Below, in pieces: positions 1 to 46,061 of a DNA stretch of 46,061 nt (within the stretch, counting starts at the first letter, position 1; each line of letters starts with the position of its first letter). The notes beneath the pieces were generated by a model that was not told where the DNA came from, did no database searches, and worked only from the letters and a program-made list of their open reading frames with translations. The stretch comes from Gemmatimonadetes bacterium 13_2_20CM_2_65_7 (GTDB lineage: Bacteria; Gemmatimonadota; Gemmatimonadetes; Gemmatimonadales; GWC2-71-9), in assembly GCA_001915025.1 (NCBI GenBank), contig MNDR01000008.1:1-46061 (forward strand), written 5' to 3'. The translations under genes and the position numbers were made by a program.

Positions 1-642
1 GATCCTCAAGGGCGATCAGGCGCCCTAAACATGGCCGCCGATGCAGCGTTGCTCGATGCAGCACAACGGAGCGGCGCTCATTTCCTGCGACTGTACCGCT
101 GGGACCCTCCCACACTCTCCATCGGCCGCAATCAATCCGTAGAAGGGCTGGCTGGTGACAGTGTTCCCATCGTCCGCCGGCCCACTGGTGGTCAGGCCGT
201 GTGGCACGAACACGAAGTCACTTACGCAGTCGCCGCGCCGATCGCGACGTTCGGCTCCCTACGGGGCGCGTACAGGGAGATTCATGCGTGGTTAGCGAGT
301 GCGCTCCGCTCGTTGGGGGTCGATGCACGTCTCGCGATCCCTCCGGCCGTCCGTCCGTCGGGCCGTCCGGCCGCCTGTTTTGCCGTCTCCGCAGGAGGCG
401 AGATTCTCGTGAATCGGCGCAAACTGGTCGGCTCGGCCCAAGTGCGCCGGCGCGATGCCTTTCTGCAACACGGATCCATTCTCCTCGACGGCTCGCAAGC
501 GATCGTAAATGCCGGCGGAGAGACGACGCTCGCGTCGGTCCTGAAACGCCCAGTCTCGTTTGCGGAGGTGGCGGCGGCTATCACCGCCGCCTGGGGGGAA
601 CCGCTCAGGCCGTCCGCTCTGGCGTCGCTCGCCGCCGAGTGA
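1..642 (+). CDS. Lipoate-protein ligase A-like protein (5' end outside window)
   Basis: BPL/LPL-fold ligase that would attach lipoate or octanoate to lipoyl domains, plausibly those of the PDH complex encoded downstream. The frame is open to the first base of the window. The residues before the first ATG (base 31) match the family pattern leading into N-M-A-x-D-x-A-L-L, so the gene starts upstream and the ATG at 31 is probably internal. Counting from that Met, RRPTGG lies at 49-54 and the catalytic-lysine motif KLVGSAQ at 131-137, followed by QHGS. The stretch between GRNQ and RRPTGG is about ten residues shorter than I expect. The stop at 640-642 lies just before the next gene, suggesting one transcript. 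An octanoyltransferase (LipM-type) is an alternative. Confidence 0.85.
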   Translation, partial: DPQGRSGALNMAADAALLDAAQRSGAHFLRLYRWDPPTLSIGRNQSVEGLAGDSVPIVRRPTGGQAVWHEHEVTYAVAAPIATFGSLRGAYREIHAWLASALRSLGVDARLAIPPAVRPSGRPAACFAVSAGGEILVNRRKLVGSAQVRRRDAFLQHGSILLDGSQAIVNAGGETTLASVLKRPVSFAEVAAAITAAWGEPLRPSALASLAAE

Positions 643-643
643 A

Positions 644-2326
644 ATGTTAAGCGCCATGCCACGGCGCTTGCGACTTCCCCTTTCCATCAGTCTTGCCGCA
701 CTCGTCGTCGTCGCGCTCGGCGCGTGTGAGCGCCGCGGCGGCTGCACGGGCTCCTACTGCGGCACGCTCATCGACGCCGCCATCGGCGAGCCCGGTACGT
801 TGCTTCCACCGTCAACCGAAGAAGTCGTCGCGCGCGACATCGAAGAACAGCTCTTCCTGAAACTGGCCGACGTCGGGATGTCGACGAACACGGTCGGCGA
901 TGAGGACTTCCAGCCGCTGCTTGCGCAACGCTGGGAGTGGGATGGGCCGCTGACCCTGGTCTTCCATATCGACCCGCGCGCCCGCTGGCAGGATGGACCG
1001 CGGGTCACTGCGACCGACGTCTCGTTCACGTTCGATGCCTACAACGATTCGGCGGTGGCGTCGCCGTATCGCCCCCAGCTCAAACGCATCGCCAGCGTGA
1101 CGCCGCGAGACTCGCTGACGGCGGTATTCCGGTTCCGCGAGCGCTATCCCGAGATGTTCTACGATGCGGTCTACCACATGCGCATCCTGCCGGCGCACCT
1201 GTTGCGGCCGGTGCCGCGCGATCAGTGGAAGACGGCGCCGTTCGGGCGGGCGCCCGTGGGCGATGGCCCGTATCGTTTCGTGCGGTGGCAAGCGGCGCAG
1301 TCGGTCGAGCTGGTTGCCGATTCGACGTTCTTCCTCGGCCGGCCGGCGATCCGCCGGCTCATCTGGCGTTTCACGCCCGACCTGGGCGTCGCCGTCAGTC
1401 AGGTCATCGCGGACCAAGCGGATGTTCGCGAGCAGATCGTCACACCCGAGAACCGGGAACGGCTCCGCGCGGCGCAGCAGATCGCGTTGTCTCCCTATCG
1501 CGGCAACGTGTACGCCTTTCTGAGCTTCAACCTCCGTGCCGACGGCGACACGGCGATGCCCAACCCCATCTTCGCCGATCGCGAAGTGCGCCGCGCGCTC
1601 GGCATGGCGATCGATCGCGCCAGCCTCGTCCGCAGCACGCTCGGCGAGCTCGGCAAAGTGCCGCCGGGACCGATGTCATCGCTCCTCTGGATCTGGGATC
1701 CGGAGATCCGCCAGCTCCCCTTCGATACCGCGCAGGCAGCCAGGATCCTGAACGCGCGCGGCTGGCGCGACCACGACGGCGACGGCATCCGCGACCGCGC
1801 CGGGCAGCCGCTCGCGTTTCACATCCTCGTGCCGACGACGAGCGTACTGCGCAAGCAGTACGCGCGCCTCCTCCAGGAGGAGTACCGTGCGATCGGCGTG
1901 CGCGTGGACATCGACGAAGTCGAGAATAGCGTGGTCGGCCAACGTGTCGGCACCGGGCATTATGACACTGCCATCCTCTCGCGCGCCAACGATCCATCTC
2001 CCAGCTCGGGCATCTCGCAAACCTGGACGCGCGCCGGCTTCGGCGGGTCGAACTTCGGACGATACGGCAATCCGGAATTCGACCGCCTGGTCGATCGCGC
2101 GATCGCCGCCGCCTCTCGTGACGAGGCGCGGCGGCTGTGGCGCAACGCGATGGACCTGATCAACGCCGACGCTCCCGCCGTCTTCCTGTACTCGCTCGAA
2201 AACATGGCGGCCATCCATAACCGCGTGGACAACGTGCAACTCCGGCCCGATTCGTGGGCGGCACTGCTGCGCACCTGGCGGATCCCCTCGTCCCGGCTGA
2301 TCGATCGAGATCGCGTGGAGCGTTAG
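644..2326 (+). CDS. Peptide ABC transporter substrate-binding lipoprotein (SBP family 5, OppA/DppA-like)
   Basis: Solute-binding component of an oligopeptide/dipeptide importer, anchored in the envelope by lipid. The N-terminus has a basic start, a hydrophobic stretch and a lipobox ending L-G-A-C (Cys28 from the ATG at 644, Cys24 from the ATG at 656). The body has the family 5 architecture: an early ALLAQRWEWDG-like segment, a central ADREVRRALGMAIDRASLV region and a C-terminal Y-GNPEFDRLVDRA segment. Its ~560 residues are normal for the family. The frame is open upstream to about 560 but that part lies inside the ligase gene; 644 or 656 gives a proper signal peptide. It is followed without a gap by the permease genes, which supports the transporter assignment. 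Substrate is inferred from the family only. Confidence 0.93.
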   Translation: MLSAMPRRLRLPLSISLAALVVVALGACERRGGCTGSYCGTLIDAAIGEPGTLLPPSTEEVVARDIEEQLFLKLADVGMSTNTVGDEDFQPLLAQRWEWDGPLTLVFHIDPRARWQDGPRVTATDVSFTFDAYNDSAVASPYRPQLKRIASVTPRDSLTAVFRFRERYPEMFYDAVYHMRILPAHLLRPVPRDQWKTAPFGRAPVGDGPYRFVRWQAAQSVELVADSTFFLGRPAIRRLIWRFTPDLGVAVSQVIADQADVREQIVTPENRERLRAAQQIALSPYRGNVYAFLSFNLRADGDTAMPNPIFADREVRRALGMAIDRASLVRSTLGELGKVPPGPMSSLLWIWDPEIRQLPFDTAQAARILNARGWRDHDGDGIRDRAGQPLAFHILVPTTSVLRKQYARLLQEEYRAIGVRVDIDEVENSVVGQRVGTGHYDTAILSRANDPSPSSGISQTWTRAGFGGSNFGRYGNPEFDRLVDRAIAAASRDEARRLWRNAMDLINADAPAVFLYSLENMAAIHNRVDNVQLRPDSWAALLRTWRIPSSRLIDRDRVER

Positions 2327-3340
2327 GTGACGGGAGTCGTGTGGCTCCTGCGGCGCTTCGTCGCATCCGTCGCCATCATCTTCGCCGTCGTCACACTCGT
2401 TTTCATCCTGATTCACGTCGCCCCCGGAGATCCCTGCGTCGGATCCGAGGAAGGAGGGACGCAGGATCCGGTAATGTGCCCGCTCCTGACTCGGCAATTC
2501 GGGTTGGACCAGCCACTGCACGTGCGGTACGGTCGTTATCTCCTGCAACTGCTCCATGGCAACCTCGGCTACTCGTTTTCCCTGCACCGTCCGGTCTCGG
2601 GCGCCCTCGCCGAAACCATTCCGTTCACGTTGCAGCTCGCCGGCGTCGCGCTGCTGATCGATTTCCTGCTCGGACTGGGGCTGGGCATCTACCAGGCGCT
2701 GCGTGTCAATCGGCTCCCGGACGTCGTGCTGAGCAACGTCACGTTGTTCGTCTACTCGCTGCCGACGTTCTGGCTGGCGCTGGTGCTGCTCCTGCTGTTC
2801 GCCGAGAAGGTGAAACTGTTTCCGCTCGGCGGCCCGAGCGATCCAATTCTGTGTCCGGTGATCGATTCGGCGTATTGCCTTGCCGATCGCATCTGGCATC
2901 TCGTGCTGCCGGCGTTCACGCTGGGGCTGGTCGGCGCGGCGGGGACTGCCCGCTTTCAGCGGGCGGCGATGCTCGAAGTGGCGCAACAGGACTTCGTGCG
3001 GACTGCTCGGGCCAAAGGGTTGTCGGAGCGGGGCGTCGTGCTGCAGCACCAGCTCCGCAACGCGCTCCTTTCCTTTATTACGCGCTTCGGGCTGACGCTG
3101 CCGTTTCTGTTGACGGGAGCGGTGCTCATCGAAACGATCTTCGCCTGGCCCGGCATGGGCCGGCTCGCGGTCAACGCCATCCTCACGCGTGATCACGCGT
3201 TGGTGACGGCCACCGCCCTGATCGCGAGCACGCTCGTGGTGTCGGGGAATCTGCTGGCCGACATCCTGATAGGAATCGCGGATCCGCGCGTGCGCGTGCC
3301 CGCCGACGGGGGACCGGAGACGTCGCTGGTGCCCGCATGA
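2327..3340 (+). CDS. ABC transporter permease, OppB/DppB type
   Basis: First inner-membrane permease of the peptide importer. Translation starts with GTG immediately after the stop of the binding protein. The N-terminus shows the DppB/OppB hallmark of one transmembrane helix running into FAVVTLVFILIHVAPGDP. The binding-protein-dependent transport signature near residues 220-250 (RTARAKGLSERGVVLQHQLR) is the EAA loop that docks on the ATPases. 337 residues is typical. The last codons overlap the start of the second permease (ATGA at 3337-3340), which suggests translational coupling. Confidence 0.95.
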   Translation: MTGVVWLLRRFVASVAIIFAVVTLVFILIHVAPGDPCVGSEEGGTQDPVMCPLLTRQFGLDQPLHVRYGRYLLQLLHGNLGYSFSLHRPVSGALAETIPFTLQLAGVALLIDFLLGLGLGIYQALRVNRLPDVVLSNVTLFVYSLPTFWLALVLLLLFAEKVKLFPLGGPSDPILCPVIDSAYCLADRIWHLVLPAFTLGLVGAAGTARFQRAAMLEVAQQDFVRTARAKGLSERGVVLQHQLRNALLSFITRFGLTLPFLLTGAVLIETIFAWPGMGRLAVNAILTRDHALVTATALIASTLVVSGNLLADILIGIADPRVRVPADGGPETSLVPA

Positions 3341-4269
3341 CGCTCGGCACGTGGTTTGCTTTGCTGGTTGCAATCATTCTCGCAGCCGAAGCTGTCCGCG
3401 CCGTGAGACATCGCGCTTTCGGCAGCGAGCGTTGGCGGCGATTTTTTCGACATCCGACCGCTGCGTGGGGCGTTGGTATCCTGGCCTTCCTCGTGATCGT
3501 TGCGGTCGCGGCACCGCTCATCGCACCATTCGATCCCGACCGGCAGCTCGACATCATCGGTCTCAAGAATCATCCGCCATCCTGGACGTTCCTGCTGGGC
3601 ACCGACGTGCTCAGCCGCGACGTGTGGAGTCGGATCGTCTACGGCGCTCGCGTGTCGCTCGGCATCGGCGGATTGGGCGCGCTCGTCGCCGTCTCGGTCG
3701 GCTCGTTGGTCGGTGCCGTCGCCGGCTATTACCGGCGCTGGGTCGACGCGGTGCTGATGCGCACGGTGGACATCGGGCTCGCGCTGCCGCGCATCTTCAT
3801 TCTCCTGATGGCGGTTGCGCTGTGGGACCGTCTCCCCTTTTGGGTCCTCGTCTTGGCGATTGGCCTGACCTCGTGGTTCGGCACGGGGCGGCTGGTGCGC
3901 GCGGAGGTGCTGTCACTGCGCGAGCGCGATTACGTGCTGGCGGCGCGCGCGCTCGGCGCCGGGGCCGGCGGCGTTATTTTTCGCCACGTGCTGCCGAACG
4001 CGGCTGCCCCGGTCATCGTGTCGGCGGCTCTCGGAGTGGGGAACGTGCTGCTCCTCGAAGCGTCGCTCTCGTTCCTTGGCATTGGCATCAGACCGCCGAC
4101 GCCGAGCTGGGGGAACATGATCGCGGACGGCGCGCCGAGCGTGTATACGGCACCGTGGACCACGGTGGCCGCCGGACTCGCCATTTCGCTGGTCGTGATG
4201 TCGCTCAATGCGGTTGCGGATGGCTTGCGTGACGCGCTCGATCCGCATGAAGAAGGAGGAGCGACCTGA
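3337..4269 (+). CDS. ABC transporter permease, OppC/DppC type
   Basis: Second inner-membrane permease of the importer. The N-terminal region has the OppC_N helix ([20 protein letters not shown]) followed by L-G-T-D-x-L-S-R-D-V-W-S-R, the usual OppC/DppC motif, and a permease domain with an EAA loop near residue 190 ([17 protein letters not shown]). The C-terminus carries the family's [10 protein letters not shown] segment. 310 residues is normal. A strong Shine-Dalgarno (AAGGAGGA, 4253-4260) sits inside its 3' end and serves the next gene. Confidence 0.95.
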
Positions 4270-4280
4270 CCAACCCAGCA

Positions 4281-5272
<992 letters not shown>

Positions 5273-5276
<4 letters not shown>

Positions 5277-6268
5277 GCGCCCCCCGCCCAGCGGGTCAGC
5301 CGCTCGTCGAGGTCCGGGACCTCGTGAAGCACTATGCGGCCGAGCGAGGCTGGTTCGGGCTCGGGCGCCCGCGTCCACCGGTCCGTGCGGTTGACGGCGT
5401 GTCGTTCGCAATCGGCGGGGGCTCGACGCTCGGTCTCGTTGGGGAATCAGGCTCGGGAAAGACCACGGTCGGCCGCACCATGCTGCGATTGCAGGAGGCG
5501 ACTTCGGGAAGAGTCTTTTTCGAAGGGTCCGATGTCTTCGCGCTCGACAGTGGACGACTCCGAGCGCTGCGCCGCAGGATGCAGATCGTCTTCCAGGATC
5601 CCTACAGCTCCCTCAATCCGCGCATGACCGTCGGCGAGACGCTGCGCGAGCCACTCAAGATTCACCATCTGAGCGGTGAGGTCTCCTCGCTACTCGAGGA
5701 AGTCGGGCTCGATCCGGCATTCGCCAAGCGCTACCCGCACGAGCTATCCGGGGGGCAGCGCCAGCGGGTCGGAATCGCGCGCGCGCTGTCGGTCGAGCCG
5801 CGGTTTGTCGTCTGTGACGAGCCGGTGAGCGCTCTAGACGTCTCGGTCCAGGCTCAAGTGCTCAATCTTCTGGCCGATCTGCAATCCCGCCGGCGGCTCA
5901 CGTATTTGTTCATCGCGCATGATCTGGCGGTCGTGCGCCACATCGCCGACACCGTTGCGGTGATGTACCTCGGCAAGATCGTGGAGCGCGCGCCGGCGGC
6001 GGAGATTTACGCGCTGCCGCGGCATCCGTACACGCGGGCGCTGCTGTCAGCGGTCCCCGAGCCGGACCCACGAGCGACCAAGCGGCGGATTGTGCTATCC
6101 GGCGACATTCCATCACCCGCGCATCCTCCTCCGGGTTGCCCGTTCCATCCCCGGTGTCCGCATCCGAAGAAGAGCGAGCGCTGCCGGACGGAAGTACCGC
6201 CGCTCCGTGAGGTGCCGCCGCAGAGCGGGCACTTGGCGGCGTGCCATTATGCGGAACAGCCTATGTAA
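5273..6268 (+). CDS. Peptide ABC transporter ATP-binding protein, OppF/DppF type
   Basis: Second ATPase of the importer, pairing with the preceding one. Walker A is GESGSGKTT, the Q-loop reads [14 protein letters not shown], the signature is [15 protein letters not shown] and Walker B is [12 protein letters not shown]. The C-terminal peptide-transporter extension contains [16 protein letters not shown]. The ATG at 5273 overlaps the upstream stop; the frame extends upstream only within the neighbouring gene. About 331 residues, normal for the family. Last gene of the importer operon; a stem-loop follows. Confidence 0.95.
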
Positions 6269-6276
6269 TTCCGGAC

Positions 6277-6323
6277 AGCACCAACCACTCAGGCGTCTTA
6301 GCGGCTTCTGAGTTGGGGGTGCT
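6277..6323. terminator. Stem-loop between convergent genes
   Basis: The arms AGCACCAACCACTCAG and CTGAGTTGGGGGTGCT pair almost completely around a ~15-nt loop. It lies between the end of the importer operon (+) and the end of the POT transporter gene (-). No U-tract is evident, so this is a candidate bidirectional terminator or transcript-end hairpin only. The 10-mer GTCTTAGCGG occurs twice here, once in the loop and once at the POT stop codon. Confidence 0.55.
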
Positions 6324-6337
6324 ATTGACCTGGGGTC

Positions 6338-7681
6338 TTAGCGGACACCGCCCATCAATTTTTGAATCGGGCGCGTGAGCAGGAGCAGGATCGCAGCCGC
6401 CACGAACGTTGTGAGCGCGACCGCTCCGAAGAGCTGCGGCAACGGCAAGCGATCGAAGTACCCCGATGCCCAGCCCGCCAGTTTATTCCCCACGGCTATC
6501 GCGAGGAACCAGACTCCCATCATGGCGCCCACGATTCGCCCCGGCGCGAGTTTCGTGACGATCGAGAGGCCCACTGGACTCAGGCAGAGCTCGCCGATTG
6601 TGTGGAGGAAGTAGACCCCCACGAGCCACCACGGGCTGACGAGAATGCCCTGCTGCTGGGCGATCTTCGAGGCAGGCACGAGCAGCGCGAAGCCAAGCCC
6701 GGCAAACACGAGCCCGAGCGCGAACTTGACGGGGCTCGAGGGCTGCCGCGGCCCCAGCCTGATCCAAAGCCACGCGAGCAGTGGCGCCAGACCGAAAATC
6801 ATGAACGCCGAGTTGAGCGACTGGTACCACGTCGAGGGGAATACAAAACCGAACACCCGGTTATTCGTGAGTCGGTCGGCAAACAGGTTCAGACTTGAAG
6901 CCGCTTGCTCGAACGCTCCCCAGAAAATGCATGAGAACACGAATAACACGGCAATAGCGGCCACCCGTCCCCATTCGTCGCGAGTAAAACGCCACCAGGG
7001 TTCGGACGTCGCGGCCGCGTGCACCTCGGATTGCCCCAGCCGTTCCAGTGCCGGCAGGAGACGGGGCTTCCCCGCAACGTATTGGATCAGTCCGAGCGTC
7101 ATCCCGATGCCGGCGCAGCCAAATCCGATGTGCCAGTCAACGCGTTGGCCCAGCGTACCTACGATGAGGGGCGCAACAAACGCACCGACATTGATCCCCA
7201 TGTAGAAGATCGAGAACCCCGCGTCCCGCCGTTCATCATCCTTGTCGTACAACGATCCGACCATCGTGCTGATGTTCGGCTTCAGGAGCCCTGTCCCCAT
7301 CACGATCAGAGCTAATCCGAGATAGAACGTCGTGACGCTCGGAAACGCCATGCTGAAGTGTCCAAGAGCGATGATGACCCCGCCGATGAACACGCTGCGG
7401 AACTGGCCCAGAAAGCGGTCCGCGATCCAGCCGCCCGGAATCGCTGCCGCGTAGACCCCGAAGCCGTACCAGCCGACGATGGACGTCGCCTTGTCGGTCG
7501 GAAATGCGAGACCGCCCTGCGTGACCGCCGCGGTCATGTACAGCACGAGCAAGGCGCGGAGTCCGTAGAAGCTGAAGCGCTCCCACATCTCGGTGAAAAA
7601 CAGCGTCGACAGACCGCGAGGATGACCGAACCATCCCCGATCGGCTTGCGAGGAAACGGCCGTCTGGACCGGCTGCGTCAT
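6338..7681 (-). CDS. POT/PTR2 family proton-coupled di-/tripeptide transporter
   Basis: Major-facilitator peptide:H+ symporter in the inner membrane. Near the N-terminus is the proton-coupling motif [10 protein letters not shown], and around residue 130 the PTR2 signature [14 protein letters not shown], followed by [11 protein letters not shown] later [14 protein letters not shown] segment and the E-L-C-L-S-P-V-G-L motif are also typical. At 447 residues it is shorter than the enterobacterial forms because it lacks the extra helix pair between the two halves; such compact forms are known. It is the last gene of a minus-strand cluster, 12 nt after the RemA-like gene. Together with the ABC importer it gives two peptide uptake routes in adjacent operons. 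Confidence 0.95.
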
Positions 7682-7693
7682 GTCAGTGCCTCG

Positions 7694-8089
7694 TCAATCG
7701 AACAGGTCGTCTTGCTGCGCGGAATCGGGATGCTCGATCGGTCTCAGCAACGTGCCCATCCGCTCCTCCCATTTCTCTACATCAAAGTGATGCTCGTTGT
7801 GCAGGGCACGCCGCAGCACGGGCGAGAATTCGTGGAACGCCTCGAGCAGCTCGCGGGTCGCGTCGCGCAATGCCTCGAGCTGAAAGCTCGCGTCGGTCGC
7901 GCCCATGTCCTCGAGGATGCTCTCTTCCGTGCGCGACGCGATGATCGGCTCCGTCCGCCCCTCGATGAAGACATTGGTGCGCTGCCCCGGTCCCCGGCCT
8001 TCTTCGATGGGCATCAGCCCGAGGATTCGATCCGAGCGCCAGTACTTGCCATAGCCCAGGAACACCATCCGGCCGCGTTTCACGTCCAT
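7694..8089 (-). CDS. RemA/DUF370-like protein with C-terminal helical extension
   Basis: 131 residues. The first ~60 (LGYGKYWRSDRILGLMPIEE through RTEPIIASRTEESIL) resemble the small DNA-binding regulators RemA/DUF370 in order of elements: G-x-G near the start, an R-I-x-x-L-x-P turn, then an R-T-x-x-I-I strand and a terminal D/E-S-I-L. This match is by eye and would need a profile search. The rest (residues ~65-131) is charged and helical and ends in an acidic DDLFD tail. It sits between the DUF1028 gene and the POT gene with 12-nt spacers, so it is probably co-transcribed. A regulatory role is inference. Confidence 0.6.
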   Translation of the reverse strand: MDVKRGRMVFLGYGKYWRSDRILGLMPIEEGRGPGQRTNVFIEGRTEPIIASRTEESILEDMGATDASFQLEALRDATRELLEAFHEFSPVLRRALHNEHHFDVEKWEERMGTLLRPIEHPDSAQQDDLFD

Positions 8090-8101
8090 GATAACCCTCG
8101 C

Positions 8102-9103
8102 TCACCGAGCACCGCGCACCGCCTTCCGGTTCTTGCGAATGTCTTCTAACACAACGCGATCAATCTTGCCATCCATCCGCACGCGCACGTCGTAATTCTC
8201 CCAGTACATGAAATTGGCGAGCGCCGTGAGAAACGTCTCATTGAGAGTCGGCTGAGGCGCGGCGAGCCATTTCTGTGGCTGATTCACGGGCTCGACGAGC
8301 AGAATCGCCTCGAGCTCCTTTTGCAGCGGCGGCGTGATGGGAATGAGATCGGCTGGATCGGTCGTGAAGAAGTACAGCTTATGGAGCGCGTATAGCCGCT
8401 GCAGCTCCTTGATCGGATCGGGCGCGTCGTAGACGCGGATATCGATGTACCGGTCCGTCGAGCCGAGATAACCGGCACCGGCTCGCACGACGAGCAGCGC
8501 GGCAGACTGCATCCCGCGGCGGTCCCCACCTCCGGCCTGTCCCGCAACCAGTGCCGCCAACAACCGGTCGGCGAGCGAGCCACGACTGCGCTCAAACGTC
8601 TCCGCCATGTTCCGGACCGTCGCGTCGGAAACCATGATGTTTGCCTGCGCGGCGTAGCCATGGCCCGTGATCAACTGCCCTTTGCCGCCGACGGCACCGC
8701 CGCCGGCCCGTCCGCCCGCCCAATCGAACGTCGAGTCGCCGGTCCAGCTGGCCGCGTTGCCGTGCGCGTCGACCATGCCAACCTGCCGCTGCGACGGCCG
8801 CGTGTCGCCGCGCATGATGATGCGCATCGCTTCCGGGGCCGTCGCGCCTCGCGCGATCAGCTCCAGCCCCTTCTCGCCGTAATCGGTGTTGCTGAGCGAC
8901 TGCGTCGCGACGGCGCCGACCCCAGCCTTCGCCCATGGGACAAGACCACCGACGTTCGGGAACTTCGACTGCACGGCGATGCCGAGATCCCCCGTCGCCG
9001 AATCGTAGGCGACGATGCTGTAGGTGTGGGCGCGCTTGAGAAGGTCGGGAGGGGCAGAAGGGACAGGCTGCTGAGCGAGGATGGCGAGGGTGCAGAGAAG
9101 CAA
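8102..9103 (-). CDS. DUF1028 family protein (predicted Ntn-hydrolase), exported
   Basis: DUF1028 proteins have a predicted Ntn-hydrolase fold related to gamma-glutamyltransferase-like enzymes; the substrate is not established. After a short hydrophobic N-terminus (LLCTLAILAQQPVPSAPP), which may be a signal peptide, the family motifs follow: T-Y-S-I-V-A-Y-D, G-I-A-V-Q-S-K-F-P-N-V-G, ATQSLSNTDYGEKGL and the D-x-H-G-N-A-A-S-W-T-G segment. A C-terminal ~90-residue part is less conserved. 333 residues is normal for the longer DUF1028 type. The start is TTG, 3 nt after the stop of the coiled-coil gene, with AAGGAA as ribosome-binding site. Its place beside peptide transporters suggests a role in peptide or amide metabolism (inference). 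Confidence 0.88.
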   Translation of the reverse strand: MLLCTLAILAQQPVPSAPPDLLKRAHTYSIVAYDSATGDLGIAVQSKFPNVGGLVPWAKAGVGAVATQSLSNTDYGEKGLELIARGATAPEAMRIIMRGDTRPSQRQVGMVDAHGNAASWTGDSTFDWAGGRAGGGAVGGKGQLITGHGYAAQANIMVSDATVRNMAETFERSRGSLADRLLAALVAGQAGGGDRRGMQSAALLVVRAGAGYLGSTDRYIDIRVYDAPDPIKELQRLYALHKLYFFTTDPADLIPITPPLQKELEAILLVEPVNQPQKWLAAPQPTLNETFLTALANFMYWENYDVRVRMDGKIDRVVLEDIRKNRKAVRGAR

Positions 9104-9106
9104 GGG

Positions 9107-9613
9107 CTATTCCTTTCTCATTTTCTTCTTGAGCTCTTCGAGCTGACGCGCCGCGGCCGCTTCCCGCGCCGCGCGGTCCAGGTCCGATTTCAGCAATTCG
9201 TCCTGAAGATCCATTCCGGGACGCGCGCCGCCTCCGCTCTGCACATCTCGCCATGCCGTTTCCGAGCTGCGCTCGCCTTCCATCGCCGGCCGGTCGCGCT
9301 CGGCGCTACGCAGCTGTGCCTGCATGTCCGTCAGCTCGCGCTCGGCGAGCGCCAGCTCTTCGCGCTGCGCCGCCAGCTTGCGCTCGAGCACGCCGACCCG
9401 CTCGCGATGCTTGGCGGCGAAGCGCTCCGCGACAGTCATCGTCTCCTGATCCTGGATCTCTCCGGCCAGACGTCCGCGCCGCTCTGCATCCGCGAGCCGC
9501 TGGCGCTCGGCACCGAGCTCGCGTTCGGTGCGCGTGACCGCATCCTGAATCTCCGCCACGGCAACCTTGGCTTCCACGACCGCCTCGCGCATCTGGCGCG
9601 CCAGCACGCGCAA
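9107..9613 (-). CDS. Coiled-coil protein of unknown function
   Basis: 168 residues from the TTG at 9613, almost entirely charged heptads rich in Ala, Arg, Glu and Gln, ending in the basic tail ELKKKMRKE. This gives a long coiled coil with no signal peptide or enzyme motif. The start is doubtful. The frame upstream of 9613 still looks coding (RLFERLRDAFRAALDAAS), right back to the stop codon of the FmdB gene, with which it is in frame, but it has no ATG, GTG or TTG. A CTG start, readthrough of the FmdB stop, or a lost start codon are all possible. Superficially similar to PspA- or TolA-like coiled coils, but I see no firm family signature. Confidence 0.72.
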   Translation of the reverse strand: MRVLARQMREAVVEAKVAVAEIQDAVTRTERELGAERQRLADAERRGRLAGEIQDQETMTVAERFAAKHRERVGVLERKLAAQREELALAERELTDMQAQLRSAERDRPAMEGERSSETAWRDVQSGGGARPGMDLQDELLKSDLDRAAREAAAARQLEELKKKMRKE

Positions 9614-9688
9614 GTCGGCCGGACCTGACGCAGCATCGAGGGCGGCGCGAAACGCGTCCCGCAGACGCTCAAACAGGCGGTCGCTCGC

Positions 9689-9856
9689 TCAGCTCTTGCG
9701 GACGGTCTTCGCGAAGAAGTCGGAGAAGACGGGCTCCACGGCCCGGGACTCACACGCGGGACACACCGGACCCGAGCTCGCGGCATGCTCCGCCATCGAT
9801 TCCGTCCGTGAGAAGCGTGTATCGCAGGCCGTACAGCGGTACTCGTAGAGGGGCAT
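9689..9856 (-). CDS. FmdB family zinc-ribbon protein
   Basis: 55-residue protein, short enough to be missed by many gene finders. It begins MPLYEYRCTACDTRFSRTES and continues to a second pair, CPACESRAVEPVF, giving the two C-x2-C knuckles of the FmdB/CxxC-CxxC-SSSS regulatory-type zinc ribbon. Usual length is 60-110, so this is a minimal version. Function is unknown; members are called putative regulators. It is the first gene of the minus-strand cluster and has a good promoter (TTGACC-N17-TAACGT) upstream. Its TGA is directly followed, in the same frame, by the coiled-coil coding sequence. Confidence 0.85.
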   Translation of the reverse strand: MPLYEYRCTACDTRFSRTESMAEHAASSGPVCPACESRAVEPVFSDFFAKTVRKS

Positions 9857-9867
9857 AGTAAGATGAA

Positions 9868-9896
9868 ACGTTATTCCCGCGGAAAACCTCGGTCAA
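9868..9896 (-). promoter_or_regulatory. Sigma-70-type promoter for the FmdB operon
   Basis: On the minus strand a -35 box TTGACC (9896-9891) is followed after 17 nt by TAACGT (9873-9868), 11 nt before the ATG at 9856. The -35 box abuts an oppositely facing TTGACG (9898-9903), forming the short palindrome GTCAAGTTGAC. Confidence 0.55.
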
Positions 9897-9897
9897 G

Positions 9898-9926
9898 TTG
9901 ACGCATTCCCGGTCGGCCGCAAATTG
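9898..9926 (+). promoter_or_regulatory. Possible divergent promoter for the lipoprotein/TonB-receptor genes
   Basis: TTGACG at 9898-9903 is a good -35 box. The best -10 candidate 17 nt later is AAATTG (9921-9926), which is poor, so this is tentative. It would serve the lipoprotein starting at 9932. Confidence 0.35.
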
Positions 9927-9931
9927 CTGGA

Positions 9932-10456
9932 ATGCTCCGGGCCGTGTTCCGGGTTGGCGCCGTGGCGGTGTTGATAGCCGGCTGGGCGACGGCATGCGAC
10001 GGCGGGCTCGCACCCGAACCGATCTGCGCCCGCGGCCTGGTCGGGGTATGCGGAACGATCCACTTTCGCGGCAGCGTTCCCGACAGCACCGACAACGTCT
10101 TCGTCGCCGCGTACCTGACCTTCCCGCAGACCTGCAATGACCTGATCAACAACCGTCGACCTGTCATCCCCGGGTCGGTCCCCTACACCGATTCGGCAGC
10201 CGCCTACAGCATGACGCTCGATCCGGGCACCTACCATTGGGTGGTGGCGGTCTGGAAAAAAGTGGGGATGCTGCACCTTTCGCCGGCGGACACGGCTCTG
10301 CTTCGCGTCGCCGGCTACTACCGCAATCCCGCCGACACGTCCCAGCCCGGTGTCGTCACCGTACCGACAGGCGCCGCCGCGGGCGACGTCAACTTCGTCG
10401 CCAATCTCGATAGCCTCCGCCCGGCAACGGATTTCGTAACGTGCACCGCACAATAG
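9932..10456 (+). CDS. Hypothetical lipoprotein
   Basis: 174 residues with a lipoprotein signal: hydrophobic segment VGAVAVLIAGW ending A-T-A-C, followed by DGGLAPEP. The mature part looks beta-rich (GVCGTIHFRG, DNVFVAAYLTFP, YSMTLDPGTYHWVVAVW) and could be an Ig-like or carboxypeptidase-regulatory-like domain, but I cannot name a family. Its last bases overlap the GTG start of the TonB receptor, so the two are probably translated together and it may be a surface or periplasmic partner of that receptor. Confidence 0.78.
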   Translation: MLRAVFRVGAVAVLIAGWATACDGGLAPEPICARGLVGVCGTIHFRGSVPDSTDNVFVAAYLTFPQTCNDLINNRRPVIPGSVPYTDSAAAYSMTLDPGTYHWVVAVWKKVGMLHLSPADTALLRVAGYYRNPADTSQPGVVTVPTGAAAGDVNFVANLDSLRPATDFVTCTAQ

Positions 10457-12502
10457 CGCTGTTTCCCGCGCTCGCGCTGTCGGCGGCAACACTCGGGGCG
10501 CAAGGTCTCGTGGCGCTGCACGGCACCGTTCATGACGACCAAGGCGCGCCCATCGGCCACGCGCAGGTCGGTCTCCGCGGAACGACGCTCTTCACGCGCT
10601 CGGACGCGAGCGGCCGCTATCGCCTCGCACAAGTGCCCACCGGGACGGTCCACGTCCGTGTGGATGCGGTCGGGTACGCGGGCCTCGATACCGTCGTCGC
10701 GATATCCGCGGATTCGGCGAGTGTCGACTTCCAGCTCCGATTCTCGCCGCTCACCCTGGCGCCCGTTTCCACGGTCATCGAGAAGCTGCCGCATTTTGGC
10801 GAGCGCCCCGCCACCAGCGTCGCGCAGGTCAGCGAACGGGATCTCGATCGCCGCGCGGTGAACACGGTGGATGAAGCAGTCGATCATGTGCCCGGCATTC
10901 AGTTCGTGAACGGCCAGATCAACATTCGTGGCTCGACCGGATACATCCAGGGGCTGAACTCGCGCGTGTTGCTGACCGTCGACGGTGTCCCAATGAACCA
11001 AGGCGATCGCGGTGGGATCGATTGGGACCTGCTCGCGGTCAACGAGATCGAAAGCGTGGACATCCTGAAGGGCGCCGGTTCGTCGCTGTACGGATCGGCG
11101 GCGCTGGGTGGTGTGGTGAATGTGACGACGCGCGATGTGCCGAACGGCTTGCATAGTCGCTTGCGACTCACGGGCGGTGCATACGCCGATCCGCCCTACG
11201 CGATCTGGCAGTTTCGCAGCAGCCCGGGACTGCAAGGCGGCGCCGATCTATCGGCGTCGTACGGCAACGACGTGGCCGGCGGAAGCATCGCGGTGGGAGA
11301 TCGCCACTCCGACGGCTATCGCCAACAGGACAGCGAAGATCATTTCCACATGGCCGGAAAGACGCGCTGGGAGCCGTCGCAAGGCGTGCGCGTCGATATC
11401 TCGGGCGCGTGGGCGGTGAATCGGTATGACGTGCCGCTGAGCTGGTGCAACCGCGGCAAATGCGATGACCGCGGCCAGGTGTTTCAGCCCTTTATGATCG
11501 ATACGACGGAACGGGGCGCACGCACCGACTCCCGCAAAGCCTACCTCGCGGCGCAAATCCGCAGCACCGTTTCTCCAGGGTTCGCCTGGCAAGCCCGCGC
11601 CTCCTTGCTGCGAACACATTTCATCGACGTGCGCCGCAGCGCCAACGAGTACGGCATCGGCGACCGCTTTGGAACCGAAGCGCGCATCGAGTCGCATCCG
11701 GACACGAACCGCTCGGTGCTGGTCGGCGGTGAGGTCACATTCTCGCGCGTCTCGAGCGACATCTTCGGCAGCCACACCCAGGCTGAGCTCGCGGCGTACG
11801 GCCAAAGCGAGCAACAGATCGGCAGCGCGCGCTTCAGCGGCGGAGCCCGGCTCGACTTTCTCGCCGTCGACGGCGGTTCGCTCACCGCGGTCGCGAGCCC
11901 GCGGATTGGAATTACGATTCCGACCGATCGGCGGGAGCAGGATGGATACGACCGCTCCCGTGCTCGGTACATTCCGCGTGGACGCCGCGCTCTTCTGGAC
12001 GGAAGCGCACGATCTGATCGAGCCGCAGGCAGTACTCGTTCCGCCGGACACGATCAAGATCCAATTACAAAATGTGGTGCGCGCCCGGCTCGCCGGTGTC
12101 GATGCCACCATCATCGGCGCGCCGATTCCGAACCGCCTGATTACGACGCTCGGCTACACCTATCTCTCGACGCGTCGCCGCTTGGCCGGCGATTCCACCA
12201 CGGGACCGCTCGCGTTTCGCCCCCGGCATCTGCTCACGCTCGGCGCCGATTATACCGTCGGCAGTCTGGACGTCGGTGCAGACTTCCGTTTCGCCAGCCG
12301 GCCCGAGCGCATCGAGCTGGAGGGGTTCGTCGATCCTCGGCGTGTGCCCGTGAAGGTGCTGGATTTGCGGGCCGGTTGGTCCCGGGGACCAGTCGCATTC
12401 CGGCTGCTCGTCGCAAACGCGCTGAATTACATCTACAATCTGGTCCCGGAGACACTTGCACCCGTGCGTACGGTTACCCTTACGGTTGTCTGGGCACATT
12501 AG
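10441..12502 (+). pseudogene. TonB-dependent outer-membrane receptor, interrupted by a frameshift/deletion
   Basis: Outer-membrane active-transport receptor. In order: signal peptide (ends L-G-A-Q), a carboxypeptidase-regulatory-like domain (GTVHDDQGAPIGHAQV), the plug (VDEAVDHVPGIQF, INIRGSTGYIQG, VDILKGAGSSLYGSAALGGV) and barrel strands. The first frame runs in good sense to about 11,930 (ASPRIGITIPTD). From about 11,945 the receptor continues in the +1 frame (APVLGTFRVDAALFWTEAHDLIEP) to a terminal stop at 12,500-12,502 after a last strand TLTVVWAH. Between these points I would expect some 60-70 residues with the R-G-F-R-A-P and N-P-x-L-x-P-E segments of the barrel; they are missing. As given, the product cannot be full length. 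Vitamin, siderophore or other substrate cannot be told. Confidence 0.85.
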
Positions 12503-12505
12503 CGT

Positions 12506-12511
12506 TACATT
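12506..12511 (+). promoter_or_regulatory. -10 box (TACATT) 8 nt before start codon
   Basis: TACATT is followed by eight bases and then the ATG at 12520. The spacing matches six other starts in this window and suggests a leaderless or nearly leaderless transcript. No convincing -35 is seen. The intervening GGAGG could also act as a close Shine-Dalgarno. Confidence 0.35.
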
Positions 12512-12519
12512 GGAGGCCC

Positions 12520-13017
12520 ATGATTCGCCGTTTTGCTCTCCTGTGCATGGGATTCGCGGCTGCCACCGCCTGTGGACGCAGCAGCAGCGGCTCTCCCACG
12601 TGCGGGATCGCCCTGATTGCCGGTCCCTCCCTGATCACGCAGCAACTGGCCAACGCGCGCGCCGTCATCACCGATCCCCCACGGGGGCTTCCCGATTCGC
12701 TGCCGGCGCTGGTCGTGCAACAAAAGACCGGCGAAGGCGCGGTGATCGTGGGTCGAGACGCGGAAGGCCGTCTCTCGATGCAATACCGGGGTCCCGGCTT
12801 CCCACCGCAGGGCTACGGGGTGCTCGTCGTGGACGACACGTCGCAACGTGCCATGGGAGTTCTCGTCGTCAACGGCACGGAGCCCGTCAATGACCCGCAT
12901 ATCGGCACGATTATCGGCGGAAGCAACGCGCTGAACCTGTACGGGGTGCGCGTCGACTGGTCGAGCGTCAGCAACCCTCGCTGCCCTCTCTTCGGTCCCG
13001 CGTCCGCGACGTCGTGA
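12520..13017 (+). CDS. Hypothetical lipoprotein
   Basis: 165 residues. A signal peptide with the hydrophobic run ALLCMGFAAATAC ends in a lipobox (A-T-A-C), followed by GRSSSGSPTC. The mature domain has no family I recognise; motifs are GIALIAGPSLITQQL, ALVVQQKTGEGAVIVGRD and a Gly-rich C-terminal GTIIGGSNALNLYG. It shares its frame with the first part of the broken receptor, so a naive frame call merges the two into an 858-residue product; it is a separate gene with its own signal peptide. It overlaps the amidotransferase start (GTGA). Confidence 0.8.
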   Translation: MIRRFALLCMGFAAATACGRSSSGSPTCGIALIAGPSLITQQLANARAVITDPPRGLPDSLPALVVQQKTGEGAVIVGRDAEGRLSMQYRGPGFPPQGYGVLVVDDTSQRAMGVLVVNGTEPVNDPHIGTIIGGSNALNLYGVRVDWSSVSNPRCPLFGPASATS

Positions 13018-13703
13018 CGCCGGCGCCCGTCGCAGTCACGGCGCCCCGCCGATCGGTGGATGGTCGCGAGCGCGTGACTCTGAACACGGCGTACGTGCGC
13101 GCGCTCGAGCGCTCCGGGCTCGTGCCGCTCGCGGTTCCGACGATGATCGCGCCCGATCGCGCAGCCGCCGCACTCCAGAGCGTCCGCGGACTGGTTCTCA
13201 CCGGCGGTGAGGACGTCGCTCCGCAACGATACGGGGCATCCCCGCACCCGCGCCTGGGTGAGGTCGACGCTGACCGCGACGCGGCGGAGGTCGCGCTCAT
13301 CGAGGCCGCGCGACAGCGTCGCCTGCCAATTCTCGCGATCTGCCGCGGCATCCAAATCCTCAACGTGGCGCTCGGCGGTACGCTGTATCAGGATCTCGAG
13401 AGCGAGCGCCCGGGCCCCGTGCCTCACAGCGACGAGAAGGGCAATCACCAGGTGCGCGTACAGCCCGGTTCGCTGCTCGAGCGGACGCTCGGCACGCGCA
13501 CGGCAACGGTGAATAGCCGTCATCATCAGGCAATCCGTGATCTGGCGCCGGGGCTCCGGGCCGTGGCGTGGGCGGATGATGGCGTCATCGAAGCCGCCGA
13601 GCCAGTCGACGCAAACGCGCCCTGGATCGTGGCGGTGCAGTGGCATCCCGAGGATCTGACCGAGCGCGCCCTGTTCGACGGATTCGCGCGGGCCGTCGCG
13701 TGA
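13014..13703 (+). CDS. Class I glutamine amidotransferase, PuuD/peptidase C26 type
   Basis: Predicted gamma-glutamyl hydrolase, such as gamma-glutamyl-GABA hydrolase, cytoplasmic. The fold markers are all present: LVLTGGEDVAPQRYG, the nucleophile elbow AICRGIQILNVALGG with the catalytic Cys, VNSRHHQAIRDLAPG, and the C-terminal VQWHPED with the His and Glu of the triad. 229 residues is slightly shorter than the usual 240-255. The GTG start overlaps the upstream stop and its own stop overlaps the SCP2-like gene (GTGA), so it lies in a coupled operon. Substrate is not evident, and no other putrescine-degradation gene is nearby. Confidence 0.92.
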   Translation: MTPAPVAVTAPRRSVDGRERVTLNTAYVRALERSGLVPLAVPTMIAPDRAAAALQSVRGLVLTGGEDVAPQRYGASPHPRLGEVDADRDAAEVALIEAARQRRLPILAICRGIQILNVALGGTLYQDLESERPGPVPHSDEKGNHQVRVQPGSLLERTLGTRTATVNSRHHQAIRDLAPGLRAVAWADDGVIEAAEPVDANAPWIVAVQWHPEDLTERALFDGFARAVA

Positions 13704-14137
13704 CGACCGCCACGCATTCCTTCCCTTCAGCGGAATGGGTGGCCGCCTACGGGGCGGCGATCAGTGCCAGTGAGGACTACCGGCAAGCGTCCGCAGAGTG
13801 GACGCATGGTCCCGTCGCATTGGTAGTCCCGGCGAATCCACCGATCGGCGTGCCGGAAGACGTAGGCATCTGGCTCGATCTCGACCGCGGTGTCTGCCGG
13901 GACGCGCGCGTCGTCACCCGGGCGGAGGCGCAAAAAGCTCCCTTCGTGTTGACGGCCGAATATCGCTTTTGGAAGCAGATCATCAAAAAGGAACTCGGCC
14001 CGATTGCCGGCATCATGCAGCGCAAGGTCGCGCTGCAGGGATCGCTGCCGATCGTCGTCCGTTTCATCAAATCGGCGGAGGCGCTGGTCGACGCCGCGAC
14101 CCGCGTCCCGACCCGCTTCCTCGACGAGGGACGATGA
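13700..14137 (+). CDS. SCP2 sterol-binding domain-like protein
   Basis: 145 residues, no signal peptide. The pattern is that of a stand-alone SCP2/lipid-binding domain: GIWLDLDRGVCRDARVV, a helix around FWKQIIKKELGPIAGIMQ, and RKVALQGSLPIVVRFIKSAEAL, which corresponds to the conserved K-x-x-x-G-(D/S)-x-x-x-x-x-R segment. Such proteins bind hydrophobic ligands; a specific ligand cannot be inferred. The GTG start (13700) and the stop both overlap the neighbouring genes, tying it to the amidotransferase and the sensor kinase. Confidence 0.75.
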   Translation: MTTATHSFPSAEWVAAYGAAISASEDYRQASAEWTHGPVALVVPANPPIGVPEDVGIWLDLDRGVCRDARVVTRAEAQKAPFVLTAEYRFWKQIIKKELGPIAGIMQRKVALQGSLPIVVRFIKSAEALVDAATRVPTRFLDEGR

Positions 14138-16002
14138 AAGCCTCGGTTGCCGAGGTGCTGAGCCGTCTCACCACGCTATCGCAGGAGCTGGCGGGTGCGT
14201 TTCGGCCCACCACGATCGTCGAAGTCGTGGCGCGCGCCCTCACCGAGCAGCTCGCTCCGGGCCGCTTGTCGGTGCTGCTCCTCGACCTCGACTCCAACCG
14301 GCTGACCGTCGCCTATCACAATGGTCCGCGTCCCGCGAGCTGGCTGGGCGTGCCCATCGTGGCGGGCTCGCGAACCATCGGCGCCGTTGCGCTGGAAGGC
14401 GTCCGCACCAACGCACTCGATGAAAGCGCCCTCATGTTCGCACGCGCGGTGCTCGCCCAGGCCGGCATCGCACTCGAGAACGCGCGACTCGTCGAAATGC
14501 TCTCGAGTGGTAAGCGCGAGTGGGAACAGACAGTAGATGCGTTCAATCACGCGATTTGCTACGTGGACACGCAGGGCACCGTGCGCCGTGCGAATCGCAT
14601 GTTTGCGGAGCTGATCAAACTGCCGGTCACGGCGCTGCCGGGTCGCCCCTGGCTCACGCTCCTCCCGCCGGCGTGGGCCGAGCCTATTGCCCGGCTGCTG
14701 GCAACCCCTGGTGACGGAGTCGAGGTTCGCGCCGGGGAACGCGTGCTTCTCGTCACCGTGATTCCCACGGACGAACCCGGTGCTGGCGTGCTGCTGTTCG
14801 AGGATCAGACGGAGAAGCGGCGCTTACAGGAGAAGCTGCTGCAATCGGAAAAGATGTCGGCGATCGGTCAGCTCATCGCGGGCGTCGCGCACGACCTGAA
14901 CAATCCGCTCGCCTCCGTCGTCGGTTTTTCCGACCTCTTGGGCGAGGCGTCCGACGTGCCACCGCGGTTGGCCGAGCCGTTGGCAGTGATTCGTCAGGAA
15001 GCGGAGCGCGCCTCGGCGATCGTACGCAACCTGCTCTCGTTCGCGCGCCGCCAGGAAGGCGAACGCCAGCTGCAATCGATCCGGCCGATTCTCGAGTCCA
15101 CGCATCAACTGCTCAGGAATCAGCTGCTCGCGGCCCGCATCGAGCTGACGCTCGAGTTCGAGCCGGGCCTGCCGGAAGTCGAGGTCCACGCGAACCAGAT
15201 CAAGCAAGTATTCGTGAACATCATCAACAACGCCGCCCAGGCGATCGCGGGCGCCCGTCCCCAGGTTGGTGGACGGATTCAGATCGTCACCCAGTGCCAA
15301 CCGGATGGCCTCTCCGTCAGCATCTCGGACAACGGTCCCGGAATTCCCGAGGCGCTCGCGCAGCGGGTGTTCGAGCCGTTCTTCAGCACGAAGTCCGAAG
15401 GCGAAGGGACCGGTCTCGGACTTTCCATCTGTCTCGGCATCGTGAAAGAGCATGGCGGCAGCATGTCCCTCGACCCGGGAGGCGCGGGAAGCGGCCGGGG
15501 CGCGACGTTCACCGTCGAGCTGCCGGCGGGCGACCGCATGGGATTAAGGCCCGCGCGACGGGGAGCGGAGGGAGGGACCGAGACCGCGGTCGCCGCGGTG
15601 GCCGCAGAACGGCCCGAACGGCTGCGGGTACTCGTCGTCGATGACGAGCCGCACATCCTTCATTACATGCAGGCAACACTCGAGAGCTGGGGCCACGAGG
15701 TCGTGCTCGCGCGTGACGGCAGCCAGGCGTTGAAGCGCGCGCTCATGCAGCCGTTCGACCTGATCATCTGCGATCTGCGCATGCCCCGCCTCGGCGGGCG
15801 CGAGATGTTTCACACGCTCGCGCGCATGCATCCGACCGTCGCCGAGCGGATCATTTTCGCCACCGGCGATACCGTCCGCGGCGACACGTTGCAATTCCTC
15901 GAAGAGCTGGGCCGCCCCTTCCTGCAGAAGCCCTTCAAACTCGATGCGCTGCGTCGCGTGCTCGCCGGAGTCGTCAAGGCTAATGCGGGTCTTGCAGGTT
16001 GA
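14134..16002 (+). CDS. Hybrid histidine kinase: GAF-PAS-HisKA-HATPase_c-REC
   Basis: 622-residue sensor kinase without obvious membrane segments, so probably cytoplasmic. Order: GAF-like domain (residues ~22-118), PAS (~130-225, FNHAICYVDTQGTVRRANRMFAEL in outline), HisKA with the phosphoacceptor His253 in AGVAHDLNNPLASVVGFS, ATPase with N box VFVNIINNAAQAI, G1 ISDNGPGIPE and G2 GTGLGLSI, then a C-terminal receiver (LVVDDEP, acceptor Asp in CDLRMP, late Lys in QKPFK). The GAF domain looks ~45-50 residues too short: after VAYHNG it jumps to PRPASWLGVPIVAG. The ATG at 14134 overlaps the SCP2 stop. No separate regulator is encoded next to it, so the REC domain or a remote partner takes the phosphoryl group. 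Confidence 0.92.
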   Translation: MKASVAEVLSRLTTLSQELAGAFRPTTIVEVVARALTEQLAPGRLSVLLLDLDSNRLTVAYHNGPRPASWLGVPIVAGSRTIGAVALEGVRTNALDESALMFARAVLAQAGIALENARLVEMLSSGKREWEQTVDAFNHAICYVDTQGTVRRANRMFAELIKLPVTALPGRPWLTLLPPAWAEPIARLLATPGDGVEVRAGERVLLVTVIPTDEPGAGVLLFEDQTEKRRLQEKLLQSEKMSAIGQLIAGVAHDLNNPLASVVGFSDLLGEASDVPPRLAEPLAVIRQEAERASAIVRNLLSFARRQEGERQLQSIRPILESTHQLLRNQLLAARIELTLEFEPGLPEVEVHANQIKQVFVNIINNAAQAIAGARPQVGGRIQIVTQCQPDGLSVSISDNGPGIPEALAQRVFEPFFSTKSEGEGTGLGLSICLGIVKEHGGSMSLDPGGAGSGRGATFTVELPAGDRMGLRPARRGAEGGTETAVAAVAAERPERLRVLVVDDEPHILHYMQATLESWGHEVVLARDGSQALKRALMQPFDLIICDLRMPRLGGREMFHTLARMHPTVAERIIFATGDTVRGDTLQFLEELGRPFLQKPFKLDALRRVLAGVVKANAGLAG

Positions 16003-17020
16003 CTCCGGCCGTGAATGGCGCGGCGGGCAGAATCAGGTCTGGTTATTAACTCGTGAGCTCCGCCGCGTAACTGGGCTCGAGCAGATTCTCGTCACCCGAC
16101 AGGGGAGCGAATTGGCCCGGCGCGTGACCGGAGACGGCGTGACGGTCCGCGGTACCGCCTGGGAGATCGGGCTCGACCCGCGGGCGTGGTGGCATCTGCG
16201 GCGGACGATCACGGCCTTTCAACCGGACGTCATTCACGTCCACGACAGCCATGCGCTGACGCTCGCCGCGACGGTCGCGATGGGCCGGACACTCGTCGCC
16301 ACGCGGCGCGTGGACTTTCACGTGGGACGCTTCGGCGCGTGGCGGCGTCCCGATCGCATCATCGCCGTGTCGGGCGCGGTCAAGCAGATCCTCGTCCGGG
16401 ACGGCGTCGCGGCCGACGCGATCACGGTGGTGCCCGACGGCATCGATCCCGACGAGACCCGCCGTGCCGCCACTCCGGCGCTCGATACGCGCAGCCAGCT
16501 GCGACTCTCGGCCCAGACCCTACTCGCGGTGAATGCGGCGGCACTCGTCGATCACAAGGATCAGCGAACACTCGTCCGCGCCGCTCACTACGCGCGCCCG
16601 TTAGAACCCGACCTCCACTGGATCATCGCGGGTGAAGGACCGCTGCGCGCCGCGATCGAAGCGGAAATCGCGCGTCTCGAGCTCCATGACCGCGTGCATC
16701 TCGTGGGGTACGTCGAGCGCGTGGAGGCGCTTATCGCGGAAGCCAACGTCTTCGTGATGTCGTCCAAGGAGGAAGGCCTGGGCAGCGTGATCCTGAACGC
16801 GCTGGCGCTCGGCCGGCCGGTCGTCGCGACCGCAGCCGGAGGGATTCCCGAGATCCTGCCCGCCGACGTGCTGGTCCCGGTGGGCAGCGCCGATGCGTTG
16901 GCGCAGAAGGTCGTGGACGTGCTGCGCGGGCCTGCGCATGTGCCGCCGCCCTTCCCTTCGCGGTTCAGCGCGCGCGCGATGGCGGACGGAGTCTTGGACG
17001 TCTATCAGGCACTCTCCTAG
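15983..17020 (+). CDS. GT4 family glycosyltransferase
   Basis: GT-B fold glycosyltransferase of about 345 residues. The N-terminus MRVLQVDSGREWRGGQNQV is the usual heptose/mannose-transferase-like acceptor domain start, with DVIHVHDSHAL near residue 80. The donor domain has VVPDGIDPDETRR, IAGEGPLRAAIEAEI, VHLVGYVERVEALIAEANVFV and the E-x7-E motif region SSKEEGLGSVILNALALGRP. Probably a cytoplasmic or membrane-associated enzyme of lipid or polysaccharide glycosylation. Its start lies 20 nt inside the kinase gene, so expression is likely coupled. Acceptor and donor are unknown. Confidence 0.92.
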   Translation: MRVLQVDSGREWRGGQNQVWLLTRELRRVTGLEQILVTRQGSELARRVTGDGVTVRGTAWEIGLDPRAWWHLRRTITAFQPDVIHVHDSHALTLAATVAMGRTLVATRRVDFHVGRFGAWRRPDRIIAVSGAVKQILVRDGVAADAITVVPDGIDPDETRRAATPALDTRSQLRLSAQTLLAVNAAALVDHKDQRTLVRAAHYARPLEPDLHWIIAGEGPLRAAIEAEIARLELHDRVHLVGYVERVEALIAEANVFVMSSKEEGLGSVILNALALGRPVVATAAGGIPEILPADVLVPVGSADALAQKVVDVLRGPAHVPPPFPSRFSARAMADGVLDVYQALS

Positions 17021-17023
17021 ATT
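16994..17023 (+). promoter_or_regulatory. Promoter TTGGAC-N18-TAGATT ahead of the GT2-DUF3108 gene
   Basis: The -35 box is TTGGAC (16994-16999) and the -10 box TAGATT (17018-17023), 8 nt before the ATG at 17032. A start site at the usual distance would fall on the initiation codon, implying a leaderless mRNA. Confidence 0.5.
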
Positions 17024-17031
17024 GCAGGGCC

Positions 17032-18576
17032 ATGATCTACGTCTGCGTACCGGTTCGCAACGAGGCGAGCACCGTCGGCCTGGTCCTCTGGAAGGTCCGG
17101 CAGGTCTTCACCGCGTTTGAGCGGGAATACCAGATCATCGCGTGCGACGATGCCTCAACGGACGGTACCGCGGACGTGCTTGCGACCTACGCGCGCGTTC
17201 TCCCGCTCACCGTCGTCAAGCACCGCTCGCAGCAGGGTTATGCTCGCAGTCTGGAAGAGCTGTTGCGGCTGGCGTTGCAGCGCACCGACCGGCCGAAACG
17301 CGATTGCGCCATCACCCTGCATGCCGATTTCGTCCACGCGCCCGAGACCATGGAAGAGATGGTGAAGCGCCTCGAATCCGGCGCCGATCTCGTGGTGGCC
17401 GAGCAGGATCAGACGATGGGTGCGCGCTGGCCGGAGCGATGGGCGAGACAGTGGGCCCCCCGCCTGCTGCGGGTCGGTGGCGGGATCAAGGATTCCATTT
17501 CGGGATTTGTCGCGCTGCGGCTGATCGTGCTGCGCCAGGCGACCCGCGGCGGGGAGAAGGCTCCGTTGCTGACCACCGAAGGATGGGCCGCGAACGCAGA
17601 GTTACTGGCGCGCCTCGGCGCGTTTGCGAGACGCGTGGAGATGGTTCCCAGCGCGGCGCGCTACGACCGCAGGCAGCGACCGTCTCGGACGAAAGCCTGG
17701 CAACGATTGGTCGATGTGTGGCGCTCGCGCGGCTTGATCAGCGCGGCCCGGAAGGGCGCGCTAATGATCGCGCTTGCGCTGTTGGCAGGGGGAACAAGTC
17801 GTCCGCTCGCGGGCCAGGACACGATATGCACCGGCGTCCTCACGAACTCCGGTTCGCCCTCTTCCTCATCGACGGTTCAAGCGGTGATTCGCGTCGCTCC
17901 GGCCGTGCCGTTCCCCGTTGGAGAGCGGCTGACCTATAACGCGAAATACGGGATCTTCAGCGTCGGGAACGCAGCGATGGAAGTCGTTGGCATCGACACC
18001 GTGCATAACACCGAGGCCGTGCACATCCGCTTTCGTATCAGCGGCGGCGCGCTCTGGTACCACCTGGATCAGACGATCGAGTCGTGGGTGGGCCGCTACG
18101 ACTTCCGCTCGCGCCGCTTCTGGTCGATCCAGGACGAGCGCGGCAAACACCGCGAGCACCGGTTCGAGATCTTTCCCGATTCTGGTTTCTATCGGGAGGA
18201 GGGGCGCGACACGACGTTCGCGACGGTGCTCGAGCCGCTCGATGACGCCGCATTTCTGTACTGGATTCGAACCGTGCCGCTCGAAGTCGGGAAGAGATAC
18301 GAGTATGCGCGCTACTTCCGGCCCGACCGCAACCCCGTGATCATCGAGGTCCTGGGGCGCGATCGCGTCAGCGTGGCCGGGAAAAAGTGGCAAGCGCTGG
18401 TCGTTCGGCCCAAGATTCCCCAGGGCCGCGGCATCTTCGCGGAGAAATCCGAGACGCACATCTGGCTCTCGGACGATCCGCAGCGCCTCGTGCTCGCGAT
18501 CCAGTCGAACTTCTCGTTCGGTCAGGTCACGCTGAAGCTCAAGGAGTACGTCCTACCTGCGGGAGGACAGGAATGA
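17032..18576 (+). CDS. GT2 glycosyltransferase fused to a DUF3108 domain
   Basis: 514 residues in one open frame. Residues 1-~235 are a GT2 (GT-A) transferase: VCVPVRNEASTVGLVLWKVR, the IIACDDASTDGTADVL nucleotide-binding turn, TLHADFVHAPETMEEMV and an SGFVALR region. A hydrophobic stretch follows at ~245-262 (LMIALALLAGGTSRPLAGQ), and residues ~285-514 are a DUF3108 domain (PVGERLTYNAKYGIFSVGNA through FSFGQVTLKL), a beta-rich periplasmic-type domain. An internal ATG at 17764 would begin a normal signal peptide, so the DUF3108 part may also be made alone. Either a real membrane-spanning fusion or two genes that lost a stop codon. Confidence 0.82.
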   Translation: MIYVCVPVRNEASTVGLVLWKVRQVFTAFEREYQIIACDDASTDGTADVLATYARVLPLTVVKHRSQQGYARSLEELLRLALQRTDRPKRDCAITLHADFVHAPETMEEMVKRLESGADLVVAEQDQTMGARWPERWARQWAPRLLRVGGGIKDSISGFVALRLIVLRQATRGGEKAPLLTTEGWAANAELLARLGAFARRVEMVPSAARYDRRQRPSRTKAWQRLVDVWRSRGLISAARKGALMIALALLAGGTSRPLAGQDTICTGVLTNSGSPSSSSTVQAVIRVAPAVPFPVGERLTYNAKYGIFSVGNAAMEVVGIDTVHNTEAVHIRFRISGGALWYHLDQTIESWVGRYDFRSRRFWSIQDERGKHREHRFEIFPDSGFYREEGRDTTFATVLEPLDDAAFLYWIRTVPLEVGKRYEYARYFRPDRNPVIIEVLGRDRVSVAGKKWQALVVRPKIPQGRGIFAEKSETHIWLSDDPQRLVLAIQSNFSFGQVTLKLKEYVLPAGGQE

Positions 18577-19532
18577 CCGATTACCGCGAAGCCGATTTCT
18601 CCCGCCTCAAGACAGTCCCTATCGCCAAACGCCCCAACAAAGTCGACGCCTCACTGTTAGCCAAGCCGCCGCTTCCCTCTGATCGGTCGTTCAAGGCCTT
18701 CATCGACGCGTTGCCAAGGGTCCTCGCCGCGCAGGACCTGCGATACGTCGTCGACCAGATCGCCGCGGCCGCGGAACGTGGGCGCGGCGTCCTCGCGATG
18801 CTTGGCGGACACGTGATCAAAGTCGGTCTGGGCCCGCTCCTGATCGCACTGATGCGGCGACGCGCGATCACGATCGTCGCGATGAACGGCAGCGCCGCCA
18901 TTCACGACTTCGAGCTCGCCGCGTACGGCGGTACCAGCGAAGACGTGGCTGCCGGCCTGGGTGACGGAACCTTCGGCATGGCGGAGGAGACCGGTCGGGA
19001 GATGAACGCGGCGATCGCGCGCGGGGCGAAGACGCAGCGGGGTGCGGGTGAGGCGCTCGCGGAATACCTCGGCGCGCGAAAAGACTTACCGGGTCGCGAT
19101 GCCTCGGTGTTGCTCGCCTGTGCCGAGTTGAGCATTCCGGTGACCGTCCACGCGGCGATCGGCGCCGAGATCATTCACCAACATCCCTCAGCCGATGGCG
19201 CGGCCCTCGGCGCGACGAGTCATCGCGATTTCAAGCGCCTCGCGGGTGCGGTGCCCGATCTCGACGACGGCGGCGTGGTCCTGAATGTCGGCAGCGCGGT
19301 GATCATGCCCGAAGTATTTCTCAAGGCGCTGACCGTCGCGCGCAATCTGAACAGTGGACGGCCCAAGAATTTCACCGCGTGCGACTGCGACATGCAGCGC
19401 CATTACCGGCCGCGGGTGAATGTCGTCGAGCGACCAACGCTCGCGGGTGGCCGCGGCATTCAGCTCACCGGCCACCACGAGATTCTGTTTCCGTTGTTGG
19501 CGTGGGCCGTACTGGCCCGGTTGCAGCCTTAA
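18573..19532 (+). CDS. Deoxyhypusine synthase-like protein
   Basis: 319 residues. The N-terminal half has features of the bacterial deoxyhypusine-synthase-like group: GGHVIKVGLGPLLIALMRRR, the AMNGSAAIHDFELAAYG turn, TSEDVAAGLGDGTFGMAEETG, and later INQ-type segments such as GAEIIHQHPSADGAALG and NVGSAVIMPEVFLKALTVARN. True deoxyhypusine synthases use an active-site lysine in an S-W-G-K context; I do not see that here, and bacteria lack eIF5A, so the reaction is unknown. A polyamine-related NAD-dependent activity is one possibility. The ATG at 18573 overlaps the previous stop. The end shares TTAA with the convergent small gene. Confidence 0.62.
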   Translation: MTDYREADFSRLKTVPIAKRPNKVDASLLAKPPLPSDRSFKAFIDALPRVLAAQDLRYVVDQIAAAAERGRGVLAMLGGHVIKVGLGPLLIALMRRRAITIVAMNGSAAIHDFELAAYGGTSEDVAAGLGDGTFGMAEETGREMNAAIARGAKTQRGAGEALAEYLGARKDLPGRDASVLLACAELSIPVTVHAAIGAEIIHQHPSADGAALGATSHRDFKRLAGAVPDLDDGGVVLNVGSAVIMPEVFLKALTVARNLNSGRPKNFTACDCDMQRHYRPRVNVVERPTLAGGRGIQLTGHHEILFPLLAWAVLARLQP

Positions 19533-19750
19533 GAGGCGTCGGCAGGCCGGCCCTTGATCATGTCGCGGATGCGATCCGCCGTGCGCGGGCTGATGAGCCG
19601 CAACGCCAGATAGAAGAAAAACCCGATGACGGCGAGCCAGAGCACGGTCATCGCGAGACCGACTAGGCTGCCAAGGATCCCGAAAATCAGCTGGAGGCCG
19701 AACCACGCGACAACGGCGAGAAGTGCGAACCCCAAAATGCTCCGGAACAT
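19529..19750 (-). CDS. Small membrane protein, 73 residues
   Basis: Two hydrophobic helices (FRSILGFALLAVVAWFGLQL and a following segment up to FFFYLALRLI) and a basic tail PRTADRIRDMIKGRPADAS. A GGAGGG ribosome-binding site sits just before the ATG. It overlaps the end of the deoxyhypusine-synthase-like gene by four bases, tail to tail. No family recognised. Confidence 0.7.
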   Translation of the reverse strand: MFRSILGFALLAVVAWFGLQLIFGILGSLVGLAMTVLWLAVIGFFFYLALRLISPRTADRIRDMIKGRPADAS

Positions 19751-19793
19751 GATACCCTCCGTGGTGTCCGGTGCGTGTGCAGCGTACGCCTAA

Positions 19794-20903
19794 ATGTCGC
19801 ACAAAGTTTCGTCGTGTGAAGTGCTGGTCGCGGGAGGAGGAATCATCGGCGCGGCGTGCGCCCGCGCGGCCACGCTTGCCGGACTCCGCGTAGCAATCTG
19901 CGAGCCCGGCCCCGAGCCGGCGGCCGCTTCGGCAGCGTCAGCCGGGATCCTGGGCGCACAAATCGAACGGACAGACGAGTCGCTCCGGGCGTTGGGCCTG
20001 CGTGGACGCGACCTCTATGAAAGCCTGGCCGCCTCGCTACTCGAAACGACCGGCATCGATATCGGGCTGTGGCGCGAGGGTATCGCGTCCCTAGCATTCG
20101 ACGAACCGGAGGCGGAGCGCCTGCGCGATGCTGTCGCCCACCAGAGACAAGCCGGACTGCGCTGCGATTGGCTCGAGGCCGGTGATGTCGCCGAGCGCTT
20201 TCCCGCGGCGGCGCCTTGTCTAGGTGCGCTGTTCGCGCCCGAAGACGGTGCGGTACACGCGCCCCTGCTCGCCCGGGCGCTGCTTGCCGACGCGAAGCGC
20301 CGTGGCGCGGTCGTCATCGCAGCGCGTGTGCAGCGTATCAACACCATCCTCGGGCGGGCGACGGCTGTGGAAACGTCCACTGGCAAGATAAAAGCTGAGC
20401 ACGTCATCATCGCCGCCGGAGCCTGGTCGCCTCGCATCGAGCATCTCCCGCGGGCCTTACCGGTCGAGCCGGTTCGCGGGCAAATGGCGGCGCTGCCGTG
20501 GCCCGCTGGCGTGCCGCGCGCAATCCTGTACTACGGTCACGGATATGTGGTCGCGCGAGACGGCGAGGCGCTGATGGGCAGCACGATGGAACACGTCGGA
20601 TTCGACAACAGCGTCACCGACTCTGGTCTCGAGGACATCCTCGCGAATGCCACGCGATTGTTTCCCGCGCTCGCCTCGCGTGGACCCTTGCGCAGCTGGG
20701 CGGGCCTGCGGCCGGTGACGCCGGATGGCCGCCCGATCGTCGGCGCCGATCCGGATGTCAGAGGCTTGTGGTATGCCACCGGACATGGGCGCAACGGTGT
20801 ATTGCTGGCCGCCTTGACCGGCGAGATCATTGCAAGCCTCGTGACGACAGGAACATCCGAGATAGAGATTGCTTCTCTCGCCCCGGAGCGCTTTACTTCC
20901 TGA
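19794..20903 (+). CDS. FAD-dependent amino-acid oxidase, ThiO (glycine oxidase)-like
   Basis: DAO-family flavoenzyme of 369 residues. The N-terminal dinucleotide-binding motif is VLVAGGGIIGAACARAATLAG followed by the C-E-P (acidic strand end) and AASAASAGILGAQ. Central residues IIAAGAWSPRIEHLP and PVEPVRGQM, and the C-terminal LRPVTPDGRPIVGADPDVRG plus ATGHGRNGVLLA, complete the family pattern. ThiO makes dehydroglycine for the thiazole part of thiamine; no other thi gene is visible here, so a more general glycine or D-amino-acid oxidase is possible. It is encoded alone, 23 nt before the next gene. Confidence 0.9.
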   Translation: MSHKVSSCEVLVAGGGIIGAACARAATLAGLRVAICEPGPEPAAASAASAGILGAQIERTDESLRALGLRGRDLYESLAASLLETTGIDIGLWREGIASLAFDEPEAERLRDAVAHQRQAGLRCDWLEAGDVAERFPAAAPCLGALFAPEDGAVHAPLLARALLADAKRRGAVVIAARVQRINTILGRATAVETSTGKIKAEHVIIAAGAWSPRIEHLPRALPVEPVRGQMAALPWPAGVPRAILYYGHGYVVARDGEALMGSTMEHVGFDNSVTDSGLEDILANATRLFPALASRGPLRSWAGLRPVTPDGRPIVGADPDVRGLWYATGHGRNGVLLAALTGEIIASLVTTGTSEIEIASLAPERFTS

Positions 20904-20925
20904 CTGTCTTCAGCAGCGTAGCGTC

Positions 20926-21927
20926 GTGTTTCGTACTTGTGCTTTCTGCAACGCGTCGTTCGACGGCGACGGCGGTCCATCCGGTCTCGGTGTGGGCCGT
21001 CGGATCGCGTTTGACGAGTGGAAGGGCCGGTTGTGGGTCGTTTGCCCGCGCTGCAGCCGCTGGAATCTCACCCCATTCGATGATCGGCTGGAGCGCATTG
21101 AAGCCGTCGCCCGCGCGGCGAGCCTCGGCCGCGTGGCGGCGTCGACTGCACAAGTCTCGCTGATCCGCTGGCAGCGGTATGACTTCGTGCGCGTCGGTAA
21201 GCCGCCGCGGGTGGAGCTCGCGACATGGCGCTACGGCGAGCGCTTGCGGAACCGCCAGCGCGAGCGCATGAAAGTCGTCGTTCCCCTGACCATCGCCGCG
21301 ATCGGCCTCGGTGTCGCCGCCAACGTGGCCGCGGGCGGTGGCTTCGGCCTGGTCGTGTGGAACGTCCATCGCGCCGTCGATTGGTTCTATCTCCGCCTGC
21401 TTGGCAGTCGCAAAGTCTCGATGATCGAGGCACCCATTTGCGCGCATTGCGGCAGCGTGATGGAGCTGCGCGCCCGTCACGTTCAACACGCGCGCGTGGT
21501 ACCCGACGCACACGCCGACATGGCGGTGCTGCTGAGCTGCCCGCGTTGTCGCCAGGAGGGTGCGCAGCTCACCGGTACTGAGGCGGTTCACGTGCTGAGG
21601 CAAGGATTGCCCTACCTGAACGTGATTCGCCGTGGCGGCAAACGCGCCGAGGATGCCGCCCGCGAGGTGGATCAAGTCGGCGGGCCCGAATGGCTCGTCC
21701 GCGACGTCGCGGTTCGGCAGACCACGCTCCGAGCACTTCGTCCGGAGCGACGGCTCGCCCTCGAAATGGCGGTCGATGAGCAGGCAGAAGCCGAGGAGTT
21801 GGAGCGGCAGTGGCGCGAAGCGGAAGAGATTGCCGACATCGCGGATGGAACGCTCAGCACGTCTGCCGAGATCGAAGAGAAACTTCGGCGCTTGAAAGAC
21901 AACGGAGGCGATCAACCGTCCGGTTGA
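20926..21927 (+). CDS. Membrane protein with two zinc ribbons, unknown function
   Basis: 333 residues from the GTG at 20926, which places TCAFCNASFDGDG at the very start. The first ribbon is CAFC plus CPRCSRW at about residue 45. A hydrophobic stretch (VVVPLTIAAIGLGVAANVAAGG) at about 120-140 follows. The second ribbon is CAHCGSVMEL plus CPRCRQEG. The C-terminal third is charged and helical (EQAEAEELERQWREAEEIAD). So two cysteine knuckle pairs flank a membrane segment. I recognise no family. The frame extends upstream into the oxidase gene but that part does not look like protein. Confidence 0.75.
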   Translation: MFRTCAFCNASFDGDGGPSGLGVGRRIAFDEWKGRLWVVCPRCSRWNLTPFDDRLERIEAVARAASLGRVAASTAQVSLIRWQRYDFVRVGKPPRVELATWRYGERLRNRQRERMKVVVPLTIAAIGLGVAANVAAGGGFGLVVWNVHRAVDWFYLRLLGSRKVSMIEAPICAHCGSVMELRARHVQHARVVPDAHADMAVLLSCPRCRQEGAQLTGTEAVHVLRQGLPYLNVIRRGGKRAEDAAREVDQVGGPEWLVRDVAVRQTTLRALRPERRLALEMAVDEQAEAEELERQWREAEEIADIADGTLSTSAEIEEKLRRLKDNGGDQPSG

Positions 21928-21959
21928 AAAACGGGCTACCCCGCCTTATTAGCTCCCGC

Positions 21960-21965
21960 TATCTT
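21960..21965 (+). promoter_or_regulatory. -10 box (TATCTT) 8 nt before lipA
   Basis: TATCTT is followed by eight bases and the ATG at 21974. The nearest TTGAAA (21924-21929) is 30 nt upstream of it, too far to be its -35. It fits the leaderless pattern and would be the start of the lipA-pdh-lipB transcript. Confidence 0.4.
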
Positions 21966-21973
21966 CGATTCCC

Positions 21974-22909
21974 ATGGCTGCACCGCTCGTCCAGATCATG
22001 CCGCCCCCACCCCCTGCTCCTGCCGCAGGGGACAGCGCGCGTAAACCCTCCTGGCTAAAGGTCAAAGCCCCCGGCGGGCCGAACTACCTGACCCTGAAGC
22101 ACATGATGCGGGACCTGCGGCTTCATACCGTGTGTGAAGAGGCCCATTGTCCCAACATCGGGGAATGCTGGGAGCACCGCGCCGCAACCTTCATGATCCT
22201 CGGGGACGTCTGCACGCGGAATTGCGCGTACTGCGCGGTAGCGCATGGGACCCCCGCACCGCTCGACGCCGGCGAGCCGCAGCGTCTGGCAGACGCAGTC
22301 GCGCAGATGGGACTCAAGCACGTCGTCATCACCAGCGTGGATCGCGATGACTTGCCGAACGGCGGCGCCGAAATATTTGCCGCGTGTATCGCGGAGATCC
22401 GACGCCGGCTTCCCGCGACCTCGATCGAGGTCCTGATTCCTGACTTCAAAGGCAACCCCGAAGCGCTCCGCATCATCGTCGCTGCCCGACCCGACATCCT
22501 CAATCACAACCTCGAGACCATTGCCCGCCTCTATCGCATCGCGCGGCCCGGCGGCCGCTACACCCGCGCGCTCGAGCTATTGCGGACCGCGAAGGAAATG
22601 AACCCCGACCTCCGCACGAAATCCGGCCTGATCTGCGGATTGGGAGAGGAATGGGATGAGCTGCTCGTCGCAATCCGCGATTTGCGTGCGCAGGGCGTCG
22701 ACATCATCACGCTGGGCCAGTACCTGCGTCCTTCGGAACAGCATCTGCCGATCGCACGCTGGTACACCCCAGATGAGTTCGCCGACTTGAAGCGGTACGG
22801 AATGTCGCTCGGCTTCCGTCATGTCGAGTCGGGACCGCTGGTACGCTCCAGCTATCACGCCTGGGAACAAGTCGAGGCCGCCGAGGCCGCCGAGGCCGCA
22901 ACCTCATGA
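21974..22909 (+). CDS. lipA: Lipoyl synthase
   Basis: Radical SAM enzyme inserting two sulfurs into octanoyl groups bound to lipoyl domains. The auxiliary cluster motif CEEAHCPNIGECW and the radical-SAM motif CTRNCAYC are intact, the cluster-donating R-S-S-Y is near the C-terminus, and SVDRDDLPNGGA and LGQYLRPSEQHLP are family-typical. 311 residues is normal. The Pro-rich N-terminus (IMPPPPPAPAAG) is an unremarkable extension and the C-terminus is an alanine/glutamate tail. The stop overlaps the start of pdhA (ATGA), coupling cofactor synthesis to its target enzyme. Confidence 0.97.
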   Translation: MAAPLVQIMPPPPPAPAAGDSARKPSWLKVKAPGGPNYLTLKHMMRDLRLHTVCEEAHCPNIGECWEHRAATFMILGDVCTRNCAYCAVAHGTPAPLDAGEPQRLADAVAQMGLKHVVITSVDRDDLPNGGAEIFAACIAEIRRRLPATSIEVLIPDFKGNPEALRIIVAARPDILNHNLETIARLYRIARPGGRYTRALELLRTAKEMNPDLRTKSGLICGLGEEWDELLVAIRDLRAQGVDIITLGQYLRPSEQHLPIARWYTPDEFADLKRYGMSLGFRHVESGPLVRSSYHAWEQVEAAEAAEAATS

Positions 22910-23901
22910 CCGCCACCGCCCGCAGTCCGAAGGACACGACGCAAGCCGAGCTGCACCTCAAGATGTTGCGGCAGATGCTGCTGATCCGCCGCTTCGAGGA
23001 GAAGGCCGCGGAAGCGTACGCCCTCGGCAAGATCGGTGGCTTCTGTCATCTCTACATCGGGCAAGAGGCAGTCGGCGTCGGGGCGCTCACCGCGCTGCGT
23101 GAAGACGACTACGTCATCTGCTCATACCGCGAGCATGGCCAGGCGCTCATCAAGGGCATCTCGCCGAACGCGGTGATGGCGGAGCTGTTCGGCAAAGCCA
23201 CCGGCTGCTCGAAGGGCAAAGGCGGCTCGATGCATTTGTTCGACGTGAATCGCCGTTTCATGGGCGGGCATGGGATCGTCGGCGGCCATGTCCCGCTCGC
23301 CGCGGGACTGGGCTTCGCGATCAAGTACAAAGGCGGCGATCAGGTCTGCGTGTGCTTCTTTGGCGAAGCCGCTGTGAACATCGGTGCGTTTCACGAGACG
23401 CTGAACATGGCATCGGTTTGGAAACTGCCGGTGATTTTCCTCTGCGAGAACAATCGCTACGGCATGGGAACCGCGTTCGAGCGCGTGGCGGCGGTGACCG
23501 ATATCGTCGAGCACGCCTGCAGCTACGACATGGCCGCGGAGCTGGTCGACGGCATGAATGTGCTGACCGTCTACGACGCGACGCGGCGCGCCATCGAGCG
23601 GGCCCGCAAGCACAGCCACCCGACGCTGCTCGAGGTGCGTACCTATCGCTACATGGGCCACTCGATGTCCGATCCCCTCCACGGCGTCTATCGGACCAAG
23701 GACGAAGTAGAGGAACAGAAAGCCCGCGACCCCATCACGCATCTCGCCGGCAAACTCAAAGAGGAAGGCGTGATCGATCAGGCGGCACTCGACGCGATGG
23801 ATACCGAGATCCATGCCGAAGTCGAAGAGGCCGTGAAATTCGCCGATGAGAGCCCCGATCCCGAACCGGACGAGCTCTTCACCGACGTGTTGGTCGACTG
23901 A
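22906..23901 (+). CDS. pdhA: Pyruvate dehydrogenase E1 component, alpha subunit
   Basis: Thiamine-diphosphate-dependent decarboxylase subunit of the PDH complex. Motifs: MLLIRRFEEKAAEAYALGKI, IGQEAVGVGALTAL, the loop KGKGGSMHLFDVNRRFMGGHG, and LPVIFLCENNRYGMGT. The usual thiamine-binding G-D-G-x(25-30)-N-N reads G-E-A here (FFGEAAVNIGAFHETLN), with Glu at the metal-ligand position. The phosphorylation-loop-like segment YRYMGHSMSDP is present. 331 residues is typical. It is followed 3 nt later by the beta subunit. Confidence 0.95.
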   Translation: MTATARSPKDTTQAELHLKMLRQMLLIRRFEEKAAEAYALGKIGGFCHLYIGQEAVGVGALTALREDDYVICSYREHGQALIKGISPNAVMAELFGKATGCSKGKGGSMHLFDVNRRFMGGHGIVGGHVPLAAGLGFAIKYKGGDQVCVCFFGEAAVNIGAFHETLNMASVWKLPVIFLCENNRYGMGTAFERVAAVTDIVEHACSYDMAAELVDGMNVLTVYDATRRAIERARKHSHPTLLEVRTYRYMGHSMSDPLHGVYRTKDEVEEQKARDPITHLAGKLKEEGVIDQAALDAMDTEIHAEVEEAVKFADESPDPEPDELFTDVLVD

Positions 23902-23904
23902 GCG

Positions 23905-24885
23905 ATGGCCACCCTCACCTATCGGGATGCGCTGAACCAGGCGCTGCGTGAAGAAATGCAGCGCGACCCGAACGTCTTTCTGATGGGCGAGGAGGTCGGC
24001 GTCTATCAGGGCGCGTACAAGGTGAGCCGCGGGCTGCTGGAAGAGTTCGGGCCGCAGCGGGTCGTGGACACGCCGATTGCCGAACTGGGTTTTGCCGGCA
24101 TCGGCGTGGGCGCCGCGATGGGTGGTCTCAGGCCGGTGATCGAGTTCATGACGTGGAATTTCGCGGTTCTGGCGCTCGATCAAATCGTCAATTCAGCCGC
24201 CAAGATGCTCTACATGTCCGGCGGTCAGATCCCCATGCCGATCGTCTTCCGCGGCCCAAACGGCGCCGCGTTGCAGCTCTCCTCGCAGCACTCGCAGGCG
24301 TGGGAGAGCTGGCTCTCGCACATCCCCGGACTGAAAGTCGTCGCGCCCGCAACACCTGCTGATGCCAAGGGTCTCCTCAAGTCGGCGATCCGGGACAACA
24401 ATCCGGTCATCGTGCTCGAAGGCGAGATGCTGTACAACCTCAAGGGCGACGTCCCCGATAGCGAGCATATCGTCCCGATCGGGCGCGCGGACATCAAGCG
24501 CGAAGGCTCGGATGTGACGCTCGTCTGTCACTCGAAAACCCTGAGTGTGGCCGTCAAAGCCGCCGAGCAGCTCGCCGAACAGAATGTCTCCGCTGAAGTC
24601 CTGGACCTGCGCTCGCTGCGCCCGCTCGATGAAGCGGCGATTCTCGAGTCGGTTACGAAGACGAACCGCGCGGTCGTCGTGGAGGAGGGCTGGCCGCATT
24701 CCGGCATTGGCGCGCAGATCGTGGACTTGATTCAGCGCGATGCCTTCGACGAGCTCGATGCGCCGGTGCTGCGCGTCACGCAGGCCGACGTGCCGATGCC
24801 GTACAACAAGGTGCTCGAGCGCGCGGCCAAGGCGTCGCCCGAGAAGGTCGTCGCGGCCGCGCGGCGCGTGCTGTACCTCGAGTAG
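23905..24885 (+). CDS. pdhB: Pyruvate dehydrogenase E1 component, beta subunit
   Basis: Beta chain of the heterotetrameric E1. Recognised by YRDALNQALREEMQRDPNV, FLMGEEVGVYQGAYKVSRGL, VVDTPIAELGFAGIGVGAAM and the C-terminal transketolase-type segments EVLDLRSLRPLDEAAI and VVVEEGWPHSGIGAQI. The E in MGEEVG is the catalytic-site glutamate position. 326 residues is standard. It lies between pdhA and pdhC with gaps of 3 and 5 nt. Confidence 0.96.
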   Translation: MATLTYRDALNQALREEMQRDPNVFLMGEEVGVYQGAYKVSRGLLEEFGPQRVVDTPIAELGFAGIGVGAAMGGLRPVIEFMTWNFAVLALDQIVNSAAKMLYMSGGQIPMPIVFRGPNGAALQLSSQHSQAWESWLSHIPGLKVVAPATPADAKGLLKSAIRDNNPVIVLEGEMLYNLKGDVPDSEHIVPIGRADIKREGSDVTLVCHSKTLSVAVKAAEQLAEQNVSAEVLDLRSLRPLDEAAILESVTKTNRAVVVEEGWPHSGIGAQIVDLIQRDAFDELDAPVLRVTQADVPMPYNKVLERAAKASPEKVVAAARRVLYLE

Positions 24886-24890
24886 CGCCC

Positions 24891-26138
24891 ATGGCTACCA
24901 AAGTCCACATGGAGGCACTTTCGCCCACGATGGAAGAAGGGCGGCTCGTGAAGTGGACAAAGCACGAAGGCGACGCGGTGAAGTCGGGCGACACGCTCGC
25001 CGAGGTGGAAACCGATAAGGCCATCATGGAATTGGTGGCGCGAGCGGATGGCCAGCTCATCAAAGTCGTCGTACCCGAAGGCAGCACGGTGCCCGTCGGA
25101 AACGTTGTCGCGTGGATTGGGAAGCCTGGTGAGAAGGTCGATGGTGATGGTGCGGTCGCGCCGGCTGCGAAGAGTGCGCCAGCAACCCCCGCAAAGGCAC
25201 CTCCCGCTCCGCAACCCACGACGGCGCCCACCGCGTCCATTGCCCCCGCCGACGCGACCCGTGTGAAGGCCTCGCCGTTAGCCAAACGGATTGCGAGGGA
25301 AGCCGGCGTCGACCTCAAGCTCGTCCAGGGATCAGGTCCAGGCGGCCGGGTCATCAAGCGCGACGTCGAGGGAGCGCCCGTCGCCAAGACAACGGCTGCC
25401 GCTCCCGCGGCGGTACCACGCGCGACGCCCGATGTACGACGCACGGGCGTTCCGTACGAGGACGTCCCCCTCACCCAGATCCGAAAGACGATCGCCAAGC
25501 GGCTCGCGGCGTCGATTGGGCCGGTCCCGCACTTCTTCCTCACGACCGAGATCGACATGGAGCGCGCCGCCGAGGCCCGCGAGGCGCTCAACAAGCAGCT
25601 AGATGAAGAGGGCGGCAAGATCTCGTTCAACGACATCATCATCAAGGCGGTCGCTTTGGCGTTGGTGCGACACCGCGCGTGCAACGCCTGGTTCCAGGAA
25701 GACCACATTCGGTACTGGAACGAAGTGCACATCGGCATGGCGGTCGCCATCGAAGACGGCCTCATCACGCCGGTGATTCGCAATGCGGACATGAAATCGT
25801 TGCGCGAAATCGGCGCGGAGGCCCGCGACCTGGCGGGGAAGGCGCGCAGCCGCCGCCTCAAACCCGAGGAGTACACGGGCTCCACGTTCAGCGTTTCGAA
25901 TCTCGGCATGTTCGACATCGATCAGTTCACCGCCGTGATCAATCCACCCGAGGCGGGGATCGTTGCGATCGGCACCATCATGCCGAAGGCCGTGCCGGAT
26001 GGCGATCGGGTCAGCGTGCGGAAACGGCTGCGGGTGACGATGAGCTGCGACCACCGCGTGATCGATGGCGCGACGGGCGCCGCATTCTTGAAGACTTTGA
26101 AGCAAATGCTCGAAAACCCATTGGCGATGCTGCTCTAA
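24891..26138 (+). CDS. pdhC: Dihydrolipoamide acetyltransferase (PDH E2)
   Basis: Core subunit of the PDH complex. One N-terminal lipoyl domain with the acceptor Lys43 in VETDKAIMEL, an Ala/Pro-rich linker (residues ~90-125), a peripheral-subunit-binding domain (ASPLAKRIAREAGVDLKLV, GSGPGGRVIKRDVE), a second linker, then the catalytic domain with KTIAKRLAASIGPVPHFFLT and the active-site SCDHRVIDGATGAAFL (His and Asp). 415 residues with a single lipoyl domain is typical outside enterics. It is the substrate of LipA and LipB encoded in the same operon. Confidence 0.96.
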   Translation: MATKVHMEALSPTMEEGRLVKWTKHEGDAVKSGDTLAEVETDKAIMELVARADGQLIKVVVPEGSTVPVGNVVAWIGKPGEKVDGDGAVAPAAKSAPATPAKAPPAPQPTTAPTASIAPADATRVKASPLAKRIAREAGVDLKLVQGSGPGGRVIKRDVEGAPVAKTTAAAPAAVPRATPDVRRTGVPYEDVPLTQIRKTIAKRLAASIGPVPHFFLTTEIDMERAAEAREALNKQLDEEGGKISFNDIIIKAVALALVRHRACNAWFQEDHIRYWNEVHIGMAVAIEDGLITPVIRNADMKSLREIGAEARDLAGKARSRRLKPEEYTGSTFSVSNLGMFDIDQFTAVINPPEAGIVAIGTIMPKAVPDGDRVSVRKRLRVTMSCDHRVIDGATGAAFLKTLKQMLENPLAMLL

Positions 26139-26147
26139 GGAGCACCT

Positions 26148-27536
26148 GTGGCAAGTTTTGACGTGATCGTTCTCGGGGGCGGCCCCGCGGGCTACATCTG
26201 CGCCATTCGCAGCGCGCAACTCGGCATGAGCACCGCGGTCGTCGAGCAGGAGAAACTGGGCGGGGTGTGCGTGAACATCGGCTGCATCCCGACCAAGGCG
26301 CTGCTCCACTCCGCATACATCGCCGGCCTATTGAAGGAATCGAAGGAATTCGGCGTCGAAGCGAGCGGCGTGAAGACCGATTACGGCGTTGCCATGAAGC
26401 GCTCCCGCCGAGTGAGCGATCAGAATTCCAAGGGCGTCGAGTTTCTGATGAAGAAGCACAAGATCACCGTCGTGAAGGGAACCGGTGTCGTGCAGCCCGG
26501 CAAGAAAGTGAAAGTCGGCAGCGACGTGTACGAGGCGAAGAAGGCCGTCGTGATCGCCACGGGCTCCCGGGTCAAAGGCATTCCCCAGATCGGCCTCGAA
26601 ATCAACAAGACGACCGTCATCTCTTCCGATGAAGCGCTGTTGCTCGAGCGCGTGCCGGAATCCCTCGCGATCATCGGCGCGGGCGCGGTCGGCATGGAGT
26701 TCGCGGACATCTTCCAGGCGTTCGGCGTGAAGATCACGCTGATCGAAGCGCTGCCGCGCATCCTGCCAATCGAAGACGCCGAAGCGTCCGACACGCTGGC
26801 GAAGAGCTATCGTAAACGCGGCATCGACGTGATCGCGGGCGCCAAGGTCACGAAAGCGGCGGTTGGAAAAGACAAGGTGACGCTCGACATCGAAGCGGGC
26901 GGCGAGAAGAAACAGGTGACCGCCGCCGCGGTCCTCATGGCCGCGGGCCGCGCCGTCAACACCGAAAACATCGGCCTCAAAGAGTGCGGCATTCAGCTCA
27001 CCGATCGTGGGTTCATCAAGGTCGACCAGAATCTCCAGACGACCGCACCCGGGTATTACGCGATCGGCGACGTCGTCGGTCCGCCGATGTTGGCCCACAA
27101 AGGGTTCCGCGAGGGTTCAGTGGTCGCCGAAATCATCGCGGGCCAGAAGCCCCACGCGATCAAGTACGACAATGTGCCCAGCGTGACGTATTGCCACCCG
27201 GAGGTGGCGAGCATCGGATTGACCGAAGATCAGTGCAAGGAGAAGAAGCTCGATTACGTGGCGGGGCGGTTTCCCTTCTCCGCCAACGGGCGGGCGCGCG
27301 GCACGGGCGAGACGGAAGGCTTCGTCAAGATCCTTAGGGACAAGAAATACGGCGAGATCCTCGGGGCGCATATCGTGGGCGCGCATGCGTCCGAGATGAT
27401 CCACGAGCTGGCCGTCGCGCGCGAAAACGAGTACACGGTCGAAGAAATCGACCTTGCGATCCATGCACACCCGACGATGTCCGAGGCGATCGGTGAGGCC
27501 GCGCTCGATTCGCTCGGCCGCGTGCTGCACATATGA
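26148..27536 (+). CDS. lpd: Dihydrolipoamide dehydrogenase (E3)
   Basis: Flavin disulfide reductase that reoxidises the lipoyl group. FAD motif VIVLGGGPAGYICAIRSAQLG, redox disulfide GVCVNIGCIPTKALL, NAD motif AIIGAGAVGMEFADIFQAFG, second FAD motif GYYAIGDVVGPPMLAHKG and the catalytic C-terminal HAHPTMSEAIGEA. The redox motif reads C-V-N-x-G-C-I-P-T-K. 462 residues. GTG start with AAGGAG just upstream. The stop overlaps the next ATG. Confidence 0.97.
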   Translation: MASFDVIVLGGGPAGYICAIRSAQLGMSTAVVEQEKLGGVCVNIGCIPTKALLHSAYIAGLLKESKEFGVEASGVKTDYGVAMKRSRRVSDQNSKGVEFLMKKHKITVVKGTGVVQPGKKVKVGSDVYEAKKAVVIATGSRVKGIPQIGLEINKTTVISSDEALLLERVPESLAIIGAGAVGMEFADIFQAFGVKITLIEALPRILPIEDAEASDTLAKSYRKRGIDVIAGAKVTKAAVGKDKVTLDIEAGGEKKQVTAAAVLMAAGRAVNTENIGLKECGIQLTDRGFIKVDQNLQTTAPGYYAIGDVVGPPMLAHKGFREGSVVAEIIAGQKPHAIKYDNVPSVTYCHPEVASIGLTEDQCKEKKLDYVAGRFPFSANGRARGTGETEGFVKILRDKKYGEILGAHIVGAHASEMIHELAVARENEYTVEEIDLAIHAHPTMSEAIGEAALDSLGRVLHI

Positions 27537-27976
27537 AAGCTCCCCCCGCCCCCCCGAAGGATCCACTCGCCCTCGGGCTCGGTTCGCTCGGCGCCGGCGT
27601 CGCGTTCGGCGGCGCGTGCCTCACGGCCGCCCAGATCGTCGCCTCCATTCTCCGCGGCGAGCTCGAGCGGTCGGGCTATCGCGAGACAGCGGCTGATCCA
27701 TTGCTGGCGGGACTCATCGCGGCCGTCGGGGTCGGCGGCGTGTGCGGTTGGTATCGCAGCTTTGACCTGGACAACATCTGGCAGCGTGGCGTGATCGCGG
27801 TGCTGGCTGCCGTCGGCGCAATCCTGATTGGTTTCCTGGCGGCACCGCTCGACCGGTTCTTCGGCGTCCTGGGGATGATCGTCTGGCTTCTTCTCACCAT
27901 CGCGCTCGGGATTCTGGCCACGCGCTGGGCGATAAAGGGGAAAGGGGAAGAGGGAAGCGGGATGAGTACACCGTGA
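27533..27976 (+). CDS. Membrane protein of unknown function in the PDH-lipB operon
   Basis: 147 residues with three or four hydrophobic segments (GLGSLGAGVAFGGACLTAA, LLAGLIAAVGVGGVCGW, GVIAVLAAVGAILIGFLAAP, VLGMIVWLLLTIALGILATR). N-terminus Pro-rich, C-terminus short and charged. No family recognised. It overlaps lpd (ATGA) and lipB (GTGA), so its translation is tied to lipoate metabolism, but nothing in the sequence says what it does. Confidence 0.78.
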   Translation: MKAPPAPPKDPLALGLGSLGAGVAFGGACLTAAQIVASILRGELERSGYRETAADPLLAGLIAAVGVGGVCGWYRSFDLDNIWQRGVIAVLAAVGAILIGFLAAPLDRFFGVLGMIVWLLLTIALGILATRWAIKGKGEEGSGMSTP

Positions 27977-28710
27977 CCGAAGAACGCACGATCGAAGTGA
28001 TCGAGGCGGGCGTCATGCCATACGCCGATGCGCTCGACTGGCAGCGGCAGCTTGCTGCAGACCGAATCGCGAGGCGTCTCGATCACGATGTGCTGCTGCT
28101 GCTCGAGCACCCGCCGGTGGTTACGCTGGGCAGAAATTCCCATGCGGCCCATCTGCTCCGTCCCGCGGGCGTCGCCGTCTTCGAAGTCGAGCGTGGCGGC
28201 GACGTGACCTTCCACGGACCGGGTCAGCTCGTCGGCTATCCCATTCTCGACCTCAGTGCCCCCCCCTACAAGCAGGACCTCCATTGGTACCTGCGCACCC
28301 TCGAACACGCACTCATCGAATCGCTCGGCATCCTCGACATCCCCGCGGAGCGCAATCCGGGGTACACGGGCGTCTGGACGCGGGGCAAGAAGATCGCGAG
28401 CATCGGCATTCACGTGAAGCAGTGGGTCACCTGGCATGGGTTCGCACTCAACGTCGTCACTGATCTCACATACTTCGATCGCATCGTGCCATGCGGAATC
28501 CGGGGCGTGGAGATGACGTCGATTCTGAAGGAGCAGGGAGCAGGGAGCAGGGAGCAGCTGTGGGATGAGGCGGTGAGTGCGGTCGTGAATGGATTCGAGA
28601 CCGCGTTCGGAGTGTCATTAATCCCGTGCCCTGAAGGGCCGGCTCGGCGAGGACACGAGTCCTTAAGGACTCGCGCAGTGGCCGAGCCGGGGCTTCAGCC
28701 CACGGATTAA
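27973..28710 (+). CDS. lipB: Lipoyl(octanoyl) transferase; C-terminus encoded by a palindromic repeat
   Basis: Moves octanoate from acyl carrier protein to lipoyl domains. Motifs: LLLLEHPPVVTLGRNSHAAHLL, EVERGGDVTFHGPGQLVGYP, KIASIGIHVKQWVTWHGFALNV with the catalytic Lys, and the active-site Cys in IVPCGIRGVEMTS. 245 residues is somewhat long. Codons after about residue 180 include a four-copy GGAGCAG heptamer run (EQGAGSREQ), and the last ~31 codons and the stop lie in a 93-bp REP-like palindrome, so the natural terminus was probably lost when the element inserted. The catalytic core is untouched. GTG start overlapping the upstream stop. Confidence 0.94.
   Translation: MTEERTIEVIEAGVMPYADALDWQRQLAADRIARRLDHDVLLLLEHPPVVTLGRNSHAAHLLRPAGVAVFEVERGGDVTFHGPGQLVGYPILDLSAPPYKQDLHWYLRTLEHALIESLGILDIPAERNPGYTGVWTRGKKIASIGIHVKQWVTWHGFALNVVTDLTYFDRIVPCGIRGVEMTSILKEQGAGSREQLWDEAVSAVVNGFETAFGVSLIPCPEGPARRGHESLRTRAVAEPGLQPTD
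28530..28557 (+). repeat. Heptamer tandem repeat GGAGCAG x4 inside lipB
   Basis: Four perfect copies of a 7-base unit. Because 7 is not a multiple of three, gain or loss of one unit would shift the lipB frame. The repeat lies after the catalytic Cys, in a variable C-terminal region. Confidence 0.85.
28618..28710. repeat. 93-bp REP/MITE-like palindromic element at the end of lipB
   Basis: Long imperfect inverted repeat from TTAATCCCGTGCCC to GGCTTCAGCCCACGGATTAA. The inner arms are GGCCGGCTCGGC and GCCGAGCCGG, with a perfect central palindrome GAGTCCTTAAGGACTC (28657-28672). The outer ends TTAATCC/GGATTAA are mirrored. The nested palindromic structure and sharp boundaries suggest a mobile repeat family rather than a terminator alone, though the transcript would fold into a large hairpin. 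It provides the lipB stop codon (TAA, 28708-28710). Confidence 0.75.
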
Positions 28711-28715
28711 ACACA

Positions 28716-29354
<639 letters not shown>

Positions 29355-29357
<3 letters not shown>

Positions 29358-29382
29358 CCCCGGGGGCACCGCCCCGGGGTCA
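29355..29382. terminator. Perfect hairpin containing both convergent stop codons
   Basis: The arms TGACCCCGGGG (29355-29365) and CCCCGGGGTCA (29372-29382) pair perfectly over 11 bp with a 6-nt loop. The first three bases of each arm are the TGA stops of the sulfite-oxidase-like gene (+) and the M20 peptidase gene (-). It probably acts as a bidirectional terminator, though no T-run follows. Confidence 0.6.
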
Positions 29383-30717
29383 GCCGCGCCCCGACTCTCC
29401 CAGCAGCTCGTAGAACGTCCGGAACACCTCGATTCCATCCCACAACTGCTTCAATTCCAGTTTCTCGTTGGGTGCGTGCAGCCGGTCATCCGGCAAGCCG
29501 ATGCCCGTCAGGATCACGGGCGCGCCTCCCGAGGCGAGAGCCGGGACGACCGGAATCGATCCGCCCGCGCGCGCCGGCACCGTCCCCCGCCCCAGCACCT
29601 GCTTGAACGCCTGATCGAGCAGCTTGAACGAGGGATCGTTCAGCTTGATCTGCGCCGGATCCGCACCATGGAGAAAGCGGACACTGGCAGTCACGTACTT
29701 CGGCGCGAAGCGCTTGACGGCGGCCTCGAGCTGCCGCTCCACGGTCTTGAGTTTCTGATTGGGCACGAGCCGCATGCTGACTTTGGCGGTCGCCTCGGCC
29801 GGAATCACCGTCTTTGCTCCTTCGCCCGTGAACCCGCCGAGGACGCCGTGAATCTCGAATGTCGGCAGCGCCCAGAGCCGCTCGAGCACTGAGTACTTCC
29901 TGAGGCCGACGAGCCCCTTCCCCTGCACGCGCTTGTTGAGAAAATCCTTCTCCTTGAACGGCAGCTTCTTCCATGCCGCGAGCTCGGTTTTCGAAGGCCG
30001 CTGTACCGGGCCGTAGAATCCGGGGATGTTGATCTTGCCATCCTCACCCTTGATTCGTGTCAGCAAGCGAGCGAGCTCTTCGTGCGCGTTCGGCGCTGCG
30101 CCGCCGTATTCACCTGAGTGCAAGTCGGTCTTGGACGTGCGTACCGTGATCTCCGCGTACGCGAGTCCTCGCAGCGTCGTGTACACTGCCGGCCAACCCG
30201 GCGCGACGTACGACATGTCCGCCACGAGTATGGCGTCGGCGTGCACGCGCTGCGGCTCCCGCTCGACCAGATCGAACAGAACCTTCGATCCGTATTCCTC
30301 TTCCCCTTCGATCAGAAACCGGAAGTTGACCGGCGGCCGCGGCGACGCCGCGATCGCTTTGAGCAAGCAGAAGACCTGCCCTTTGTCGTCTGCCGCGCCG
30401 CGCGCGTAGAGCCGCCCGTCACGAACCGACGGCTCGAACGGCGGCGTCGTCCATTCGGCGAGTGGATCGGGAGGTTGGACATCGTAGTGGCCGTAGATCA
30501 GCAAGGTCGGCGCGCCGGCGATCTCCGGCCCGGCACCCCATACGACCGGATGCGTTTCGCTGCCGAGGAATTGCACGTCGTGACAACCGAGTCGTCGCAG
30601 CTCTTGCGCGACCCACTCAGCCGCGGCGCGGCAATCCTGATTGTGTGCCGGCAAGGTCGACACCGAAGGAATGCGGAGGAAGGCGCTCAGCTCGTTCAGT
30701 AATTGATCGCGATTCAT
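29380..30717 (-). CDS. M20 family dipeptidase
   Basis: 445-residue zinc-dependent peptidase of the ArgE/DapE/carboxypeptidase-dipeptidase group, probably cytoplasmic. First metal motif LLIYGHYDVQPPDPLAEW, then RGAADDKGQVFCLLKAI, the catalytic-Glu region LIEGEEEYGS, VADMSYVAPG and the lid-domain HSGEYGGAAPNAHEELARLL; a His in the C-terminal part completes the site. The frame continues upstream for 73 codons but that part is antisense to the TPR gene; the ATG at 30717 begins with MNRDQLLNELSAFLRIPSVS, a normal M20 start. Likely hydrolyses imported di- or tripeptides. Confidence 0.94.
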   Translation of the reverse strand: MNRDQLLNELSAFLRIPSVSTLPAHNQDCRAAAEWVAQELRRLGCHDVQFLGSETHPVVWGAGPEIAGAPTLLIYGHYDVQPPDPLAEWTTPPFEPSVRDGRLYARGAADDKGQVFCLLKAIAASPRPPVNFRFLIEGEEEYGSKVLFDLVEREPQRVHADAILVADMSYVAPGWPAVYTTLRGLAYAEITVRTSKTDLHSGEYGGAAPNAHEELARLLTRIKGEDGKINIPGFYGPVQRPSKTELAAWKKLPFKEKDFLNKRVQGKGLVGLRKYSVLERLWALPTFEIHGVLGGFTGEGAKTVIPAEATAKVSMRLVPNQKLKTVERQLEAAVKRFAPKYVTASVRFLHGADPAQIKLNDPSFKLLDQAFKQVLGRGTVPARAGGSIPVVPALASGGAPVILTGIGLPDDRLHAPNEKLELKQLWDGIEVFRTFYELLGESGRG

Positions 30718-30726
30718 GGCGGCAGA

Positions 30727-30732
30727 AATGTA
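30727..30732 (-). promoter_or_regulatory. -10 box (TACATT) 9 nt before the M20 dipeptidase
   Basis: On the minus strand TACATT is followed by nine bases and the ATG at 30717. It faces away from the promoter of the TPR gene. No good -35. Confidence 0.35.
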
Positions 30733-30771
30733 GAGAGGCCGGTCGCCGCTAGCCAGCGAGTGGGGTCGGGG

Positions 30772-30777
30772 TAGATT
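30772..30777 (+). promoter_or_regulatory. -10 box (TAGATT) 8 nt before the TPR gene
   Basis: TAGATT is followed by eight bases and GTG at 30786, the same box and spacing as at 17018-17032. If used, the TTG at 30777 cannot be the start codon. Confidence 0.38.
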
Positions 30778-30785
30778 TGAGCCCC

Positions 30786-31913
30786 GTGCGTACGACCGCA
30801 TCCTACGATCTGTTTCCCGACGCCCGCAGCGAGCGCGCGCTCGCCCGGGCGCGTTGGCTCGCGCGCGAAGGACGGATGCGGGATGCGCAGGCCGCGTACG
30901 ATGAACTGCTCGCCTCGAAGCCCGAACTGAAAGCATGCTGGGCCGAATACTTCGAGCTGCTGCGCGCCGCTGGACGCAAGGAGGAAGCGTTGCAGCTTGC
31001 CGATCGCGCCCGAGCGACCTTCGGCGAGACCGGCTTCTCCTTCACCCTTCGCGGTGCCGCGCTTGCCGAGCTGGGTCGCTACCAGGACGCGCTGGCCGAG
31101 CTGGAGCGGGCGGTCGAAGTCGACCCGGACTTGGCGCTCGTCTGGCATGAGCTCGGCTACGTCGCCTACAAACTGGGCGATAAGAACCGGGCGCTGCTCG
31201 CGCTCGATCGCGCATTCGCCCTCGAGCCGCATACCGATACGCTCAAGCTCCGGGGGCAGGTGCTCCGTGACGCGGGCCGCTACCAGGCGGCCGAAGTGGC
31301 GTTCGAGGGCGCGGCCCAGGCCGCCGAGCATGCCGAGCAACGCGCCGATGCCGAGCGCGAGATCGCGGTCACGCAGCGGTATGGCTCGTATGCGCCGCGC
31401 CGGCCGGAGGACCTCAGCGCCGCGGAGCGCTGGTTTGCCGACACGGGGGCGATCGTGCTGGCCTCCACCGCGGGGCCGGTGGCGCCCAGCGACGAAACGC
31501 TCGTGGCGACGTTCGCCGAGGTGGCGGCGAAATCCGATTGGCAATTCGGCCAGGTGATCCTCCTCGGCGCTGAGTTCTCGGCGTACAACGTGCTCGCCGA
31601 GCTGCTGGGCGCTCCGCTCGTCACGCCGGCGCTCGTTGATCCCACCGCTTGTCCTCTCGTCGTCGCCCTGCGGCCGCTGCCGGCCGACCGAACGTGGACA
31701 GGGCTCGTCGCGACCCTGCAGCGGGAGGGGTCGGGTCTTGCCTTCACCATCGAGCATCCGGCGGAATCCACGCTTGCGGTCACCACGGACGTGATCGGTG
31801 TCCTGACGGATGGTGGGACGCGTCGCTCCCGCGCGCCCAACCCCGCGCAGGCCTTGAGCGAGGCCCAACACCCCGGCGCCCTGCTGGCGGGTCGCCGGCT
31901 ACGTCCCAACTGA
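30786..31913 (+). CDS. Tetratricopeptide repeat protein with unknown C-terminal domain
   Basis: 375 residues from the GTG at 30786 (a TTG at 30777 would add three). Residues ~20-190 hold TPR units: ARWLAREGRMRDAQAAYDEL, YFELLRAAGRKEEALQLAD, GAALAELGRYQDALAELERA, ELGYVAYKLGDKNRALLALD and GQVLRDAGRYQAAEVAFEGA. The C-terminal half (YGSYAPRRPEDLSAAERWF onwards, to FTIEHPAESTLAVTTDVIGV) is an alpha/beta domain I do not recognise. No signal peptide, so it is probably a cytoplasmic scaffold. It has its own start region, divergent from the dipeptidase, and lies 13 nt before gdhA. Confidence 0.85.
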   Translation: MRTTASYDLFPDARSERALARARWLAREGRMRDAQAAYDELLASKPELKACWAEYFELLRAAGRKEEALQLADRARATFGETGFSFTLRGAALAELGRYQDALAELERAVEVDPDLALVWHELGYVAYKLGDKNRALLALDRAFALEPHTDTLKLRGQVLRDAGRYQAAEVAFEGAAQAAEHAEQRADAEREIAVTQRYGSYAPRRPEDLSAAERWFADTGAIVLASTAGPVAPSDETLVATFAEVAAKSDWQFGQVILLGAEFSAYNVLAELLGAPLVTPALVDPTACPLVVALRPLPADRTWTGLVATLQREGSGLAFTIEHPAESTLAVTTDVIGVLTDGGTRRSRAPNPAQALSEAQHPGALLAGRRLRPN

Positions 31914-31926
31914 CTCGAGCACCGTC

Positions 31927-33204
31927 ATGACCACGACTGACCAGCCCGCGCGACCCAGTCGCGCGCCGATGTCGGGCCGCGCTATCGTCCAGAGTCAGTT
32001 CGATCGCGCCGCCGACCTGATCAACCTCGAAGCGTACATGCGAAAAATCCTCATGTCGCCGTTCCGCGAGGTGCAGGTCGAGGTCCCGGTGCGGATGGAT
32101 GACGGGCGGATCGAGGTGTTCACCGGCTATCGCATACAGCACAATGGTGCCCGCGGTCCGTGCAAAGGGGGCATTCGCTACCACCCCGAGGCGGATCACG
32201 ACGAAGTGCTCGGGCTCGCGGCGATCATGACGTGGAAGACGGCGCTGATGGATATCCCCTTCGGCGGTGCGAAGGGTGGCGTCACGGTCAATCCCAAGAA
32301 GCTCTCGAAGCTCGAGCTCGAGCGCCTGACCCGCCGGTTCACGCAACGGATCGCGATCGTGCTCGGCCCCTACCGGGATATTCCCGCTCCCGATGTGAAC
32401 ACCAATGCGCAGGTGATGGCCTGGATTCTCGATGAATACTCGAGCCGCCAGGGCTACACCCCCGCGGTGGTGACGGGGAAGCCGGTGGCCCTGGGCGGCT
32501 CTTTGGGGCGCGAGGAAGCGACCGGCCGGGGCGTCATGTACGTGATCCAGGAATACGCGCGCGACTTCGGCATCCCGCTGAAGGGGAGCCGTGTCGTCAT
32601 TCAGGGATTCGGAAATGTGGGCAGCCACCTGGCTCGGTTACTCGATAGCGAAGCGGGCGCCAAGGTCATCGCCGTCAGCGCCGTGGAGGGCGGGATCTAC
32701 AACGACAAGGGGCTCGACATTCCGGGACTGCTCGCACACGTCGCGCAGGGCAAGCCCGTGACCGAATGGACGGGTGGCAAGTCGATCACCAACGACGAAC
32801 TCTGGACGATTCCCTGCGACTGGCTCGTGCCGGCAGCCCTCGGCGGCGTCATTACAAAGGAGTCCAACGCCCGGACGATCGATTGCAAGGTCGTGGTCGA
32901 GGGAGCGAACGAGCCCACCACGCCGACCGCCGATCGCATTCTCGAGGAGCGCGGCATCGCGGTGATTCCCGACTTCCTGGCCAATGCCGGCGGCGTGACC
33001 GTGAGCTACTACGAGTGGGCCCAGAATCTCCAGCAGTACCGGTGGACGCACGAGCAGGTGAATCGCGAGCTGAAGGCGACGATCACGAAGGCGTATCTGT
33101 CCGTGCGGGATTTGGCGAAGCAAAAAGCCGTGACGTTCAGGACGGCCGCGTACGGAATTGCGTTACAGCGCGTTGCCGACGCTGAACGGCTGCGCGGGAA
33201 CTAG
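31927..33204 (+). CDS. gdhA: Glutamate dehydrogenase
   Basis: Hexameric-type enzyme interconverting glutamate and 2-oxoglutarate plus ammonia. Substrate motif GPCKGGIRYHPEADHDEVLG, catalytic Lys in MDIPFGGAKGGVTVNPKKL, then AGGSxGRxxATGRG-type segment (VALGGSLGREEATGRGVMY) and the Rossmann motif VVIQGFGNVGSHLARLL, ending with IPDFLANAGGVTVSYYEW. 425 residues is normal. After the Rossmann turn the strand ends in V-I-A-V-S, without an acidic residue at the expected place, so NAD versus NADP preference is unclear. It may channel nitrogen from the peptide-degradation genes nearby (inference). Confidence 0.96.
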   Translation: MTTTDQPARPSRAPMSGRAIVQSQFDRAADLINLEAYMRKILMSPFREVQVEVPVRMDDGRIEVFTGYRIQHNGARGPCKGGIRYHPEADHDEVLGLAAIMTWKTALMDIPFGGAKGGVTVNPKKLSKLELERLTRRFTQRIAIVLGPYRDIPAPDVNTNAQVMAWILDEYSSRQGYTPAVVTGKPVALGGSLGREEATGRGVMYVIQEYARDFGIPLKGSRVVIQGFGNVGSHLARLLDSEAGAKVIAVSAVEGGIYNDKGLDIPGLLAHVAQGKPVTEWTGGKSITNDELWTIPCDWLVPAALGGVITKESNARTIDCKVVVEGANEPTTPTADRILEERGIAVIPDFLANAGGVTVSYYEWAQNLQQYRWTHEQVNRELKATITKAYLSVRDLAKQKAVTFRTAAYGIALQRVADAERLRGN

Positions 33205-33266
33205 GGCGGTCAAGAAGCAACTGCGGCGGTCGGGCGGTCAAATTGCAACGGCGACGGTCAGGTCCT
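33205..33266 (+). repeat. Left flank of four-helix-bundle cassette: two ~28-bp repeat units
   Basis: Two imperfect copies of a unit resembling CGGTCAA-n-GCAA-n-GGCGGTC: the first is around 33207-33233 and the second around 33235-33262. They begin immediately after the gdhA stop codon. Inverted copies lie at 33672-33735, beyond the gene. Confidence 0.7.
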
Positions 33267-33269
33267 AGA

Positions 33270-33620
33270 TCAGCTCAAGGATTTGCATAAGTGCCAGGTC
33301 AGCCTGCTCGCTTCAGAGCGAAGACGATCAAGTGCACGCCATTCCTCCAATGTAAGGTACTCCAGCCTCTTCGAGACGTGCAGCGTGTACGCTACCTCCG
33401 ATAACGATCCTATGCTGATATCGAGGTAACGACGAAATTCCCGCGAACCGCGCTTGGCAGATCCTTCCGCGATGTTTGCCGCAGAACTGAAGGCCGCACG
33501 TCGAGCTTGAGATGTCAATCCGTACAACTCATGACGTGGGAATTTCTCCGTGGCCTTGTAAACCGCGACTGTGAGGTCGTCACAAGCCTTCCAAGCGTGG
33601 AGCCGTTCGTACGGCATCAT
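33270..33620 (-). CDS. Four-helix bundle protein (23S rRNA intervening-sequence protein family)
   Basis: 116 residues matching the S23/four-helix-bundle family: M-x-x-Y-E-R-L-H-A-W-K-A-C, KFPRHELYGLTSQARRAAFS, SAANIAEGSAKRGSREFRRY and LDISIGSLSEVAYTLHVSKRL. The family is named for proteins in 23S rRNA insertions, but most members are scattered in genomes with no known function. Two 60-base blocks that I counted are about 53% G+C, clearly lower than the neighbouring genes, and the gene sits between inverted repeat pairs. Both point to horizontal acquisition as a small cassette. Confidence 0.93.
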   Translation of the reverse strand: MMPYERLHAWKACDDLTVAVYKATEKFPRHELYGLTSQARRAAFSSAANIAEGSAKRGSREFRRYLDISIGSLSEVAYTLHVSKRLEYLTLEEWRALDRLRSEASRLTWHLCKSLS

Positions 33621-33671
33621 GCTGAAGTCTGGACTTGGACTCGCGGAATTACGTATCCATTCGTTGCGGGC

Positions 33672-33735
33672 TGTACCGTCCGACCGCCGCCGTAGTCTCT
33701 TGACCGCCTCGACCGCCGCCTTTGCAGTTTGACCT
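33672..33735 (-). repeat. Right flank of four-helix-bundle cassette: two inverted repeat units
   Basis: Read on the minus strand this holds GGTCAAACTGCAAAGGCGGCGGTCG and then CGGTCAAGAGACTACGGCGG followed by CGGTCGGACGGT, near copies of the units at 33205-33266 in inverted orientation. The region between here and the four-helix gene start (33621-33671) holds nothing else that I recognise. Confidence 0.7.
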
Positions 33736-33740
33736 CCCGA

Positions 33741-34859
33741 TTATTCCACCTTCATCCCCGGGCGCGAATAAAGCGCCCGATATGGGTCTCGATCCGGCTG
33801 CGTAAACACTCGAATCTGAATCGCCCGAATCGTCTCCGAGATGTCCGCGTTGTTCTGTAGATAAATCTCGTCAAACAAGTTCAAATCCATCCGATACAAT
33901 CGCTCGGCAATCACGACCGCGTTGTTGAGCGGCGCCTGCGCGAACCAACGCCAATCGTATGTCTCCAGCGACTGGCCCGTCGGTCCCTTGAACTGATCAC
34001 GGGCCCAGCCGAACAGCGCGGCGCGCACCTGTGCCAATTTCTCGCCGCTCAACGGCTCCGCGTAGGCCGAATCAAGGCGCCGCGCGAGCTCCGCATAGAA
34101 AACGTCCAGCGTGCGCTCATCGCGCCAGCGCGCCGCCGCGCGACGCGCATCCAGCGTGTCGTGGCGCGAGCGAAAGAACGCCTCCGCGCCGCGATAGCCG
34201 ACGAAGCTCGCGAAGCTCTCATTGAACGGCGTCTGGCTCTTCACATACAGCGTGTTGTGCGCCAGCTCGTGCACCACCGTCGCGACCAGCTCCATCGTGT
34301 CCCGGCTCATCGCGGTCGAGAACAGCGGATCGCTCAGATAGCCGAGCGTCGAGAACGCACCGGAAGGACGGAGAAACACGTCGAGCCCCTGCTGCCCGAA
34401 CTGCTCCGCTTCGCGCCGGGCGCGTGCCGCACTGAAGAAGCCCTTGTAGGGAACCACGCCGACGATCGGGTACGTCCACGTGATCTCGCGCAGCTTGTCG
34501 CGACGACTGGCCGACAACACGAGCAGCAGCGTATCCCGCCCCACGTCCACATACGTCGTGTAGGTCTTCCCGACGACGAGTCCCAGCGAATCGGCCGCGA
34601 AGGCGCGCGCCGCGAGGACGAGCTTCAGACGCTGGCGCAGCGGCGCCGGCGTCGCGGAATCGGCGATCAACTTCTCGATCGAGCGGCGCCGCATCATCAG
34701 GCGGGCTTCTTCGATGCCGGCTCTGGCGATATAGCGCGCATCGGCACTGAAGAGCAACACGAGGATGATGCCGGCAACGGCGGCACCGAGGGCGATGACG
34801 ACAATACGCTTCAGGAGGCGGCCCCAGCGGGGTCGAGCCCGCTCGGTTAGGGCGTCCAC
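33741..34859 (-). CDS. Predicted aminopeptidase (COG4324-like), membrane-anchored
   Basis: 372 residues. An N-terminal membrane segment (RIVVIALGAAVAGIILVLLF) leads into the family's R-Y-I-x-x-A-G-I-E-E-A start. The zinc-binding motif is VVHELAHNTLYV near residue 195, followed by FNESFASFVGYRGAEAFF with the third ligand Glu, as in this family of putative metallo-aminopeptidases. Upstream V-x-P-Y-K-G-F-F and D-V-F-L-R-P-S-G-A-F-S-T-L-G-Y are also typical. GTG start at 34859, overlapping the end of the PorV-like gene by 13 nt, so it is the third gene of an overlapping protease/outer-membrane operon. Confidence 0.88.
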   Translation of the reverse strand: MDALTERARPRWGRLLKRIVVIALGAAVAGIILVLLFSADARYIARAGIEEARLMMRRRSIEKLIADSATPAPLRQRLKLVLAARAFAADSLGLVVGKTYTTYVDVGRDTLLLVLSASRRDKLREITWTYPIVGVVPYKGFFSAARARREAEQFGQQGLDVFLRPSGAFSTLGYLSDPLFSTAMSRDTMELVATVVHELAHNTLYVKSQTPFNESFASFVGYRGAEAFFRSRHDTLDARRAAARWRDERTLDVFYAELARRLDSAYAEPLSGEKLAQVRAALFGWARDQFKGPTGQSLETYDWRWFAQAPLNNAVVIAERLYRMDLNLFDEIYLQNNADISETIRAIQIRVFTQPDRDPYRALYSRPGMKVE

Positions 34860-35660
34860 CGCAACCCGACGCGATGCGTGCCGCCGCCAAGCGCATCATA
34901 CGGTTGAAAGGCGTAATCCATCGCGAGGCGCCCGAGCACCACGCCGCCGCCCAGCGTGATGCGCGACGCATCGGTGACCGCCGGCCGGGTCGAGTAGCCC
35001 GCGCGCGCGACCAGGCCGACACCGCCAGTTACGATCCCGCCCTCGATTCCTTGGATTAGCACGGCGCGCTTGTCGCGCGTCCACTGCCCCTCGAGTGTCG
35101 TGAGCAGTCGATAGGTGCCTTCCGCCCGCCCACGCATCGCTGACTGCCGAGCCGATCTGCTGGCGATCGTATTTCGCCGTAACGCCGAGCGCGGCAAACC
35201 CGCGGCGATACACGAGCGACGTCACGGCGAGTGCCTCGTACGGATGGAACGACGCACCCGTCGGCATGCCGCGGCGGCCGCCTGTCGAAGGATCGGGGAC
35301 GATTTCGGGCTCCGAGCCATAATCGAGCGCCTGTGCGCCGAAGCCCCATGTCAATCGCGTCACGCGGAGCGCGACCGCGGCGGTCGAGATGGCGGTTCCT
35401 GAGAGGTATGGCTCGTACGATCCTTCGAGCCCGAGATGCCGGATCGTCGCGATGCCCGCCGGATTCGCGAAGATCGCGCCCGCGTCGCCGACGAGCGCGG
35501 CGCCCGCGCCGCCGAGCGCGGCGGCACGCGTGGATCCCGGAAGGGCCGTGAGGACGCTGCCTTCCGTCTGGGCGGTTAGGCGGTTAGGCGGTTGGACAAG
35601 CAGAAGACTCATGCCAACTCCAACCGCCCAACCGCCGCACCGCCCAACCGTCGTTCTCAT
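34847..35660 (-). pseudogene. PorV/PorQ-like outer-membrane beta-barrel protein, frameshifted
   Basis: The N-terminal half (from ATG 35660 or 35612) has the family pattern: signal peptide, TALPGSTRAAALGGAGAALV, DAGAIFANPAGIATI, then strand pairs up to FAALGVTAKYDRQQIGSAVS. Near 35,130 the coding sense passes to another frame, which continues TYRLLTTLEGQWTRDKRAV through LGRLAMDYAFQPYDALGGG and THRVGLRWTP to the stop at 34847. About 60-70 residues that should lie between the halves are missing. The reading frame is broken, so the product as given is truncated or inactive. The start overlaps the stop of the M30-like gene (ATGA), and the end overlaps the aminopeptidase start. Confidence 0.75.
35571..35650. 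repeat. Inverted GGCGGTT heptad arrays over the start of the PorV-like gene
   Basis: GGCGGTTAGGCGGTTAGG then CGGTTGG (35571-35595) face CCAACCGCCCAACCGCC then GCACCGCCCAACCG (35620-35650). They would form a hairpin with a ~24-nt loop. The array lies in the signal-peptide coding part of the minus-strand gene, whose first residues (VGRCGGWAVGVG, VQPPNRLTAQ) are simply translations of the repeats. Confidence 0.75.
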
Positions 35661-37357
35661 CGGATCCGAATCACATTCAGTCGCGGCACCAGCGCCACGT
35701 TGAAAAGCCCGCCGTTCGCCGACGTGAACTGGAGCGTGAAGCCAGGGTCCCCAGGCGACTGCGTCGCCCGATGGTAGATGCCCGAGCCCGCGCGCAGCGT
35801 TCCGGTGAGCAGCACCGAGCGCCCTTCGCTCACTGTGGCAACAAGCGGGAACGGCTTTTTGAATACCGTGTCTACCTGCGCGTTGAGCGACGCGAACGTA
35901 GCGCGGTACGACCAGGAGTCGTACTTCAGCTCGGGCGGCGCCGCAAAGCCGGGAAGATCGGACACGTAGTTGGCCAGCGCCCAGCGGGACACGACCGTTT
36001 CGAATGGGACGCCGGTCACCGCCGCGACATTTTGCGCACCGGTGTTGGTGGTTTGCAGCAGCCGCCTGGTGAACGCGTTCCATTGCGCGGCGGTGGTGCC
36101 GCCCGAATATCGATCGACCACATAGCGCACGAACATCCAGGCGGCGCCCCGCTCGGCCAGCGTTCCGATTCCCGAGGTGGGCAAGAGAAAATGTTTGCCG
36201 GTGGAATCGAGATACGTATAGGCATCGATAAGATCGCCACCATAAAACCGGCATTGCGTTGTGCCGATCACGCAGGTGGAGACCGGTGCATCGGGCTGCG
36301 TCTCGTAACTGCGACCACCCAACTCCTCGGCGTAGTGCGAGAAGCCCTCGTTGAGCCACAAGACTTCGCTAGATCCGCTACGAACGAGCACATGCTGGTT
36401 GAAGCTGATCATGTGCTGGAATTCGTGGATGAACGTCACGGGCACGAACCGCTGCACGTCGATGACGCTGTGCTTGCAGCTCAACTTGCCCGTCGGATCC
36501 GCGACAATCGAATAGAACACCTCTCCCTTATTTGAGCGCGAATCGTTGCGGAATTGCGGGTCCAGATCGAGGCCGAAGAAGAAGCCCGCCACAAAACCGG
36601 TTTTCAGGCACACGCTGGCGCTGACGAGTTTGTTGACGACGTTCGTCATCAGGACGAGCACGACGCTGTTCGTATCGATGTCCGATTCGCGTCCGAAGGC
36701 CGCCGTATCGATTGGATAGAGACGCTGGTCGAAGGTTTTGGCGATGCTATCGAGCTGCGTGGAATCGAGGCCGCCGGCGGGCGCAAGCGTGTCGACGTAT
36801 ATCGCCACCTTGCTCTGCACCGCACGCACTCGCGCGATGACCCGAGTGAACGTCGAGCAGTCGAGTCTGGCGCACACCATGAACGCGCGCTGATCGTTCA
36901 GCGCGGGAGGACCGGCTTGAACCGCCGGCCCTTCGAGGGCAGGGGCAGCCTTCGCCATGGCGTCGCGATTGGGAGGGAAACCCCAGGAACGCCGCTCCTC
37001 GCCCAGGCGCAAGAAGTCGTGGAATTGCAGGGCCGGAGACGACGGAGGTTCGCCAATACCTGGCGAGGGTCCCGGCACGGGGAGAATCGTGTCGCCCCCA
37101 AGCCGGAACGACCCCGTCTTCCCAGGAACGCCGGTGGCGAGCTGCGGCACCACGAGGTACTCGAGGGTCGCGGGCGTCCCGTTGGCCGGAAACACTGTGC
37201 ACCCGGAGTCGAGCACAGCATCAATCGACCGGTAGGCACCAGGAATGGCCAACACCACGGAGTCGCCCGCCGCTGTGCACGGACGCAGGTGCGGCTCCGT
37301 ACCGCTACTACATGCCGCTATTGCCGCTGCCAACAGCCACAGCGGTTTCCGGGACAT
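35657..37357 (-). CDS. Lipoprotein metalloprotease, M30 (hyicolysin)-like
   Basis: 566 residues from the ATG at 37357 (another ATG at 37366 is too close to the ribosome-binding site GGGAGAGG). The signal peptide LWLLAAAIAAC ends in a lipobox, so it is a lipoprotein. Near residue 310 is the zinc motif TFIHEFQHMISFNQHV, followed about 25 residues later by WLNEGFSHYAEELGG, giving an H-E-x-x-H plus downstream Glu arrangement of gluzincin type. The C-terminal part is beta-rich (VSEGRSVLLTGTLRAGSG) and may be a pre-peptidase-like domain. Family M30 is my best guess. The stop overlaps the start of the PorV-like gene. Confidence 0.82.
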   Translation of the reverse strand: MSRKPLWLLAAAIAACSSGTEPHLRPCTAAGDSVVLAIPGAYRSIDAVLDSGCTVFPANGTPATLEYLVVPQLATGVPGKTGSFRLGGDTILPVPGPSPGIGEPPSSPALQFHDFLRLGEERRSWGFPPNRDAMAKAAPALEGPAVQAGPPALNDQRAFMVCARLDCSTFTRVIARVRAVQSKVAIYVDTLAPAGGLDSTQLDSIAKTFDQRLYPIDTAAFGRESDIDTNSVVLVLMTNVVNKLVSASVCLKTGFVAGFFFGLDLDPQFRNDSRSNKGEVFYSIVADPTGKLSCKHSVIDVQRFVPVTFIHEFQHMISFNQHVLVRSGSSEVLWLNEGFSHYAEELGGRSYETQPDAPVSTCVIGTTQCRFYGGDLIDAYTYLDSTGKHFLLPTSGIGTLAERGAAWMFVRYVVDRYSGGTTAAQWNAFTRRLLQTTNTGAQNVAAVTGVPFETVVSRWALANYVSDLPGFAAPPELKYDSWSYRATFASLNAQVDTVFKKPFPLVATVSEGRSVLLTGTLRAGSGIYHRATQSPGDPGFTLQFTSANGGLFNVALVPRLNVIRIR

Positions 37358-38669
37358 GCAGTGCATTCCTCTCCCTCTCCGTTACCTCTCCGGTGCGCCG
37401 CAGAGCCCATTGGAAACAGAGCGGTCCGGCTAGCTGGTGCACACCGACCATAGCGACGAGCAGTGCTTCCAGCGACACGTTCGACTCGGGAAATGCGCGC
37501 CGCAGCAGCGCGGCGAGGGTGATAGCCAGCCCTCCTTGCGAGACCAAGCCCAGCCATCCGTACTGTGCGAAATCTCCCCCCGCCCCCCCCGCCCAGCGAA
37601 ATCCCCAACGCAACCCATTGATCCGTAAGCCCACGAGCAGCAGCACCCACGGCCACATTTCGCCCAGCGCGTCCAGCCCAAGGTTGGTCCCCGCGAGCGC
37701 AAAAAATACGACATAGACCGGAACCGCGCATCGCTTGAGCTCGCTCGAGAGGCGCTCTCCCTCACGCGAATCGATGTTGCGCACGGTAACGCCGGCCGCG
37801 AGCGCCACGAGGACGGGGTCGAGTTGAACCAAGCGGACCGCCTGCGACACGAGGAAGGCGGCGATCAACAACGCCCATTCCACATATCGCTCCCGCAGCA
37901 CGCGGAGGTATTGCGCCGCGCCGAGTCCCAATGCGGCGCCGCCGGCGAGCGATCCGAATAGCAGCAGCAAACCGCGAAAAGCGATTCCGGGTCTGACGGC
38001 CCCGCCACTCGCGAGCGGCTGCGCGATGGCGAGGACGACGATCAACAGCAGCACGCCGGCGACGGCCTGCACGATCGTGAGATCCACCATCGTGCGGGCA
38101 AGCGAACCCTCCGCGCCGATATCGGTGACGAGCGCCAGCGTCGTGGTCGGCGATACCAGCGCCGCCATCGCTCCCAGCACGAGCGCGAACGCGATGGCGT
38201 CGCGGAACGGCTGGTGGGCGGTGAGTGGGAACCACGGACTGATGGTGAGGACGACGAGCGCGACGACGGCAAACGGAATCGCCATTGCGCCCGCCATCAT
38301 TCGCAGCAGCGTGACGCGGCGTTCGCCGCGCAGTGCCAGCGAACGGACGTCGAGCTCGCAGCCGGCAGCCAACGCGATGAGTGACAGCGCTCCGGTCGCA
38401 ATTGGGCTGAGCGCCTGCACCTCGTCGGAGCGAATCAGCCCGAGCCAGCCGGACCCGGCCAGGAAACCAACGACGAGATAACCGACAATGCGCGGCAGCC
38501 GCAGCCGGCTACGTTGCGCGATCCCGCCGCCCAAATACGCGGCAAACAGAAGGAACCCGAGTGACAGCGTCGCGCGCGCTTCCACGGAAGCGAGGACTCC
38601 TCCCGCGCGCGCGAACCGCTGTAGTACCGCCATGATGACGAACGAGAACGCAAGCAGCAGCCATTGCAT
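37308..38669 (-). CDS. Cation:proton antiporter (CPA2-like membrane protein)
   Basis: 453 residues, nearly all hydrophobic, with about a dozen membrane segments. Start region MQWLLLAFSFVIMAVLQRFA; characteristic segments include LPRIVGYLVVGFLAGSGWLG, AGCELDVRSLALRG, VLGAMAALVSPTTTLALVTD and VYVVFFALAGTNLGLDALG, as in the Na+/H+ exchanger (Kef/CPA2) fold. No TrkA-N domain follows. The frame runs upstream opposite dnaE, but translation should start at 38669. Its last ~50 bases overlap the start of the M30-like gene on the same strand. Confidence 0.88.
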   Translation of the reverse strand: MQWLLLAFSFVIMAVLQRFARAGGVLASVEARATLSLGFLLFAAYLGGGIAQRSRLRLPRIVGYLVVGFLAGSGWLGLIRSDEVQALSPIATGALSLIALAAGCELDVRSLALRGERRVTLLRMMAGAMAIPFAVVALVVLTISPWFPLTAHQPFRDAIAFALVLGAMAALVSPTTTLALVTDIGAEGSLARTMVDLTIVQAVAGVLLLIVVLAIAQPLASGGAVRPGIAFRGLLLLFGSLAGGAALGLGAAQYLRVLRERYVEWALLIAAFLVSQAVRLVQLDPVLVALAAGVTVRNIDSREGERLSSELKRCAVPVYVVFFALAGTNLGLDALGEMWPWVLLLVGLRINGLRWGFRWAGGAGGDFAQYGWLGLVSQGGLAITLAALLRRAFPESNVSLEALLVAMVGVHQLAGPLCFQWALRRTGEVTERERNALHVPETAVAVGSGNSGM

Positions 38670-38692
38670 GAGCGCCGAAAATACGGCATCTT
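38664..38692 (+). promoter_or_regulatory. Candidate promoter for dnaE (TTGCAT-N17-CATCTT)
   Basis: The -35 candidate TTGCAT (38664-38669) overlaps the antiporter start codon, and CATCTT (38687-38692) follows 17 nt later, 13 nt before the dnaE ATG. The first base of the -10 box is atypical. Confidence 0.35.
38678..38683 (-). promoter_or_regulatory. -10 box (TATTTT) 8 nt before the antiporter gene
   Basis: On the minus strand TATTTT is followed by eight bases and the ATG at 38669, consistent with the leaderless spacing seen elsewhere. It interleaves with the dnaE promoter candidate. Confidence 0.35.
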
Positions 38693-38705
38693 CAGCGGCG
38701 GAACC

Positions 38706-41700
38706 ATGCCGTTCGTTCACCTCCACACGCATAGCGAGTACTCTCTCCTCGACGGCGCGAATCGCATCCCCGACCTGCTCGATCGGGTGCAGGCGTTGGG
38801 GATGGATTCGTTGGCGATTACCGACCACGGCAATCTGCACGGCGCGTGGTCGTTCTACGCCGAAGCGAAGGCGCGCAAGATCCGGCCGATTCTGGGCTTC
38901 GAGGCCTACCTCGCGTTTGGCAGCCGCCTGAGCCGCGAGAAGCCCAGCGCCGACACGCCGCTCGGTTCCAACTACTCGCACCTGGTGCTGCTCGCCAAGA
39001 ACCGCATCGGTTATCAGAACCTGATCAAGCTGTCGTCGATCGGATTCCTCGAGGGCTACTACCGCCGGCCACGCATCGACAAGGAAGTGTTGGAGCGCCA
39101 TCGCGATGGGCTGGTCGCGCTGGCCGCGTGTCTCTCGGGCGAAATCGCGCTGTATCTCCGGCAGGGCAACTACGAAGCGGCCAAGACGAGCGCGGCGTGG
39201 TTCGCGCGGACCCTCGGCCCCGACGGCTTCTGGCTCGAGGTCCAGAATCACGGCCTTCCCGAGGAGAAGATCGTCACGGAAGGAATGTTCCGGATCGCAA
39301 CGGAGCTGGGGCTGCCGGTCGCCGCGACCAACGACGCGCACTACTTAAAGAAGGAAGACGCCGAAGCGCACGACGTGCTGCTCGCAATCGGCACGGGGAA
39401 AGATCTCGATGACCCCAAGCGGTTCCGCTTCTTCGGCCAGGAGAGCTACGTCAAATCGGAAGCCGAGATGCGCGAGTTGTTTGGCAATCGGGCCGACGTC
39501 CTGGCGGAGACGGCGCGGATCGCGGAGCTGTGTGAGTTCGATTTCGAGAAACGCTACTTCCTGCCGCAGTATCCGCGTCCCGCGGAGTTCGCCACGGATC
39601 AGGACCTGCTCGTTCACCTCGCGCGTAAGGGTGCTGTAGAGCGCTACGGCGATCCGCTGCCCGCCGTGGTGGAGCAGCGGCTCGAGTATGAGCTCGACGT
39701 CATCACGCGCACCGGGTACGCCGGCTACTTCCTGATCGTCTACGATCTCGTAAAAGCGGCCCGCGACCGCGGCATTCCGGTCGGGCCGGGACGCGGCTCC
39801 GCCGCCGGATCGCTCATCGCGTACGCGCTGCGCATTACGACGGTCGATCCGCTCAAGTTCGACTTGCTGTTCGAGCGGTTCCTCAATCCCGAACGCATCT
39901 CGATGCCGGATATCGATCTCGATTTCTGCTTCGAGCGGCGGGGAGAAGTGCTCGAGTACGCGCGCGAGCGCTACGGGCGGGAGTCCGTCGGCCAGATCAT
40001 CACGTTCGGCACGCTGAAAGCGCGCGCCGCCTTCCGGGACGTCGCCCGGACGCTGCGCGTCGAGATGGCCGACGTCGAGCGCTTGACCAAACTGATTCCG
40101 TCGGGGCCGGCGTTCAGCGTGACGTTGGCGGAGGCAAGTGACAAAGTTCCGGAGGTGCGAGCCGCCGCCGCTCAGGACGAGCGCATTCGCAAAGTGCTCG
40201 ACCTGGGGTCGCGCATCGAGGGACTGGCGCGTCACGCATCGGTGCATGCGGCGGGCGTCGTGATCGCACCGGGACCGCTGACCGATTACGTCCCAGTCTG
40301 CACGGCACCGGATTCCAAAGGCGACGCCTCCTCCCCCGACGCGATCATCACGCAGTACGACATGGTGGGTCTCGAGGAAGTCGGCATGCTGAAGATCGAC
40401 CTCCTCGGCCTCAAGACGCTCACCGTGCTGCACGACGCCACACGCATGGTCGTCGATCGACATGGCGTCACGATCGACCTCGAACACCCCGATCTCGACG
40501 ATCCCAAAGTGTATGCGTTGCTGCGGTCGGGCCGGACGGCCGGGATCTTCCAGTTTGAATCGCCGCTTGCGACCGACTGCCTGCGCAACATGAAGTGCGA
40601 TCGCTTCGACGATCTCGTCGCGACCAACGCCCTGCTCCGCCCCGGTCCGCTCGACACGGGGATGTACCTCGTCTTCATCAATCGCAAACTCGGCCGCGAG
40701 AAAGTCCGCTACCCGCACCCCGCGCTCGAAGAGATTCTCGCGCCGACCTACGGCGTGATCGTCTATCAGGAGCAGGTGATGCGGATCGCGAGCGCGCTGG
40801 CCGGCTACTCTCTCGCCGAAGCCGACGTGCTGCGCAAGGCGGTCGGTAAGAAGATCAAAGAGCTGATTCAGGAAGAGCTCAGCAACTTCGTGAAGCGGGC
40901 GATCGCGCGCGGCCACGATAAGCGCACCGTCGAGGAGATCGCCGCACAGATCGAGACGTTCGGCCGCTACGGCTTCAACAAGTCGCACTCCGTCGCGTAT
41001 TCGATCCTTTCCTACCAGACCGGGTGGTTCAAGACCTATTATCCTGCCGAGTTCATGGCGGCGTTGCTGTCCTCGGAAATCGGCAACACCGATCGCGTGG
41101 TGCAGTACATCAACGAGGCGCGTGAGCTCGGCCTCCAGGTGCTAGCGCCGGATGTGAACGAGTCGGGGTACAAGTTCACCGTCGTCGGCGACAAACGCAT
41201 TCGCTTCGGACTCGGCGCCGTGCGCAACGTCGGTGAAGGCGCGATCGCCTCGATCATCGCCGGCCGTCGCGACGCTCCCTACCGTTCGCTGGTCGAGCTG
41301 TGCGACCGCGTGGATCTCCGCCTCTGCAACAAGCGGGTGATCGAATCGCTCATCGATGCGGGCGCGTGCGATTCACTGGCGGGACATCGCGCCCAGCTCG
41401 TCACCGCGCTGGACCATGCGTTCGGCGAGGCGCAGGTACGGCAGCAGGAACGGACCTCCGGTCAGCACGCGCTGTTCGGGGAGGACACGCCCGCGGCGTC
41501 ACCCCCGCAGGCGCTGCCTGACGTCCCGCCATGGACCGAGCACGAGCGCCTGGCACGGGAGAAGGCGGTGCTTGGCTTCTTCATTTCCGGCCACCCCCTC
41601 GCCAAATACCGCACGGAAGTGGAGCTTTTCGGGAATCGGACGACCGCGACATTGGGGATGTGGAGCGAGCAGAAGGTCGCCGTTGCGGCGGTGGTCACAG

Positions 41701-42194
41701 CCTTGAAGCGGCAGATCTCAAAGAAAAGCGGCGCCGAGTATGCGCGGCTGACGCTGGAAGACTTCACGGGGACAGCGGAGGCGTTGGTATTTCCGGAGGC
41801 GTGGGCCAAGCTGAACGGGGTGATTCACGCGGACGGGGCCTATCTGCTCACCGGCGGCTACATCCCGCGCGATCGTGGTGAAGAGCAGGCGCCGTTCATC
41901 GTCGATTCGGCGCGCGGCCTCGACGACCTGAAACCGAGCGGCGCGATCGGCGTCGCGCTGCGCTGGACTGCAAACACCAGGCCGGACCCCGAAACGGCGC
42001 GTGCCATTGCGGCGCTGTGCGCCGCGCATCCCGGTCCCACGCCCGTCTTTCTCGAGTGGAACGGCGCGAACGGATCGGGAAACGAGACCGTGCGGTTGCG
42101 CAGCCGCTCGTTCCGCGTGGACGCGGCCGACGATCTGTTGGCGGCGCTCCGGGATATTGTCGGCGCCGACGGGGTGGCGTTGGTTCGGGCATAG
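38706..42194 (+). CDS. dnaE: DNA polymerase III subunit alpha
   Basis: Replicative polymerase of 1162 residues (the ATG at 38664 would add 14 that look non-homologous). The N-terminal PHP domain is VHLHTHSEYSLLDGA with ITDHGNLHGAWSFYAEAKAR. The polymerase core has VGPGRGSAAGSLIAYAL and the catalytic aspartates in MPDIDLDFCFERR, then YDMVGLEEVGMLKIDLLGLK, RPGPLDTGMYLVFINRK and FNKSHSVAYSILSYQTGWFK. Then come helix-hairpin-helix segments (LCNKRVIESLIDAGACDSL) and a C-terminal OB domain (AAVVTALKRQISKKSGAEYA). DnaE1 type, full length. Confidence 0.97.
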   Translation: MPFVHLHTHSEYSLLDGANRIPDLLDRVQALGMDSLAITDHGNLHGAWSFYAEAKARKIRPILGFEAYLAFGSRLSREKPSADTPLGSNYSHLVLLAKNRIGYQNLIKLSSIGFLEGYYRRPRIDKEVLERHRDGLVALAACLSGEIALYLRQGNYEAAKTSAAWFARTLGPDGFWLEVQNHGLPEEKIVTEGMFRIATELGLPVAATNDAHYLKKEDAEAHDVLLAIGTGKDLDDPKRFRFFGQESYVKSEAEMRELFGNRADVLAETARIAELCEFDFEKRYFLPQYPRPAEFATDQDLLVHLARKGAVERYGDPLPAVVEQRLEYELDVITRTGYAGYFLIVYDLVKAARDRGIPVGPGRGSAAGSLIAYALRITTVDPLKFDLLFERFLNPERISMPDIDLDFCFERRGEVLEYARERYGRESVGQIITFGTLKARAAFRDVARTLRVEMADVERLTKLIPSGPAFSVTLAEASDKVPEVRAAAAQDERIRKVLDLGSRIEGLARHASVHAAGVVIAPGPLTDYVPVCTAPDSKGDASSPDAIITQYDMVGLEEVGMLKIDLLGLKTLTVLHDATRMVVDRHGVTIDLEHPDLDDPKVYALLRSGRTAGIFQFESPLATDCLRNMKCDRFDDLVATNALLRPGPLDTGMYLVFINRKLGREKVRYPHPALEEILAPTYGVIVYQEQVMRIASALAGYSLAEADVLRKAVGKKIKELIQEELSNFVKRAIARGHDKRTVEEIAAQIETFGRYGFNKSHSVAYSILSYQTGWFKTYYPAEFMAALLSSEIGNTDRVVQYINEARELGLQVLAPDVNESGYKFTVVGDKRIRFGLGAVRNVGEGAIASIIAGRRDAPYRSLVELCDRVDLRLCNKRVIESLIDAGACDSLAGHRAQLVTALDHAFGEAQVRQQERTSGQHALFGEDTPAASPPQALPDVPPWTEHERLAREKAVLGFFISGHPLAKYRTEVELFGNRTTATLGMWSEQKVAVAAVVTALKRQISKKSGAEYARLTLEDFTGTAEALVFPEAWAKLNGVIHADGAYLLTGGYIPRDRGEEQAPFIVDSARGLDDLKPSGAIGVALRWTANTRPDPETARAIAALCAAHPGPTPVFLEWNGANGSGNETVRLRSRSFRVDAADDLLAALRDIVGADGVALVRA

Positions 42195-42212
42195 GAACCT
42201 GATTTGGTTTGT

Positions 42213-42262
42213 GTAGGGGCAAGAGTGTAGGGACAGGGGGCGCAGCATGCTGCGCCCCTACT
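42213..42262. repeat. REP-like palindrome between dnaE and accA
   Basis: The core 42237-42258 is a perfect 22-bp palindrome (GGGGCGCAGCATGCTGCGCCCC), bounded by GTAGGGGC (42213-42220) and GCCCCTAC (42254-42261). It would form a strong hairpin after dnaE. It resembles a dispersed repeat rather than a classic terminator because no T-run follows. The rest of the spacer (42195-42285) shows nothing else. Confidence 0.7.
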
Positions 42263-42285
42263 GAATTCATCACCAATAGGACTTG

Positions 42286-43242
42286 ATGGCGATATACACA
42301 TTGGATTTCGAAAAACCGCTGCTCGAGCTGGAGAAACAGATCGAGGAGCTGAAACGCATCGCGGGTGAGAAGCCGGATGTCGCGAAGAGCATCCGGCCCC
42401 TCGAAGACCAGCTCGCCGCGCTGCGTCTCGAGATCTATAAGCACCTGACGCCGATGCAGCGCGTGCAGGTCGCCCGTCATCCCCGCCGTCCCTACCCGCT
42501 CGATTACGTGAACACCGTCTTCACCGACTTCGTCGAGCTCCACGGCGACCGGCTCTATCGGGATGACCCGGCGATTGTGGGAGGGTGGGCGCGGCTCGAT
42601 GGCACCAGCGTCATGGTTATCGGTCATCAAAAAGGCCGGGATACCAAGGAGAACCTGTATCGCAACTTCGGCATGGCGCATCCCGAGGGCTACCGCAAGG
42701 CGATGCGGCTGATGCGGCTGGCCGCCAAATTCGGCGCGCCTGTCATCACGCTCGTGGACACGCCGGGCGCCTATCCGGGACTCGGCGCGGAAGAACGAGG
42801 CCAGGCGGAAGCGATCGCGAGCAGCCTGATCGAGATGGCGTCGCTGCAGACGCCCATCATTACCGCAGTCATCGGCGAAGGTGGCTCGGGCGGCGCGCTT
42901 GCGGTCGGCCTCGCCGATCGGGTGCTGATGCTCGAGAACTCCGTCTACTCTGTCATCTCCCCCGAGGGCTGCGCGGCGATTCTCTGGAAAGACGCAAGCC
43001 AGCGGGAGCGTGCCGCGGAAGCACTCAAGATCACCGCCCAGGACCTCCTGAAGCTCGGCGTGATCGACGAGATCGTGCCCGAGCCGCCGGGCGGCGCGCA
43101 TTCCGATCCCGACGCGGCGGCCGCCTCCCTCGGCGACGCGCTGCAGCGCCACCTGGGCCAACTGCGGAAGCTGAAGGTCGACAAACTCCTCAAACGCCGC
43201 GAAGAAAAGTACCTTTCCATGGGTGCGCTGACCGAGAAGTGA
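42286..43242 (+). CDS. accA: Acetyl-CoA carboxylase carboxyltransferase subunit alpha
   Basis: Carboxyltransferase half of acetyl-CoA carboxylase, first step of fatty-acid synthesis, working with AccD. N-terminal coiled region TLDFEKPLLELEKQIEELKR, then PTQRVQ-like HLTPMQRVQVARHPRRPYPL, DFVELHGDRLYRDDPAIVGG, LVDTPGAYPGLGAEERGQAEAI and the oxyanion-type GEGGSGGALAVGLADRVLM, ending in VIDEIVPEPPGGAHSDP. 318 residues from ATG 42286 (a TTG at 42283 precedes it). accD is not in the window. Confidence 0.97.
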   Translation: MAIYTLDFEKPLLELEKQIEELKRIAGEKPDVAKSIRPLEDQLAALRLEIYKHLTPMQRVQVARHPRRPYPLDYVNTVFTDFVELHGDRLYRDDPAIVGGWARLDGTSVMVIGHQKGRDTKENLYRNFGMAHPEGYRKAMRLMRLAAKFGAPVITLVDTPGAYPGLGAEERGQAEAIASSLIEMASLQTPIITAVIGEGGSGGALAVGLADRVLMLENSVYSVISPEGCAAILWKDASQRERAAEALKITAQDLLKLGVIDEIVPEPPGGAHSDPDAAAASLGDALQRHLGQLRKLKVDKLLKRREEKYLSMGALTEK

Positions 43243-43243
43243 T

Positions 43244-45439
43244 TTGACGCATCTCCTGGAAGTCCGGTTCAAAGGGAACCGGCGCGAATACTTCACCTGG
43301 CCGTCCGACGACCTCTTCCATCTCGATGATCCCGTCATCGTCGAGGTCGAGCGCGGGCAGGACTTTGGCCGGGTGTCGGCGCTGGGACCGTTGGCCGAGA
43401 AGAAGTGTGAGCGATGTGGCGCGTGTAATAAGGAAAACGCCACCCAGCCCCCCTCCATCCTCCGGAGGGCGACTGATGAGGATGTGAAGACCGCACAGCA
43501 GCTGCGCGAGAACGAAGAAGACGTGCGTCGTACGGTGCGCGACCGCGTACGCCAACACGACCTCCCCATGAAAGTGTCCGATGCCGAGTGGCAATGGGAC
43601 AAACGCAAGCTGACGATTTACTTCACCGCCGAGCAGCGCGTGGATTTTCGAGCGCTGGTGCGCGACCTGGCGAGTCTGTTTCGCACGCGCATCGAGCTGC
43701 GTCAGATCGGCGCCCGCGACGAAGCCAAGCGCCTCGACGGCATCGGCCGCTGCGGGCGGCAGCTCTGTATCGCGAGCTGGCTGCCTGAAGGACGCCCGGT
43801 GAGCCTGTCGCTCGCCAAGGCACAGGGGTTGTCGCTCAACCCCGTTCAGATCTCGGGACCGTGCGGCCGGCTGCTCTGCTGCCTCCACTATGAGCACGAC
43901 TTCTACGTGCAGCAGCGCAAGCGCTTCCCTAAAGAAGGAAAGGCGCTGAAGACCGCCGAAGGCACCGAGCAGGTGGTGGCCGTCGACATAGTCGGCGCGG
44001 ACTGCATCGCCCGCTATCGCCGCCTGCGCGGGGACGAGGTGCACTTCCTGATGGGCATGGACGAGCACAGCCAGTCCGTCATCCAGGCCGCCGCGCGCGC
44101 GAACGTCAGCCCGCGCGAATGGGTGGACGGCATGGCGACGACCTTCGCCAATTACTGGCGCACGCTCGAGTGCAGCAACGACGACTGGATCCGCACGACG
44201 GAGCCGCGGCACGTGCGTGGCGTCGTGGCCCTGCTCGAGCGCATCCAGCAGCGTCGCGCCGATGACTTGTACGTAGCGGATTACGAGGGGCTCTACTGTA
44301 CCGGCTGCGAGGAGTTCAAGCAGCCGGCGCAGATCGTCAACGGGCATTGCATCGAGCATCCAACGCTCGATCTCATCCCCACCAGAGAGCGGAATCATTT
44401 TTTCCGGCTGAGCGCCTACGGGCAGCGGCTGCTGCGTCTCATCGGCACGAACGAGCTCCGGGTCGAGCCGGCGATTCGCCGCAATGAAGTCGTGCGCCTC
44501 ATCGAAGCCGGATTGCAGGACGTCTCGATCTCGCGGCAGCGATTGCCCTGGGGCATTCCCTTCCCCGGCGACACGGAGCAGACGGTCTACGTCTGGTTCG
44601 ACGCGCTGATCAATTATTTGTCGGCGACCGGCTTTCCCGATCCCGGCTACGAGCGGCTCTGGCCCGCCGACCTCCACGTGGTCGGCAAGGGGATCACGCG
44701 CTTTCACTGCATAATCTGGCCGGCGATGCTGCTGGCTGCGGGTCTCGAGCTGCCGCGGCTGGTGTGGGCGCACGGCTACGTGCAATGGGAAGGCACGAAG
44801 ATGAGCAAGACCGCCGGCACGGCGGTGAGCCTCGGCGCCGCGATCGAACGCCACGGCGCCGATGCCCTGCGCTATTTCCTGTTGCGCGAGGTCGGCTTCG
44901 AGAACGACGGCAACTTCACCTGGGACCGGTTCGACGCCCGCTACACCGCCGACCTCGCCGACACGTTCGGCAATCTCGTCTCGCGCACGCTGTCGATGGT
45001 GCAGAGCTACCGCGGCGGCATCGTTCCTGATCAGGGGGGTGGCCCAACTGACACGCCGCTCGAGCGCGCCGCGCAGGAGACCATCGCCACGTACACACGC
45101 GCGATGGATAAGCTGGACCTGTTGGATGGCGCCGCGCTCGTCATGGAGCTCGCGTCGCGCGCGAACCGCTACGTCCAGGAGACGACGCCGTGGAAGATCG
45201 CGAAAGAAAAGCGGGATGCGGAGCTCGACGCGATCCTCGTCAGTCTCGTGCGCACCGTCGCGCGACTCGCGGTCCTCGCCGCGCCTTTTATTCCCGCGAA
45301 GGCCGAAGAAATTTGGGCCGCCCTGGGAACGACGCGGGCGTTTCGTGATGTTCGCCTCGACGATCTCGTCCATGTGTCCGTCGCCGGCCAGCGCGTCTCC
45401 AAGCCCCAACCCCTATTCCCCAAGCCCGTGGTCGTTTAA
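43244..45439 (+). CDS. Chimera: PSP1 (RicT/YaaT-like) domain joined to methionyl-tRNA synthetase lacking its HIGH region
   Basis: One open frame of 731 codons. Residues 1-~247 are a PSP1-family protein: VRFKGNRREYFTW, FRALVRDLASLFRTRIELRQ, the cysteine motifs RCGRQLCIASWLP and GPCGRLLCCLHYEHDFY. It reaches GTEQVVAVDI, where a PSP1 protein would continue. Instead, from ~252 the frame enters methionyl-tRNA synthetase at IARYRRLRGDEVHFLMGMDE, with YVWFDALINYLSA, KMSK at 519-522 and the helical anticodon domain RANRYVQETTPWKIAKE. The ~30 N-terminal residues of MetRS, including HIGH, are absent. As drawn the synthetase cannot activate methionine. Start is TTG 43244, 1 nt after accA. Confidence 0.88.
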   Translation: MTHLLEVRFKGNRREYFTWPSDDLFHLDDPVIVEVERGQDFGRVSALGPLAEKKCERCGACNKENATQPPSILRRATDEDVKTAQQLRENEEDVRRTVRDRVRQHDLPMKVSDAEWQWDKRKLTIYFTAEQRVDFRALVRDLASLFRTRIELRQIGARDEAKRLDGIGRCGRQLCIASWLPEGRPVSLSLAKAQGLSLNPVQISGPCGRLLCCLHYEHDFYVQQRKRFPKEGKALKTAEGTEQVVAVDIVGADCIARYRRLRGDEVHFLMGMDEHSQSVIQAAARANVSPREWVDGMATTFANYWRTLECSNDDWIRTTEPRHVRGVVALLERIQQRRADDLYVADYEGLYCTGCEEFKQPAQIVNGHCIEHPTLDLIPTRERNHFFRLSAYGQRLLRLIGTNELRVEPAIRRNEVVRLIEAGLQDVSISRQRLPWGIPFPGDTEQTVYVWFDALINYLSATGFPDPGYERLWPADLHVVGKGITRFHCIIWPAMLLAAGLELPRLVWAHGYVQWEGTKMSKTAGTAVSLGAAIERHGADALRYFLLREVGFENDGNFTWDRFDARYTADLADTFGNLVSRTLSMVQSYRGGIVPDQGGGPTDTPLERAAQETIATYTRAMDKLDLLDGAALVMELASRANRYVQETTPWKIAKEKRDAELDAILVSLVRTVARLAVLAAPFIPAKAEEIWAALGTTRAFRDVRLDDLVHVSVAGQRVSKPQPLFPKPVVV

Positions 45440-45482
45440 ACCGCCTGCCCCAAAAAGCGTGACGGAGCGCACACCGTCCGAT

Positions 45483-45512
45483 TTGACGGGGTCCCGCGCG
45501 GAGCCGTATCTT
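45483..45512 (+). promoter_or_regulatory. Promoter TTGACG-N18-TATCTT ahead of the M23-type gene
   Basis: TTGACG (45483-45488) and TATCTT (45507-45512) are 18 nt apart, 9 nt before the ATG at 45522. This is the best-formed promoter in the window and again leaves almost no 5' leader. Confidence 0.6.
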
Positions 45513-45521
45513 AGCTTCCCC

Positions 45522-46061
45522 ATGAAGAAGAAGCACGCAGAGCGTCGCTGGACCGTCATGGTCGTGCCTCACGGCTCGGGAGCATCGCGTGCCGTGGAGA
45601 TTTCGCAGACGGTCCTCAAGGCGCTCGTTGGCCTCGGCGGCGTGATCGCGCTGCTGGTCCTCGTGCTCGGCGGCGCGGCGCTGTCGCGCGGCGTCAACGT
45701 CACGAGGAGCCGCGCGCTCGAGCGCGAGAATCAATTGCTCGCGGGCGAGATCCAGCGGTTGCGCGAGCGGCTCGTCGGTCTGCGTGACACCCTCAACGTC
45801 TTCGGCGAGCGCGAACAGGCGCTGCGGTTGATGGCGGGACTCTCGCCCGTCGACAGGGACGTGCAGCAAGCGGGCATCGGCGGACCCACGGGACAGTGGG
45901 CCGAGCGCGACAGCTTGTCGGCCGCCGGTGCGACCGGCGCGCAGGCACTCGCGGTCCGCATGGACATGGATCAGCTGACGCGCCGCGCCAACATCCTCGT
46001 TCGCTCACTCAGCGAAGCCTATGATTCCGCATCGAGCCAACGCGCGCGCTATGCCGCCACG
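45522..46061 (+). CDS. N-terminal part of an M23 family (MepM-like) envelope peptidase; 3' end outside window
   Basis: 180 codons run open to the window edge. MKKKHAERRWTVMVVPHGSG is followed by SRAVEISQTVLKALVGLGG, a membrane helix (VIALLVLVLGGAALS), then a coiled coil (ALERENQLLAGEIQRLRERL) and the segment GEREQALRLMAGLSPVDRDV plus QQAGIGGPTGQWAERD. This is the usual N-terminal module of M23 metallopeptidases that cut peptidoglycan cross-bridges; the catalytic domain would be downstream of the window, so the assignment rests on the N-terminus alone. It has its own promoter. Confidence 0.78.
   Translation, partial: MKKKHAERRWTVMVVPHGSGASRAVEISQTVLKALVGLGGVIALLVLVLGGAALSRGVNVTRSRALERENQLLAGEIQRLRERLVGLRDTLNVFGEREQALRLMAGLSPVDRDVQQAGIGGPTGQWAERDSLSAAGATGAQALAVRMDMDQLTRRANILVRSLSEAYDSASSQRARYAAT

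What the first reader, a model, noticed from the sequence alone, without database searches (positions are those of the whole stretch)
33205..33735. Four-helix-bundle gene as a ~530-bp cassette between inverted pairs of ~28-bp repeats
Two repeat units on each side, in inverted orientation, enclose a single gene of lower G+C (about 53% in counted blocks), inserted directly after the gdhA stop codon. This looks like a small passenger element. These proteins have no known function, and a repeat-bounded unit suggests mobilisation by an enzyme acting in trans.
Basis: partly seen in the sequence, partly recalled or inferred. Interest (0 to 1): 0.52.

Follow-up and report, generated by a model that had tools for sequence, protein, structure and literature searches.

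The report
Hairpin-repeat cassette carrying four-helix-bundle gene
A small gene of unknown function sits between mirror-image sets of short repeated DNA, and the same arrangement, with differing repeats that are usually seven letters long, surrounds most sampled members of this gene family in many bacterial groups, which links two unexplained features of microbial genomes.

Summary
Confirmed, and it generalises. The 116-aa PF05635 gene lies between inverted pairs of ~28-bp units directly after the gdhA stop. All 6 PF05635 loci of this genome have inverted arms, five of them tandem arrays with a different unit each (window control 0 of 1,939). In Gemmatimonadota 52 of 60 loci pass the inverted-flank threshold, against 18 of 2,400 random windows and 15 of 1,527 other ORFs; in a multi-phylum set 48 of 80 (control 13 of 2,400); in Xanthomonadaceae 34 of 40. 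Units are mostly heptamers. The gdhA site is empty in 9 of 20 places, filled in 5, and filled and empty species are sisters. Arm sequence tracks protein relatedness at unrelated loci. Heptamer arrays are commoner in genomes with the gene. Reverse transcriptase and Y1/RAYT are not required. Best reading: an element like the 23S-rRNA intervening sequence, outside rRNA, with repeat arrays as its own ends and gene-less hairpins as relatives. Mobility and a trans role of the protein are inferred. My searches showed no paper making this link outside rRNA.

The parts
33205..33231 (+). left arm, unit 1 (GGCGGTC...GGCGGTC)
33232..33259 (+). left arm, unit 2
33270..33620 (-). four-helix-bundle protein gene, 116 aa (PF05635, TIGR02436)
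   Evidence: predicted fold pLDDT 97.4, four helices; best PDB match 2gsc (XCC0516) TM 0.94
33681..33708 (-). right arm, inner unit, inverted to the left arm
33710..33737 (-). right arm, outer unit, inverted
33741..34859 (-). convergent host gene; at empty sites in relatives the two genes are only 3-16 bp apart in the alignment

Best explanation
The cassette is an element like the 23S-rRNA intervening sequence (IVS), but located between protein genes. A four-helix-bundle gene (S23/IVP family, Avd-like fold) sits in the loop of a long hairpin, and the hairpin arms are inverted arrays of a short tandem unit (a heptamer in most relatives, a 28-nt composite here) that form the element's own ends. 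Shown: the anatomy, its generality, clean presence/absence between sister species, gene-less hairpins with the same kind of arms, and co-inheritance of arm sequence with the protein. Inferred: in a transcript the paired arms would be an RNase III substrate, as for IVSs, so insertion between genes is tolerated; the protein, a presumed pentamer like XCC0516, recognises its hairpin arms and promotes spread or upkeep of the hairpins, including gene-less ones, in trans. The DNA chemistry of movement is unknown.
For: Inverted arms at 6 of 6 own-genome loci, 52 of 60 Gemmatimonadota loci (controls 18 of 2,400 and 15 of 1,527), 34 of 40 Xanthomonadaceae loci, 48 of 80 multi-phylum loci (control 13 of 2,400), 8 of 10 plasmid loci. 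The best self-period of the arms in Gemmatimonadota is 7, 14, 21 or 28 in 45 of 52. At the gdhA site, 9 of 20 places are empty (3-16 bp), 5 filled, 2 gene-less hairpins, 2 short scar-like inserts, 1 other insert, 1 unreadable; filled and empty are sisters (G195/G138 95/98, G002/G300 100/99, G077/G114 100/99, G000/G256 84/89). A 618-bp insert in G002 stands against 5 bp in G138. Arm similarity follows protein identity across genomes at loci without homologous flanks: r=0.267, 0 of 2,000 permutations as high. RNA fold z -6.65. Family level: GGGAATC doublets (2 or more) in 45 of 84 genomes with the gene against 11 of 114 without; 20 heptamer arrays in 504 kb of ten gene-rich genomes against 1 in 571 kb of nine gene-less ones. 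The Coxiella IVS has a 28-bp terminal stem, is cut by RNase III, and has tandem heptamers before its S23p ORF (PMC4990558, passages).
Against: No transposition was seen and no target-site duplication was found. gdhA-site proteins are monophyletic (100/98), so the site pattern may be one old insertion with repeated loss. Loops of 20 gene-less hairpins share no sequence, so these are not simple copies. Eleven gene-less Xanthomonadaceae genomes still have 5 or more GGGAATC hits, and 6 of 10 gene-rich genomes sampled had no heptamer array in the stretches read. Genome-level tests are not corrected for phylogeny. Rehm et al. report most Xanthomonas repeats in the same place in two species (PMC4692102, passages), which speaks against rapid movement. 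Arms within an element are no more alike than arms between elements of one heptamer family (p 0.69). 8 of 60 loci lack scoring arms.
Confidence: 0.55

Rival explanations
1. The arms are host sequence. Inverted heptamer arrays (hairpins) exist first, and four-helix-bundle cassettes insert into or exchange within their loops, as IVSs sit in the tips of rRNA helices.
For: At the second site (C8 locus) G022 and G298 share 37 nt of flank plus left arm but carry different four-helix genes. Gene-less hairpins with unrelated loops are common. At several positions different subfamilies share homologous flanks, suggesting hot spots.
Against: Empty gdhA sites have no arms at all, and arm sequence tracks the protein across unrelated loci.
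Confidence: 0.25
2. No mobile element. The gene is a host gene, and polymerase slippage plus selection for an RNA stem makes heptamer arrays around it.
For: A slippage explanation for heptamers is in print (quoted in PMC4679880 and PMC4692102). Repeats are positionally stable in Xanthomonas.
Against: Patchy presence at one site with clean empty sites; 3-14 family matches per genome in the window's genus; other ORFs in the same stretches lack such arms (15 of 1,527).
Confidence: 0.1
3. A REPIN-like passenger moved by Y1/RAYT transposases.
For: Y1 genes co-occur with the family (62 of 77 Y1 genomes have it, p 1.6e-8, not corrected for phylogeny), and this genome has two.
Against: 9 of 22 gene-rich genomes have neither Y1 nor RT. 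None of 21 Y1 genes examined had tandem-heptamer arms; many had REP-type palindromes.
Confidence: 0.05
4. Reverse-transcriptase-mediated copying, with the Avd-like protein as RT cofactor.
For: The fold resembles Avd and the DGR ribonucleoprotein (4dwl, 8ub7; TM about 0.8, E 0.03-0.3).
Against: RT (PF00078) in 50 of 298 genomes, no association (24 of 50 RT genomes have the family, p 0.44), none found in this genome or in five of six congeners.
Confidence: 0.05

Closest known systems
23S rRNA intervening sequence (IVS) with S23p ORF
   Same: same protein family in a hairpin with inverted terminal repeats; the Coxiella IVS also has tandem heptamers (PMC4990558)
   Different: located between protein genes, not in 23S rRNA; arms are repeat arrays of differing sequence; gene-less relatives; no RNase III data
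REPIN-RAYT system
   Same: one gene flanked by inverted repeats, and dispersed hairpins of related repeats without it (PMC3116915, passages)
   Different: no Y1 tyrosine transposase in the cassette; arms are tandem arrays, not REP palindromes; loops unrelated
Heptameric repeats of Xanthomonas and Nostoc (GGGAATC, GGGGAYT) and cyanobacterial STRRs
   Same: same kind of unit, often as inverted pairs in Xanthomonas (70 cases in X. campestris; PMC4692102); GGGAATC arms flank the XCC0516 homologue of X. vasicola (L179)
   Different: not linked to the four-helix-bundle gene in the passages read
Avd of diversity-generating retroelements
   Same: four-helix-bundle fold
   Different: no RT found; template and variable repeats were not looked for

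Membership tests
PF05635 / TIGR02436 four helix bundle protein | profile match above curated cut-off | tested here: met
   98.2 bits vs 33.8; 97.3 vs 24
23S rRNA IVS | S23p-family ORF inside a terminal inverted-repeat stem | tested here: met
23S rRNA IVS | inserted in a 23S rRNA helix | tested here: not met
   lies between two protein-coding genes; also 0 rRNA matches in 20 of the 80 multi-phylum loci
23S rRNA IVS | excised by RNase III | not testable with these tools
   needs RNA
REPIN-RAYT | Y1 tyrosine transposase in or with the cassette | tested here: not met
   cassette holds only PF05635; 9 of 22 gene-rich genomes have neither Y1 nor RT
REPIN-RAYT | dispersed inverted repeat pairs in the genome | tested here: inconclusive
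   3 further places with the window's unit in this genome; many hairpins in other genomes
MITE / transposon passenger | terminal inverted repeats | tested here: met
MITE / transposon passenger | target-site duplication | tested here: not met
   none seen by eye at the gdhA site on comparison with empty sites
Diversity-generating retroelement | reverse transcriptase | tested here: not met
   none found in this genome, which is 82% complete
Heptameric tandem repeat (STRR) | 7-nt unit | tested here: inconclusive
   window unit is 28 nt with GGCGGTC twice; relatives mostly 7

The most novel reading that the evidence does not exclude
A widespread class of hairpin elements in bacteria and archaea, analogous to REPIN-RAYT but without a recognisable transposase, in which a pentameric four-helix-bundle protein is the trans-acting factor for hairpins built of heptamer arrays. 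It would account for heptameric intergenic repeats, for 23S rRNA intervening sequences and for the repeated finding of this gene family in cas loci.
Probability: 0.35. Interest if true: 0.9.

Novelty: new variant of a known kind. Interest (0 to 1): 0.76.

Why it matters
Two old puzzles are joined: a very common protein family without known function, and the excess of heptamer tandem repeats in many bacteria. If the protein acts on these hairpins, both become testable with one knock-out. It also offers a simple reason why this family keeps turning up between cas genes (insertion between genes) rather than a CRISPR function.

Tried and rejected
Arm-arm homogenisation within an element: not supported (within 0.73, between 0.75, p 0.69). 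A conserved motif inside the arms: weak (AA[ACG].?GCG in 14 of 40 hairpin inner ends against 2.3 by shuffling, but 10 of 40 on the reverse strand; 13 of 68 Xanthomonadaceae against 5.1) and not above shuffling to speak of in the Gemmatimonadota and multi-phylum sets. RT partner: rejected. Y1/RAYT as necessary partner: rejected. 23S location of relatives: no rRNA match in 20 of 80 loci tested. A permissive gap cost made the first statistic uninformative (observed median 30, control median 18); it was replaced by stricter scoring. An inverted pair with a 381-bp loop (L085) holds no recognisable four-helix frame; its frame looks like translation factor IF-1 (recalled, not searched).

Rows left out: the 60 loci are part of the places listed, taken roughly in score order, with contig-end places and some others omitted before their flanks were seen, so they lean to strong family members. 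The 40 Xanthomonadaceae loci are 40 of the places, 20 from genomes with and 20 from genomes without GGGAATC doublets. The plasmid test used 10 of 46 records. In one search, 20 Y1 regions (21 genes) were chosen from the 77 genomes with matches. In one search one requested stretch did not exist, so one search used 30 gene-less and 29 gene-rich stretches.

Full report
What is in the window. Two ~28-bp units (33204-33231, 33232-33259) and, inverted, two more (33681-33708, 33710-33737) enclose an ORF on the minus strand at 33270-33620. The left array begins at the base after the gdhA stop codon, and the next gene, convergent, ends at 33741. The protein is PF05635 at 3.8e-28 and TIGR02436 at 5.7e-28. 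AlphaFold2 gives four helices at pLDDT 97.4; the closest solved fold is XCC0516 of Xanthomonas campestris (2gsc, TM 0.94), and Avd of diversity-generating retroelements ranks lower (4dwl and 8ub7, TM about 0.8, E 0.03-0.3). Gene G+C is 54.4%, cassette 57.0%, window 65.2%. Folded as RNA (minus strand) the cassette is more stable than its shuffles, z -6.65, 0 of 100 shuffles as stable.

The unit elsewhere in this genome. A pattern for the unit has 6 matches in 2.68 Mb, control 0: 2 at the cassette and 4 at three other places (a tandem pair on C18, single copies on C23 and C46). None of the family matches lies on those contigs. The unit is therefore neither a common intergenic repeat nor a marker of other four-helix genes.

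The other four-helix genes of this genome. PF05635 gives 7 matches at 6 loci. At 6 of 6 loci the flanks are inverted repeats of each other, score 21.5 or more, against 0 of 1,939 random places in the window at 16 or more. Five of the six have tandem arrays with a different unit each: GGGGCCT-type, GCAACAGAC, GGGGGAA, GACGGTAAGG-type, and the window's composite unit; the sixth (C63) is a diverged 67-bp inverted repeat. Two loci hold broken genes (two pieces on C87; a truncated match on C101) with arms intact, and the gdhA-site copy of G195 has a shorter insert (388 nt against 537-615 nt). This is a plausible route from gene-bearing to gene-less hairpins.

The rule in Gemmatimonadota. The phylum is inferred: contig G080:C3, from the same order as the window's genome, has the length and match position of Gemmatirosa kalamazoonensis NZ_CP007129.1. 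The family occurs in 159 of 298 genomes, with up to 14 matches per genome. I read 60 loci. With a strict local alignment of one 300-bp flank to the reverse complement of the other, 52 of 60 reach 16, against 18 of 2,400 random windows and 15 of 1,527 other ORFs in the same stretches. Among 52 arm pairs the best self-period is 7 in 29, 14 in 8, 21 in 6 and 28 in 2. The left arm, read inward, is purine-rich in 38 of 52.

Other groups. Eighty loci from one scan with a profile led by XCC0516, from Proteobacteria, Bacteroidota, Acidobacteriota, Planctomycetota, candidate phyla, Clostridia and Methanophagales archaea among others, give 48 of 80 at 16 or more (control 13 of 2,400) and 58 of 80 at 14 or more (control 43 of 2,400). 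One of the three Methanophagales loci passes 16. Of 10 plasmid loci (nine cyanobacterial, one Azospirillum), 8 reach 16 and 9 reach 14; some lie between cas6 and cas4, between cas10/cmr2 and cmr3, or between two ribonucleotide reductase genes. Of 40 Xanthomonadaceae loci, 34 reach 16. The X. vasicola homologue of XCC0516 has GGGAATC arms, the heptamer that Rehm et al. reported as abundant in Xanthomonas, with 70 inverted pairs in X. campestris (PMC4692102, passages).

The gdhA site. Of 20 places read, 5 are filled (G000, G002, G195, G076, G077), 9 are empty with 3-16 bp between the two aligned genes, 2 hold 34-35 bp (possible scars; G036, G179), 2 hold an inverted heptamer hairpin with a short related core and no gene (G312, G111), 1 holds another insert (G157), and 1 is at a contig end. 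On the gdhA tree filled and empty species are sisters in four pairs (support 95/98, 100/99, 100/99 and 84/89). The five gdhA-site proteins form one clade (100/98). This fits an old insertion with repeated clean loss, exchange with empty alleles, or repeated arrival of one subfamily; I cannot separate these. No target-site duplication was seen.

A second site. At the C8 locus, G000 and G002 carry the same element; G022 carries a relative; G298 carries a different four-helix protein behind 37 nt of flank and left arm identical to G022; G299 has a short array; G256 is nearly empty. Several other positions hold elements of different subfamilies with homologous flanks.

Do arms belong to the element? 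Across 51 loci, for pairs in different genomes without homologous flanks, arm similarity rises with protein identity (r 0.267, 1,204 pairs, 0 of 2,000 permutations as high). Arms and protein are thus inherited together in part, although G298 shows that cores can change behind an arm.

Gene-less hairpins. Near the 60 loci there are 14 further inverted heptamer pairs, 13 with loops of 8-71 bp. In genus g44 the unit GTGAYTA forms 342 doublets in G047, of which nearly all those listed are GTGACTA, and 280 in G113, of which most listed are GTGATTA (which lists only the first places). An orthologous hairpin shows the same difference in its arms. In 20 hairpins of G113, G047 and G321 the loops are unrelated, while the outer end of the array lies at a preferred phase: 21 of 24 and 12 of 16 ends at offset 0 or 1.

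Genome-level association. In 198 genomes of the X. vasicola family, 84 have PF05635. Two or more GGGAATC doublets occur in 45 of 84 with the gene and 11 of 114 without; totals 2,810 against 247 hits. In Gemmatimonadota, nine genomes without the gene have 1 heptamer array in 571 kb and ten gene-rich genomes have 20 in 504 kb, found in 4 of the 10. Neither test is corrected for phylogeny.

Which enzyme? RVT_1 occurs in 50 of 298 genomes with no association (p 0.44), and none was found in this genome. Y1 transposases occur in 77, associated (62 of 77, p 1.6e-8), but 9 of 22 genomes with nine or more family matches have neither. Of 21 Y1 genes examined, none had tandem-heptamer arms; many are flanked by REP-type palindromes. 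RAYT-REPIN and the present system therefore appear to be separate.

Literature. The Coxiella IVS is a 28-bp-stem element with an S23p ORF, RNase III excision and tandem heptamers GACAGAT before the ORF (PMC4990558, passages). PMC4679880 suggests that a repeat-binding protein might be the mobile part of a TAACTGA heptamer network (passages). PMC3936711 notes 18 genes of this family in cas loci (passages), and PMC10910872 names it in a figure legend on CRISPR associations. REPINs and RAYTs were checked in PMC3116915 (passages). Searches of an open-access library returned no paper that, from listing or passages, links the family to flanking heptamer arrays outside rRNA; subscription papers are mostly missing and preprints are not held.

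Verdict. The most likely reading is an IVS-like element with repeat-array ends, sometimes reduced to a hairpin. Movement, and action of the protein on the arms, remain inferences.

Noticed in passing
L012 / L368 (G000:C8 and G002:C12): 2.3 kb around the C8 element are 98% identical between G000 and G002, whereas the gdhA region is about 78-82% identical: recent transfer or assembly mixing.
   Followed up: no
L347 (G000:C38:15906-21438): Two Y1/RAYT genes in this genome; palindromic repeats around them, not heptamer arrays.
   Followed up: partly
L169, L172, L175 (cyanobacterial plasmids): Four-helix-bundle genes with inverted heptamer arms lie between cas6 and cas4 or between cas10/cmr2 and cmr3, which may explain the reported CRISPR association of the family.
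   Followed up: partly
L173 (Nostoc edaphicum plasmid pNe_5): Element inserted on the opposite strand between ribonucleotide reductase beta and alpha genes.
   Followed up: no
L067 and L068 (gdhA site of G312 and G111): Gene-less hairpins with different heptamers (GCGGAAT, GCGGATT) around a related core of about 45 nt that contains GGTTCGA-like motifs.
   Followed up: no
L075:3309-3395: An 87-bp REP-type hairpin present in G002 and cleanly absent in G138.
   Followed up: no
L085:2035-2476: Inverted GTGACTA arrays on both sides of a gene that looks like translation factor IF-1 (recalled, not searched).
   Followed up: no
L199:1360-1436: SAH riboswitch near a four-helix-bundle gene.
   Followed up: no
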